From Parasitella parasitica (Eukaryota; Mucoromycota; Mucoromycetes; Mucorales; Mucoraceae): 64,000 bases of DNA. Below, piece by piece: positions 1 through 64,000 of the stretch. The position numbers were made by a program, and so were the translations under genes. Within the stretch, counting starts at the first letter, position 1; each line of letters opens with the position of its first letter. The DNA lies in assembly GCA_025201805.1 (NCBI GenBank), contig MU619394.1, positions 1 through 64,000 of the forward strand, in the 5' to 3' direction. The notes under the pieces were generated by a model that was not told the DNA's origin, did not search any database, and saw nothing but the letters and a program-made list of their open reading frames with translations.

Positions 1-257
1 AAACGCTTTCATTTTTCAATATTTATCATAAATATCAGATATTTGCTCGTAAATTGTGCTAAAATCATCGTAGAAGCATGACCTAACTTGGAAAACTTAG
101 CGTTGACTCACCCCTATCTGAAAACAACATTGGATTTTATGTTTTTATTGATATCTATAAAGTTATCAAATTATATCACAAATTTATATATCAGAATTGC
201 ATATAATCGATGATAGGCTTCGATGAAAAACAGAATAAACACTGTCTTATGTGCCAT

Positions 258-345
258 AAGAACAGGCATGATCATCGCTATCTGAGCATAACTTGCTTTC
301 CATTGGGAGATGTCTCTATCAAACGTTTTTTTGATTTTCATATCG
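258..345 (-). repeat. dispersed repeat copy 1
   Basis: This segment shares a core (gctatctgagcataacttgc plus flanks such as aacagg.atgatca and tggg.gatgt) with 46981-47075 in the opposite orientation, roughly 60 bp of clear similarity. It is probably an end fragment of a decayed transposon; the family is not identified. Confidence 0.5.
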
Positions 346-3300
346 GAGTTTAAAATAAAATCACGTGTTTTTCTTTTTTTTCTGTGGTTGTATTGCGCGA
401 TACTACTTCTGCTAAAGTGATGATGTGAGGTTTGTTATTTTTGTTTATGATTAATCGTAAAACCCGATTTCAAATCAATAAAAACTTATTTAAAAAGTAA
501 ACTATCGGGTCAATATATACTTATATTTTCAAAATCATTGGTTGTGAGAAATTATGATGCTCTATTAATTTGCTAACAAAAATTGAATAAAAAAACAATA
601 AATGCAAACTTGATCAATGTCAAGGTTCTATTATCAAATCGGCAGGTGTATGAGACTCTCTTTTATGTATTGGCCAAGTGAATGATTCTTTATATACTTA
701 AGCTAAGGATAAATGTTGCTATTATAATTCAAAGTGTAGAAAAATTTTGATTAATAAACATGTTGATCTCGTGCTAAACACCATCTCAGCAGACTAAAAA
801 AAACTTAGATATTCTTAAGTGAGTGGAGAGACTTTATCCAAAGTGTTCTGAACAAAACTAATATCGACCTATAAGCGTATATAATTTCTAGTGTTATAGT
901 ATAGTCTTATTTAGTCTATGTATGAATAGTACATATCTGAGTGATTTATCAGAATGAGAAATTATTCAAATAAAACGGTTGTGAATTAATCAGGTAAAGA
1001 TCTCGTTTATTACATGGAAAAAATGATGGTTGATATACTAGTGAATCTCAGTGGACTGATGGGAGGATAAGATACAAGTGTGAGACATGGTGTGATTTAG
1101 AGAATGGAACGATAGATTGTATCTATTATCCACGAACATGTCATGCTGAGTTATAAATAAAGAACATGATCCATTGGGATATGTTCCTGAATTGTGTTCA
1201 GGATTGAGTTTACTTGAGTATGACTTCCGGTTGGGAAATTGACACATCACTGAGTGTGTAACACTTGTTATTCATCTTGGCACATATCTGTATGTAACAT
1301 GTCTATAACATTTCATGAGCACATCTATAGCACTGCACACATTATACAAGTCTGTATTACATAAGGCATCTATAGCTAATATTATTGATATAAGAATATG
1401 TTTCGTCGCAAGTGTCTGGAGCAAACAGGGAATACAGATCTGAAGCATAGATTTTATATGGCATAAGCTCATAGCACTTACTAAATCTAGTAAATGTCCA
1501 AGGTTTGTGTCAAGATATAAATATAAGTCTATAGCGTCATCCATCCTAATGGTGAAATCTTTGGCCTAAAGCTTTATATAGTATAAATCTGTATCTTACA
1601 TCTTATCAACTGCGCAGATATGTAGTCTATATTAATTAAAAGGTAACTAAATAAAACTAGAAGTGGGACGCAGATCATTATAATGAATGTATTTCATAGC
1701 TTCCCATCAATTATAACGTTTGACATCCAATTCAATCCCAAGTCCATTTTTGCGGTTATTTCGCTCTAAAATACTGGATTATTTAGCACTGCGAGATATG
1801 AGTTCAATAGGTAACTTGAAATTAATTTAATATAGCCCAAAGTTATATGAAGAATATTAAATAAAAGTCTGTTTAAACTGGGCAACTACAATTTCATATA
1901 ACAACAAATAATACAGAAGTAGATATCAAGTTTATTATGTCATTCAATTACTACAATACACACAAATTTAGTTGTTTCAACTAATAGAAAAATACTTGCC
2001 TTTATGCTCCTATTTTCTAGCTTCTTTATCCATCGATAGCTGCGTAAATATACTCTTGAACCGTACTACTAAATGTACGACTACATAAACTTGGCACTTG
2101 TAATCTTGGTACAATCTTGCCAAATGCGATTTGATAATAAACATATACATGGTGGCACAGTATTAGTGTAAAACATATCCTAGTATATATGGCCACGAAA
2201 GAAAATGCATTCACCTAACATGTCTAATGAAGTAAAGTAAATTTAAATAAGCATTTATATTGTCTGAAGGACACATGCTAGGTAAAAATATATATAGTGA
2301 TAGATACGGATCTCTTATGCGACATAAATAGAGTAGACTATCATCATTCTTTCTGATCAATATACTGCGAAGATATAGCCCTAGGATTCCATATTTCCTG
2401 ACTATTGTCGTACTATCTCTTCAGTCTCTATAACTCTGAGGATATGATTATGATCTCTACTTTCCTTTCAATAAAGACAAAAAAAAAGAATTCCAAGAAG
2501 AATTTAAATAGTATTGTTATGAGAAGACCGCCAGGGTAAATAATGATGTATCCACCATTTCGGATTGAGGTTGGGCAATGAATAATTGTCCGTTTCCCGC
2601 CTTATTAACATTTTAAATGGATGTATCATATATTAGAAGTGATGAAGGTAATTTTATAATCTTTGCATTCAATTTTTATTTGTTTTCTTTTACAATGTGC
2701 CCTGAAAAGAATTTTTGTTCTAATCTTATGAGTTCTATAGTAACTTGTCAGTGCAGAGGACGAGCGCGGACAAGTTCAAGACTGAAGTGTTACAGAGAGG
2801 TTTCATTTGATATGATGGTTTGGTTGTGTAACAAATGCCTCATCGCACATACCAGGATAAAGAAAAAGAGACAAATATAAGTAGTATGATAGAAATACTT
2901 AGGATACAGCAAGTATTAAAACCTCCTTTGATTTGAAATAACACGCAAGTAATTTGCTGCCAGGTATTGCCAAGTGATGCCGAGCAATAATTTTTTTTTT
3001 TTTAATTGATAATCAAAAAGATCTGATAAGTTAAACCGTCATACAAACTAAAATACCGGTATACACTCAAACCGACTCAGATTGAACCTCATATATCAAA
3101 AATTGGGTAATAACGAAGAAAATCGACACCGACACTGTAATCCAATTATTCTATGTTGCAAAAATTTAGTAGAAAATGAACTGCAGTCAAATTAGTTATC
3201 ATGTAAAAACGGCATATGATGAAGAGTTTTTCTTTTTCTTTGCATGAACAAATGTATGTTATCGAGCCTAATTCCGAGGCATAGGAGACGTGTCTAATGA

Positions 3301-4163
3301 ACAAGGATGTGATACAACGAGTTTACAGGGCAGTAAATTTTCTTGGTATTTTTTTATAGATGTTATTACTCACAGGAAATGATTAGGTTGTATTGGAATC
3401 CAGGAGTATATACGAATATATATAGCTTGGTGTTTTAGAATATTTTGCCTATAATGCCTTTTATTTATGCATGCCATGAAATTTAATTTATGGCAGGCAT
3501 TTCTAGCCACCACATGAGTCTAATCATGTACCACTTACTTAGAAAATGGCAAGGATGCGCATTGAACCAATTAATTCTTGCTCAAGTAATTTTATAAAGA
3601 GAATTAGCTAAGGAGCACTATTTTTGATATTTCAAGAATAAACAGTATTTGTACTTGATTTATTGAGCAAAAGCTGGTCATTGCAATGGCAACTAATTTA
3701 TTAGACCTCAATCTTTCTCTTTTGAAATTGATCCCCCTTTTAACTATAAAAAGGAAATTCCTTTATGACGATTGTTACTATAGACGTTATATTGTATTCG
3801 TTTTTGTAAAATGAACACCCTATTTTACATACTGATGCGCCGACGAACACACAAAAAGGATCTGATAATATATATATACAAAAGAAACGGTTCTAGTTTT
3901 TGTTTCACTCGTCTTTAATACCGAGATTGATTCTTTAATAAGCGTCTATAAAAATCTACTCGGTAATCTACCTTATAACATAAATAGTCCATGATGATTA
4001 GATCAATCAAGTTACTACACATTTGAAAACCTTGTAAAAGTTCAATTTTAAAATCTACCAGGTTTTTAAATTGAGTGCATATCAACTTGATTGCTTTGAA
4101 TAAACAGGCTTCCCATGCTCCTTTCGTTATCTATCGGATGATCAAATAAATCATAACATTTGG

Positions 4164-4170
4164 TATAAAA
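4164..4170 (+). promoter_or_regulatory. possible TATA box of the velvet gene
   Basis: TATAAAA lies about 275 bp before the chosen start codon of the velvet gene, implying a long 5' leader. It is a sequence match only; no transcription start is known. Confidence 0.3.
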
Positions 4171-4439
4171 AGGACGACTTCCAACTAGCCAATTCAAAGG
4201 TTTCGTTCAACAACATCTCCGATCTAAAGCATAGGTCTTGCGAATTTAGAGATTTTCTATTTTATCAGATCTTTTTTTATCGTTGCACAACCTATTCCTT
4301 CTTTTCCCTAAATCTTATATATAATAGCATCTTTTTTATTTTTCTATATACAATCTTTCTCTTTTATCTTTTACATCTACACTTTTATATTTGGTTTATT
4401 TATTTCCTTATTTCTAGAGATTTTCACTTAGTAATTCAA

Positions 4440-5923
4440 ATGTCTAAGATTAATAACTTTAATTTTATTTCTGCTTGTTCTGATGTTGCATCTTCTTCAA
4501 GGTAAAGGAATAAATGGCCTGATTACCAGGGTTATTATAGAAGAAAAAAATTATCTGATCTTATTTATCTGATCATCATTTTATTAGTGCATATTCTTTA
4601 TTGAACCGTCAAGAGCCCATTCATGCTCGTATTAGTACTAACAATGAAAGAGGTATAGATAAAATGTCTTTGGGTGATAGTTATAGACCTTATTCACTCA
4701 TCTTTGTATATTTTATCTTAGATCGTCGACCAATAGACCCCCCTCCCATCGTTCAAATTCGACTCAACCAGGCTACTCCGCAACAAACAGAGTATGTACT
4801 ACCTTTGATCATCTTGTTTTATCTGATTTTATTAATATTTCTTAATAGTGCTTTCCATCAAAACTCTTACTTTTACATGTGTGCTAATTTAGCCCACCCA
4901 TCTGATGATAAAGAGATATACACACCAACGCATAATGCTCTATCTGGCCAAACCGTTTCTTCTATGTATAAACTTAAAGACATTGATAATCGTGGTAAAC
5001 TCACATGAAATTTGTCAAGTATAGCAATCTTAAGTTTTAACATATTTCTTTTTCTTTTTTTTTTTCTAGAAGGGGCATTCTTTATTTTTGGAGACCTGTC
5101 TGTCAAAGTAGAAGGCAACTTTAGACTTAAGCTTTCTTTATTTGAAATCACTGCGACTGGCTCGGTTTATCTTCAATCTACATTCACTGGTCCTTTTATT
5201 GTTTACCCTGCAAAGAAGTTTCCCGGAATGCTGGATTCTACCTTTTTATCAAGATCGTTCTCTGACCAGGGTGCACGTATCAGAATTCGCAAAGAAAATA
5301 GAGCCCAAATACCTAATGTCAGTGCTCCTGCTTCATCAGCTGGCAATATCTCTCGCAAGAGGAAATTGGAAATCCAAACTGAGCAGCACATTTTACGCGC
5401 TTCTCCCTCTGCATCATACCATCCTGCTGTTATTGCTCCTGTTATTTCTAATAACACTGGCATCAATCATGTCACAGCCCCGAATCCTTCACTTCCAGCT
5501 ACGGATTTACCCGGAGCATACTACGAAAGAAGAGCCAGCGTCACCAGCAGTGGTACAGAAAGTTGCAGCAGCGATGAAAGCCCAATTGCCACTCACTTCT
5601 CATCTCCTCGTGTCTCGCTCCCCCCACTATCGCCTCCCCATCAATCCTGCGATAAATTCTTTCCTACGGGCTCAGCCAACTATATTCCTTTATCTTACCA
5701 TTCTTCCTCATCACTGCCTCTCCATGTCCCTCATTATTTGCCTATTCAGCACAAACTTGATTTTGATTCTTCTGTTAAATTACCGCCTATTCGCAACATT
5801 ATCTCTTCTTTAAAGAGGCAAAAAACCACTAGAACCGAGCAAGATGCTGTAGTAGCAATGATGCAATTATCCCATTCCTACAATACACCTCCAAAGCAGC
5901 ATTATTTGCTCCATATAGATTAG
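4440..5923 (+). CDS. velvet-family transcription regulator (VelB/VosA type)
   Basis: Exons 4440-4501, 4588-4652, 4722-4791, 4849-4994 and 5070-5923 join in phase to give 398 aa. The velvet domain spans roughly residues 20-195. It shows YSLLNRQEPIHAR, DRRPIDPPPIVQ, the segment ending MYKLKDIDNRG, FIFGDLSVKVEG and STFLSRSFSDQGARIRIRKE, all in family order. Velvet proteins bind DNA through this fold and control development, sporulation and secondary metabolism, acting in the nucleus usually as dimers. The C-terminal half is Ser/Pro-rich with a basic LKRQKTTR stretch that may be a nuclear signal. The start is the only ATG that splices in frame into the domain. Which velvet subfamily it belongs to cannot be settled by eye. 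Confidence 0.93.
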
Positions 5924-6287
5924 GAAGAAGAAAAAACATACACATATATAGATTAACCTTGTAATATTATCCCTCACGCACTAATTCATTTCATTATTTC
6001 TTTCATTATGTGTATATTATTCTTACATTACACAGCCACTATTGCTTTTTTTTGTTAATATCGTCCTCATTCATTCTCTTGATAAATAAACAGTTTCAAT
6101 TTGACATTATTATTGTATTGTGTGTAACATTGATCTCTGATAAACAGGGCATGACTCGAACACACATATGAAACGCTTATAAACAGAAAACGTGATTTGC
6201 AGGCATTGGTTGTGCATTTGCAAATATTGGATTAATGCAAAAAATACCTTTTGGCTCTCTTTTTATTTCCGTTATACCACAATAATT
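5924..6287. other. intergenic, velvet to NUC1
   Basis: The two genes run in tandem. The stretch is A+T-rich and I see no RNA gene or repeat in it. Confidence 0.5.
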
Positions 6288-7360
6288 ATGACTATACCCC
6301 AAGCACAATACTTTTGGCTAACAGGCGGCTTCTTTTTGGGCATGTTCTTCATGTATAATATTGTTCCTTTCAGAGTAACCGATCATCAGAACAGTGGCGG
6401 CCTGCACAGTAGGCAGCAACCGCCTAACAGTGTATTGCAATTTGGAAACCCAGGTAAGCATTACACGATGCCGGCCATTGCTACAGATTAACAGATGTAT
6501 ATAATATAAATAGGCCCTATTAATGATCTGTTTGAGAGAACTGCTTACACCGCATCTTACAATCGCAGGGATCGAATCCCACATTGGGTTGGTGAACATA
6601 TTACAGCCGATAGTTTACGCCGTGGTGAAGGTGTCTCGCGAGACAAATCTCGATTTACAGATGATAGTGCCTTGCCAGATTTATTCAAGGTATATACCAA
6701 GGATTATACGAATAGCGGCTACGATCGTGGGCACATGGCCCCTGCAGGAGACGCAGTTTTCTCACAAACGGCCATGGATGAAACTTTTTTGATGACCAAC
6801 ATAGCACCTCAAGTTGGCCCTGGATTTAATCGCCAATGTACGTAAAAAGACTTGTGTACGAAGAAAAGCAGCTCACTTTTTATTTTATTATTACGTTCTA
6901 AGATTGGGCCTATCTAGAGCAATTCTGCCGTGATTTAACAAAAAATTTTACAGATGTATATGTCTATTCAGGTCCACTCTTTTTACCTCAATTGTCGTCT
7001 AATGCTTATGCCTTGGCTGACTCAAAGATTGAGTTCAATGATGATGGAGCAATCAGAGTCGTCTCAAAGATAGCAGGGAAGCAAGAAAAGTACACAATGC
7101 AATATAATTTAATAGGTGCCCATGGGCCTACAGTTGCTGTCCCTACTCATTTTTTCAAAATTCTCTTGGTGTCCAATGGCACTGATTATGCGTCGGGAGC
7201 CTTTGTGCTACCAAATCAGGTTATTGACCGTACCACTCCTCTTGATCAATTTCAAGTTGACCAAAGAGCAATCGAAAAGGCGTCTGGCTTAACGTTTTTT
7301 CAGACACTAGATAGAACCACAATCACAAATTTGTGCGATTTAACGAGTTGTGTCGTATGA
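6288..7360 (+). CDS. NUC1: mitochondrial DNA/RNA non-specific endonuclease (EndoG/NUC1)
   Basis: Exons 6288-6453, 6514-6837 and 6903-7360 join in phase, giving 315 aa, a usual size for the family. The N terminus has a hydrophobic segment (WLTGGFFLGMFFMYNIV), fitting an inner-membrane or intermembrane-space anchor. The catalytic DRGH motif lies in SGYDRGHMAPAGD at about residues 123-135, with the metal-binding Asn region in NIAPQVGPGFNRQYW downstream. NUC1 is a Mg-dependent sugar-nonspecific nuclease of mitochondria that takes part in mtDNA processing and cell death. Start chosen as the ATG directly before the hydrophobic segment. Confidence 0.93.
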
Positions 7361-7845
7361 TGATATAAAGGCTGCATAAATTGCCATATTTAAAACCATG
7401 TGAGTAAATAAAGCACAATATTTGAATCATAGAAACCCTTCCAACGTTTACAACTTGACCCAACGTCGACGTTATTATTTTTTTTTTTTTTTTTTTTTTT
7501 GCTACTTGCTACGACTCCCATCCCACTTTTATATACCAACGCATACAATAAATCGCTTGAAAATTGTGTTGCTTAGTTTGCCATTCAACATGCTTACGGT
7601 TGCAAAATGCGCTGATATGTGAATGTCATAAAGAGGCAGAGTTTCAAAGCCAAACCCTTTATAAATTTTGGGGTGATTCATGCCAACCTTAATGATGTCA
7701 AAATGAGTGAAAACGCTTAACTGGAAGGTTTTTAATCGAACCCATGTATAATTCAGTTGTGTATAAAAAGTGGCCTATTTACATGCGTCCTCTCGCTATT
7801 TTCAATTTTTTTTTTTTTTACTTTAAAATTCTACATCAATTCAAA
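7361..7845. other. intergenic with poly-T tract
   Basis: A homopolymeric T run of about 20 lies near 7478-7500. A TATAAAAA sequence at 7762-7769 sits 77 bp before the next start codon and is a plausible TATA box. No gene was recognised. Confidence 0.5.
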
Positions 7846-8185
7846 ATGCCTATGCAGAAAGATCTCGGTAAGCCTGAAGCAATCGCTCAGTAACCCCATT
7901 GCTGATGTAACATTTAATGTAGAACGCATCCATCAAGAAATCCAGGGAGTCTTGCGTGATAGTGAAAAGCTGTCTAACCACAAGTATACCCCTGACGAAA
8001 TCCATGGGCTACAAGAACGTTTGCAAAAAATCGACGCTCAATACAAGGAGGGCATCATTGATGACCGTAATAGTCGGGACATCAATGACGACCCATATGA
8101 GCATAAAGGCCAAGGTCAAGTAGCCGACGACATTGCGAAAGTTCATGAAAAACTATCCCAACTCCTGCAACATGCTGATCAGTAA
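7846..8185 (+). CDS. 94-aa hypothetical coiled-coil protein
   Basis: Exon 1 (7846-7867) encodes MPMQKDL. It joins after a 55-nt intron to exon 2 (7923-8185) with the codon split as G|AA, giving 94 aa. The protein is highly charged and helical: IHQEIQGVLRDSEKL, then LQERLQKIDAQYKEGIIDDR and a C-terminal helix VHEKLSQLLQHADQ. This pattern suggests two short amphipathic helices around an acidic linker. I recognise no family. It ends 69 bp from the convergent seryl-tRNA synthetase stop codon. An alternative unspliced reading starting upstream is possible but would need a weak non-ATG start. Confidence 0.65.
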
Positions 8186-8254
8186 ATCATTTCTCCATTT
8201 TAAAATAAAAGCAGACTCTTTGAATTCCAAAAACAATTTTATTACATATTATAC

Positions 8255-9765
8255 TTATTTCTTGGGAGCAAGCTTAGAATAAGGGATGAAAGTCTCGCCA
8301 CCCATATAAGGAACCAAAGGAGGAGGGATTTCCAGACCGTCTTCACGTTGCCAGTTCTCTAACAAACCACAAAGTGCTCTCTCAGTAGCACAGAGTGTAG
8401 AGTTGAGACAGTGAACATACTTCTTTTCACGATCAGACATTTTCTTGACACCGCAACGGATTTCCAGGTTGCGAGATTGGTAATCGGTACAGTTGGAACA
8501 AGAAACAAGCTCCTTGTACTCACCTTGGAAGGGGAACCAAGCCTCTAAATCGTACTTCTTGGCAGCTGCGCTATTCAATGCGCCAGAGACAATAGCAACA
8601 ACGCGGTAGGAAAGACCCAGACTCTGGAAGAAATCCTCAGAGTGATTGATCATCTCATCAAACATTTCCCAAGATTTCTCGGGGTCCGTCAAAACAAATT
8701 GCTCAATCTTTTCAAATTGATGAACACGGAAAATACCCCAGGTATCTTTACCATGAGCGCCAGCTTCCTTACGGAAACAGGTAGAATAACCAGCATACTT
8801 GATAGGCAATTGCTCCGAAGGTTTTTCGAACCATTCGCCTTCGTGGAAGGCAGAAATGGGTTGCTCCGAGGTAGCAATGAGATATTTGTCCTCGCCATCA
8901 CCAGAAACCTGATGAAAAAAATATTGTCAATCATTTGATCCACATACTGAATCAAGCTTCATCTTTACCTTGTAAAGCTCCTCATCAAATTGAGACAATT
9001 GGGCAGTCTTGGCCATCATTTCCTTGTTCATGAAGAAAGGAGTTTGCAGCTTTTTATAGCCACGTTTAGCAAGGAAGTTGAGGCCGTATGTAATCAAAGC
9101 CAAGTTGAGATCTACACCAACGCCTGTCAAGAAATAGCCGCGGTGACCAGCAATCTTGGCTCCACGTTCCTGATCATAACCGTCTAAACGAGCAAGAACT
9201 TCATGATGAGACAGGATGTCAGTCTTTTTGACAGGTTCGACACCGTTGTGAAAATAAGTACGGATAACCACGTTGTCGTCCTGATGAAATATGTGTTAAG
9301 TGCACGTCAAATCAGATGTGTTTGCTCCCAAATATATATTACCTCATTCATAGAAGTAGGGACTGAGGTATGGACAATGTTACCAAGAAGATTCAGTTTG
9401 CTCTTCCAGGAGGTCTCCTTCTCCTTGGCTTGGGCGATGAGTTTATCCTTGTCTTCTTGAAGAGCGTTCTTTTGAGCAACTAATTCAGACGCATCTTCCT
9501 TGGCCTTGTATTTTTTACCGATTTCCTTTTGGATACCATTTGCTTCCTTGTTCTTTTGGTCACTGGCGAATTGTACTAAGATGATTTTAAATATTCAGCG
9601 GGTTTAAAGGCACACAACATGGGGAAACATACATGTGGTCCATTCCTTGTATTCAGCAATAATTTCATCGATGCGCTCAACATTTTCACCACGTCTCTTT
9701 TCAGACTCTTTCACAATATCAGGGTTGCCACCACGTTCCTCCAAAAGCAAATTGATATCAAGCAT
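8255..9765 (-). CDS. SES1: cytosolic seryl-tRNA synthetase
   Basis: Exons (transcript order) 9765-9633, 9575-9343, 9280-8969 and 8908-8255 join in phase to 443 aa, close to the yeast enzyme. The N terminus [20 protein letters not shown] begins the tRNA-binding coiled-coil arm. The class II catalytic core shows [10 protein letters not shown], motif 2 around [20 protein letters not shown] with [10 protein letters not shown], and motif 3 in [12 protein letters not shown] followed by PPLVPYMGG. The enzyme charges tRNA-Ser with serine in the cytosol. A lysine-rich tail (KLAPKK) ends the protein. There is no mitochondrial presequence. Confidence 0.96.
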
Positions 9766-9929
9766 ATTTGTACCAGGCACGTCAAGTATGAAAAAAACAG
9801 AAAAGAAGAAGGCTATCTACAGCCAAACGAGGGAAAAAAAATTTACTCTAAAACGATGCGGCATCTCAAACGACACTTGTGCGGCTTTGTTGACTTATTG
9901 CATTTTAGCACTCTTCCTTCCTCTTGGAA
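9766..9929. promoter_or_regulatory. shared divergent promoter region
   Basis: Only 164 bp separate the start codons of the seryl-tRNA synthetase (-) and the 133-aa protein (+), so both promoters must lie here or overlap the genes. I see no clear TATA box. Confidence 0.5.
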
Positions 9930-10388
9930 ATGTCGTTAAACTTCTTCAAGACAAAGCCCGCAAAAACTGACGCTTCACTCGATTATGAATCGGTCATAAA
10001 CAACTTGAATGCTATGGATAGCTCCATAGCAGGTCTTGATATCGACCAGTTTATTCAGAATGAGAGTATCCTTCTTGGAAAGCACCAAGGTATTTCTAAC
10101 AAAGATGACTCAGTTTGAGTAATCTTTATTCAAAGTCTCTGCTTAGATTTCTACCATAATGAGAAAAAAAATGATGCAGAGGCTTTACCGAAACAATTAC
10201 AGAAAGATACACAGTGCGCAGCAGATGACAAGACACGCGCTCTAGTCAATTCGTATATTGAGCTTTCAAAGACTATGCCCGACATTAAATCTGAAGCTAT
10301 TGAATGCAATAACCAAGTCAAAGCCTCAATCCTACAGAATCAGAAAACTATCGACGATATCAATAAAGCACATGCCGATCTGCTGTAG
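9930..10388 (+). CDS. 133-aa hypothetical helical protein
   Basis: Exons 9930-10089 and 10147-10388 join with a split GAT codon to give 133 aa. The N terminus MSLNFFKTKPAKTDASLDYE leads into a predicted long helix with heptad-like hydrophobics (VINNLNAMDSSIAGLDIDQF). A second helical region follows, ending NQKTIDDINKAHADLL. The size and all-helical character recall small subunits of coiled-coil complexes (kinetochore or BLOC type), but no motif allows an assignment. It shares a 164-bp divergent promoter with seryl-tRNA synthetase. Confidence 0.65.
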
Positions 10389-10576
10389 TTGGAAAAATCG
10401 TATTTCCACATTTGCAATTAATTATTGTTGCCACATGAGAATAAACGTTGCATACAAATGCCCATTTACAGGCAAGCACCATCAAACTTTGTTTGAGCTT
10501 TTAGTAGAAAACTAAAAATTCGTTTATCATTACGCATCTCTAATTGCGCTTCACAGCGTTACATGCCATTAGCCCT

Positions 10577-10604
10577 AAAAAAAAAAAAAAAAAAAAAAAA
10601 AAAC
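10577..10604. repeat. poly-A homopolymer tract
   Basis: About 27 consecutive A residues lie between the 3' ends of two convergent genes. Confidence 0.8.
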
Positions 10605-10635
10605 GAATACAGCGTGTAGTTCTTGCCTTAAAAAT

Positions 10636-12213
10636 CTATATACTCCTGCTGTTTAACCAGCTCAAGATCTGTTCATAGCATGCAAACTGAATTGCCCCAC
10701 CTTTCAAAACGAAAGCGTCAGCTCGTTTGCCACTTGTTCATTTGATTGATATCTCATTATTACCTGGCGCAATGCGAATAATGCGAAGCCAAGAACCTCT
10801 AAAGAAGGATGCCGGCCCCTCTTGTCTCATCATCGATTTGATACAATCCCATGTGCTAGTATACGATCCTCCTGCATCTTGCATTCTGTATAATATTAGT
10901 ACACAGGATGGCCAACTGGATTATTACACTGACCTTGTTTTGACAACATCTGGCGGAGAATTCAATACACCGACAAGCACATTAGCCATGCCTCCGCTAA
11001 TCTGAAGAGCCCAATTGAGTACATAGTCAAAAATTAAAGAATTCGTTATTTATATACCATGTGTTGCCAGGGCTGTAATGTTGCATCTGCATTGTTGGAA
11101 GCCCTCTCAAACATAGCCTTCATCTCAATGTATGCCGAGAATTTGACAAATAATCCTTGATAAGTGGTATATGATGTTTAATATGTGGGTTCTCACTTTG
11201 ATAAAATATCTTTTTGTTTACCCCAACTCTGTCGTGCCACTGTTGCCATCAAACCGCTGTAGAGAGCTGCAAACCTATACATGTCAAAAAAATAAACAAA
11301 AGATGAATACTGAGACCAAGTCGTACCCGCCCGCCAATCTCTAACAAACCCTTCTTGTCGCACAATAATAGAGGCTGTATTAATCAATCCACAATACTTT
11401 CTCTTCTGGCCCTTATCGAGAACCATTTCTGTTTGCTGGCGAACCTTGATCATCTCTAGAGGCGTCACTTATTTCCATACACAACATGTCAGAAAAGTAT
11501 CGTTATTCAATAGATTACAACGTTGGCGCTTACCTAATGTTATCGCTTGTGTAATTCCCGTGCAGATGCCTGCCAATCCAGCAGAGCTATGAGCGGGCAA
11601 GATGGAACGCTCCTCAAGACTCTCAAATATAGGCTTGTAGAACGCTAACCCCATATATTGAAGTGAAATACGCGGGCCTACAATACATAATACGGGGATC
11701 GTTCCTCTATAAAATGCTACAGTGGCATGAATGTGTATATAAAAAGGTACCAGTAACTGCTGCTTATACCTGATATTCCTTCTTCCTTAAAAACGCTACT
11801 AAAGGCTTTGAAGATACCATTCTTGTAATGAGCTGCCGCATTGACAGACTGTACATGTTTATGAGAGTGGTAGGTCCTTGGTGGGTTAAACACAATTTTA
11901 AATCGTATTTACCTGAAATCTGGTTTTGATCACATCTGTTGGCTAAATTGTCGTAATAGTATTGATTACTGTAGGCTCAATTAATGGTATATGCATTTGT
12001 GTATAAATGTATTTACCTGCATTAGCAAGATCTCGACCGTTCCTGCTCCTGCTCCAGCTAAAGTTGAGTTCTTACATGTATAGTTGCGTGAGTTCTAGTG
12101 GGGGAGAGGGGAGGGGAGGAGCGGCCGGTTTTCGACAATCAACTGGCGCAAAAACTTACTAGTACGTTTAATTTCGGCTTGGACGAGCTTTTTTCAGATG
12201 CGGAAGCACTCAT
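10636..12213 (-). CDS. mitochondrial carrier family (di/tricarboxylate type)
   Basis: Eleven exons in transcript order: 12213-12144, 12057-12017, 11942-11913, 11848-11770, 11716-11534, 11467-11350, 11274-11222, 11155-11058, 11001-10934, 10885-10764 and 10700-10636. They give 308 aa, the normal carrier length. All three SLC25 signatures are visible: PTDVIKTRFQ, TPLEMIKVRQQ and PPDVVKTRMQ. They are followed by EEGISAFYRGT, QEGFAALYSGL and EGPASFFRGS respectively. It should sit in the inner membrane and exchange a small anion. Resemblance to oxodicarboxylate and succinate-fumarate carriers suggests a dicarboxylate substrate, but this is inference. The first donor (a GTTGAT site) is weak; the other junctions are standard. 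Confidence 0.85.
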
Positions 12214-12950
12214 TACTTAGGTTACGAGAATAAGGAAAGAAGATGGAAAAGCCTAATAAAGCAAACTTTTAAGCTTTTTGTTACGCTAGTGTAACAATGG
12301 CAAATGTCAGTTACTCGACATAATCTCTCGAGCCTTGACCTTGATTCGATATCAAATAGCATCACTATATCCATAATGTTTATATATATTTATGTTATTG
12401 ATATAGTAATTATTTAATTTATAATCTATTTATTATAGGGTTGCTAGGGATACTACCTTGAAATCTTGCACTTGGAATGACTCACTGCTTGACGATTGGC
12501 TTGACAAAATTTCTGGCTCATCTCAGTGGATGACTAAACGCTTGATGAATCCACTGCAGTACTATTAGCTTGCAATAAACGTGAATCATAAGCATCTACC
12601 GGAGATTCCTGATAATCAAGCAGAAATTAGGTTATTAAAGTTGAGACACCAAAGTCAGTAGCAGCTTTCGATTTGAAAACAATCCCCCCTACAGAATGTA
12701 GATTTTAGTACTCTCTATGACTAAAAATTGTTTGATTTTTTTTTTAATGCTTTAATGTTAAGGTTTGATATACCATGTCCTCTACGCTCCAAGACATCTT
12801 GCTCTAACTTCTTGCCTTTCAAATGAGCTGCCAGTGCCGGAACAGTATTTGAGCCTCCCAATCCAGGTGACTGGTTTGGTTTTTGACTTGTTCAATGTGA
12901 ATACCTAATGAAGAAAAAGATTTCTTCTCCCATTTTACAATTCTATAACA
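12214..12950. other. intergenic between divergent genes
   Basis: This A+T-rich region separates the divergent carrier and RRP41 starts. No gene, RNA or repeat was recognised. Confidence 0.5.
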
Positions 12951-14013
12951 ATGGTAAGAGGGTATCCTACGCACATACACGCACTCTAAAACGCCATTAA
13001 CAATGGCAGAAGAAAAGATCTAATTGAAACAATAGTCTCGATTAGAACTATTGACTCCTGAAGGTCTGCGTATCGACGGCCGTCGTGCCAATGAACTTCG
13101 CAAAATCACAGCAAAGACTTCTGTGTTTAGTCAAGCTGATGGGTCGGCTTACATTGAACAAGGTAATACCAAATGTCTTGCTGCTGTTTATGGCCCCAGA
13201 GAGGTTTGTATTATGGTTTATTCGTCGCCTTGGCTTTGCTTGATGAGCTGACATTTTACATGCGGTAGCTTCGTTTCCGTCAGCAAGGTCTTGCGGACCG
13301 TGCCATCATCAATGTTGAATTCAACGTGGCCCCCTTCAGCTCAAGTGAACGCAAAAAGAGATCAAAGAATGACAAGTAAATACAGCGCATGTGTGCAGTG
13401 TGAATCGCATCAGCATGTATTAACTCTTCAGCATGTAGACGCTCACTAGAAGTAGCAGCGTTCATCCGTCAAACATTTGAGCCTGTCATTTTCACATCTC
13501 AATTCCCCAAAACGCAAATCAGTATATATCTTCAAATTTTCCAAAACGATGGGGGTAATGCATACATAAAAAAAAAATTGGAATGCTCATCTTGCTTATT
13601 GACATGGTGCTTTGCTACAGGCTTACTACAGGCTTGCATTAATGCAGCCACTATGGCATTGATCGACGCAGGTATCCCGATGATGGATTATGTATGTGCT
13701 TGCTCAGCCGGCTGCATCGATAAGGAACCAGTATTGGATTTAAACAATCTCGAAGAGGCTTCGGACACACCTGAATTAACGGTCGCGATATTACCACGAA
13801 CAGGCAAGGTTACTTTGTTAGAGGTGAGTTGATATGCTGCATGTTCATTTGATAATATACTGACGTGTAGATAAGATGGAATCTCGCCTTCATGTGGATA
13901 AACTTGCAAGCGTTACAGAATTAGCTACTGAAGGCTGTATGAAGATTCACACCATTTTAGATGCAGTCATCAGAGAGAACACTGAACATCTCATGTCAAA
14001 ATTAAAAGCATAA
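12951..14013 (+). CDS. RRP41: exosome complex RNase PH-like subunit Rrp41
   Basis: Exons 12951-12953, 13036-13203, 13269-13375, 13439-13554, 13621-13823 and 13876-14013 give 244 aa, the usual size. The first coding exon is just the ATG: the intron follows directly, and exon 2 supplies SRLELLTPEGLRIDGRR, the conserved N terminus of the family. Further RNase PH-fold landmarks are GSAYIEQGNTKCLAAVYGP, LLQACINAATMALIDAGIPM and ELTVAILPRTGKVTLLE. The protein forms the ring of the RNA exosome with Rrp45 and others, in nucleus and cytoplasm; eukaryotic Rrp41 is catalytically inactive in most fungi and animals. It ends 168 bp before the convergent RAX2-like gene's stop. Confidence 0.94.
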
Positions 14014-14181
14014 AAACAATCGTGTACTTGTATATTATTATGAAAGGGTCTTTTTTTTATTGTGATTATGTGTTGTTTTATGCTACTAAATGCTGTATAA
14101 AAAGGTGAGAGGGAGAGAGAGAGGGAGAGAAATAATGTTGTGTATAAAGGTGGTTGTCGAGTAAAATTAGGGGGGTTTTTT

Positions 14182-17100
14182 TTAGCATACACTGAGTGCC
14201 ATTTCGACATAATTACTAGGGAATACACCTTCAACGAAAGAGCCATCCGATTCTATGCAGAGTGCGTGTTAAAGACGTGTTATATACAATGATTATAAAT
14301 ACAACGACTTACTGGCTGCTTTGTATCCAAACCACCAGATGTCGTCACTCGAGTCAACAACGATAATGGGATCTCCTTTCTCAAAGCCAAGTTCGCCCTT
14401 TTCACGGGCACTAAACTCAAACTTGGCATAATACAAATGTGGGTGGTTTTCAGTAGCTACTGCAAAACTGGTGTTGTTCTCGATAGCTGCTTGCATAACA
14501 GATTTGAAATCACTCTTGTACTTGCTTCTCGCCTTGGTGCTTTCTTCTGTGTTGGGTACCTTTTTAGATGTCAGATATTCCTCTACCATTCGCTTCGATG
14601 CAGCTCTTCCATCAAGAGCATTCACTCCGGATGGCGAAGGCGTTGCACGAACGTTTGTTAGAGCTGGCACATTCCCTTGGCTCTGTTGCTGCTGCGTCTC
14701 CATTGTTTCTTCATCAATGAATGCTCGTAATTCGTCCAGAGCATGGCTGGGAACCCCTTGATCCTTGACTTCAACCTGATCATCAATAGGCTCAGCCAGC
14801 TTGGTCTCATCAGCAGCAGAAGAAGAGTGCGATGTATTGACTACGGGCTTAAACTTGTCAGATTTTTTGGTCGGTGTGGGTGGCACAGATGCTTCAGAAA
14901 GGTAGTACTCGTCAAGAGAACCATCGTCGGTTGCTACATGAGCAGATCTACGAGTTACCATGGCTGAAGCCGGCTCGACGAATAGAGGAGCATGCACAGT
15001 TTCAATGGGCGAACCTGCCTTGGCCGTCTTCCAACGAACAGCCGAGTCATCTGTCTCGGTATCTTGACGAGCCGTGTCAATAGGAGCAAGAGATCCGGCA
15101 TCAGAGAGTCGGAAGGCATCAGCATTCATGACTGTGCCGGCATACAATGTCGAATCGTTTTTGAGACGGGGAGTGGGTGCAATGCTGCTCAAGCCAAGCT
15201 TGGTTTTGTCCTGAGACACGTTGTAAGAGTTGGAGTTGTCGCTATTGTCTTCGTTGGGCTCGACAAGCTCAATGGTAGCCACTGCCTTGTTCTTTTCAGC
15301 AGATGGCGCGTTTGTCCAGCGAGCGATAGCAGGGTCACTAGAGAAGGCTCCGCCAGACTGGAACGAATTGTACAGGCTGGATTTGGTCAGTGCAGCAGGC
15401 TTCTCGAGAGGATAGTTGTCATACAGCTCATTAGAGACTACAGGCTCGACAGTAGCCACGCCAACAGCGCCCTCTGTGTTGCAGTTGGTCCATCTCACAT
15501 TGGAAGCAGGAGCTTTGTACGAGTTTGCAGTAGCGGAGTTTTGGTTTGCGTGCATTAAAACATCTTCTGATGAATGGGTTGTTGGGACAGGAGGCATAGC
15601 TGGGATCACGATAGCTGTGCCTACTGCATCCTTGCTGCTGGGAGCTTTTGTCCATCTCACTTTTTCCGCTTTCTCTGCTACGACAGCACCAGGTCCGTAA
15701 ACGGGGTCGATAAGAGAAGAAGAGCCGCCTGACGATCGAACAAAAGATATGGGCTTTACGACAGCTGTGCTCTTGGCAGCATTAGCTGACGAAGCGTTTG
15801 TCCAGCGGACGTTTTCGGGAGCAGGTGTCACAGCAATAGTCGATGTCTCTGGTGGTGCAATGTTGCTGTAGGTGACAGTTTGTGGCAGTGATCTTTCAGA
15901 GCTGGTAGGGCTACTGCGGCTATTGTCGTGATTGTTGTTGAAGGCAGCTGCAGCAGCGCCAGAAGCGACAATGGACTCGTCTCCGGAAATAGCCAAGCCG
16001 ATTTCAGAGCTTCTGAATGGATTGAAAGGACTGAAACGACGGAATTCAAACATCTCCCGATTGGGAGTAGTTGTGTACTCATTGTTGTAGAAAGAGCCGT
16101 TGTTGGAGCTTCGTTGAGAGCTACCATAGGGATTAGCAAAAGTCTCGGAACGGCCAGCATCATGAGAGACAGCAGGAGAGGATATAATAGTTTCGTTACT
16201 GTTGGGAGACTGATAGTTGGTACTGTGTTGATGTGGATTTTGAGCAAAAGACCTAGGGTGAGCAGTTGGAGGCAGAGGGGCAGCTCTTGCAGTCGTGGTA
16301 GCAACGGCACCGCTATTGGCCGTGTTGTTGTACGGAGACAATGTTTGTTCGTGCAGGCGTTCTTGACTAAGCGATTTAGACATGTTGTACAGCTGCTGGT
16401 TCTCTGGCTGAAGGTGGCGGGATTTCTCATTGCCGCCATCTTCCTTTTCATATTTTTCATCATCGAGAGTGTTTGCTTTCAGCGAGGCTATAATGTCCTT
16501 GGGTGAGCGTGGAGGGTTTCCGTAATACGTGTTGGGGTTTGTCTGGGGGTTGATTTTGCTGTCTCTCTTTCGCTTAAAGTAGACATATAGCATGCAGAGC
16601 AGAACAATCAGGAATACAATGCCCAACGAGATGGCAATCGACACGATGATGACTAAGGGTTGCGCCATGCTTCCGCCTGCATTCAGCGAGCTTGTGAAGA
16701 ATAGTGCTGGATCGACGTAAAAGATGCTGTTCAAACCAGAGCTGACGTCGCCATTGGCATCAGAGGTGACCAGATAAGGGGTCCATTCATCGCCATCAAA
16801 GAAGGCTGCGCTGACATTACCAAGCTCTCCCAAGTTGATGAATCCAGATACCAAAAGCACGCTTTGAGCCGACGAATTGGCAGTAATCACAGGCAACATG
16901 GATAAGCCAGCGATAGAGCTACCAGGCCCCAGCTCCTTTCTGGGAGCAATGAACTGTTGGCCATCCCAAATGCGAATGTATGCAGCAGCAGGAGCATCGC
17001 TGCTTTGGCCAGACACATAGACCTGCTTAGTGATGCTGTTGTAGGAGATGCTGGAGGAAGGACCGGGAAGATCGGCAGTTCCAAATGGGCCCCAAGTATT

Positions 17101-20100
17101 ATTAGCAAAGTCATACTCGGCAATAGCGAGAGGGGAGTTGTTCAGACTGATGTTGCCAGCAGCAACCAGCTTCCCATTGATGAATTGGACATCGCTGACT
17201 TGGCCTAAAAGGCCGGAGCCAAGCGTACTCCATTGCAGGCTGGTAGTATTGATCGAGCAAATAGAAGAGCACGGCATGGAGCCCACAGACGTAAAGTTTC
17301 CTCCGACAATCATGGTATTTTGGCTAGACACATGGCGGATAATGTTGACAGATGCAGGAGACCCATCCAGCGTCTTGACTTCAGGCCCAAGTGATAGCGC
17401 CTTGCTGCTCAAATTAAATACGGCTAAATTGTTGCTGCTGGGTCCAGTGAAGCGACCACCCACGTAGAGCAAATCGTTGTTGACGGCCATCGTATTGATG
17501 GTGCCTTGCCAGTCTGCGCCTTGAACTCCGCTCCAGACACCATTCTCGTAAATAGCGACATTCTGGATATTGCCAGACAAGGTAAACTGGCCACCAAAAA
17601 TAGCTGCATGGGTGCTGTTGCTACTCTCTGTCGAGACATCTCTTTTGGCCAGCTTTGAGGCGGTGTGTTCCTTTGTATAGAGCACGCCGACACGAATAGA
17701 AGAGTTACTACTACCTCCAGGATAGAATGCATCGAAAGGCGACAGGGTAGAGTCTTTTGAAATGAATGAAATGCCTCGAGATTGGTATCGTTGCGCACTT
17801 TTAATGCTGCCAATAAAGTAGTCGTTTTTGTTAAAGTTGATGATGGAATAGACCACGCCTGACAAGTAAGGTATGTCGGAAGTTGTGTCCCATAGATTAC
17901 GCTCTGTACTCCAAATAGCTGTGCCAGCAGTGCTGTTTGAATAGGCTTCGTTGCTCGTTTTCAACAATTGCGAAAATTCGCCAGAGACAACGATCGATTG
18001 CTTGTCTTTGATCCAATTCATTGCCTTGACAGGTCCATCGACGCCCTATTAGAAAGAAGAAGAAGAAAGAAAAAATTGCAATATTAGTGAATCAAGTTCT
18101 GTAGTCTGAATGCAATATGTGAGCTTACTCCATGCAATGCGCTCCAGGTGCCTTTCTGGATATCGTAGCGTGCGACATTAGATAAATTATCGCTACTCGT
18201 TGTATTCGTTCCTGCGAGTTTTGCAAACGATCCTCCAACGTACAACTCTGCAAATGACGTTGTGTGTCAATTAACACATCTAATTCTAACGTTTATAAAG
18301 TCTTCACTTACCATTATCAGTGCAAACAAGAGATTCAACAGTGCCGCCAACGCCCTCGTTTTGCAATGCTTTCAGCTGACCGATATTCGTATCGTATTTG
18401 ACAACATTGGTGTATTTGGTCTTTGATTTGTCGGTGCCTGTAAAACTTCCTGCAATGTAAACGCCGTCGCTGGACAAGGCCATGCTTTTGACAATAGAGT
18501 TGCTAGACATAGCATCTATATATGGTGATGTTAATCTACAAGGTCGAGACTGATAATCAAGCGCCAAAAATGCACATACCTGGTAACTGGCCCCATGGAA
18601 TAGACGTGGCATTGATGACAGGCTTGCTGATGTTGTATTGAATTATGCTCGAGAGCGCATCCACAGATGGAATTTTGATAAACTGGACGGCATGGGCAGC
18701 AAAGGTCATGGTGGCATTGCCAGAGAATGTCGTATTTTTGCCCAGCTCAAGTCGAACGCTTGGTGTGAAGCTAGACGACACTACGAAATAGCCAGTGAAG
18801 ATGGACTGACTGAGAACTGAGGAGGGCGTAACAGTGGTTGTATTTGGCTTTTCAAAGGGAGATGCTGATACAGTTGCATCGACATCGGTACGCCCAACAC
18901 AATTATCGGTTGCGCATCCAGGAGAATAGAGCAGAACTTGGTATATGCCAGATTCCGCTATGTTGGGGTAAAATGTCACTGAAGGCGGCGATGCCAAGTC
19001 TGCTTTGGAAACTTGGTTTAGTAGATAGGGAATGCTGGTGTTTGATGAAGCCCAGTCTCCCACTGCTGATATCTTGGGGAGCAGTGTGTTGTTGTTTGTG
19101 ATGGTCGTAGGAGCACAGATGTTCGTGCCTGGGGGGTCGACAGCATAAGCAAAAATTTCTAGAAATGCAAAAAGAGTTGGCAAAACATTTAGCAGCAAAG
19201 GTGAACATGTACATGCCTGACTGAAACACTTTGACAGATGCCAAGCCGCCACCAACGCCATACCAAGAGTTGATGTCGATTGCAATGCCACTCGCCAATG
19301 ATATATTAGTGATTCTGAAATCTTGGTGCAAGACGTTTGTATTGTTTGAGAGAGAGCAGTTTGTCGAACAGGTTTTTGTGAGATTTGTGTCTGGGTCAAA
19401 ATAGGAAAGCTGATATGTGGTTGCATCTGTTAACGATCGAATGCTGTTGTAATAGGCAAAAAGAGTTAGTATTTACTCCTGTCAGAGATTTTCCCTCTCA
19501 CTCGCTCTCGCTCTCCCTCCCTGCCATGCACTCCTTAAAAACAAAAAATACGCACGAAAATTGATTTGTTTGATGATCTCTCAGTTTTGAGTTGGAAATT
19601 CGAATCAAGACTGGATTCACGCTGTATTCGAGAAAAGTTACTTGCCATGTGCCCTTGACGCCATCAGACAGAATCCAAGGGCTGGCATTGGTAACGTCTG
19701 CGCAGACGATGGATCCGGGGGTCGCAGAATTCGACGCAGTATTTGTAGCTGTTACACTCTAAAAAAAAAAAAAAGTTGTGGTCGTCAAATTAGTGCAGCA
19801 TGTAAAAAAAAAGGGGAATTTCATTGTTATTTTTAATTACTTACTGCTGATGATAGACGGATTGGCTGTGTTGCAGGTGCGTGGTAGGGCTGCCCGTCGG
19901 TAGTAGCGTTGAACTCGCCTGCAAATAGCATCGAGTTTTTGTTGGATTTAATGATGGAATAGACTGGCCCATTAACACCCTTCCACGGCAGTCCTTGCCA
20001 TTGATCATTCTTCCAGAGAGCAATACCGCCTCCAAATTGGGAAAGCGAGTCCGAATAATTGATCATGGAAATATCAACGGGTGCAATGAATGAACCACCA

Positions 20101-20534
20101 ACGTACAGCTGCTGATTGGCTGTATCACAATAAAGGCTATGAACGGGCCCGTCGAGACCGTATTTCAATGGCCTCAGTTGGTTGATTTTGAGGTCGATCG
20201 ACGCAATGTTGTTGACGCTTTGTCCCTTGATGGTGGAAAAATTACCGGCAATGAACAGCTTGTTGGAGAGCATGCAGGCGTCGTAGATGGATCCATTGAT
20301 GTTTGATGATGCAATCAGCCTGAGGGTGTCGTTCGAGAGAGAAACGACAGATGAGGTCGATCTTGGGATTTGTGTTAGTTGTTTGGTGTCTTTGTACAGC
20401 GATATCCCGCTATACGATCCTGAAATACCCAGCCTCTCGACAGGATCAAAGTTGATGTTGGGATGTGTAACAAACGATGCGAGGCAGATGTTTATCGCTG
20501 CTGACAGTAGAATGTAGAATAAGCCTGCTGTCAT
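14182..20534 (-). CDS. RAX2: RAX2-like polarity protein with cytoplasmic SH3 tail
   Basis: Exons in transcript order: 20534-19845, 19758-19556, 19443-19217, 19158-18580, 18515-18312, 18247-18129, 18045-14313 and 14252-14182 (all phases agree), giving 1941 aa. A signal peptide (MTAGLFYILLSAAINICLAS) precedes about 1100 residues of RAX2/kelch-like repeats such as LYVGGSF, LFAGEFN, VYIAGSFTG and LLYVGGRFTG. One membrane helix follows at about residues 1136-1165 (IAISLGIVFLIVLLCMLYVY, then KRKRD). The cytoplasmic tail of about 775 residues is Ser/Asn-rich, has five VRWT-type repeats (about 1417-1685) and ends in an SH3 domain (YYAKFEFSAREKGELGFEKG, then WWFGY and GVFPSNYVEM). RAX2 marks growth sites at the cortex. 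The intron 19216-19159 uses a GC donor. The long tail with SH3 is not typical of the yeast protein. Confidence 0.9.
15020..15825 (-). repeat. five VRWT-type protein repeats in the RAX2-like tail
   Basis: Within exon 7 the tail carries VRWTNASSANAAKSTAVV, VRWTKAPSSKDAVGTAIV, VRWTNCNTEGAVGVATVEP, ARWTNAPSAEKNKAVATIE and VRWKTAKAGSPIETVHAP. They are spaced 40-90 residues apart with low-complexity linkers. The shared core is R-W-T-N/K-A-x-S followed by A-V-A-T-hydrophobic. The function is unknown; it is probably a short linear binding motif. Confidence 0.8.
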
Positions 20535-22375
20535 TTATGTGCGTGAGTCTGTGTGTGTGTGTTTGCGTATTTGTATATGTATGTATGTATGTATGTATGT
20601 TGGTTTATTTCAATGGGTAAAATGTTGGTACAAGTATATATATCGGTGGAATTAGCTCGATCAGGATTATATCATCAATAATCCTCTGCAAGCGTCAATT
20701 AGAGAAAGCAAAAAGGAAGGGAAATAAACGAACGGATGGGGATTTCAGACAATAAAAGCGCAAGCAAAAGAGAAAAAAAAAAAGAAGGAGAGAATGGGTT
20801 AAAAATAATGAAATAATAAATGAGAATAACAAAAGGAGTCTTGGTTGGTCAATAAAAAGGTGGTGTTATACAAGAATTGGAAGGGTTACAATTACAGAAC
20901 AGAGTAAATTGGCACATGTTTATTTGGCATTAGGGCAACACCGCTTAATGTCACACTAGTTAAACTACATTTATAACTGGGCTTTTTGTTTGCTTCAAAA
21001 TGAGCACATACAGCAGAACCACCGACACAAATGACGGCTCATTTTTAATGTGCTTTGCAAGATGCAGGTGTTGATATAAAGTTCCATTTCACCAGGAATT
21101 TGGAAGATTATCCCTGTCAATTTGTTTAAATTAAAATTTATGAGGAATCGATGTAATTGATCATGCTACTACTGTATTACTTTGGACGCGATTTTTCTCG
21201 ATAATTCATTGTTTTGCTGTGCCACCATATCAAGGAGCATAGTCCACTGTAAAGATGGTTGGTAAAACATATAAAAGCTGCACTCAAAGAAGCGTCTTGT
21301 TACTTAATAAAGGGTCTATAATTCTCTTGTCAAAGATCTTTTTTCATGAAATCAGCAGGATAGACACAAAAAAACAGGGGGAGATAAAAGGCATGAATGA
21401 TGATCTAGTATATTCTAGCTTTATCATTAGACTCTTCTACTCGTAAACTCTTGGCATGATAGGTCCAAACATAAGCCTACATGTATAATCGACTGAAAAA
21501 ATCTTTTGCTGCTCTATGGATCCAGCAGTAGCATGACATGGCCATGAAAGACCTTTATATTTGTATCTTTAGATAACATGTTTACATGTATTTGTCAAAG
21601 TCATTGTAAACAACGATAATAGAACCGATAAGAGCAGGAAATTGCTAATAAAGCCTTCCTACAAGCTTAATAATATGCTACTGGCTTTTTAAATTTAGAG
21701 CGACCAGTGTCAGTAATTTACTTTTAAAGCGAAGATTGTTATGAAGCAGGCATTTGTGCTCTAACGGTTTATGCGTCAAAAGGGCTCACATCATATACTA
21801 TATACAAATCTATCACTGACAAATGGGCCGTGTTGTTATAAGAGGTACGATATTCTGGAGTTTATACACGCACCGTTTTTCCTTGCATATTTAACTATTC
21901 ATTGCATGTCTTCACAACTGACCACATTTGCTTTGAAATCCAATAAGAGCACGCTTGGAGGTGCTACTCGAGCAGAACCAACTTTTTCGAGGTGCTGATC
22001 TTCTCAGTCGCCTATTGCTCTACGGGCAAAACATCAAGTGCCCAATTCAAAGTCGTAACTACAGAGTTGTGTTGTATAAATATGAACAGAAAGAAATCCG
22101 TAATCTGAATATGATATGCCATTTGGAAATAGTGCGAGCACTTAATTAAAGTTCGTTTATTAGTGCGTGTTCTGATTACTGTTCGTCTAGAGGAGTTGAG
22201 CTTTTTGAACGCTCAGAAGCTTTAGATGTGTGATATGTTTTCTATTAACGCATTTGATATGATAACGAAGCACCACTGTAAAGATTTGAGGAAATTAGCT
22301 CAAAAAGCCTAAGGTCCGGTGAAAAGTTGCGAGCGAAATTTTAATGCAAGCAATCGCAACTTGTTGAAAGATTCG
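20535..22375. other. spacer with microsatellite and no gene
   Basis: A (TATG)n microsatellite lies at about 20576-20600, just upstream of the RAX2-like start. The rest is A+T-rich without recognisable coding or RNA features. Confidence 0.5.
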
Positions 22376-23206
22376 ACAGGGCAAGAGGAGTATCAGAGCG
22401 TAGACAAAGCAAACCTAGTGGGGTCCCACAAAAATTGGTAGATCCAGAAGGATGTTTGGGAGTCTCCTAGATAAACCCAAGCTACTGATCAAATTTCCGT
22501 AATACAAGCTTCAATATAATTGATATCCATTCAAAGAATAAGAGGGCGGTGGAAATGCGGAGTGTCTCCTAGATAAAATTGACGCCAATTGTAATGTCTT
22601 TGTGGAGCAAGCTTCAATGTTATTAATTGTGTTTGGCGAAAAAATGACAGAGCAAGGGAACATCAGAGCGTGGACAAAGCAAACCCGGCTGAATACTACA
22701 AAGTAGCATAGATCCAGAGGTGTGTTTGAGAGTCTCTTAGATAAACCCAAGTACTAATCAAATCTTCGTTACCCCAAACATCAATACAATAAATATCAGC
22801 CTCAAAAATATACAAGGCGAATAATATCAGAGTGGCTATGGCAATCCAGGGGCTACCTCCCAATCTTTGCCTGACTGGCCACAACACGATCGATCTAAGC
22901 TTGAAAGAGAGAAGGAGCGAAGTAAATGCGGGAGTGTCTCCAAGATAAAATAGACGCCAATTGTAATGTCTTTGTGGAGCAAGCTTCAATGTCATTAATT
23001 GTGTTTGGCGAAAAATGGCAGAGCAGGGGAGCATCAGAGCGTGGACAAAGCAAATCCGGCTGAACACTGCAAAGTAGCATAGATCCAGAGGAGTGTTTGA
23101 GAGTCTCTTAGATAAACCCAAGTACTAATCAAATCTTCGTTACCCCAAACATCAATACAACAAATATCAGCTTCAAAGATATACAAGACGGATAATATCA
23201 GAGTGT
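22376..23206. repeat. tandem duplication, two full and one partial unit
   Basis: Two nearly identical blocks, 22560-22835 and 22930-23205, both start near agtgtctcc.agataaaat and run through gtaatgtctttgtggagcaa to an ending near ataatatcagagtg; the offset is about 372 bp. A more diverged partial copy occupies 22376-22500 (cagagcgtagacaaagcaaa). Repeated minus-strand reading frames in it (MGLSKRLSNTPLDLCYF) merely reflect the duplication. Confidence 0.8.
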
Positions 23207-23500
23207 CTCGTGGCAAGTTCTAAGGCTGTTCTTCATGTCTTTGCACTTAGGCGCAAGTGTCGCTATTGACTCCAATAATCAATGGAAATGTGATAGGGTA
23301 TATAAACAAACTTACAACTTTACGATTGACCAAATTGACACTATTGATTTACGCAGCATTGCTTCCATGCGAATAATACATCAAATACTTACTTTTTGTT
23401 ATCGTTTAGTTGGTGAGCAGTAGGAAGAAACAAAGCATTTTTATTGTACTGGTGTTCATTTGCAGGGAGTGACTCGTGTCAATGGAATGGCACGCTATAA

Positions 23501-25468
23501 ATGCACGATCAATTTATGCAGCAACCCTTTTGCCAACAAATGGAATTATTAGAAGCTTATGTTACTGAAAGCAATTCAAATGAAATTGTCTTTAGCAAAT
23601 TTATCCAGGAAAAACATGAGGCGGTTATAAATTATCTAGCTTCAGTGACCATAGATAAACAAAGTGTGAAAAACGGCGATGTGGAACACCTGCTTTCTCG
23701 TATCTTCATGTCATTCAAAAAACGAAACACGAATCCCAAGCTCTTGGTTAGTGTTTAGGGCAAGTGATATAGTCAAAAGCTATTAATGTGCGTTTTTCTA
23801 GTACATAATGGACAGATATAAAGTAGGATGGGATACAGTCATGGAAGATTTAGAAAAGGTACCCATAAATTGGACACCATTTAATGAATTGAATAGTCTG
23901 ACAACAGTCAACAGGCACGAGTGGCACAGACAGAGTCTGAAGTAAGAAGACTAGCTAATAAACGACGAAAGACGCATTTGTATTTGCACCTTAACGAAAA
24001 CAGCTATGTGGAAAGTCTCATCAACGTATGTATTAGGTTGAAATATGTGTATCAACGGTCTAATGGAATATAGCAAGGTGCCACCATTATCAATGCAGAA
24101 GATGATGTTTTCAAGACTGGACTCCCCTTTGACTTTTTAACTGTGAAAAATGATATCAGATTATGGCGAGATGCAGCTCAAAGAGTTGACAAGTTGTCAA
24201 AACAAGAGTGAGTTGGTTAATTACCAAAGTCTGTTGATGCGAAATACCAATATGCTAAATTGCTTCGGACATGTAGCCTCTTATATTACGGAACTACTGA
24301 TTTCACTAACAAATCACCAAAATCAGCAATCAAAGCAATTTTAAAAGAAAACTTTACTGTATTCAAGAATCACTTTGAAAAGCTGTATGTGTCTAATCAT
24401 GACATTGAATGTACTATCAAGGTAAAGTATGTCACCCCTAGATGCATTGGAAAAAGAAACTAATCATCGAAATCTCTTCTTCCAATTCACAGATAGAAAA
24501 ATTGAGCGAACTGATGTAAATTTGAAGGCATATTTTACTTGTTGAAAGAATGATTGAAACACCTCTAATTTTTGTTTCAGGAACGACCAATTCAAAGATG
24601 GCACCAATAGTTTCAAAGACGATTATATTAATGAAAGACACTACATAGCATGCTTTGTATATCCCTTGGTACAGATAATTTTGCATGATGTGTCAAGACA
24701 ACAGATCAGACAGAGATGGTAAGCTAGCTTTTGCTTGTAGAAAATATCGCTAATGTCATACACACACTTGCATAGGGGAGAGGCAAAGCTGAGTTGCTCC
24801 AAACAGGAAGAAAATAGGGCGCTAGATGATGATGATCGACGTTCCTCTGGTGCCAATATTGATGCCATTATTGATTTAAAGCAATTAAACAATATGGAAT
24901 TTGTAATTGTTGAGGTCACAGGTGGACCTACAGGGAACCATCACGAGCACTTTTTAGAAGACAAGAATAAGTTAGCTAAAAACTTGAAGACCATCCTCAA
25001 ATTTATCATTTCACTTCGTCCTGATCTAGCTTTGTTGGTACCCAGCTTGAAACTTTTCGGTATACAAATTTATAGTAAGTTTCCTGGTAATCAAGCATAG
25101 CTATAGGTGCACTAAACATTATATATTCTAGTGAATGAAATACATGTATACAGCATCAATAGCCCCATCAACAACATGTACATATATCGAGAAGAAAAAA
25201 AAAATCAAAATACCCAGCATGCAAGCTTTGTTGCACATTGAAATGAAACCATTCCTACGCGAGTTGGTTGTGATCAAGGCAGGTTCAACGACATTTAAAT
25301 TGTTTTGTTATATATATGATACACTAACTTGGCTTATAGAAATTTATTTTATCTAGTTGTACAAGCATCGAAGCATTTATTCAGGCAGAAGCAGGAGAAA
25401 ATGATCAGAGTACTATAAGCGCCTCCTCATCTCCATACGTGTCTCCCAGCAAAGGCAAAAGAAAATAA
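23501..25468 (+). pseudogene. multi-exon lineage-specific protein, frameshifted in an A run
   Basis: Proposed exons: 23501-23746, 23802-23858, 23915-24025, 24074-24184, 24230-24421, 24493-24515, 24581-24718, 24776-25074, 25132-25301 and 25357-25468. Phases agree except inside exon 9, where the reading NSPINNMYIYREEK and the following KIPSMQALLHIEMKPFLREL lie in different frames on either side of an A10 run near 25195-25204. Visible features are GANIDAIIDLKQLNNMEFVI followed by VEVTGGP, and a terminal YVSPSKGKRK. The D-(x)n-E-V pattern faintly recalls PD-(D/E)XK nucleases, but that is speculation. I associate such proteins with multi-copy Mucoromycota families. The break may be real decay or a homopolymer sequencing error. 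Confidence 0.55.
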
Positions 25469-26131
25469 TGATATTCATAGTCATCAATGAATAGCTTTTT
25501 CATGTATGATAAATCATTTACATAAAATGAATCTTCGCTGCTTCATTCGACAATTATATCCTCTTTATCTATACATGATTTGTTAAATGTGTGTGTCTGT
25601 GTGTGTGTGCCTCGCCTCTGACATGACTACAAACTATATTACAACACAACTCCAAAAATCTTTTTTGAATTAAAGTGATTTAATCAACACACTCGGGAAC
25701 AGTTTATAGGTTATAATAATCACATAATATCAAATCTAGGCATTGCTTATATATGATAAAACTGATTGTTGTTTACCCAAGCAATTCATGGCTCGCGTCA
25801 AATAATAATTAATTTACTAGTAATTTACCAATAGGAACTTGAAAGATCCCCTTTCATTACTTTGTTAGTAGCATAACTTGCTATGACACAATTTTAGAGC
25901 ACAACTTTATAATTATGGTCATATACAAAGCTCTAAAATAGTTGCTTGATGGAATATAGCCAGCGTAACCTTCTCGATTCGAGAAAGAAGACACATTATG
26001 ATGTCTCTGGCTGACGTTTCTGGCCATGTATTTACGGATGTTGCCATGCGTGCTAGTTGTAAAAGAGCACTGTGCTATGTACAATCTATAAACGGCCATG
26101 CTTTAAATAATGAAGTTAAANNNNNNNNNNA

Positions 26132-26162
<31 letters not shown>

Positions 26163-26870
26163 GTTTGGAAACGTTCTCGACCTATTGAGTTCTGCATACA
26201 GGGATGTAAAAGATTTGCAACTTCAAAGGAAGCTGTTTCAGGATTGATTTGGCCTGAGCATTTATTGAGGTATGACATGATGATTTTCCAGCAGAGTTTG
26301 TGCGTCTGCATCTGATAGACGTGATATGTTATAGAACGAGCTGGTAATGCAAATTAACATTGCATCATGTGTATATTTATTGCTGGCTAAATCCACATCT
26401 CTTCGTGCACGAGGATTTTCGTAGTAACAGCTTATGTGAGGTTATACGGATATTCCATTTATTGTCTTTTCTCTTTTAATGAAAAATAAGGCTTTGGCTC
26501 AATCCAGACTGTGCTATTCTTATAAATGTCGATTTCTACGTTGCAATTAATCGAGATATTCAGGGTGCTGTCAGGTGGTATATTGCAATTCATGAATTCT
26601 GTATCATTGCCATTTTCATTGATTTTATTATTGGAGGAGCCGACTTATTCAATACTCTCATCATTTATGTCACTTACAATATTAAGCTAATTCTTCACTA
26701 ACGTTATCCCGAATGAAGCATGAATAGCTGGGAAAAAATGCATTTACCAATGATTTGAAGCGTTTTCATATAACGCGGTGAGTTAAATGACGTCGTGGAA
26801 GCAATATTACTAAAGCATTTGGGTTTCGAGTTTGAGCAACATCGTTTTTTATATCTCTTTTTATAACATA
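25469..26870. other. spacer with (GT)n tract and assembly gap
   Basis: A short GT microsatellite lies at about 25590-25610. No confident gene is present. A weak transposase/Fanzor-like fragment near 26520-26600 is discussed in the findings. Confidence 0.5.
26121..26159. other. assembly gap (10 N) plus poly-A run
   Basis: Ten unresolved bases (26121-26130) are followed by 29 A residues to 26159, indicating an unresolved homopolymer in the assembly. Confidence 0.98.
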
Positions 26871-28964
26871 ATGAGTTTTCACGTTAATTTCACTACTCAT
26901 GGGGCAAAGTTAAAGGATGCGTATGAAGCTGTTGTTAGCCAGACTAACGATACCAACTGGCTAATTTATGCCTATGATAAAGGAACTTATGACCTTCGTG
27001 TACAACAGACTGGTGGTAAGTTATAGAAATACATTACAGCTAAATGTATGACAGCTGTGTCGAATCTCTGACATTATCTTTAGATGGTGGGCTTGAAGAA
27101 CTAAACGACGAGTTCTCGGATGGAAAGGTTCAGTTTGCCTACACAAAGGTGATTGATCCAAATACTGAGCTTCCTAAATTTGTGTTTATCGGATGGGTAT
27201 TATTGAATTACGGTAACTTTTCTTGATTATGCCAAGCTAATGTGTTCTCTTAGTGTGGTAGCGGCGTACCAGAATCAAGAAAGGCTTTCTTCAACTCTCA
27301 GCTTGGTGAAGTTTCCAAATTTTTCAAAGTAAGTAGCTTTACAAAGTATGAATGACATTTAGTCTAAATATTACGTAGAGCTTCCATGTTCAAATTAATG
27401 CTCGTGATGAAGTAAGGAAGCAGAAGGAGCTGTATGCACAATACCGACATTTCGTTTTTCTTACTAGGCCGATGTCGATCCAGAACTTATCATGAAGCGT
27501 GTTGCCGAGTCTTCAGGCGCTAACTACAGTGTTCATAAGGAAAGCGCAAAACCTCAATCTAGAGTGACACCTGTTGTAAATGAAGAACAATCCCAGCTCT
27601 ATTACTTTTTTACTCACATTTAGATGTAGGGCTCTGTATACAAAAAGACCGAGATCCCCAACATTGCTGCCATGCAACGTGAATCCATGACCAAAGAAAA
27701 TGCACCAAAACCTGTGGGCACCAACTACATGCCTGTTCAAACTGCACCAAAAAAACTAGAGCAGCGCTGGAATGCTGCTCAAAACCAAGATTCTGGTGCT
27801 AGTGCTGTACGTGCAGAACGCGAGAGATTTGAAAAGGAAGTTCGTGATCGTGAAATTCAAAAAGCTAGACAAGTACAGCCACAGCGTCAACAAGAGGATG
27901 ACGATGACAGATTACGAGCTGAAGCTGAAGCTGCTGCAAAACGTGAAAGAGAGGATGCTGACAGAAGAAGAATGGAACAAGAGGCCGAGCATAGACGTAT
28001 TCGTGAACAAGAAGGTGAAATGGCTCGTCAAAGAGAAGAAGAGGATCGTCAGCGACGCCAACAAGAGGAAGAATATCATCGCCGCCAAGCAGAGCAAGAG
28101 GAGAGTGCTAAACGTGCGCAACAGCAGCAGAAAGAGCAAGAAGAAAGACGTAGACAAGAGCAAGAGCAAGAACAAGAACAAGAGAGACGGCGTTTCGAGG
28201 CTGAAAAGGCAGAGAACGAACGCCGTGAAGCTGCTGAACATCAGCGTCAACAGCAGCAAGAGGCCGAACGTCAGCGTCAACAGCAAGAAGAGGAAGAGCG
28301 TCAAAGACAAGAAGCAGAAGCTCTTCAATCCCAGTTGAATAACGTAAGAGCATCGAGCTTAAACAAGACAAACATGGGTTTAACATACTGATAGACTGCT
28401 GAGCGTGCTGTCCATGCATCGCAAACAGCAGCAGCAGCGGCTGTTGCTTCTTCTGGCCTTCAACAAGGTATATCTGCTGTTGTCCTATTTGAATATGATG
28501 CGAGTAAGTACAATATTGCGTTACATGAGATGTTTTGATACTAAAATCCTGAAGGCGAGACAAACGAAATGTCTCTTTTGGAAGGAGAGGTTATTACCCA
28601 AATTGACCAAGTGGATGAAGGTTGGTGGTTTGGTGTAAGTGAAGATGGCCAAAAGCAAGGCCTCTTCCCTGCCAATTATGTTCAAATTGTGGAGCAAGAG
28701 GAACCTGCGACAGCAGAAATTCCTGCTCCACCACCGCCACCACCAGTACCTGTTCATCCTGAAGAACCTCAACAACAAAGCCAAGGGGGCGTTGCTGTTG
28801 CACTCTACGATTATGCAGCAGAGGAGGATAATGAAATCTCCTTTGCTGAAGGCGATACTATTACAAGCATTGAGTTTGTTAGCGAAGACTGGTGGCAAGG
28901 CTTATCTGCTGATGGTAAAAGTAATGGCTTATTCCCTGCTAATTACGTCGAATTGAAGCAATAA
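26871..28964 (+). CDS. ABP1: actin-binding protein 1 (ADF-H domain, two SH3)
   Basis: Exons 26871-27015, 27084-27196, 27254-27328, 27379-27411, 27468-27575, 27630-28343, 28395-28503 and 28555-28964 give 568 aa. Residues 1 to about 140 form an ADF-homology domain (WLIYAYDKGTYDLRVQQTG, then PKFVFIGWCGSGVPE and SFHVQINARDE). A long R/E/Q-rich helix fills about residues 205-390. Two SH3 domains end the protein: VLFEYDASETNEMSLLEGEV with WWFG, and VALYDYAAEEDNEISFAEGD with WWQG. A PPPPPP linker lies between them. Abp1 binds F-actin at endocytic patches and recruits partners through SH3. Start chosen as the ATG at the beginning of the ADF-H fold. Confidence 0.95.
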
Positions 28965-29413
28965 AAAGCTTTTTGAGATGATTATTTTTTCTCGCTTTGG
29001 CTAATGGAGTAAAATCCAATTCTCGCATATGGCACTCTACATTCATGGAATGATTTTTTTTTTTTATAATAACAAATCACAAAGTTTGGAGATTCAGTAC
29101 TAGGTGTGCGCCATAATCCTGATAGGATAACTCGTTGATGGGTGTCTTTTATTATCTGATTGTATTGCAGAAGAGAAAGAGGATAAATAGCATATGTAGT
29201 GGTTTCTGAAATCAGGTACGCCATATCCACACATGTACAATCACTGTGGGAAATAAGCAAATATCACGTACCGGCACACAGCTGGGGAACTTCATATGCA
29301 AATAGATATGTAATCCCAATTCATTTACTTTTGGCTTTATCCACTTGTTTGGCTTTTTCCATTAAAAAGAAGCTTCTACATTTTATTTTCTTCTTTTCAG
29401 TATATTATACAAT
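28965..29413. other. intergenic, ABP1 to hydratase gene
   Basis: A+T-rich spacer between tandem genes; no additional feature was recognised. Confidence 0.5.
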
Positions 29414-30641
29414 ATGCCCAAAGGATTCACAGTTGACGTATCAAAGGCTGCTGGCCACGTTTATCCTGCAGAAACTGTACGTTTCCGTATTCTAACATGA
29501 AAGGAAGAACTATGCGACTAAACATATATTCAGGTAGCATGCACACGTCGCGATTTCTTGCTGTACGCTTTATCTGTTGGTGTACCTGAAGATGATCTTC
29601 AATGGCTTTATGAACTCGGTAAAGCTTTACATTTTTGCATATATTTTTTTTTCTTGAAATAAAAAAAAACGGCTGTTGATTAACCTTGTTTTAACAGATA
29701 TCGATTTTGGACCGCTTCCTACATATCCTCTTTGCCTTTTGCTAAAGGGAGATGACTGGGATGTCAATTCATTTATGGAAAGATGGACTTCGGGCGGTCC
29801 TTTACCTGGCGTACCAAGCTATGATTTCAATAAAATAGTCCACGGAGAACAATCTTTCGAAGCATTGCGTCCTTTCCCTGCCGAAGGTGGTCGTTTCAAG
29901 TCTGTCAAGTCCTGCGTTGGTGTGTACGACAAGGGATCCGGCATGGTGATCGATTCAGTTGTTGACTTGTATGGCGAGGAAGATGGTGTGCATTATTGCC
30001 GTATGGGCACAAAGATGTTTGTTAGAGGATATGGCGGCTGGAACGTAAATGCGACAACTGTGTACAATGCAGTACGTTTATTTTTGACTAATTCTTGGTA
30101 AATCATACTTAGGGCCCTAAAGGTCCCAAGTCAATCACTTATAACCCTCCTCAACGTAAGCCTGATGTAATTGATACGTTCAAAACAGCACCGAATCAGG
30201 CACTTTTATATCGCTTATCTGGGTATGTGTATTATTAAATATAATCAAGATCAATCCCTCACTAAAAAGCCCACACACACACACACACACATCGCATACA
30301 GTGATTTCAATCCATTGCATGCAGATGTTAATTTAGCGCCTAAAGTCGGCTTCTCTAAACCCATCTTGCATGGTCTCTGCTCTTATGGTAAATGTGGACA
30401 TGCTGTTGTCAAGCATTTTGGGGACAACGATCGCACTCGCTTCAAGTCCATTGAAGCAAGATTTGCACAGCCCGTCTTTCCAGGCGAGACGGTCGAGGTT
30501 TTGATGTGGAAAACAGCTACAAGCAATCCCAAGCTAGACGCTGTCACCTTTCAAGCTCGTGTCAAGGAGAGAAATGCTTTAGTTTTGACTAACGGATATG
30601 CTACTCTTTACAAAAAAGATGCAAACACTGCCAGATTGTAA
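29414..30641 (+). CDS. peroxisomal 2-enoyl-CoA hydratase 2 (MaoC-like)
   Basis: Exons 29414-29476, 29534-29618, 29698-30044, 30113-30222 and 30302-30641 give 314 aa. The hydratase-2 signature is clear in YRLSGDFNPLHADVNLA, with GFSKPILHGLCSYG downstream and an N-terminal non-catalytic hot-dog half (YALSVG, DIDFGPLPTYPLCLLL). The protein ends in ARL, a PTS1-like tripeptide, so peroxisomal import is likely. It would hydrate trans-2-enoyl-CoA to the (3R)-hydroxy form, here as a stand-alone enzyme rather than as part of the Fox2 multifunctional protein. The end of exon 3 could alternatively be 30070, which adds nine residues. A (CA)n microsatellite lies in intron 4. It is convergent with the ABC gene, 76 bp between stops. 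Confidence 0.9.
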
Positions 30642-30717
30642 TTCGCTTTTTCTAAAATGCCATGTATTTTATTTGAAAAAAAAAAAAAGGGTCTATACAA
30701 CGTACAATATAGTAAAG

Positions 30718-33700
30718 TTACTGGTGTCCTTTGAAACTGGCTTCTGCAATGCTCAAAAGTTCAGAGTATTCCCCACTTCTTTCGCACATTTGCTGGAAAA
30801 TGCTGCCATCTCTTGTCATGAGTTCATAAGGCGTGCCAAATTCTTTCACTTGGCCTTGATCCAAGACCAGAATACGATCATAATCGGCCACAGTGCGGAT
30901 GCGATGAGCAATGCAAAGTAAGGTGGAATCAGTAAACTCTTTTCTAATTGTTTCTTGGATCTGTTGATCAGTATCAAAGTCAACAGAGGAGGTAGCTTCG
31001 TCTAAAACGATCAATGAGGTCTTCTTGACAAGCGCTCTCGCCAATGCAATGAGTTGTCGTTGCCCCTGTGACCAGTTACTACCAGAGCTAGTGACTACAG
31101 AGTCTAATGTAATGATTCTTTCTGTATTGACTAACGATGACGAAGGTGATGGACTAGCAGATTGATTATGATGGCCTTGCTGTTGGTGCTGTTGGCCGTC
31201 AATGAGATGTGATCGTTTCAGCGCAGCCCACAGAACAGCGTCATCATACTGGCCAAATGGGTCCAAGTTGCTTCGCAGTGTGCCAGAAAAAAGCACAGGG
31301 TCTTGGGGGATGATGGTTAATCGTGACCTTAGATCATTCAGACCAATTGTATGAATGTCAACGCCATCGATGCAGATTTGACCAGACGTTGGTTCCATAA
31401 AACGGAACAGAGACATGGCCAGGGTTGATTTTCCAGAGCCCGTGCGTCCAACAATTCCAATCTTCTCTCTGGGTCTAGTTTCAAAGGAGATATCGCAAAG
31501 AACGGCTGGTGTGTCAGGAGCATATTTCATGACTAGATTTTTGACTTGAACAGTGCCTAATTCAGGCCATGAAATCCTAGGCGAAGTTTCGGGAATATAG
31601 GCAGGAGGCTCTTCTTCAATATCAAGATATTCATGGATACGTTCAATGGCATTCATATTCATCTCGTTGAAAGCATACATACGCACAACCCAAAGCACAT
31701 GTTGAGTAAATGTGAGTGAATAACTAAGAGAAAGGCCAGCTAAACCAGGATTAACCCAGTCTCTGGAGCTTACAAGCACAGCACCTGTACAAAAACTGAC
31801 AAAGGCGCCCAAAACGTCGACACGGCAATGAAGCCAGCGGTTGGTAGCCCACATCCATAGGAACGGCCGGTTGTTGGCATCGATACGTTTGTAGTTTTCT
31901 TCAGTGAACCGACGTTGACAGCCGAAGGCTCGAATAGTTGCAACACCCAGCACTGTTTCGTTGAACTGCACATAGATTGGACTACGCGATACAGCATTAA
32001 GACGCTTCATATCTCGAGAAGTCTTTAGATAATAAATGCCTACAGATCTAAACATCATTGCAACAAAAAAGCCAGGAACAATGAATGCAGGAGTAATGAC
32101 AGACACCAATACAATGACATAGATAGTTGCAATAACCGAGTACAAAAGAAAAGAAAGGGATGGCGCAACTGCTTGATCCACTGTCTCTAAATCAGAGGAG
32201 AATCTGTTTACAATACGGCCTAGTGGTGTTACATCGAAGAAACGAACTTTGGCACGAAGAATGCGGTCGAGCAATTCAGAATGGATTTTACGAGAAGCTT
32301 TGAGAGAGCCGAGGAAAAGAACAAGAGATCTTGTAGTAGTAAGACCAAGGGATAGCATGCCAATCAGAAAGTAGACACCGAGATAATATGCTACATTTAC
32401 TGCACTGCCATCTTTTATCTCTTGAGCAAAGGCCTTGACGGATTGAGGGGCCACATAGTGGAGCTTGTTGGCTAATTCTAGCTGACCCACACTGCCAGCA
32501 TGTCCTATGTACGAAAATGCTGTAAAAATGCTCTTCTCGCTTCCACTGTACGCCGCTGCACTTTGAGATGTCACTGTGCCATTGGAAATATTGTCGTACG
32601 CTGCAGACCAAACTTTGATCCAGTAATCCTGTCCCAGTACGGATGCCTGGGCACAGCAAAACAGCACTACAACGCAAGCCCAAAAAATGAACCCACCAGA
32701 AGCATAATAGTAGGTGCCATACACGGCCCATTTAACGCTTCCTTCTGCACGAGTCTCTTCTTTTACCAACTTTCCAGCACCATTAAGAGCAGATGCATCA
32801 TTTTGTGAGCTAATCTTTCTAGGGACAATAGGGATGGGACCATCAGTAGCAGCTTCTTCATTAGCATCAATCTGCTCCATGTAGCTTTCTTGTGAGAACT
32901 CGTTGCCCAAGGCACCCGATTTAACAACATCTAATGGCTTGCCTGCAGCTGCTACAGACCCGGATTCTTCGAGGGCAACTATGTAACCAGCACCGCGGAT
33001 ACAAAGACCAACATGGTGCGTGACTAAAATGACGGTGCGGTAACGCATATATTCGCCCATCAAGCAATGTTCATACAGATGTTTGGCAGTATGCGCATCA
33101 ACTGCGCTAAGACAATCATCTAGAATCACAATGTCTGCTTGAGAATACACTGCTCTTGCAATAGCGACTCTACAAACATGTTATTAGAAACAGTACGTGC
33201 GCACCCTCAACTAAAAACGAGTACTACATACCTTTGCTTTTGCCCACCACTTAAAGTAACGCCCTTTTCTCCAACTTCTGTCGAATCTCCAAACTCCAAA
33301 ATCTCGAGGTCTCTTGTCAAAGCCGTCATGTACAGAATATTATCATATTTTTCCTTGTCATAAGGTAGACCAAACAAGATGTTGTCTCTGATGCTACAGT
33401 TTTGAAGCCATGCTGTCTGTGCTACATACGCGATACCAGAAACAGCACCACCGACAGCAAAAGGTACAGACGCAGACGTGGCGTCTTTTCTCGGCAATAT
33501 AGCAGCGCCTGACAGACAATAGGTCTCGCCCAGCAGACTAAGCAAAAGAGTAGTCTTACCTGAGCCAGTAGGGCCACATACAATAGACATTTGGTTCAAG
33601 GGGAATGACAAATTGAGGTTCTTGATTTGGGGAGTTGATGGCTCCCCACTCTTTGATGAGCTCCAACTGAAGCTAGCATTGTCGACGAAACCAATACGGG

Positions 33701-35859
33701 TGCTTGATGTTGTATTAGGGGCAGGTAGCTTGACCTCCTCCTCCTTCAAGAAGGCTTGGATACGGCTTAAAGACACATTTGCTTGCAAAAGAAAAGAAGT
33801 AATGATAGGAAGTTCATCCAATGTAGTTTTGAAATTGTTGAACAGCGCAAGAGCAGTGAATGCAGTAGATGCAGTCAAGATGTAGACTCGAGTATAAGCG
33901 TAAAAGACAGCAACCATGATCAAGACAGGGATGATAAACCAGACGTTACCGATCCACATGTAGCTCATTAAACGGGCACGAATGACCTTGAGTTCAGTAT
34001 CTCTTGCTTCCATGATGCGAGCACGGAATTGCTTCTCCCAAGCGAAAAACTTGACGATGCGGATAGCAGACAGCAGCTCATTGACGAGACTGATGCGTTT
34101 GTCCGTGCATTTCATTGCAGCATGTTGCATTCTTTGAAAATGCCTGCTCAGCGCAAACGTTACAGGTTGAGACAGACAAATAATTAAAACGCCCCAAAGA
34201 GAGGCACTGCCCAACAGTTTGTACAGACTCCAGATACAAATGGTGATTTGGATGGGAAAACAGTAAATGTAGAAGATATAAGCCATTAGATCACCTAATT
34301 TCTGAGCGTCCACCGATAGTAAATTGTTGACATTGGCTTTTGGTTTATCCAGTGCAACACTGTTTGCCTTGCTGCTGTTACCTTCTTCGTCTCGGCGTCT
34401 CAATGATTTGCTGTAGACTTCACCGATAACAATAGACTGGATCTGAATACCAAGAGATCTGCCAATGTACAGAGCTTGCTGGTAACACAACGAGTGGCCA
34501 CAAGATGTCAAAAACAAGCAGGAGACATAGATAAAGGCCGACGACACAGTTTCATCTTGTTTACCATGCTCAATAAACTTGATTATCTTGTTTAAAAAGT
34601 AGGGAGGACCAAACATAAGCACAGACCATGCAAGGCAGTAAAAGAATTGAATGGTTAATGGTCTTTTGAACGTGGAAAAAAATTTCAACAGCATTGTAGC
34701 TTTCTTTTGAAGTCGGTAACGTTTCAACGTGTTTTTAGCTCTTTTCTCGGGAGTCACTTCAAACAAATCGTTGTCGTTCAATGTTTTGCGGTTGCCCTTT
34801 TCCATCATCGGGTTCACCCAAGAGAACATGAACCGCGAATAAAATGAAGCCCAATTTTCACCAGACATGACACGCCCCTATTTTTGGTTTTTAGATTGCA
34901 TGGATTACAATGAGTAAAAGATACCAGGACTTACCGTATCTGTAATTATAGGGCTTGCAGGAGCACAGCGGCTTTCATTTGAAACAGCCACTAATAGCAC
35001 CAATGTGATGGTCCCATACATTACTTCATGTTGATATCGTTGGCTCATCTCCAAAATATCATGCACCTGATAATATGCCGTGATATTCACTAATTGAACT
35101 ATAAAATCTAGTATATAAAGGTAGTTTAAATGCGTGCAGATGCTGTTAGAAAGTGATTTTCCGCCGATTGAAAGTGATAGACAGATATTGAGTAGAGCAA
35201 GAACAGCAGCATATGTCTATGGTATATGACTATTAATCAAACATAAAGCTACGCATAGTATCAGGAACCAAATTTACCCAGAATATAATGCGTGCATAAT
35301 ACATGTGCAGCAAATCAGTATATCTCCCTTCAACAACTACATCCATATTTGATTTATCTAATGATAGAGCCATATAAACAAGACATCCTAATTGCAGGCC
35401 TGACAAAAACAACCGCGTCCAGTTGTACGCTGACCATGGCTCACTCAACAATAGCTCAACAGATACAACCGTACTTGAGGTACTAACATCATCATTGCTT
35501 TCTTCGTTGTTGGATGTAGATGATGTGGACGCCGCTCCATAGATTGCATTTGTTTTTTGATTGATTGGCTTATACAGTGCTGTGTTTTCATTTCTACGAG
35601 CTTTAGTGGTTTCAAAGACCAACATAATGCAAGATACCACCACTAGAGCACTTGGCAGTATCGTATTGAGATATCTACGCACAAAATTTAAAACACTACC
35701 CAATTCTCTCTTCTTTTATACATATGTACCTTTCTCTAATACATGGTGTCAAAAAAAGACCGCCCTATATGGTTAGCAATAAAAAAATTCACATGATCAA
35801 TTTCACTTCAACTCCAACACCTTGACTCAAGCCCTTACCCAAAAGTCGCAATCCTCCAT
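30718..35859 (-). CDS. ABC-C (MRP/YCF1-type) full transporter
   Basis: Exons in transcript order: 35859-35839, 35764-35730, 35674-35278, 35216-34935, 34877-33232 and 33169-30718, all in phase, give 1610 aa. The N terminus MEDCDFWGGLFLTPCIRERY starts a TMD0, followed by TMD1, NBD1, TMD2 and NBD2. NBD1 has Walker A GPTGSGKTT, signature LSGGQKQR and Walker B IVILDDCLSAVD; the Asp after the Walker B Asp replaces the usual Glu, typical of the degenerate C-family site. NBD2 has GRTGSGKST, WSQGQRQLIALARAL and LIVLDEATSSVD. Members export or sequester glutathione conjugates and other organic anions, at the vacuole or plasma membrane. The substrate cannot be told from sequence. Confidence 0.95.
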
Positions 35860-36184
35860 TTTGGTTGTAAACTAAAACAAGAAAAGACAAGGCTATTGTA
35901 TATACAATGCGCCAAGATTCTAAAGAGATTTATGTAAGAAAGAAAGGAGGTACAAGTTGCTTTGAAAGGACCCAATTTATGAAACTTTTCGCAAAAAGGG
36001 AGTTTGTTCCAAATGTAGATTTTATTGCTTGTCATGAATATCGGGTTAATGTTTTCACCCCAGATTTTTTACTTGCTACTTAAAGAAAAACTTGAGTAAA
36101 AAGAAAATAATGGTTAGGATATTGACTTAAGTTTAGAATGTATATATACTTACATCTGTAAGGAGTATGAGAGAGTTATATCAA
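35860..36184. other. spacer upstream of ABC gene / 3' flank of Fanzor
   Basis: No gene is present. The part adjoining the Fanzor stop codon (about 36060-36184) is where a guide RNA would be expected in TnpB-like loci, but I can show no structure for it. Confidence 0.4.
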
Positions 36185-37739
36185 TCATACGGGCGAGGTG
36201 TGTCGCTTAAATATGTCTGGACGCTCGTTATTATTGAATACAGCGAAGAGAAAGATGTCCAATATGTTATTTGCGGCCATTATGTCGCGATTCCATACCG
36301 TATTACAAGTGTTTTGCTGACACTGCAATACGGCATGTACTCTTCGCACTGACTTGGCCGTTGTAACATTTTCCAAATTGCGTTCTTTACAGATGTTGCA
36401 AACTTGGCTTGTTAGGTACTCGTCTATCAAGCATATATCTAACGTCTCCCCACAGCGCTTCCTCAATGATTCCTTGATACGTCTTACTGGTGCTGATTTA
36501 TTCCCTCGAAGACTCCCATCATTGAACATCGCATTTCCTAGGGTGAGAATTGTTTTACGAGGTTTGATATAATGATCAATCGGTGTAGGTGGAATATAAC
36601 TAGTTTTTTGTTTCTTTTCTGTCATTCTTGACTTTTCACCGTATTTAGCGCTTCCATATGTAAGTCGTCGGCAGATTTCTTCTATGCATTTTTGTTTTTT
36701 TATGTCACATTTGAACTTAAGCTTGGAAGAACTAGAGTCGAACGTATTAGTAAAAGGTAAATAAATTTAATGTTGAGCGCTTACCGATCATCGCTGTCAT
36801 AATATTTTTTGATATCATCGTATAGATCAAATCGTTCTTTACATGCTTTTACAAAATCTTCTAAGTTAGTTGTCTTGAATGAGCTTAAAGTGGAAATTTT
36901 CTGATATTCGTTCATGTACTGTTTCTTATGCTGCTCTCTTTGTGTGCTAGCAACATTAAAGCCACAAAGGTGGTAGTACTCTTTTAAGCTTGTTGTTCTT
37001 TCTCTTCCTAATTGGTCGACAGCTGTTGTAATATCACGAATTCCCGGATCGATAGCAAAAATCTGGCAGCCAAGTTGAATATCATTAATAAAGTCTGAGG
37101 GTTGCTTTTCAACATAGCCTTCGTTTTTCTTCTTTACAGCACGAATAAAATGGAAAAAAAACTGAATAGCCATCTGTGGTAATCACATTACTAATACAAG
37201 GACAGTGCTATTTCTCAACAAAATCAAAGAAGCTTACTTGAAACGTTTTTTGCCCGTCGACAGACTTTCTCTTGTTCGAAATCCAAGCTTAGAAAAACGG
37301 AAAAGATTATGATGGGCATCTGTTAGCTCGGTTTCTGTCTTTTTGCCTGACCGATATCATGGTACGTCGGATTGTTTAACCAACCTCCACAGTGCTTGGG
37401 CTTCTATTTGTATTGCTTTGCTCTGTACAGTATAAACAGGAGCGATTGTGAAAAAGCGATAACCTCTAGGATCAGTATATTTGGCCGGGAAAAATGTTCC
37501 ATCGTCAATCCGTGCTTTGACGGTATCTATAAAGTGCTGGATAATTGAAATCTGCTGTGCAGTGAGTAAGGATAATTTTCTCCCTGATACAAAAGTCTCA
37601 TTCGAGTTAATCGACTGCAGAACTTGCTCTTGTAAAGATGGGAATTGCTTTCTGCTCAAAGTTTGAATGAATTGAATTTCTTGAAGTTTTCGATATACAT
37701 AGCCTTTACTAGCAACTTTTGACGGTGAAAAAATTCAAT
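36185..37739 (-). pseudogene. Fanzor (eukaryotic TnpB-like RNA-guided nuclease), decayed copy
   Basis: The C-terminal part reads through two exons, 37173-36785 and 36731-36185, in phase. It holds RuvC-I (IFAIDPGIRDITTAV), a GNAMFNDGSLRGNKSAP segment, the acidic DEYLTSQ motif, a zinc ribbon (CNIC ... CQQNTC) and RuvC-III (VWNRDIMAANNI). The N-terminal part (about 37739-37238) is open as KGYVYRKLQEIQFIQTL ... YRFFTIAPVYTVQSKAIQIE. It then meets an in-frame TGA at 37359-37357, continues as NLFRFSKLGFRTRESLSTGK, and is out of phase with the next exon after an A6 run. Fanzors are transposon-borne nucleases guided by an RNA from the locus. This copy is probably inactive as read. A hidden intron could remove the TGA, so intactness is not excluded. 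Confidence 0.85.
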
Positions 37740-39827
37740 TTCAAGTGAATGATAAAGGTCATGGTGATTTTGATGACATGTATTAGGGTTTTTGATAACA
37801 AACCTTTTATTTCTGATAAAAGCTGAGAAGTTTCTGAGAGAAGAGAAATGTCTCTCGAAGAATATTTCAAGTAGTATTTCTATTTTAGATTAAAAATGCC
37901 CAAGAATAGGGAACGTCTTGAAATAATATGCGAGATTGCGACGCCCTAATTATTTTATTTTTGATCAAACAGCCATTGTGCAAGAACGATAGGTATTTTT
38001 AAATGAATGACTATTTGGGTTTTTTAATAACCATTTTTCAATACAATGAAAAGACTTTAGCGACACTGACGACATGAACTTCAGATACCTGTAACTGAAC
38101 AATCACAAACGGATCACAATACAGAATTGTTTGAATTTCATAATTGATAAATTAATTCAGATATATCTGTTATTGGACATCTAAATAAGCCTAAATATTC
38201 AGACAAGTCATTGGTTTTTAAAATAAAAAATGGTTAAACCACAAAACCTTCAAAGTATCAAACAGTATATATTAATGCATGTACTCCTCAAATTATGCAT
38301 TTACACAATGGAAAATCATAACAGATTCTGCAAACGACAATCTCTATTTTTTTAACTTCATACCTATTATCATTTTGTGTTACATCTGTTACGTTAGGTC
38401 AGCATATTGAATATCAAAGAAAGAATATACTGTCAGGACTAGTTATAACAAAAATGTGTTTGGTATAGCGAATTATCCCTTAATGAAAATTTGATACTTA
38501 AAAGTACAGTGCCTGGGACCTGGAATCTACAAGAAGCTTATTATGAAGCTTAACTTTTGATAGTAAAACTACCTCGAACTCAATCTTAACTTCTATTTTA
38601 CTTTCTATTTTACATGTTTAGCATTATAATCACAAAAAAGGGAACTCTTGAACTGGCACCAAGCATTATTATAAGCAACAATGGTAATAGAGCTTCTCTG
38701 CCACTAGTAATTTATAAATTTTGAATTATTCACATACAACAAGGGGTAACTACAGCAAAGTATTCATTAATTATCCTCTTCCGCTTCCAACTCGATGGGT
38801 CACACCTGTTTTATCATATTACTATGAAGAAAAGTATACTTGCGGTATCAAAAATACCCACTTTATAGAGCTATGTCAAATACTAGAATTAATATTAACG
38901 TAATATCCTCTCCAGACACATGTTTTTTACTGCTTAAAAACAAGAACTTTAGTTTTGTGTGTCATTTTTTGATTGATTTTGATAATCAAAAGTGTCCTGA
39001 AAACACCAGAAATAGTATCTATTGGGAAAAAACTATATTATATATGATTTTGGTGCAATTTGAGCATGATTTTTTTTTCGATGCAAAATCATGAATTTTT
39101 TCGATTTTTTCCTTGTATCCACACATCAAAAATCATCAATTATGCATTATCCTCGATTTTGACCTCAAAAATGCAACTTTTGACTATGACATATATTGGA
39201 GGAAAAGGATCGTAAAAGACCATTCCATGATCTGAAAGACTGGCAATGCGTTTTGATTAAGCAAAATATTGACTTTTTCCTCTTAATCTGTTTTTGATGT
39301 TTTTTGGCAGAAATCCTTCTATAAGCATACGGGAATCATGAAATGGTACCATTGTGTAGAGCGCCCAAAAATACAGCTATTATCATAGACTGACAGCCGT
39401 GGTATGTATAGTATCAGAGGATGATATCTTGCCTTAAAGAAGTAATTTTGTTTTCTGATTGTACAAATGGAGTTTCTGAAAGAACTTTTCTTTTCTGATT
39501 TTGGATGCGTTTAATCTCCGCCATCAAACAAAATTGGTGTAATTTTTAAAGAAAGCGTTAGCTTTGAGAAGCCACAGCTTATCCAATTTAAGAGAGAAAC
39601 AATTGAAGCCTAGTTTATTTAAATTGTGTACTTCGTGGCTTTCTAATGGTAGCACTCGCATGTCTGTACCTGGCCAGACGATCTCACGCTCCGACTTTGA
39701 AAAATACTTTTCCAAAAAAGTCGTTCCTTTCATCTGATGTCAACTTGAAAAGTACAAAAACTTGCTCTAGGCTATGCAAAAGTTTGATCAAAAGGTGCCT
39801 TATAGTCTAATGCATTACTTTGAATTA
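37740..39827. other. A+T-rich spacer, probable relic mobile DNA
   Basis: Only short frames without recognisable motifs are present. Its position between the Fanzor relic and the MITE suggests an old insertion area. Confidence 0.4.
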
Positions 39828-40307
39828 CAGTAGCCGCTCGATTTAAGGCTGTTCGATATAAGGCTATTCACGATATAAGGCTAAAATTTTTGTGAATTTT
39901 TTTTTTAAGCAGGGAGTTAGCCTTATTAGCCTTATTCGATATAAGGCTGAAAAATTTCGAAATTTTAGCCTTATTTTACAGTAAATTGACGGTATTTAAA
40001 TTTGTGTTGTGTTGGAAACTGAGCATTATGCTACAGATTTCGTACTTTTGCTCGATAGTGAGACGCTCTCTTGATTGTTGATTAATGCTCATAGTATAAT
40101 TGTTTGTCAAAATATGCTTTTTTAAGAATAAAGAAGTAAATGGATTTGACTGGACATGTGTCAAATTAATCTAATAGCTGTAGTACCGTATCAACTATGC
40201 CGGTGACTGTTTTAAGAGTAATAGTCACATGCACGATATAAGGCTATGTTCGATATAAGGCTAAAAAAAGCTTGCAAAAAAAGTAGCCTTAAATCGAGCG
40301 GCTACTG
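39828..40307. mobile_element. 480-bp pogo/Tc1-mariner-type MITE
   Basis: Perfect terminal inverted repeats begin CAGTAGCCGCTCGATTTAAG (39828 onward) and recur as the reverse complement ending at 40307; about 23 bp are identical. TA dinucleotides flank both ends (39826-39827 and 40308-40309), the expected Tc1/mariner/pogo target duplication. Sub-terminal repeats TTCGATATAAGGCT occur inside both ends. It is non-autonomous, with only a transposase N-terminal stub remaining. The perfect ends suggest fairly recent mobility. Confidence 0.92.
39976..40092 (-). pseudogene. pogo transposase N-terminal stub inside the MITE
   Basis: The frame beginning MSINQQSRERLTIEQKYEIC resembles the start of the CENP-B/pogo helix-turn-helix (the RLTLEQKLEI-like segment) and stops after 38 residues. 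It shows that the MITE arose by internal deletion of an autonomous pogo-like element. Confidence 0.6.
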
Positions 40308-41300
40308 TACTTGTTTTTGTGTTTGAGATCGTTAAACATTGTTCTCTTACAGTTTTTGTCTTTTTTCTGACAATAGCACCCTGAAGTTTGCGTAGACCAA
40401 AAAAAAAAAAAAAGAAAAAACGGGCGCCCAAAATCTACGCTGTATGAATGGGTGGTGATTTACCCTGGTGGCAGATTGTTTCATTTTCTCCGGCATTTTC
40501 TTATACCCTCAGTTGATCTGGCATCTTCTAGTCTAGAAGGTCTTGTCAGACAAGTCCCAAGCTGGGTTCTGTATATCCAGTTGCACAATAGAACAGCTAG
40601 TCAAACCTGTGTCATCTTTTCCATAACGCTGGAATGTTTCAAAAGTGTATGTCTTTGTGAAGCCAAAAAATTATCTGTGTAGAAATTTAGGACATAAATG
40701 TGTTCATCTCGACCTTGCCCATTCCTCCTCGAACGGTTTCAAAGACCGTTTAAAGCAGCAATAGTCTTCAAGTTGTAAAAAATTCATGGATTGTGTTTAT
40801 CAAAGCACGATTAACTTAACTTCGTCAATGACAATCGTTCATGTTGTACTTTTTCTTTCTTTCAAGTTTCATAATAGCTTCCAACCTCCAATTTTTACCA
40901 GAAAGCTTATTGCATATATGGTTGTACTGAGGAGATTGTTAATTCACTAATCGTCTCCAAATGTTAATGAAGGCACAAAATCTCTATAGTTGAGAAATCG
41001 CTTCCGCTACAACAACGATTACACAAGAAAATAAAAATCAATAAAGCTGGAATTATACTGATAATGTATCCAGGTACAACCTCCTGGGATCAAATTTTAA
41101 CTTGATATAGATTTCTAATAACGTTAGTCTTGTAATATTCGTTAGCAGACAGGTTGATGCAGAAAGTTCACTGAAAGGTCAACATCAACACGAGCCTTCG
41201 TGACCGCTGCTACATCCCAACCCATCCCCCCGCACAAACGTGTTTCAAAAAAGATCAGTTTATACTTGATTCTTTTTACTTTTAAAGTATATTACAAAAT
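40308..41300. other. spacer with poly-A tract, no gene
   Basis: A poly-A stretch at about 40400-40427 lies between tgcgtagac and atctacgc, a short imperfect inverted pair. Nothing coding was recognised. Confidence 0.45.
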
Positions 41301-41638
41301 ATGGCGGTGGCACCTAATACACCTAGATTTGTCTTACTAGGATGGTAAGAATTTACAAATGAGACAATTAAGCCAAACACTCATTTTTGTTACATGTGTA
41401 GGACAACCGTTGCTGTTTGTAAGATTTGATACTCATAATTTAATATTAAACTAATCTAAACTGTGTATAATTGTATGCAGCTGCTTTAGTTGCTTACACA
41501 GTTGGTAAAGAATACACACTAACCCGTCTAAAAAATTATACCAAAGACAACTCTGTCACTTCGAGTGGAGGTCATGAGATTCAAGAAGCACCCAAGGAAG
41601 GCGAGCCTTTACGTCGTTCTGTTAACAGAAGACTCTGA
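41301..41638 (+). CDS. 72-aa single-pass membrane protein, unknown
   Basis: Exons 41301-41344, 41402-41418 (17 nt) and 41481-41638 join in phase to give 72 aa. After MAVAPNTPRFVLLG comes one hydrophobic helix (FVLLGWTTVAVSALVAYTVG) and then a charged tail ending PLRRSVNRRL. The layout fits a small mitochondrial inner-membrane or ER protein. I recognise no family. Confidence 0.65.
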
Positions 41639-42073
41639 ATAATAAAATTGACAGAAAATTACCTATTTATAGCATAAATTTACTCCTGCATCTACACAAT
41701 AATGTAGTTTTTTGCCTGCAACATTTCATCGGTCGACTGGATATTAGACATACTGATACATGAGCAAGAACATCCGTTGAAACAATCATGCAAATAATTG
41801 TAATTACATACATTTACGCTAAATGAGCCAGGTCTTTCTTCTTTTTTAAATCAAAAACGTGGTATCACATTTCGTATAACCCGTCTAAAAAATAGCTTCT
41901 AAAATATTTTGTCTCCTCAATCCAACATATATAAAGAAGTCTACCACACCTTCATCCCCTATCATTATAGACAAAGATTTCTATTTAAAAAAAAGACAAG
42001 CAGCATTTTTCATTTATCCTCTTTTTCCTGTTCTTCTTCATATTCTCCCTTGTTACGTCGTTCTTATTTCAAC
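41639..42073. promoter_or_regulatory. upstream region of the aspartic protease with TATA box
   Basis: TATATAAA at 41928-41935 lies about 140 bp before the protease start codon, followed by a pyrimidine-rich leader. No other feature was recognised. Confidence 0.4.
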
Positions 42074-43288
42074 ATGTGGAAAAAGATAATACTGTTAATA
42101 TCAACCTCTGTCGCTTTAGTCTCATCTGTACCAGCATCCAATGCGAAACCAATTCATTTGCAGTTACAAAACACTAAACACGCATTATCACTCGGGAAAA
42201 GATCATTGCGACACAGCGAAATACCGCTTATCAACGACCTTGATCTTGGTGAAGTAGCCGTAAAAGTTCAAATCGGCACGCCGGCTCAAGAATTCCTGCT
42301 ACTATTTGATACAGGCAGTTCTGATACTTGGGTTCCTTCGCAACAATGTACCACCAAAACTGGATGTCCAGATTTTCTTAAACACTATGACAGTAAAGCT
42401 TCCAGCAGCTATCGTGCATTAGACAATGACAAATTGAGCATCGCTTATGGCATTGGCAGCGCTGATGGCCATTACTTTGAAGACGTTGTGTCATTTGGAG
42501 GTGATTACACTAACAAGAAGCAAATCTTGGCATCTGTCGATGAAGCTGTCGGATCCATCTCGCATCAAGATAAATCAAGTGATGTAGATCATGTGTTCTT
42601 GGACGGCATATTTGGTGCAGGATTACCTGGAGGCACAGTGCGTGCTTTACAAGGTGGAGAAGAATATGATCCATTAATCGTTGCATTGTATAAATCCAAA
42701 ACTATCCCTAATCCAGTCTTCTCTGTATATATTGCACAAGATGATGCAGAAGGCAATGTTATTTTAGGTGATGTCCATCCTGGCTATGACTTCATTTACA
42801 CGCCTGCTATAGGAGCTCGATGGTCTGCTCAAATCACTGAATTCCAGCTCCAAGCATCAAAGAACACTACAAACTTTAAATTTAGTCAAAAGACATTGTT
42901 TGGCATTGACACGGGATCTAATTTTATGTATCTTCCTGTCCCTTTGGCTACAGGTTTAGCTAAAAGTATTACCCAAGAAAAAAATTTAATACAAGAAAAA
43001 TCAGGCGTCTACGTTGTGGATTGCCAGCTCCAGGATAGCTTGGACTTTGTCAACATCTTTTTCCCTTCAAGTGATTTTCCTGGAAAAAGTATTTATATCT
43101 CAATACCTGTCAAGGAACTAGTATCCAAACGTGAAGAAGATGGTCAGTGCTTATTGCTTTTCATACCTTCAAGTGACAAGTTCATCTTGGGAAATATGTT
43201 CCTTCGACACTTTATTACAGTCTTTGACTTTGGCGGTAAGGCTCCCCGGATCGGATTTGCTCCTGTGAAGCATCAAGTGAATTCTTGA
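42074..43288 (+). CDS. secreted pepsin-like aspartic protease (A1)
   Basis: A single exon of 404 aa. A signal peptide (MWKKIILLISTSVALVSSVP) is followed by a short propeptide region ending near KRSLRHSE. The first catalytic motif is LLFDTGSSDTWV (Asp near residue 79), the flap Tyr lies in LSIAYGIGSADGHYFED, and the second catalytic motif is FGIDTGSNFMYLP (Asp near residue 279). Hydrophobic-hydrophobic-Gly motifs (FILGNMFLRHF) support the fold. Such enzymes act in vacuoles or outside the cell. A longer start upstream would place non-signal sequence before the signal peptide and is unlikely. Confidence 0.94.
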   Translation: MWKKIILLISTSVALVSSVPASNAKPIHLQLQNTKHALSLGKRSLRHSEIPLINDLDLGEVAVKVQIGTPAQEFLLLFDTGSSDTWVPSQQCTTKTGCPDFLKHYDSKASSSYRALDNDKLSIAYGIGSADGHYFEDVVSFGGDYTNKKQILASVDEAVGSISHQDKSSDVDHVFLDGIFGAGLPGGTVRALQGGEEYDPLIVALYKSKTIPNPVFSVYIAQDDAEGNVILGDVHPGYDFIYTPAIGARWSAQITEFQLQASKNTTNFKFSQKTLFGIDTGSNFMYLPVPLATGLAKSITQEKNLIQEKSGVYVVDCQLQDSLDFVNIFFPSSDFPGKSIYISIPVKELVSKREEDGQCLLLFIPSSDKFILGNMFLRHFITVFDFGGKAPRIGFAPVKHQVNS

Positions 43289-43368
43289 ACGAATATGTAA
43301 TAATAATATAGGAGAGGTCAAAATAAAACTGCTCATCATTCTTATACATTTTTATTTAACTGTTTTTT

Positions 43369-44526
43369 TTAAGGATTAATAAAAGGACTTTGTGAGGCAT
43401 TAGTATTTACTGGAGTGGTAAAAGTAGTATTATCATTATTAGTTGAGGAAGAGGCAGATGCGCTATTTTCGTTTATCATAACTACAGGTACTTGCTCTTT
43501 AGCTTTGAGTCGTATAGCTTCAAGTAACGAGTCTATTAAAACATTGTTATGAGTAGAAGGCTCACTGATTAACATGCGCTGAGCTTGTTGGGCTAAAGTA
43601 CTATTAAGCATGGAAGAAGATTGAGATAGCAATGTATTGATGCTTTCAATTTCAGCTTGAAGTTGATCTCTTCTCGTAGAAAGAGCCCTACAAAACTTTG
43701 CTGGTTCCAATAATAGCATACTTGTCAATGCAGCTGTCGTCGATGCAGTTGTTGTGCTAATATTATCCGTGGATAACGACGATGAAGAAGAAAACGCGGC
43801 TGACAATAATTCAGTTAAACTGCCTACGCTACATGGGTCTTTTCTGTTGCATTGTTCTTGCTCGTCTTCTTCTTGTTGAATCAGCGAAGTCATAAAAGAT
43901 CGAAGATTTGGCAATGATTCAGTAGTAGGCGGTAATGTTGAATTATGGATGGGTGATAGTTGGAATGAAGACCGACGTCTTTCTGTTGGTAAAGCAGGGA
44001 TATCAAGCGGTTGCGTAGCTTCCACGGAAACCGTAGAAGACATACTATGGTTACTATGGGCACTATGGTTGCTATGGCTGCTATCTCTTCTAGTAAACGG
44101 ATCATAATGTTGATCTTGATAGGCAAAACTGAAAGATGGTCTTTGATTAGTTGAAAAAGAAGATGGTAATGGCTGATTTTCTTGTTGCGTATATTTTTTT
44201 GCCATGTGAACTCTTTTACGTCTATGAATAACCGTTCTTTTCATTGAAAGAGGACGATGCACGTTATGTAATTTATAATAAAGCCCACAAGCATTACATA
44301 TATTGTTGCCCTCATCATCACGTCTCCATAATGGAGTGGTTGTTGTATCGCAATTGAAGCATCTTGTATTTTTATTTATCTTACAATCTTGACAATCTTC
44401 GTTGGGATGATGGTGGTGATGATTGTTTTGGTTGGAGGATACTGACGGGTGCTGTTGTTGTGGTTGTGATCTAAGCCAATGTTGTTGTGATGAAGAAGAA
44501 GGATTTTGATTAGCTGCATTAAACAT
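43369..44526 (-). CDS. GATA-type zinc finger transcription factor
   Basis: A single exon of 385 aa. One GATA finger of the C-x2-C-x17-C-x2-C type lies at residues 56-80 ([14 protein letters not shown] ... [16 protein letters not shown]), followed by a basic tail ([15 protein letters not shown]). An extra C-x2-C (CQDC) lies just before it. The N terminus is Gln/His-rich, including HHHHH. The middle is Ser-rich, and a C-terminal helix region ([20 protein letters not shown]) may be a coiled coil. It presumably binds GATA sites in the nucleus; the regulated pathway (nitrogen, iron, development) cannot be decided. It is convergent with the protease, 80 bp between stops. Confidence 0.93.
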
Positions 44527-45076
44527 TTCTTCGAGTAATTATTAGAGCAAAAGAGAGGGAGGGAAATAGGTATATAAACAAATGGTAATATAATCAACAG
44601 GTTTTCGTACCTTTTAATTTTTGTATTTCCCAAATACAGAGTTGGAGATAAGATACGAAATTTTTAATGACCTTTATAATTCGTTGACAGATAACAAATT
44701 GATATCCCAGCTTAAATAGGGCATAGTTGTAGGTAGCGTCTTGTGAAATATATACATGTTCCTTGATCTACCCTTTCATCAGATCAATATTTATAGTACA
44801 TGCACCAAATAAGTTTTCTCAGTCATATATATCTCGCAAAATACATACTCCCATTGTTTGTATCTATTTCTTTTATTTTAGGTAATATCAAGTGCTACCT
44901 TGTTGTGTTTATATGTATTTCAGAGAGATAATCTACCGTGGGATTTTATTTACTATTTGAAGCCGCTTAAAAATATACAACGAGGACGGTTAAAATGCTT
45001 TACCATCGATGAAAGATAAGAAGAAAATGCGAAACACATTAGGTTTCCTCTTTTTTTCACTGCAACCCACAACATT
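44527..45076. promoter_or_regulatory. divergent promoter region, GATA factor and carboxypeptidase
   Basis: The two start codons are 550 bp apart. The region is A+T-rich; no specific site was recognised. Confidence 0.4.
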
Positions 45077-46833
45077 ATGTTATTTACTAGCAGGATTATT
45101 GCGCTAGCAGCATGCTTTTTTATTGCTTCTAATCCTGTCAACAGTTTGAAATACTCACCTCAAGTTGCATTACAAAATGCTCGTTACGAAAGTCAAGGAT
45201 TTCGTATTTTAAGCAGTGAAAAAATCGACAATTATTCTGTTAGAATAAAGCAGCCAAAATCTTGTGAACCTGGAGTTCAGGTAAATAAAAATGATGTTTT
45301 GGCTTAGTTATTATCCTAAACTCGATTTTTAACTTAAATATATAATAGTATTCTGGGTATATTGACAAGCATGATACCAATGACCATTTCTTTTTTTACT
45401 TTTTCGAGTCAAGAACTGATCCTGAAAACGACCCTACTGTGCTTTGGCTGAATGGTGGTCCTGGATGCTCCTCGATGATGGGGTTATGGATGGAATTAGG
45501 GTAATATTTGTCTCAAGGGAATATGCACTACATAAACTAACGATGTTGCATGTGATAGACCTTGTCAAGTAAATGAGTTTGGCAATGATACCAACAGAAA
45601 CGCTTACAGCTGGAATACTGCCGCCAACGTTGTATTTTTAGACCAGGTATAAGAAAGACACTCCATATTTATAGTGAATATTATTTAATACATCAAAAAA
45701 ATAGCCTGTGAATGTAGGTTACAGTTATGGTGATACCAAAGTTCGAAGCACTGAGGAATCCGCTCGGGATGTTTATGCATTTTTACAACTTTTTTTTGCC
45801 GAATATTCCCAATATGCCAATAATCCTTTCCATATTTCGGGTGAATCCTACGGTGGCCATTACTTGCCTGCCATTTCTACTGAAATCATTCGCAACAACA
45901 AGATTGCCAGAGAGAAGAACTTATTAGAAATCAACTACCAGTCGTTATTGATTGGTAATGGATGGACTGATCCTCGCACACAATTCAAAGAATATGCTAC
46001 TTATGGCTGTTCCAATGACAGTAGTCCTTACAAGCCTTTGTTTGATCAAAAGACCTGCGATAAGATGACGAACTCTTATTCCCATTGCCGTAAATTGCTA
46101 GATGCTTGCTATAAAATGCCAAACGCTATAACTTGTGTACCCGCCAATTTCTACTGTGAGAAATCGCAAACTGGTGCGTTTGATGAGACTGGTTTGAATC
46201 CCTATGATATCCGTAAAAAGTGCGAGGGAGATTCTGGATTATGTTACGACCTGATCGAATCTATTGAAGTGTATGCCAATAGAGAAGATGTTAGATCAGC
46301 ATTAGGTGTGGATGAAAAGGCAGGAAAATATGCAGGATGTAGTGATTCAGTTGGGTACAGGTTTTATCAAACTGGTGATGGGTAACTATATACAATTTGA
46401 TGTAATTCCTTGTATATAATGAATTTACGAAAATATACGTATATTAGTTCAAAAGATTATAGCGGACATGTTGCGGAGACGCTGGAAGCTGGTGTCCGTG
46501 TTCTGCTTTATGTAGGCGATATGGATTGGATTTGTAACTGGGTTGGTAACTTGGCTTGGAGTTTGGATATGGAGTGGTCTGGAAAACAAGGATATAATAA
46601 TGCTCCAAAAGAAAAGTGGTATAGCGATTTCACTGGTACTCAAGCTGGTGATGTTCGCGAATTCAGCAATTTGACCTTTTTGAGAATCTTTAATGCTGGA
46701 CACATGGTAAAAAAAAAGCTATCCCTAAAAAAAATCTTATTAACATAGAACACTATAGGTTCCTTACGATCAGCCGGAAAATGCATTGGATTTCTTTGAC
46801 AAATGGCTCAATAACATTTCTTTAATAAATTAA
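45077..46833 (+). CDS. serine carboxypeptidase (CPY/S10)
   Basis: Exons 45077-45280, 45349-45500, 45559-45646, 45705-46381, 46448-46706 and 46759-46833 give 484 aa. A signal peptide starts [21 protein letters not shown]10 landmarks are [15 protein letters not shown], the catalytic Ser in [13 protein letters not shown] (about residue 196), the catalytic Asp in [16 protein letters not shown] and the catalytic His in NAGHMVPYDQP. The enzyme removes C-terminal residues from peptides, in the vacuole or outside the cell. It has several Cys pairs typical of CPY. It shares a divergent promoter region with the GATA factor. Confidence 0.95.
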
Positions 46834-46980
46834 ACGAATCCGTGTTGTTATTGGTTTGTTCACCATCATCTTTGAAACGTTTTAGGTATTGTGAACTGAA
46901 AAGCAACACTCTAGTGTATATTAGCGTAATTAAACATTACTTTTGAAAGCAATTTAGATTACAACTATTTTTTTCAATCG

Positions 46981-47075
46981 TTATTAAATGAAAATGAAAA
47001 CTGTTTTTGCTCATAACTTTTGAAAGGCACATCGCCCAGTAGAAAGCAAGTTATGCTCAGATAGCTCTGATCATT
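46981..47075 (+). repeat. dispersed repeat copy 2
   Basis: It matches 258-345 in inverted orientation through gcaagttatgctcagatagc and flanking bases, and begins with aaaactgtttttgctcataa, which resembles the pieces at 47570 and 48296. Probably transposon ends. Confidence 0.5.
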
Positions 47076-47778
47076 CCTGTTTAATTAGGCTTAATTCAGC
47101 CTTCTTTTTGCTGTGTATTAAAAAGTAAATGCTTTTACGGTATTCGTGGTTTTCAACTGATAAAAGTTATACCTATCGATTTTATTTTATTTTTCATTTA
47201 TAGAAATACTTTTATTAGATAGCACTGGTTATATCAAAGTTATCTCGTAGATCTCTTATTCAAGGTCTCATTCTCCTTAGTACTGGTATCTAAGGTAAAT
47301 CATGGATAATCCTGATTTGCAACATTCCACAATAGTAAAGTTCTGTATGTTCTAGTTCACATTATGCTACCACCATCATAATGACATTGTGCATTATTGC
47401 ATTTATAGGGTGTATGCGTAAAAAAGTGTACTTCTTTGGCAGATTTACTTTATACTGAAATTTGGCAGAACAGTGCTATATTTACCAAGTTAGATCTTGG
47501 TCCTATGGTTTACTTGACAGAAGTTATGATGACCAAATGTCTATTAATGTCTGTTAATTATGAAAAAATATAAGCTGTTGTTGTACATAATTTGTTCTTC
47601 ATCTACAGCAGCAGCTATTGTTGAATACCTAATTCCATCAGCACAATTCAGGCTTGATATTTCTGTTAAGGCTATTGATAATAAGTTACAGCTGGACGAT
47701 TCAATATGATTTTTCGCTCCTGTCTAGTAAAAAAAGATGAAATAATGATTTTTTTTTATATTTCACATGCTGCGATTA

Positions 47779-48164
47779 TTACATACAAAATGATTGATAT
47801 TCGAAAAGGAAGGCGCGTTCATTATTAGAAGGAGTAATAGGAGCCTTGTGCCTACACTTATATACAAAGTCTTGAAGAGTGTTTCGGATGGAACGAAGCA
47901 AATATCTTTCTTGATAATTTGCAGCAACGGATATTTTTCCAAAGTCAAAGTCTTCTAATTCATCCATGTTTTTGCAATTTAGAGCCAAACGAAGGATACG
48001 CAAAGAATTTGAAAAATTTTGGTGGCAATTAATGCATCAGAACCATTGTTTACTGAAATAGCAAAATCCTTGAAAACGAAAGGTGTACAGTGGCAACAAT
48101 ATTCAAGGAAACAAAAAGCAAGGAAAGACAAAAGATAATAATTGGTGGTGAAAGCGTTTTTCAT
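47779..48164 (-). pseudogene. unrecognised broken reading frame
   Basis: Two adjacent minus-strand frames, one ending NNGSDALIATKI and the next containing LRLALNCKNMDELEDFDFGK, would join if one base of a T run near 48015-48020 were absent. The residues look protein-like (mixed charge, few low-complexity runs), but I recognise no family. Confidence 0.25.
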
Positions 48165-48545
48165 AGCCGATTACTACAGGTGGTGTACAACAGTTACTAA
48201 TGCCCACTTTGACCATAATCCAAACAGAGATATTGTTATGCTTCCTGAATTCCTTTACAGTTGCAGAAAGCGGGTTGTAAGGATTGATATGAATTTAAAA
48301 GCTGTTTTTTGTACATAACTTTACTAGAAATATTACGACAATATGTTTTGTTCATGATGAAACAAATCAAAATTTGGGTTGTCAAAGTCTATTTTTTAAC
48401 TTTTAAAACATATTAAGAGATCTATAATATACGCTCTACGACAATTACCACAAGATTGAGGGTCATCCTCCGATCCTACAGAATTAATAATGCCATCTAA
48501 TTTTTTTTTCATTAGATATTTCTTTTCTCTGTTTTCTCCAAAATA

Positions 48546-50216
48546 ATGGCTGCCGAGGATATTGTGAATATATATGGTGATAACAAAAGAGATCCAACAA
48601 AATTCATCAGCAAGCACTCGGGCGCTTTTTATAATGGCCATAAAGTCATAAATGATCCTATCCATGTATGTGTGGAATAATATCCCCCCTATAATATATT
48701 TGCATGCTAATAATTGTATCTGTTACAGGGACATATCACCTTGGATGATTATACAGTAAATTTCATCGATACACCTCAGTTTCAAAGATTGAGAGACCTC
48801 AAACAAGTAGGCAGCAATACTTTTTGTTTATTTTGCGATCTAACCATGTATTCCACAATTAAAGCTTGGTGTCCTTTACTTTATTTTTCCAGGAGCAAGT
48901 CATAATCGATTTGAACATTCTGTTGGTAATTGTTAAACACACTGATAGTGTAGACTATTATTGTGAATCTGATGAGTTTCTGTGATAGGTGTATCCCACT
49001 TATCTGGCACCCTTGTTGAGAGATTCGCGAGAGAACAACCAGAATTGGGCATATCCCAAGATGAAATTAAATGTGTCAAATTAGCTGGGTAAAGATTTTT
49101 TTGTATTTGGATGTAACAGCAGAATTAACATGGTTGCATAATAGATTATGTCATGATTTAGGTCATGGACCTTTTAGTCATGTTTTTGACAATTCATTTA
49201 TGCCTCATGCTAGACCCGGTCTGGAATGGTCTCATGAGCAAGCCTCCGAAATGATGTTGGAGTATCTTGTTGACGATAACAACATTGACTTGGAAAAAAC
49301 AGACATGGACTTTATTAAGGATCTAATTGCTGGAGAATCTAGATCAGCCAACAAATATTCGGAACGTAAATTTTTGTTTGATATTGTTGCCAACAAGAAA
49401 AACAGCGTTGATGTGGACAAGTTTGATTATATTGAGAGAGACACTTACAATATGGGACTTCGTAGTTCTTATGATGCCAAACGTCCTTTGGTATATAGCC
49501 GAGTGGTCAATAATGAAATATGTTACCATCACAAAGAAGTTTACAACATGTACGAAATGTTCCATACACGATACAGCTTGTTTAAGCAGATTTACAACCA
49601 TCGTGTGGGTAAATGTATCGAATTGATGATTGTAGACACTTTATTATTAGCAGACAAGTACTTGAAGATTTCTGATAGTGTGGACAAACCAGAAGATTAT
49701 TTGTATTTGACGGACGATGTCCTTCGCACCATTGAAAGATCCAAATGTCCTGAATTGCAAGAAGCTCGAAAAATCATTCACAACATTCGAACCCGTAAGC
49801 TATACAAATTTGTAGACGAATTTTTAATTCCTCCTGAGAAGGAATCTTATTTGAACAAAAACACCGTAACGTCCCAGGAGATCGTCAATTACCAAGCCGA
49901 TAATGCTGGCCTGGTCCCAGAGGATGTTATTGTCCAGTTTTCCAAGATTAATTATGCCATGAATGAAAAAAATCCTGTCGACTCGATCCGATTTTTTTCT
50001 AAGTTTAATGACCAAGGTACAGCATAGCTTGCGTGTGTTAGTATGTACATATTACTAATCTCTGCTTCAGAATCATTTAAGATTCCTCAAGAAAAAGTTT
50101 CGTACATGATTCCTACCAAGTTTCAGGATATAAACATTCGGATTTTCACAAGAAATCCCAGCAAAACTCATGCAATTCAAAAGGCTTTCCGTAGATATCT
50201 TGAAAAGATCAAATAA
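48546..50216 (+). CDS. SAMHD1-like HD-domain phosphohydrolase
   Basis: Exons 48546-48665, 48729-48806, 48865-48925, 48989-49088, 49145-50016 and 50071-50216 give 458 aa. The HD core is intact: FQRLRDLKQLGVLYFIFPGA, then SHNRFEHSVGV (first His), GLCHDLGHGPFSH (His-Asp pair near residue 121) and DVDKFDYIERD (last Asp near residue 210). The order and spacing match SAMHD1, a dNTP triphosphohydrolase that limits dNTP pools. No SAM domain precedes the HD domain, so it is shorter than the human protein. Exon 3 was fixed by the FPGASHNRFEH motif, which removes an apparent stop. Nuclear or cytosolic location is not evident. Confidence 0.93.
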
Positions 50217-50610
50217 TATAATATACACTCTTATATATTTAACTAATTACATTTAAAGTATCTATAATTTGACACTACATAAGAACTTTGAATGTATACA
50301 TACCGGTAGATGCTCAATTTTTAATTGCTACATTGACCTAAGTTTTACAAGTGCGGGCCAAAGGAAAAGAGAAATCAAAACAGACAATTAACAGTTCTTA
50401 CGATTTTAAACACTTAGTTGTGCAAAACGGTATATTTAAGTAGATTGAATTATGCATGCTATAATAATACCAAGTAATACATAAAAAGGGTAGTAAAAAG
50501 GGGGATATGTTTATAAATAAAGGTATGTATATAAAGTGGTTGAATCGAGAAAGAAATTGGCTTGAGGGAATACATAAAAGACTATTTTTTTTTATACAAT
50601 TAGTATTTTT
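50217..50610. other. convergent 3' intergenic region
   Basis: A+T-rich, between the convergent SAMHD1-like and kinase genes; nothing recognised. Confidence 0.5.
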
Positions 50611-50946
50611 CTAGAGGTGAATCATGTCATTTTGATCAAAGTTTTCAACAGCTGATTTCATATAAGCCTCAGCATCTGACGGATTAAAGCTTTTTCGTTT
50701 ACTAGAGACGGTGGTAGGTCCATTCTGTGATAGTAACATTTGAATCCAACCTTTGGCTAATTTGAATACTTTAGACGAGCCTTTGATTTTCGAATATCTC
50801 AGAGCAACAATCTGCAAAGGGGTTCCATCATCATTGTATTTTGAAGAAGGCACAGAGAATAAATCAATGGATAGCATGGCATATCCATCAGGGTCCTCGG
50901 TTGTGTCTGTTTCTGTAGTTGACTCTACTTGCGAGTTCTGTTGCTC

Positions 50947-50994
<48 letters not shown>

Positions 50995-53559
50995 TTGTTG
51001 TTGTTGTTGCTGTGTTAATTTCCCCATAGACAACAAGTCGTAGCTACTGTTCATTACCATGGCGGATGAAGCTGTGGAGAGTATTGATTGACTAGAGCTG
51101 AATGGGGCTGATAGTCTGTGCACCTGACGGCTCCACCACCCATTGTTCATAGAACTATGGGTTGAGCTGTTGCTTATAAATGACGTGGATTGTCTTTTAT
51201 GCAAATCAGATAATCGGTCATTAGAGGTAAACATTTTTGAACGAAAGAGAGGATGTTGCGTGGTTAGAGGTGGTACTTGTTTATACTGCTGCTGCTGCTG
51301 CTGTTCTTGTTCATGGTCTTGGTCCTGGTCCTGCTGTGGCTGGGCAACCAGAACACTGTTGGATTTCTTGTAGTTTCTTAACGTCAGCAAACAAACCAGT
51401 TGTGAGGCACTAGTTTGATAAAATGTAATGCCGAGTATCTCACAAACCATGCGAACAATTTTGATCATTTCAGACTGATTGGTTTTGGCCTGTTCGAGGT
51501 CAGACTCTTGTTGCTGCTGCATCTGCTGCTGCTGAAGAGTAAGATCAGGTATTGTGTTGGAGAAAAACACCATAGAAAACCGGTGTGAGAGTCTTCTAGT
51601 CTGTCGAGTACGTCTATTTTCTGTGAACGTGGACGAAGATGAAAACCCAGAAACTACAGTCGTCGATGAGCCTGAGCGAATATTGCATTGGATCGAGAAG
51701 TAGCTTATGTGGTCTTTAGCTACTCTCTGGTATAATTGTGAGATGTTTAAGGCGGAGGCAGCTTTTCGGAGAGGTCTAGGCTGCTGATCTGATATCCTCA
51801 TCTGTTCCTGATTCATATTTGTTGTGTAGGATTCTGTGCGTTTGAATTTGCGTAGTAGATGGTTTATTGGTGATTTGATATCCGTAAAACTGACATTGTG
51901 TATCTGATGAAGCCGTACTTGTTTCAAAGTGACTAGTAGATTTTGGTTCAAATCCATTACAACTTGATTTTGCGTGTCTAGCTGGATAGGGTTGTGCGAA
52001 GAATGGGGTATTGGCCCAGTGAAGTAGGTTGCTGGATTCGTCAAGTGGTAAATGACAGTTTTGGGCACTTTTCTGCCCCTTTTTTTTTCGTCCTGAAGAT
52101 ATTGTTTACATTGGCGTTTAGTATTTTGAACACTTGATTGGATTTGGCTGCTATCTCTTGACTTTGCAGACACAGCGTAAGATTCGGTTACATCATGCGC
52201 ACTGTAGGGTGGGTTGAATTGACGTTGCTTAAACACATCATCCAGTTCGCCGTAGTTGTTGAACCATGGATCTTGGCTCAGGAACGTTTTTAAGCTGAGC
52301 CGGTCAAATCTATCTATCGAAAGACACTTTTGTATTGTCTGCTGTAATTCGGTGCTTAAGTGGGAGGGGAATTTATAGTTGCGATTGACGATAAACTGTT
52401 TCAACTCGGATGGTGCTATTATATATACTGTTAGTTTTTCATTAGAAGGCTAAAATTGCTTGGATGTATCTTACTTTTAGCATGTGAAAATAGCTCTAGA
52501 CCGGCTGTCATTCTAAACAGCATGATACCCAAACACCATGAATCCACTTCTGGCCCAACATATGGTCTAGCGGTGATTATTTCAGGGCTGTAATAGAGCA
52601 TGGATCCACAGACTGTCTTTAGTCTTTGTAATCCAAATCGGTTCCCTAATCCAAAATCTGCAATTTTCACTTGATGATCTCTAGTCAACAGAATATTTGG
52701 AGTCTATAGAGGTGGGGGGCGAGAAGATGTATGTTTAATTAGGCACACATGCTTGTACACTATTTGATGCATCACATTAATTTACCTTTAAATCTCGGTG
52801 AACTACCCATTTGGAGTGGCAGTGGTCTATTGCGGTTACCACCTGACGAAATATATCACGCGCTTCGTCCTCTGGTATGATGCTTTTGTCGACTTTTTTC
52901 AGGTATTCTTCCAGATTGTAGCCTGGGACATATTCCATAACCAGATACAATGCATCTGCCGTCTCGTATGTCTCGTATAGCTGCACAATATTCTCATGGT
53001 CTAATACTTCCATCAAAGCAACTTCGCGAACAAGCCTCGACATGACTCTGTATATGTGTGCTCTTTTGTTGATTACCTATGTAAAATCATGCATATTACC
53101 ATAATTAGAAAACGCAACTGAAAACAAATGTATAAATATATATTAAGTGCATACCTTGATGGCTACTTTGGCTCCTGTCGAGTAATGATGTGCTAGCATG
53201 ACTTTGCTGAATTTGCCGTCGCCAAGTCGAGAATCAAAAACGTAATCGCCAATACCGTGTAATAAGCTGTCTGAATTGAACGGTACCTCTTTAGCATGCC
53301 TTTTATTTTTAGTGGCGTTTGAAGGAGAAGAAGAAGGAGCACCGGCAGCACCAGCAGCACCGGTAGTAGCACCAGTTGTAGTAGTAGTTGTGGTGGTGGC
53401 AGTAGCTGTACTAGTAGAATTAGAGGGCTGGGGGTGGCTACTAGATGGTGGTGGTAGTGGTGGCGTTGGTTTTATTTGTGCATGTTCTTCATCTTTCATT
53501 TCAATAGTAGTCGAGCGATTTTTCCACTTGTTTGAGCGGAATGGGTTAATGACAAACAT
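50611..53559 (-). CDS. CAMK/SNF1-related protein kinase with KA1-like C terminus
   Basis: Exons in transcript order: 53559-53155, 53076-52786, 52703-52475 and 52415-50611, giving 909 aa. A Pro/Ser/Thr/Ala-rich N terminus precedes the kinase domain at about residues 105-357. Visible elements are the Gly loop RLGDGKFSKV, VAIKV, HRDLKTPNILL, ADFGLGNRFG, and CGSMLYYSPE as the activation-loop end. The C terminus has both halves of a KA1-like domain: RFSMVFFSNTIPD with KIVRMVCEILGITFYQ (about 588-650), and YAMLSIDLFSVPSS with RYSKIKGSSKVFKLAKGW (about 820-890). They are separated by a Gln-rich insert encoded by CAG/CAA repeats at 50947-51011. KA1 domains bind acidic phospholipids. The exact subfamily (KIN1, GIN4/HSL1) is uncertain. 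Confidence 0.88.
50947..51011 (-). repeat. CAG/CAA trinucleotide repeat (poly-Q)
   Basis: About 20 glutamine codons, CAA at the N-terminal end and CAG further on, within the kinase C-terminal insert. A shorter Gln cluster lies at about 51285-51303. Confidence 0.9.
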
Positions 53560-54935
53560 GTTGTGTTGGCTGTTAGAATTGTGCTGCAATGATACGGTAA
53601 AACTAAACAGTTGTAAACAATCCTCTTTCGATTTCTAAGCAGTGTATTCTATAAAAGAAATATTCAAGGAGCAAAAGAAAGAGAAAAAAAGAAAACAAAA
53701 AAAAAGGGAAAGTATTTAAAAAAACTTGTTGTGTGGAACCATCAACACCATTATTAAAAAACTACAATCAAAGCAAGCAGACAACATGCACATTGTGCTT
53801 ACGTTAAAATAATATAATGGCACCCACCCTAAATCCGCGGTTATTCAAACGAACGCATTATTGTGGGGTTTTTTACAGACACGATATTTGCATTAGCTCT
53901 CCCCGTACACTTGATATCTGTGACAATACCAACCCGTAGTATCATGAGATTTGTATTTTTAATTGATTTCATTACATTGCAATTATGCATACCAGAAATC
54001 ATGCTGTTGATAGGGCGTTGATGGCAATATCTTGATCGGGAAAGTAACAAACTACCATATTAGCGACATGTGGTGTTTCAATTAACGGTTTACACAGTTA
54101 TTCGTTAACCAAGTTTATAAATAAACGCTAATATGCTAATTAACTTATTGAAAAAAATTAACTGTTGAAGATATGAATCAGCAATTCATTGTATTTTCAC
54201 AATGGCCTTGTCTCTGTATTAAAGATTTCATTGAATAATCTAATGACGATCTACACTACATGCAAAGCGGAAGGTGAAAACAACAGATCAAGATATACTC
54301 TTCAGGCACCAAACTTACCATGTAAAAATACAAAATCTCGAGACTGGAGACGCTCAAAATCCCTAAAAACAACACCAACCTAGTACTATTACTTGAAATT
54401 TTTTGCTTTATTTAATTTTATAATAATAATTGGTTAAAATATTACAGGATTGATGGTGAAAATGACATTCGAACAAAGAATATCAGTATCTGCGAAAGCA
54501 ATTACCATTTATGTAGTATGTAAGTCTGGATGCTAAATTGCTCCTCATGATAAAAAAAAAAGGGCCTGAGTGGGATTGGTAATAGATTTCTAATGTATCC
54601 AGAACCTGGTCATATATGTGCAAGTATCTTGAGTTCGCTTTTCAAGTTGGAGCATGCGACAAGCAGTTAATAATATCAGTCCCATGAGTAATTGATAACG
54701 CGCTCGTGTGGACACATGTCTCTGTCATATACACATGAACTCGATATTGTGAATAAAACAATTTTCTATGCGGCTTTCGACTTGATACATACATACAGTA
54801 GTGTACAATAAAGATCCAAGTATCGCGAATGTCTTGATTTAGCAATTTCAAGAAATGCGTGCGTAGCACTTGTGTTTATTTGGAACACAAGTGTGTAACT
54901 ATTTATTATTGTTGTTATTATTATTATTATCATTA
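53560..54935. other. spacer upstream of the kinase, no gene
   Basis: A+T-rich. Short frames lack motifs, and no RNA gene was recognised. Confidence 0.5.
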
Positions 54936-56876
54936 TTAAAAACCAAAAAGACCGTTCTTTGATAATGCAGATTCTAAATGTAACGGTACAGTCTTTTCTG
55001 CCTCTTCCTCTCTCTTTTTATCCATCTTTTTAGCTGATAATGCACCAATGTTTTTATAGTATTCTATCAGTCGAGTATGTCCACCCGCTTTGGCCAAGTC
55101 GTAAGGTGTTGATGACTTGCTACATGTATTGTAGCTGTTGATATCACATCCATATTTTTCGATGAATAATGTCGCTACTTCAAGATTACCATGACGCGAC
55201 GCCCAGTGCAAAGGAGTTTCTCCCTTGATGTCAGATTGGTTAACTGACAATTGACATGTATTGATCAAAAATAAAACCAGATCAGTGTGGCCGGAGGCGG
55301 ACGCATAATGGAGTGCACTTGAGCCTAAGTATTCAATGCGTCAGAATGTGCGCAACCTTTCGAATTTCTCTCTACCTACCCATGCTATCCACCTGTAAAT
55401 GGTATTCAGGTTGTGTGCGTGATACGATATACTCGACGGTAGCTTTATGACAGTGTTCTGCTGCTACTTGCAGGGCAGATTTGTTTTTCACACCAGCACC
55501 TCTTGCATTAGGGAGATCAGCGCCTGCCTTCAGCAGCATTTCAAGCCCTGGGAGCCAGCCCATACTTGCGGCCAAATAGACAGGAGTTACTTTGTCGTCT
55601 TCCACTTGACTCAGTGTCATGGCATTGGGATTTGCGCCGTTTTCCAAGAGGAAACCAAGTGCGTCTTTTTCTTTTTTCACAACCGCTGCGTGAATCATAC
55701 CATATCCGTATTTAACTGCTTGGTAACTCGACGATTGTTTCGCTGTATTGGGGGACCCACCGCGACGCATGAAATTACTAGCAAGTATTATTGAATACAA
55801 CATGTTCCGCTCACTACAGTCCATAGGTTTTTACTTTACCTGACTATCTTTTTAAAGTTGGGTTCAGTTTTGCTACTTCTAGCTAAATCATCCCAAAGTG
55901 TATCCGAGCCACCAAAAGCGATTGGATCCACCTTGCGCTGCTGGATTTCTGAGCTGTTTACAGAGCCCACATGGCTAGCATTTGTAGCAGATCGAGCGAC
56001 CCCTGATTGTGGAGTATTGCTGACAACATGGGCTACATTTTTATGTGCAAGTACCGGACTTGCAAGAGGCGAAGTAGGACTAGGCTGTTGCATATACTGC
56101 CAAGATCCTTTCCTTGCTGGTATGTATTTGCCATTGAGTGATTCGCCGTCAGTGGTTGCCGAATAAACACTACCAGGGCCAGCATTTGAGGTTTTGCTGA
56201 TTCTGGAAACAGGCGAGTGAGGCGCACCTGAGTTGATCGAAGAAGCATTGGACGAAGAAGAAGCGGTTGAGACGTGTCTGCTAGCTTTGGTTTCGGCTGG
56301 TAATGGAGCAACGGGCAGAGGAGGGGCAAATGAATTAGGGTTTGCTGCTCCATCTGGAACCGAGACAGATGAAGGAGGCGGGCTGCTAGGATTGTCGCTA
56401 TAAGCAGGGTTCAAGTGTGAAGGTGAAGTGCATTCCATTGATGGACTTCCAGGTCTTGCAGCGCTAATTACAGCATATTGCTTGGTCAGCTCAACTGCTC
56501 GCTCGTATTTTTTCCTGAAGAACTGCATTTCTCTGACAGCCTTCTCGTATCTGTGCTGATAACTGTCCTCTGTTAATTGCAATGCATCATTCTCTTGCTC
56601 CAAAATTTCTGATCTTTGCTGGAGAGTTGAGATGAGGCCGTCATAGTCGGTCATTAGTTTAGTAATCTCTATTTGGAAGGCTTCCTTCAATTCACTGTTC
56701 GATATGCGCTGCGTCAACTTCACCAGATTGTCTTTGGGAGTGGTGCGTTGATGCTGTTGGTAGTGTGGTTGGGCCATTGCATTGAGTTCAGGTATACCTT
56801 GGGTTTGGATCCTTTGTATTTGGCAGCTGTTGTCAAATTGATAGCTGATATTGTTTATTGCAGATGGTGTTGTCAT
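54936..56876 (-). CDS. coiled-coil plus ankyrin-repeat protein
   Basis: Exons in transcript order: 56876-55840, 55777-55380 and 55324-54936, giving 607 aa. Residues about 60-150 form a coiled coil (ELKEAFQIEITKLMTDYDGL, then QQRSEILEQENDALQLTEDS and EKAVREMQFFRKKYERAVEL). A Ser/Pro-rich linker follows. The C-terminal part has several ankyrin repeats, including KVTPVYLAASMGWLPGLEML, KSALQVAAEHCHKATVEYIV, SSALHYASASGHTDLVLFLI and ETPLHWASRHGNLEVATLFI. It probably acts as a cytosolic scaffold; partners are unknown. The exon 2 acceptor was set by the only phase-compatible AG. Confidence 0.85.
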
Positions 56877-59650
56877 TTACCAATGAAAACAAGAAACAAA
56901 AGGGAAAAGAGAGCAAAGAGTATGAAAAAAGAGAAATAGTAGAATATATAGGGTTTTTCCCAACGGATTACTGCCGCTGAGATCTTCTTGGGGGCGGGTT
57001 AATAAATAAAGGCAATTTTGGATTTTCTATTGTATCCCTTTTTGTGCGTGTTCTCCCCCCCCCCAAAAAAAAAGGCTAGACGATCCCTGGCGCTAGATTC
57101 AAGAAGGCCCTCTAACATAAAAACAATGCAACTTGTGCTTTTAGTTGGCATAAACCCTTTAAATATGACGATATTCACTGAAACAAAGAAAATTTATATA
57201 AAAAGGGACAGGAGGGAAAACAACAAAGAAATTGATGTGTCTTTACTAAGCTATCCTTCTCCTATCTCAGTCATATATGCCTCGGACTTGAGTCATGTAT
57301 GCACTATATGAAGTGTTTCGAAATACACCCTTATCAAAGCAGGCTCCCCATTTATTGTTCCTTCAATTTTCACAGTGTATCTATTTTGATCGGTAAGAAT
57401 ACGCTATGAATGTCGATTTCTCTCAGGACAAGTTCCCTGCAAACATCTTGCTTGTGTCTAAACTGATTTCCGATCATATGAACTTGTCATACAGTAATAC
57501 AAGGAGCGGTGCTCCGTTCTAAATCGCTAATATCATACATGTCTATTTCGTTAGCGCAGAGATCCGCCCATTGTATTAAATGCTCCCCGCTTTTCAGATC
57601 ATTATTACTTTATTAATGAGGAGAACATGGAACAAAGTTTGATGAAGACCTTATACATAGTGGGAGCAATTTGATTGTGCATTTTCTAATTGCACAAAGT
57701 ATTAGGAGCCAGCATCACTCTGCAATATTGTCAAGGCGATGTGCTCTCATTTTTTGTTTGTGTACAAAAATACCTTTATGAAACTGGTGGGCACAAACAT
57801 TTGCTATTGAGAATGTAAAAGATCAAGTGTATCATATGCTCGCCAAAATGATCAGCTTTATACATTAACAATATGCAGCAATAATCGCTATTGTAGAATT
57901 ACACTACATTAGGTAAATATGTCTCTTAATTGACAAACATAACATGCTAAACCCTGATTTGTCTATAATATAGTTTTCTCGCATAAGTAGACTTACATAC
58001 ACAAAAGGGTAGAGTACAAATAAAAAGAAAGTGTGGTTGAAGGTGTCTATCGTCCCAAATGATAAGCATAACAAAGCATACAAAGCCCCTTTTACTGCAA
58101 AAATGATCTCGAAACCAAACAGTTATACAAGATGAACATAATATTATGATGAATGGAGCGATAGTCTGAAACAGTTTAAATGTTCAGGTTACAAATCTAA
58201 ATCTAGTGGCGTTCTGAGGCTACAGGTATAGATAGCATTGTGAATTCAAATTTCCAGAAATTAAATGCAAGGCTTGGATCGCCAAAGCAAGGGTTCAATA
58301 CTGGTAATGACATTTGATGGCGATACACTAGTAAATGTGGACAAAACAATCATTAAATATATTACAACAAATCGATTCAGCATTCAATGTATATGAGCTT
58401 ACTCGTTATTTTCAAAGAAACTTTGCGATCATTGCAAATCAATGGAGGGCGCAGTTCTGATCTGCGACACTCTACATTTTGCATGAAATCTCCTTTCCAG
58501 TAGAACTTTGTAGCGATCATCCAATACTTTTACGTCCCATCAAACTTCAGTGCAACTCAAAATGTAGTAAAATCGAATTGATAACCTCCTTTCCTTACTA
58601 AGATCCAGTTCTTCGTACAACGACGTTAGCGTGCAGGTGATGCCTGCCATCAACGGTAGCAATTTTACTGTGATTGTAGTAGGTAAAGCAAAGTCTTCGA
58701 CTCCCTTCACAGCAACCCTACGTTCTTGCAAATTGCTTACGTGCCTTCTTGCTATTAAGAGATTTACAATGCTCATATCAAATCATGACGAGTAAAGAAT
58801 TTTGCTGATATCACACTTCCACTTAGTTTGATGATGATGTAAAAGTCTCCTGATTACACATTCAGCAAAATCAATGGTGCTTACACCGCAAAAACATCAA
58901 AGTTTTTTCGATCTATGATATTGTTTGATACAAACAATAAATTACACGGGCAAAAATAAGAGAAGCATGTATTTGATTTGAAATGTTGCATTTATCAAAA
59001 GTTGCAGAGTGAGGAACAAGGGATTATTCAGGTTATTATAAAAAAAACTTACAAAACTTCATACATAAAGATCAAACATTAGATGCCAAATCGTGGTTCT
59101 GCTTTAAAGTTTTATCCTTTGGCATTATCGATTCTATTACTTTTCCCCAAGCTTTTCATCTTGCTAGATTCGCCCTCAAGCCAGCATCACTAGCAAACTA
59201 GCAAATTAGACAACGTATCTATTGCTTGATGCCAGACACTTGAGAAGACTCAGCCTTTTAAATTGAGAAACGTTAATTATCATCTACAGTAAATACACTG
59301 AAAAATACGATATAATTGACGGTATTTTAGATGAAAGAAATCGAAAGTGAAAGATTTCAAAAGATCTCATAGCAACTCAACGATATTTATGGTTTAATGC
59401 ATTGATGATTAGACTCCAGATGTGGCTCCATTTAATAGAGTAACTTCTCATGCAAACTTGTACAAGAAAGTAAACCTTTTCATTTTCTCTATTTGCACTA
59501 AAAATGGGGTTTCTGGATATTTTTATTGGGTACTTGTTGCCTTACATCATATATCAAAGACTTTAAATCGGAGTAAGCCATGCCAATGCCTAAAAGAAAT
59601 GCTTCCAATGCCGAAAATTAACGTCATTCCCTTTCTTTTTCGTTACAAAA
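56877..59650. other. long A+T-rich spacer
   Basis: A C10/A9 homopolymer pair lies near 57055-57073. I see no gene, tRNA or clear repeat in the rest. Confidence 0.5.
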
Positions 59651-62219
59651 ATGAAAAATTCAGAAAAAGCGGTTAAAAAAACAACAAACAAGATAGTAAA
59701 CAGTGCAGACGACTCTGGTACGAAATACTTTGAAGACAAAAACTACAAGGTCGAAAACCCACTGGATGTGGAATACGTCAATGAGGTTCATGTAACTGAT
59801 TTTATGAAGGCACTTGCTTACGATCCCGTCAAAGGGGTTGATACATCAAATGCTGAACATATCTCGGCATGGACAGATGCACTTCCAGTGAGAAGTACTT
59901 CCAGTAGCACTAGAAATCAAAAAAAACCTTCCAAGAGAAAATTAAGAGAACAAGAAGCAGCAAAACCAAAGGGTATATCTCACTCTCTGCTACAATACCC
60001 CTTGATCGTAAGTTTGTTTGACTTTTATCCTTGCATTGCTGTTACTGAATCGGATGTCTATAGCTCATAATCGGCCTCATCATGTTTGTTGAATTGGTTG
60101 CTTATATATCGCTACGTCAAATTGTTCGCATTTGGGAAAATTTGTTTAGTTGGTAAGAGCATCACCATGATGGTATCTAGTACAATATACTAATATAAGA
60201 AAAATAGGAGAGGCAAAAAAAGGACGCTTCGAAACAACCTACGAGCCTCCAAGACTTACAAGGAATGGTGCGAATCTGCTGACGCTTTGGACAAATACAT
60301 GCATAAGGATGAGTGGAAAAAGACAATTCCTTTTGCATATTATGACTATCGTTTGCTACAGAAAGTCGTTAAACATTTGAAAATGTACCGTCAAGGTGAT
60401 ACAATTGAGGATACAACCAAGCTGATGGATGTGTTGTATGTATGTTTGAAACAGAATTTTGCTGGAATCGAGAATGCGAAACTATACAGCAACACTTATT
60501 TGGGCACAAAATTTCTGATTGAGGAATACGTTGAAGAAGTTACTCGGTCCATTGAAGCACTTGCGACAAACAAGCATATTGCTGACGAAGAGAAAAGACT
60601 CGCTTTCAAATTGTATTCCAAGAATTACGGTCGCACGGCATTTTGCTTATCAGGTGGTGCTGGCTTTGGATACTATCATTTGGGCGTCATTCGAGCATTG
60701 TTGGATCGTGGATTGTTGCCTTCCATCATCACAGGCACATCTGCTGGATCACTTATGGGGGCGATTGTGTGTACTCGTACAAACGAAGAATTGGGTCAGA
60801 TTTTGAATCCTGAATTATCCCGCAGAATTCGCATTTGTCAGGATAGCTGGCCGACTAAACTCTTCCGGTTTGTCTCACAAGGATCTTTGTTTGATGCTGA
60901 ACAATGGTGCCGCGAGGCAATGTGGTTTTGTAAAGGCTCACTTACATTTAAAGAAGCCCATGAGAGAACTGGCCGTATCTTCAATGTGTCAGTCATCCCG
61001 TATGATCCTCATTCTCCACCCAAGCTCTTGAATTACCTCACAGCGCCAGATTGTGTCATTTGGAGCGCCGTGCTTGCTTCGGCTGCGATCCCTGGTGTAA
61101 GTTGTATTATACATTATGCCCACTGTTTGGGGACATTGGGGTTAATGGAACTAAACACATCTCTTGCGGTTTTAGATTTTGAATCCCGTGGTTCTTATGC
61201 AAAAGAAGCGCAACTCCACGCATTTGATTCCTTACAATTATGGACACAAGTTTAAGGATGGCAGTTTATCCACAGATATTCCTACCTTGGCTCTGAACAC
61301 TCAATTCAATGTCAATTATACTATCGTTAGCCAAGTAAATCCCCATGTACATGTCTTTTTCTACGCTAATCAAGGTAGTCCTGGAAGACCAGTAACCCAT
61401 CTACAAGGCCGTGGATGGCGTGGCGGCTTCTTGGCATCTACAATTGAACAAATGTTGAAGCTGGATTTAGCAAAGTGGCTTAAAGTTCTGAGATCTTTAA
61501 AGCTACTACCAAAAGTGCATGATCAAGATTGGAGTTCAGTTTGGTTACAAAAGTTTGACGGCAATGTTACTATATTGGTAAGCTCATAATCATTGCAATA
61601 CACACCAAAGACGAAAGCAAGGCTTATTTATTTTCCATACTGCTAAACATTTTTATAGCCTAAATCCGACCTCTCAGATTGGCTCTACACTGTCGCAGAT
61701 CCTGACCCTGATAGACTCAAGAAATTGATGAGTATTGGTCAGATTCGAACCTGGCCTAAGGTCTCGATGATTTCCAATAGAATGCGTATTGAATCATCTA
61801 TAGAAAAAGTTCGTAAAATGATCCGCATGTCATCCAGTAAGAACAGCCGTGCTTTTAGTCGATCTAATAGTCAGTACGATGCCGAAAACGACAAGTTATC
61901 ACAATATTTTGATAATCAAGATGCTATAAACAATTGCCTGAATCACAGCGATGTGGGTAGTGGCGATGAATTAGTATTCTTAAGCCGACGTCGTGTAAGT
62001 ATGCCTGATGGCTCCTCCCAGCATTTGCAAGACAAGGATTTCTTCAAGGAGCAAAAGAGAAGACGCAAATTTATGGCGCAGTTTTTGGATTCATCAAAAG
62101 AGCAAGGAAGCAACAGCACTCAGCCTTCTACTCTCTTGTTCGATTCTCATTCAGATGATTCAGACTCTTTTTCTTCACCTCCACCAAGTTCTCCAGAAGA
62201 CTATATTCCCCATCATTAA
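59651..62219 (+). CDS. patatin-type triacylglycerol lipase (TGL3/4/5 family)
   Basis: Exons 59651-60007, 60064-60152, 60208-61096, 61176-61577 and 61659-62219 give 765 aa. A basic N-terminal region leads to a hydrophobic segment (LILIIGLIMFVELVAYISLR) likely to insert in a lipid droplet or membrane. The family-specific region KEWCESADALDKYM ... EWKKTIPFAYYDYRLLQKVV precedes the patatin domain, which holds the oxyanion motif CLSGGAGFGYYHLGV, the nucleophile GTSAGS (Ser near residue 326) and the dyad Asp in KDGSLSTDIP. The C-terminal tail is Ser-rich. These enzymes hydrolyse stored triacylglycerol on lipid droplets. Confidence 0.94.
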
Positions 62220-62424
62220 AATCTTCAAATTTTTCGTTTCTATTTTAATTTATTTCTATTTCTTCTTGCATAAACATCCATAAATATAGAATAAAGGAAA
62301 ACAGAACAGTAATGCATACACATGATATTTGAAAAACAAAAACTTCAAAAGCTTGACATCAGATCACATATTAAAAAATGGGTCACCAATAAAGAAATTT
62401 AATGCATGCTTTTTATTTTGCCTC

Positions 62425-62795
62425 TTACAATCCTTTTTCACAATTCAAGCATCTCTGCCAGAACGTCAAAGAATGCTTTATCCAATTCTCGCAGCCTTCT
62501 CTGCTGATGTAAAATGATGCATTGCGAATACGATCAGAGATTTTTTTATTCTGCCTGACAGAAGAGGGATCGTTATTTACAACAGTCTTCAGCTTGGACC
62601 AAAACTCTTCGATTGGATTCAAAAAAGGAGAATAAGGGGGCAAAAAGAGAAGTTTATAGCCACGTTGATCTGCCATGATTATAGACAGGAGATCATGGCA
62701 ATGTACTTCAATTGAAGATTGAGGATTGTTGTCTAATGATGTGATTTGATACGCTTGTGTAAATTGGAGAATAAAGTCTCTGTTTCAAATCAAGA
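62425..62795 (-). pseudogene. relic Tc1/mariner-type DDE transposase C terminus
   Basis: An open segment reads DFILQFTQAYQITSLDNNPQ ... LFLPPYSPFLNPIEEFWSKL, the DDE_3 C-terminal signature with the final catalytic Glu, and ends at TAA (62427-62425). The upstream part (about 62795-62940) no longer reads as the rest of the catalytic domain, and the usual DNAP motif is missing. No terminal repeats were found. Confidence 0.8.
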
Positions 62796-62940
62796 AGGTT
62801 ATTCATGTAATAAGTAACACAGATCTGAGCACCAGGATAAAGTTTAAGGCTCTGTCAAATCAAAGACGTGTAGCCCTTGCTGTATAACCTCATACCGTAC
62901 CCTGCTGTCAAGTAGATTGTCACTGTGAATTAGTCTTGTC

Positions 62941-64000
62941 AATTAGTAATCTAAATAAGTCACCATAAATTTATGTAGTTGTAAAAAGTATAAATAGCAG
63001 ATGCAATTTCGATCTTAAATAAAGTATCTTTAGTTTTCGTATCTCGTTAAACTTTGGTTTTTATTATCTTTTTTGATCCAACAATTACGTTAAAATAACA
63101 CATTTGCACAACATTTCGCTGTGCGCATTATATTGGGTGAAACGGAGATGATTTTAAAGAGAACACATTCCAATACTATTTTTTGAGATACTAAGCAATG
63201 AAAATTAGGGATATGCGCAATTTGCAATGGAAACATATTTCTGAGCTTGAATTTACCACTGCGAATACAGCTTTTTATTGCAGTGAAGCACTTATTTCAA
63301 TTAAGGAGCAGAGCATGAAACCCAAAAACAACCTGGTTATGTCTTTACATGAATCGATACCCAAGATGCTGTGAAATATGAATATAAAAGCTATTTTCAT
63401 GTGACTTTATGTTTAGGTTAAAATAAATGTCACCTAATCATGACCATCACCTTTTTCCCCGCTTAAAGGCATTAGTCTACAATCTCTGATATCTTTACAA
63501 ACTAGTAAGTGATAAAGACACAACCTTCAGCCAACATCTTATTTTTTTGCGTCCTTCTACAGCATATCCAAGTTTCATGCATCACTGACCATTTTTCAGA
63601 TTTTGCTATGTTTGGACCCCAAACCTCAGATTCGATTTTCAATTTTCAACTTTGGATCAACCTTCAGGGTCATTTTTAGGTACGGATTTGAGGTCCAAAC
63701 TAAGAATCAAGGCTAATACTAGTATGACAACTGTAACTCACTACGTCTTTCGATTCTCGATATCTATCTTTGTTGTCGAGATATTACCACAACTAGATTT
63801 TTCAGATTTTGCGGATTTTACAGTATATGTTCCTATTACAAGTACCTTATTTTGCAACTAAACCAAGTTGACATTCCTAAGTAAAGTAATAAAGCACATT
63901 TTGGTACACTTACTGGTGTTAAACATGTTGTACAAAAGCTCGAATTTGACAATCTAGAGCCAATTTTGTCTTTTTACATTAAACTTTGTCCCCCTATTTC
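62941..64000. other. A+T-rich spacer at window end
   Basis: No gene was recognised. A weak inverted similarity (tttggaccccaaacctcag at about 63610 against gatttgaggtccaaac at about 63685) is the only structure seen. Confidence 0.45.

What the first reader, a model, noticed from the sequence alone, without database searches (positions are those of the whole stretch)
36185..37739. Fanzor locus with an open RuvC core and damaged N-terminal half
All diagnostic parts of a eukaryotic TnpB homologue are present (AIDPGIRDITTAV, DEYLTSQ, zinc ribbon CNIC/CQQNTC, VWNRDIMAANNI), split by an intron that keeps phase. The N-terminal half has TGA at 37359-37357 and a frame conflict at an A6 run near 37250. 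Family knowledge: Fanzors are RNA-guided DNA nucleases in fungi and other eukaryotes. The mix of constrained core and broken N terminus suggests recent decay, or an unannotated intron.
Basis: partly seen in the sequence, partly recalled or inferred. Interest (0 to 1): 0.75.

Follow-up and report, generated by a model that had tools for sequence, protein, structure and literature searches.

The report
Broken fragment of a fungal Fanzor
This is a dead piece of a jumping-gene-borne RNA-guided DNA cutter (Fanzor) in the fungus Parasitella parasitica, one of several damaged copies in that genome and of a kind already known.

Summary
The Fanzor call is right. The minus strand at 37723-36084 carries the RuvC and zinc-ribbon half of a Fanzor1 gene, cut by two small introns. 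It is an internal fragment of about 1.64 kb from a ~3.8-kb element. The best sibling (contig C25) has ~190-bp inverted repeats flanked by TA. The window copy lacks both element ends and the upstream coding DNA that C25 has.

The TGA is real. Of the three copies readable there, C2 shares it and C25 does not, and the reading continues on both sides, so it is a nonsense codon, most simply older than this copy, and not an intron. The frame conflict is real but misplaced: the A6 run is the same in C25 and in frame; the shift is a one-base difference near 37152-37161.

The genome is Parasitella parasitica: one named protein matches at 100% on a contig of exactly the same length. A Fanzor1 from this species already has solved structures (PMC11423790), and mariner-type Fanzor1 elements and partial copies are published.

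Verdict: a decayed new member of a known kind. Mildly new: Fanzors only 30-48% alike have similar element ends.

The parts
36084..37723 (-). Fanzor1 element fragment (all that is left here of a ~3.8-kb TIR element)
   Evidence: 97.4% identical to C25 over 37680-36084 and 97.5% to C2 over 37723-37319; the stretch 36090-35600 has no other match in the genome
37238..37723 (-). coding block A (from inside the protein up to intron 1), interrupted by a TGA at 37359-37357
   Evidence: the same TGA occurs in the C2 copy
   Evidence: in C25 it joins block A in frame to VITTDGYSV; no transcript seen
36785..37190 (-). coding block B: WED TDG motif, then RuvC-I AIDPGIRD at 37053-37042; one-base frame break near 37152-37161
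   Evidence: 106 of 106 residues identical to P0001 over 37101-36784
36732..36784 (-). intron 2 (53 bp, GTAAGC...CTCTAG), phase kept
   Evidence: P0001 is joined at this point
36185..36731 (-). coding block C: catalytic E in DEYLTSQ, zinc ribbon, WNRD, stop codon 36187-36185
   Evidence: PF07282 28.3 bits; GtFz1 E = 3.5e-5
36084..36184 (-). first 101 bp after the stop codon; about 257 bp more, to the element's right end in C25, are missing
   Evidence: 4 differences in 101 bp to C25; the other five copies share the DNA beyond this point, the window does not
37727..39546 (.). neighbouring dispersed repeat abutting the fragment, possibly a mariner-like relic; not part of the Fanzor element
   Evidence: stretches of 72-86% identity to L027-L029; by eye its terminal ~20 bp are missing at the junction

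Best explanation
The locus is a pseudogene fragment of a Fanzor1 gene. Shown: the complete relative in the same genome (C25) is a ~3.8-kb element with ~190-bp inverted repeats, tipped CAGT (CGGT at its right end) and flanked by TA; I noticed no gene in it other than Fanzor, though its left part was not scanned with domain models. The window keeps only the middle (about 43%), with one nonsense codon and one frame break, without the upstream coding DNA and without the right end. Inferred from published work on other Fanzor1s: a working member is carried by a Tc1/mariner-type non-autonomous element moved in trans by a transposase made elsewhere; its guide RNA is read from the 3' end through the right inverted repeat into the flank; the RNP cuts the matching empty site and so favours keeping the element. 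The window copy cannot do this, because it lacks both a complete protein and the right end. It most likely arose when an already dead copy (TGA shared with C2) was cut down by neighbouring transposon activity or deletion.
For: Fanzor motifs and introns; PF07282 above cut-off; the best PDB matches are Guillardia theta Fanzor1 and Spizellomyces punctatus Fanzor1; a near-identical Parasitella protein, P0001; five siblings sharing the window's 3' part at 96.6-99.1% DNA identity; TIRs and TA flanks in siblings; TGA shared with C2; frame break relative to C25; both window junctions leave the element, and no other piece of the C25 or C2 element was found in the window.
Against: Overall synonymous excess (12 of 27 changes, P = 0.005) shows that the lineage was under selection at some time. 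No RNA data exist here, so transcription of the fragment is not excluded. No transposase with these TIRs was found, and 4 of the 19 element ends that I could read are not preceded by TA, so the mariner assignment is an inference. The C25 right end did not fold better than shuffles (z = 0.59, 138 of 200 shuffles fold at least as well), so the guide RNA is not shown.
Confidence: 0.93

Rival explanations
1. A functional gene whose TGA and frame shift are hidden in unannotated introns.
For: Two introns are inferred, and small introns could in principle hide lesions.
Against: C25 reads continuously over the TGA position, and the 50%-identical C169 paralogue has neither stop nor gap at that position. 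C25 also reads on through the place of the window's frame break; P0001 begins downstream of it and says nothing there. The window also lacks the upstream coding DNA and right end that C25 has.
Confidence: 0.03
2. A truncated but kept RuvC/TNB fragment with a host role (a domesticated piece beside the ABC transporter gene whose frames lie at 33207-34877 and probably 30718-33150).
For: Blocks B and C have few replacements (1 of 4 and 5 of 10 changes), and the frame of block C is open for 193 codons.
Against: Blocks B and C are separated by an intron, and block B is out of frame with what precedes it. C25 and C2 are decayed too. No transcript is known.
Confidence: 0.03
3. The lesions are assembly errors in a repeat.
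For: Three of the five sibling copies are cut by N gaps and one by a contig end, so this repeat assembled badly.
Against: The window has no N in the fragment, the TGA is also present in C2, and both junctions lead into non-Fanzor DNA.
Confidence: 0.04

Closest known systems
PpFz1, Parasitella parasitica Fanzor1 (PDB 9cf0-9cf3; PMC11423790)
   Same: Same species, Fanzor1, RuvC and TNB domains; RNA-guided DNA cleavage in vitro is in print (passages read).
   Different: A different, divergent family: P0001 and block C do not match PpFz1 in PDB at E up to 1, whereas another locus, C16:44984-46159, does at 1.2e-94. The window copy is dead.
BD408DRAFT_351345 (P0001), Parasitella parasitica hypothetical protein, partial
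   Same: 106 of 106 residues identical in block B and 172 of 184 aligned in block C; same intron 2.
   Different: Open over 286 residues; the record holds only the C-terminal half. Its contig is given as 115,899 bases, and no identical match was found in the held genome.
SpuFz1 elements of Spizellomyces punctatus (PMC10432273)
   Same: Fanzor1 in inverted-repeat elements with no transposase found inside them; many partial copies (42 loci full-length or partial, 19 full length; passages read); two conserved bases (CA) outside the left end.
   Different: 30-nt inverted repeats and a ~2.1-kb locus there; ~190-bp repeats and ~3.8 kb here; AA outside the left end here, on few examples.
Tc1/mariner-type Fanzor1 elements such as PUl-4 (PMC3627910, section 7 read)
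   Same: Fanzor without transposase, TIRs, TA duplications.
   Different: There the TIRs match confirmed mariners; here no autonomous partner with these TIRs was found.

Membership tests
Fanzor1 | RuvC-I DPG motif (PMC10711439) | tested here: met
   AIDPGIRD at 37053-37042
Fanzor1 | Catalytic E six residues before the first zinc-ribbon Cys (Ealt) | tested here: met
   E-YLTSQV-CNIC in block C; E209 invariant in 12 of 12 aligned rows
Fanzor1 | TNB/zinc ribbon and third catalytic D | tested here: met
   PF07282 28.3 bits, cut-off 26.3; WNRDIMAANNI
Fanzor1 | TDG motif in WED | tested here: met
   VITTDGYSV after intron 1, just before the frame break
Fanzor1 | Nearest solved structures are Fanzor1 and not TnpB or Cas12 | tested here: met
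   only GtFz1 and SpuFz1 below E = 0.1
Fanzor1 | Complete protein with N-terminal REC part | tested here: not met
   The fragment starts at 37723; the upstream coding frames seen by eye in C25 were not found elsewhere in the window; one TGA and one frame break
Fanzor1 | Guide RNA from the right end | tested here: inconclusive
   Right end absent from the window; sibling right ends conserved, but that of C25 folds no better than shuffles
Fanzor1 | RNA-guided DNA cleavage | not testable with these tools
   Needs protein and RNA work
Tc1/mariner-type non-autonomous element | TA target duplication and TIRs | tested here: met
   Met in siblings, not in the window copy. TA stands outside 15 of 19 distinct ends that I could read: 10 of 11 (12 rows, one place listed twice), 2 of 4, 3 of 4 by eye. 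Both ends of C25 and of C44 have it
Tc1/mariner-type non-autonomous element | An autonomous partner with DDE transposase and the same TIRs | tested here: inconclusive
   163 PF13358 matches (150 of 301 candidates scored, not all listed); none of those listed lies within 10 kb of a TIR place or 26
Fanzor2 / IS607 | Serine-recombinase TnpA partner | not tested
   -

The most novel reading that the evidence does not exclude
In this fungus several Fanzor1 families that are only about 30-48% alike in protein have related element ends and are spread on one TIR platform by one transposase. The bases AA(TA) just outside the left end would be the common target-adjacent motif, so Fanzor genes would be exchangeable cargo while ends and motif stay fixed. 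(Lowered from 0.3 on checking: the ends are 79-86% alike, and the left-end motif holds at 3 of 5 readable left ends.)
Probability: 0.25. Interest if true: 0.45.

Novelty: new member of a known kind. Interest (0 to 1): 0.2.

Why it matters
The window locus itself matters little: it is a relic. Its genome is a good place to study how Fanzor1 and a transposon live together. P0001 matches 86 stretches, 53 places by my hand grouping, divergent Fanzors have related element ends, and one Fanzor1 of the species already has structures and a target motif in print.

Tried and rejected
Five-prime truncation by a retrotransposon or Helitron: at first the siblings seemed to share a 3' end with ragged 5' ends. 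The 5' ends in C4 and C46 are N gaps, C2 has a gap inside, and C8 ends its contig. Moreover the common 3' end is where the window copy stops; the others run on. Rejected.

Giant Fanzor fusion proteins: the 'open frame' lengths of 4642, 2096, 1124, 651 and 554 aa looked odd. All five are N gaps translated as X. Rejected; other long frames listed were not examined.

Horizontal transfer between mycoparasite and host: raised because the best match to the Fanzor is from Parasitella. Dropped because the window genome is itself Parasitella.

Suppressed or recoded TGA: no support; the C25 copy has a sense codon there and the C169 paralogue has no stop there.

Viral relatives: five stretches matched a pattern in viral contigs and none was confirmed. 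Rfam: no match at gathering scores in the window or in L033. Guide-RNA fold of the C25 right end: z = 0.59.

Left-end AATA motif: 3 of 5 readable left ends carry it (C25, C188, C44); C106 reads CA and C39 reads GA. The left ends of C2 and of C77:44041 lack the tip and were not counted. Ends of unknown side split 2 (C77:32908, C16:304661) against 2 (C8:60583 and C69, both CTA). Right ends vary: ATA at C8 and C16, TTA at C25 and C46, CTA at C2, CA at C77. Suggestive only.

Full report
What is in the window. On the minus strand, 37723 to 36084 holds a piece of a Fanzor1 gene. Block C (36731-36185) is recognised by PF07282 (28.3 bits, cut-off 26.3). Its best PDB sequence matches are Guillardia theta Fanzor1 (E = 3.5e-5) and Spizellomyces punctatus Fanzor1 (0.075). 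P0001, a Parasitella protein covering RuvC-I to the C terminus, gives SpuFz1 3.3e-5 and GtFz1 8e-5. Blocks A and B alone matched no Pfam family over its cut-off, and C25 block A matched nothing in PDB. NCBIfam TnpB models match block C far below their cut-offs. The glutamate sits six residues before the first zinc-ribbon cysteine and the RuvC-I motif is DPG. These are the Fanzor fingerprints given in PMC10711439 (passages read). The TDG motif that the paper describes for the Fanzor1 WED domain is present after intron 1.

Gene structure. There are two introns, not one. Intron 1 is 37237-37191. In C25, splicing it joins block A in frame to VITTDGYSV. Both are inferred from frames and splice signals, not from transcripts.

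Lesions. The TGA at 37359-37357 is present in the C2 copy but not in C25, the only three copies readable there. The C169 paralogue, 50% identical, has no stop or gap at this position, though it has a stop elsewhere. So it is a nonsense codon that most simply predates this copy. The A6 run near 37250 is identical in C25 and causes no conflict. Between the TDG motif and IRAVKKK the window changes frame by one base, at a T run near 37152-37161. C25 does not have that difference but has its own TAA further down block B.

The fragment. BLAST of the window region against the siblings gave C25 97.4% over 1597 bp, C4 96.6% over 507, C46 97.6% over 370, C8 97.9% over 237, and C2 97.5% over 405 plus 99.1% over 107. 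The apparent 5' ends of C4 and C46 are N gaps, C2 has an internal gap and C8 ends its contig. C25 is the complete comparison: an element of ~3.8 kb (L033 1617-5420) with ~190-bp inverted repeats, 96.3% alike. Against it the window lacks about 1.9 kb at the left and about 257 bp at the right. No other part of the C25 or C2 element was found in the window. On the left the fragment abuts a dispersed repeat at 37727, whose own terminal ~20 bp look missing (by eye). On the right the DNA (36090-35600) has no other match in the genome.

Constraint. Window against C25: block A 4 synonymous and 9 replacement changes, block B 3 and 1, block C 5 and 5. Total 12 of 27 synonymous; binomial P = 0.005 against the site fraction. 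Block A against B plus C: Fisher P = 0.25. Left out of these counts: stop codons, gaps, 37723-37681 (C25 differs wholly there) and 37190-37147 around the frame break. The family was under selection at some time; a sharp contrast between halves is not shown.

Which organism. P0132 (BD408DRAFT_416305, Parasitella parasitica, contig 225,751) matches C42 over 431 of 431 residues, and C42 is 225,751 bases long. The window therefore lies in that Parasitella assembly or one sharing that contig. One loose end: P0001 bears the same locus-tag prefix but has no identical match in the held genome.

The family at large. PF07282 found 36 stretches, 32 of them over the cut-off. P0001 found 86 stretches, which I group by hand into 53 places. 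The TIR (L033:1612-1830) has 17 matches. Four of them lie beside divergent Fanzors at C77, C44, C39 and C33 (34, 38, 30 and 30% identical to block C), at 81, 86, 84 and 86% DNA identity over 68-137 bp. Others lie near Fanzor-like frames at C16 and C22. The C106 Fanzor (48%) has a tip with 3 mismatches about 1.2 kb upstream. Right ends of C25, C46, C2, C8, C77, C33 and C16 align with 52 invariant columns, mostly in the last ~100 bp; the first four are one family. The tip pattern gave 14 matches and 0 for the reversed control.

Target site. In one search, TA precedes 10 of 11 distinct tips (13 loci were given; L059 and L060 gave no tip; L049-L053, L057, L061 and L062 were not given). One search adds four tips, two with TA. 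By eye, the right ends of C44 and of the small C16 element and of C33 have TA, and the C39 left end has GA. In all 15 of 19.

How a working member would act. By analogy with published Fanzor1s, the protein binds an RNA made from the element's right end and flank and cuts DNA beside a short motif. PMC11423790 reports a 5'-ATN motif for PpFz1 (passages). PMC10711439 reports RNAs extending ~15 nt past the duplication in an insect-virus Fanzor1, with TIR and TSD predicted to be part of the scaffold (passages). In S. punctatus two bases, CA, are conserved outside the left end and the motif is CATA (PMC10432273). Here AATA stands at 3 of 5 readable left ends, which would fit ATN, but the sample is small and other ends differ. 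None of this applies to the window copy, which lacks the right end.

Known or new. Fanzor1 in TA-flanked mariner-type elements is published (PMC3627910, section 7 read, other passages). Partial copies are published (PMC10432273). The species has a published Fanzor1. My paper searches 'Fanzor + transposon + fungi' (22 papers, 21 listed), 'Fanzor + Mucor' (2), 'Parasitella + Fanzor' (1) and 'Fanzor + Lichtheimia' (0) listed nothing whose title or abstract start describes this particular family. I read passages of four papers, none in full; supplements could not be opened. The finding is ordinary: a decayed new member of a known kind.

Noticed in passing
37727-39546 (and 40466-40665): Dispersed repeat (matching stretches 72-91% alike in L027-L032). 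Four of the 34 copies listed (a lower bound: 40 of 199 candidates scored) have a DDE_3 transposase match within about 2 kb, so it may be a mariner-like relic.
   Followed up: partly
30718-34877: ABC transporter gene on the same strand, downstream of the Fanzor fragment: PF00664 and PF00005 in the frame 33207-34877, probably continuing in 30718-33150 (not scanned). The ABCC label would be from recall.
   Followed up: no
62569-62706 (C158): DDE_3 transposase fragment in the window.
   Followed up: no
L061:1-1176 (C16:44984-46159): 392-codon open frame that is the close relative of the structurally solved PpFz1 (E = 1.2e-94); a TIR tip of the same class (3 mismatches) lies about 2 kb downstream. 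Whether it bounds that element was not tested.
   Followed up: partly
L056 (C16:304661) and L078 (C8:60583): Short elements (about 65 and 105 bp) made of little more than Fanzor-element TIRs, like miniature or 'ghost' elements; one end of the C8 one is not flanked by TA.
   Followed up: partly
L033:5420-6551 and L036:6907-8021: A 1.1-kb repeat 98% alike lies beside the Fanzor element in C25 and about 0.6 kb from it in C2. In C25 its start and end both read CCGTAAACTAGTGA; by eye it looks like a reverse-transcriptase relic.
   Followed up: no
L033:3528-3571 against L036: About 40 bp of C25 just upstream of block A is unlike C2 and the window, as if replaced by another sequence.
   Followed up: no
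P0018, a GATA protein from another record named P. parasitica, is only 77% identical to the window's, so two rather different lineages may share that name.
   Followed up: partly
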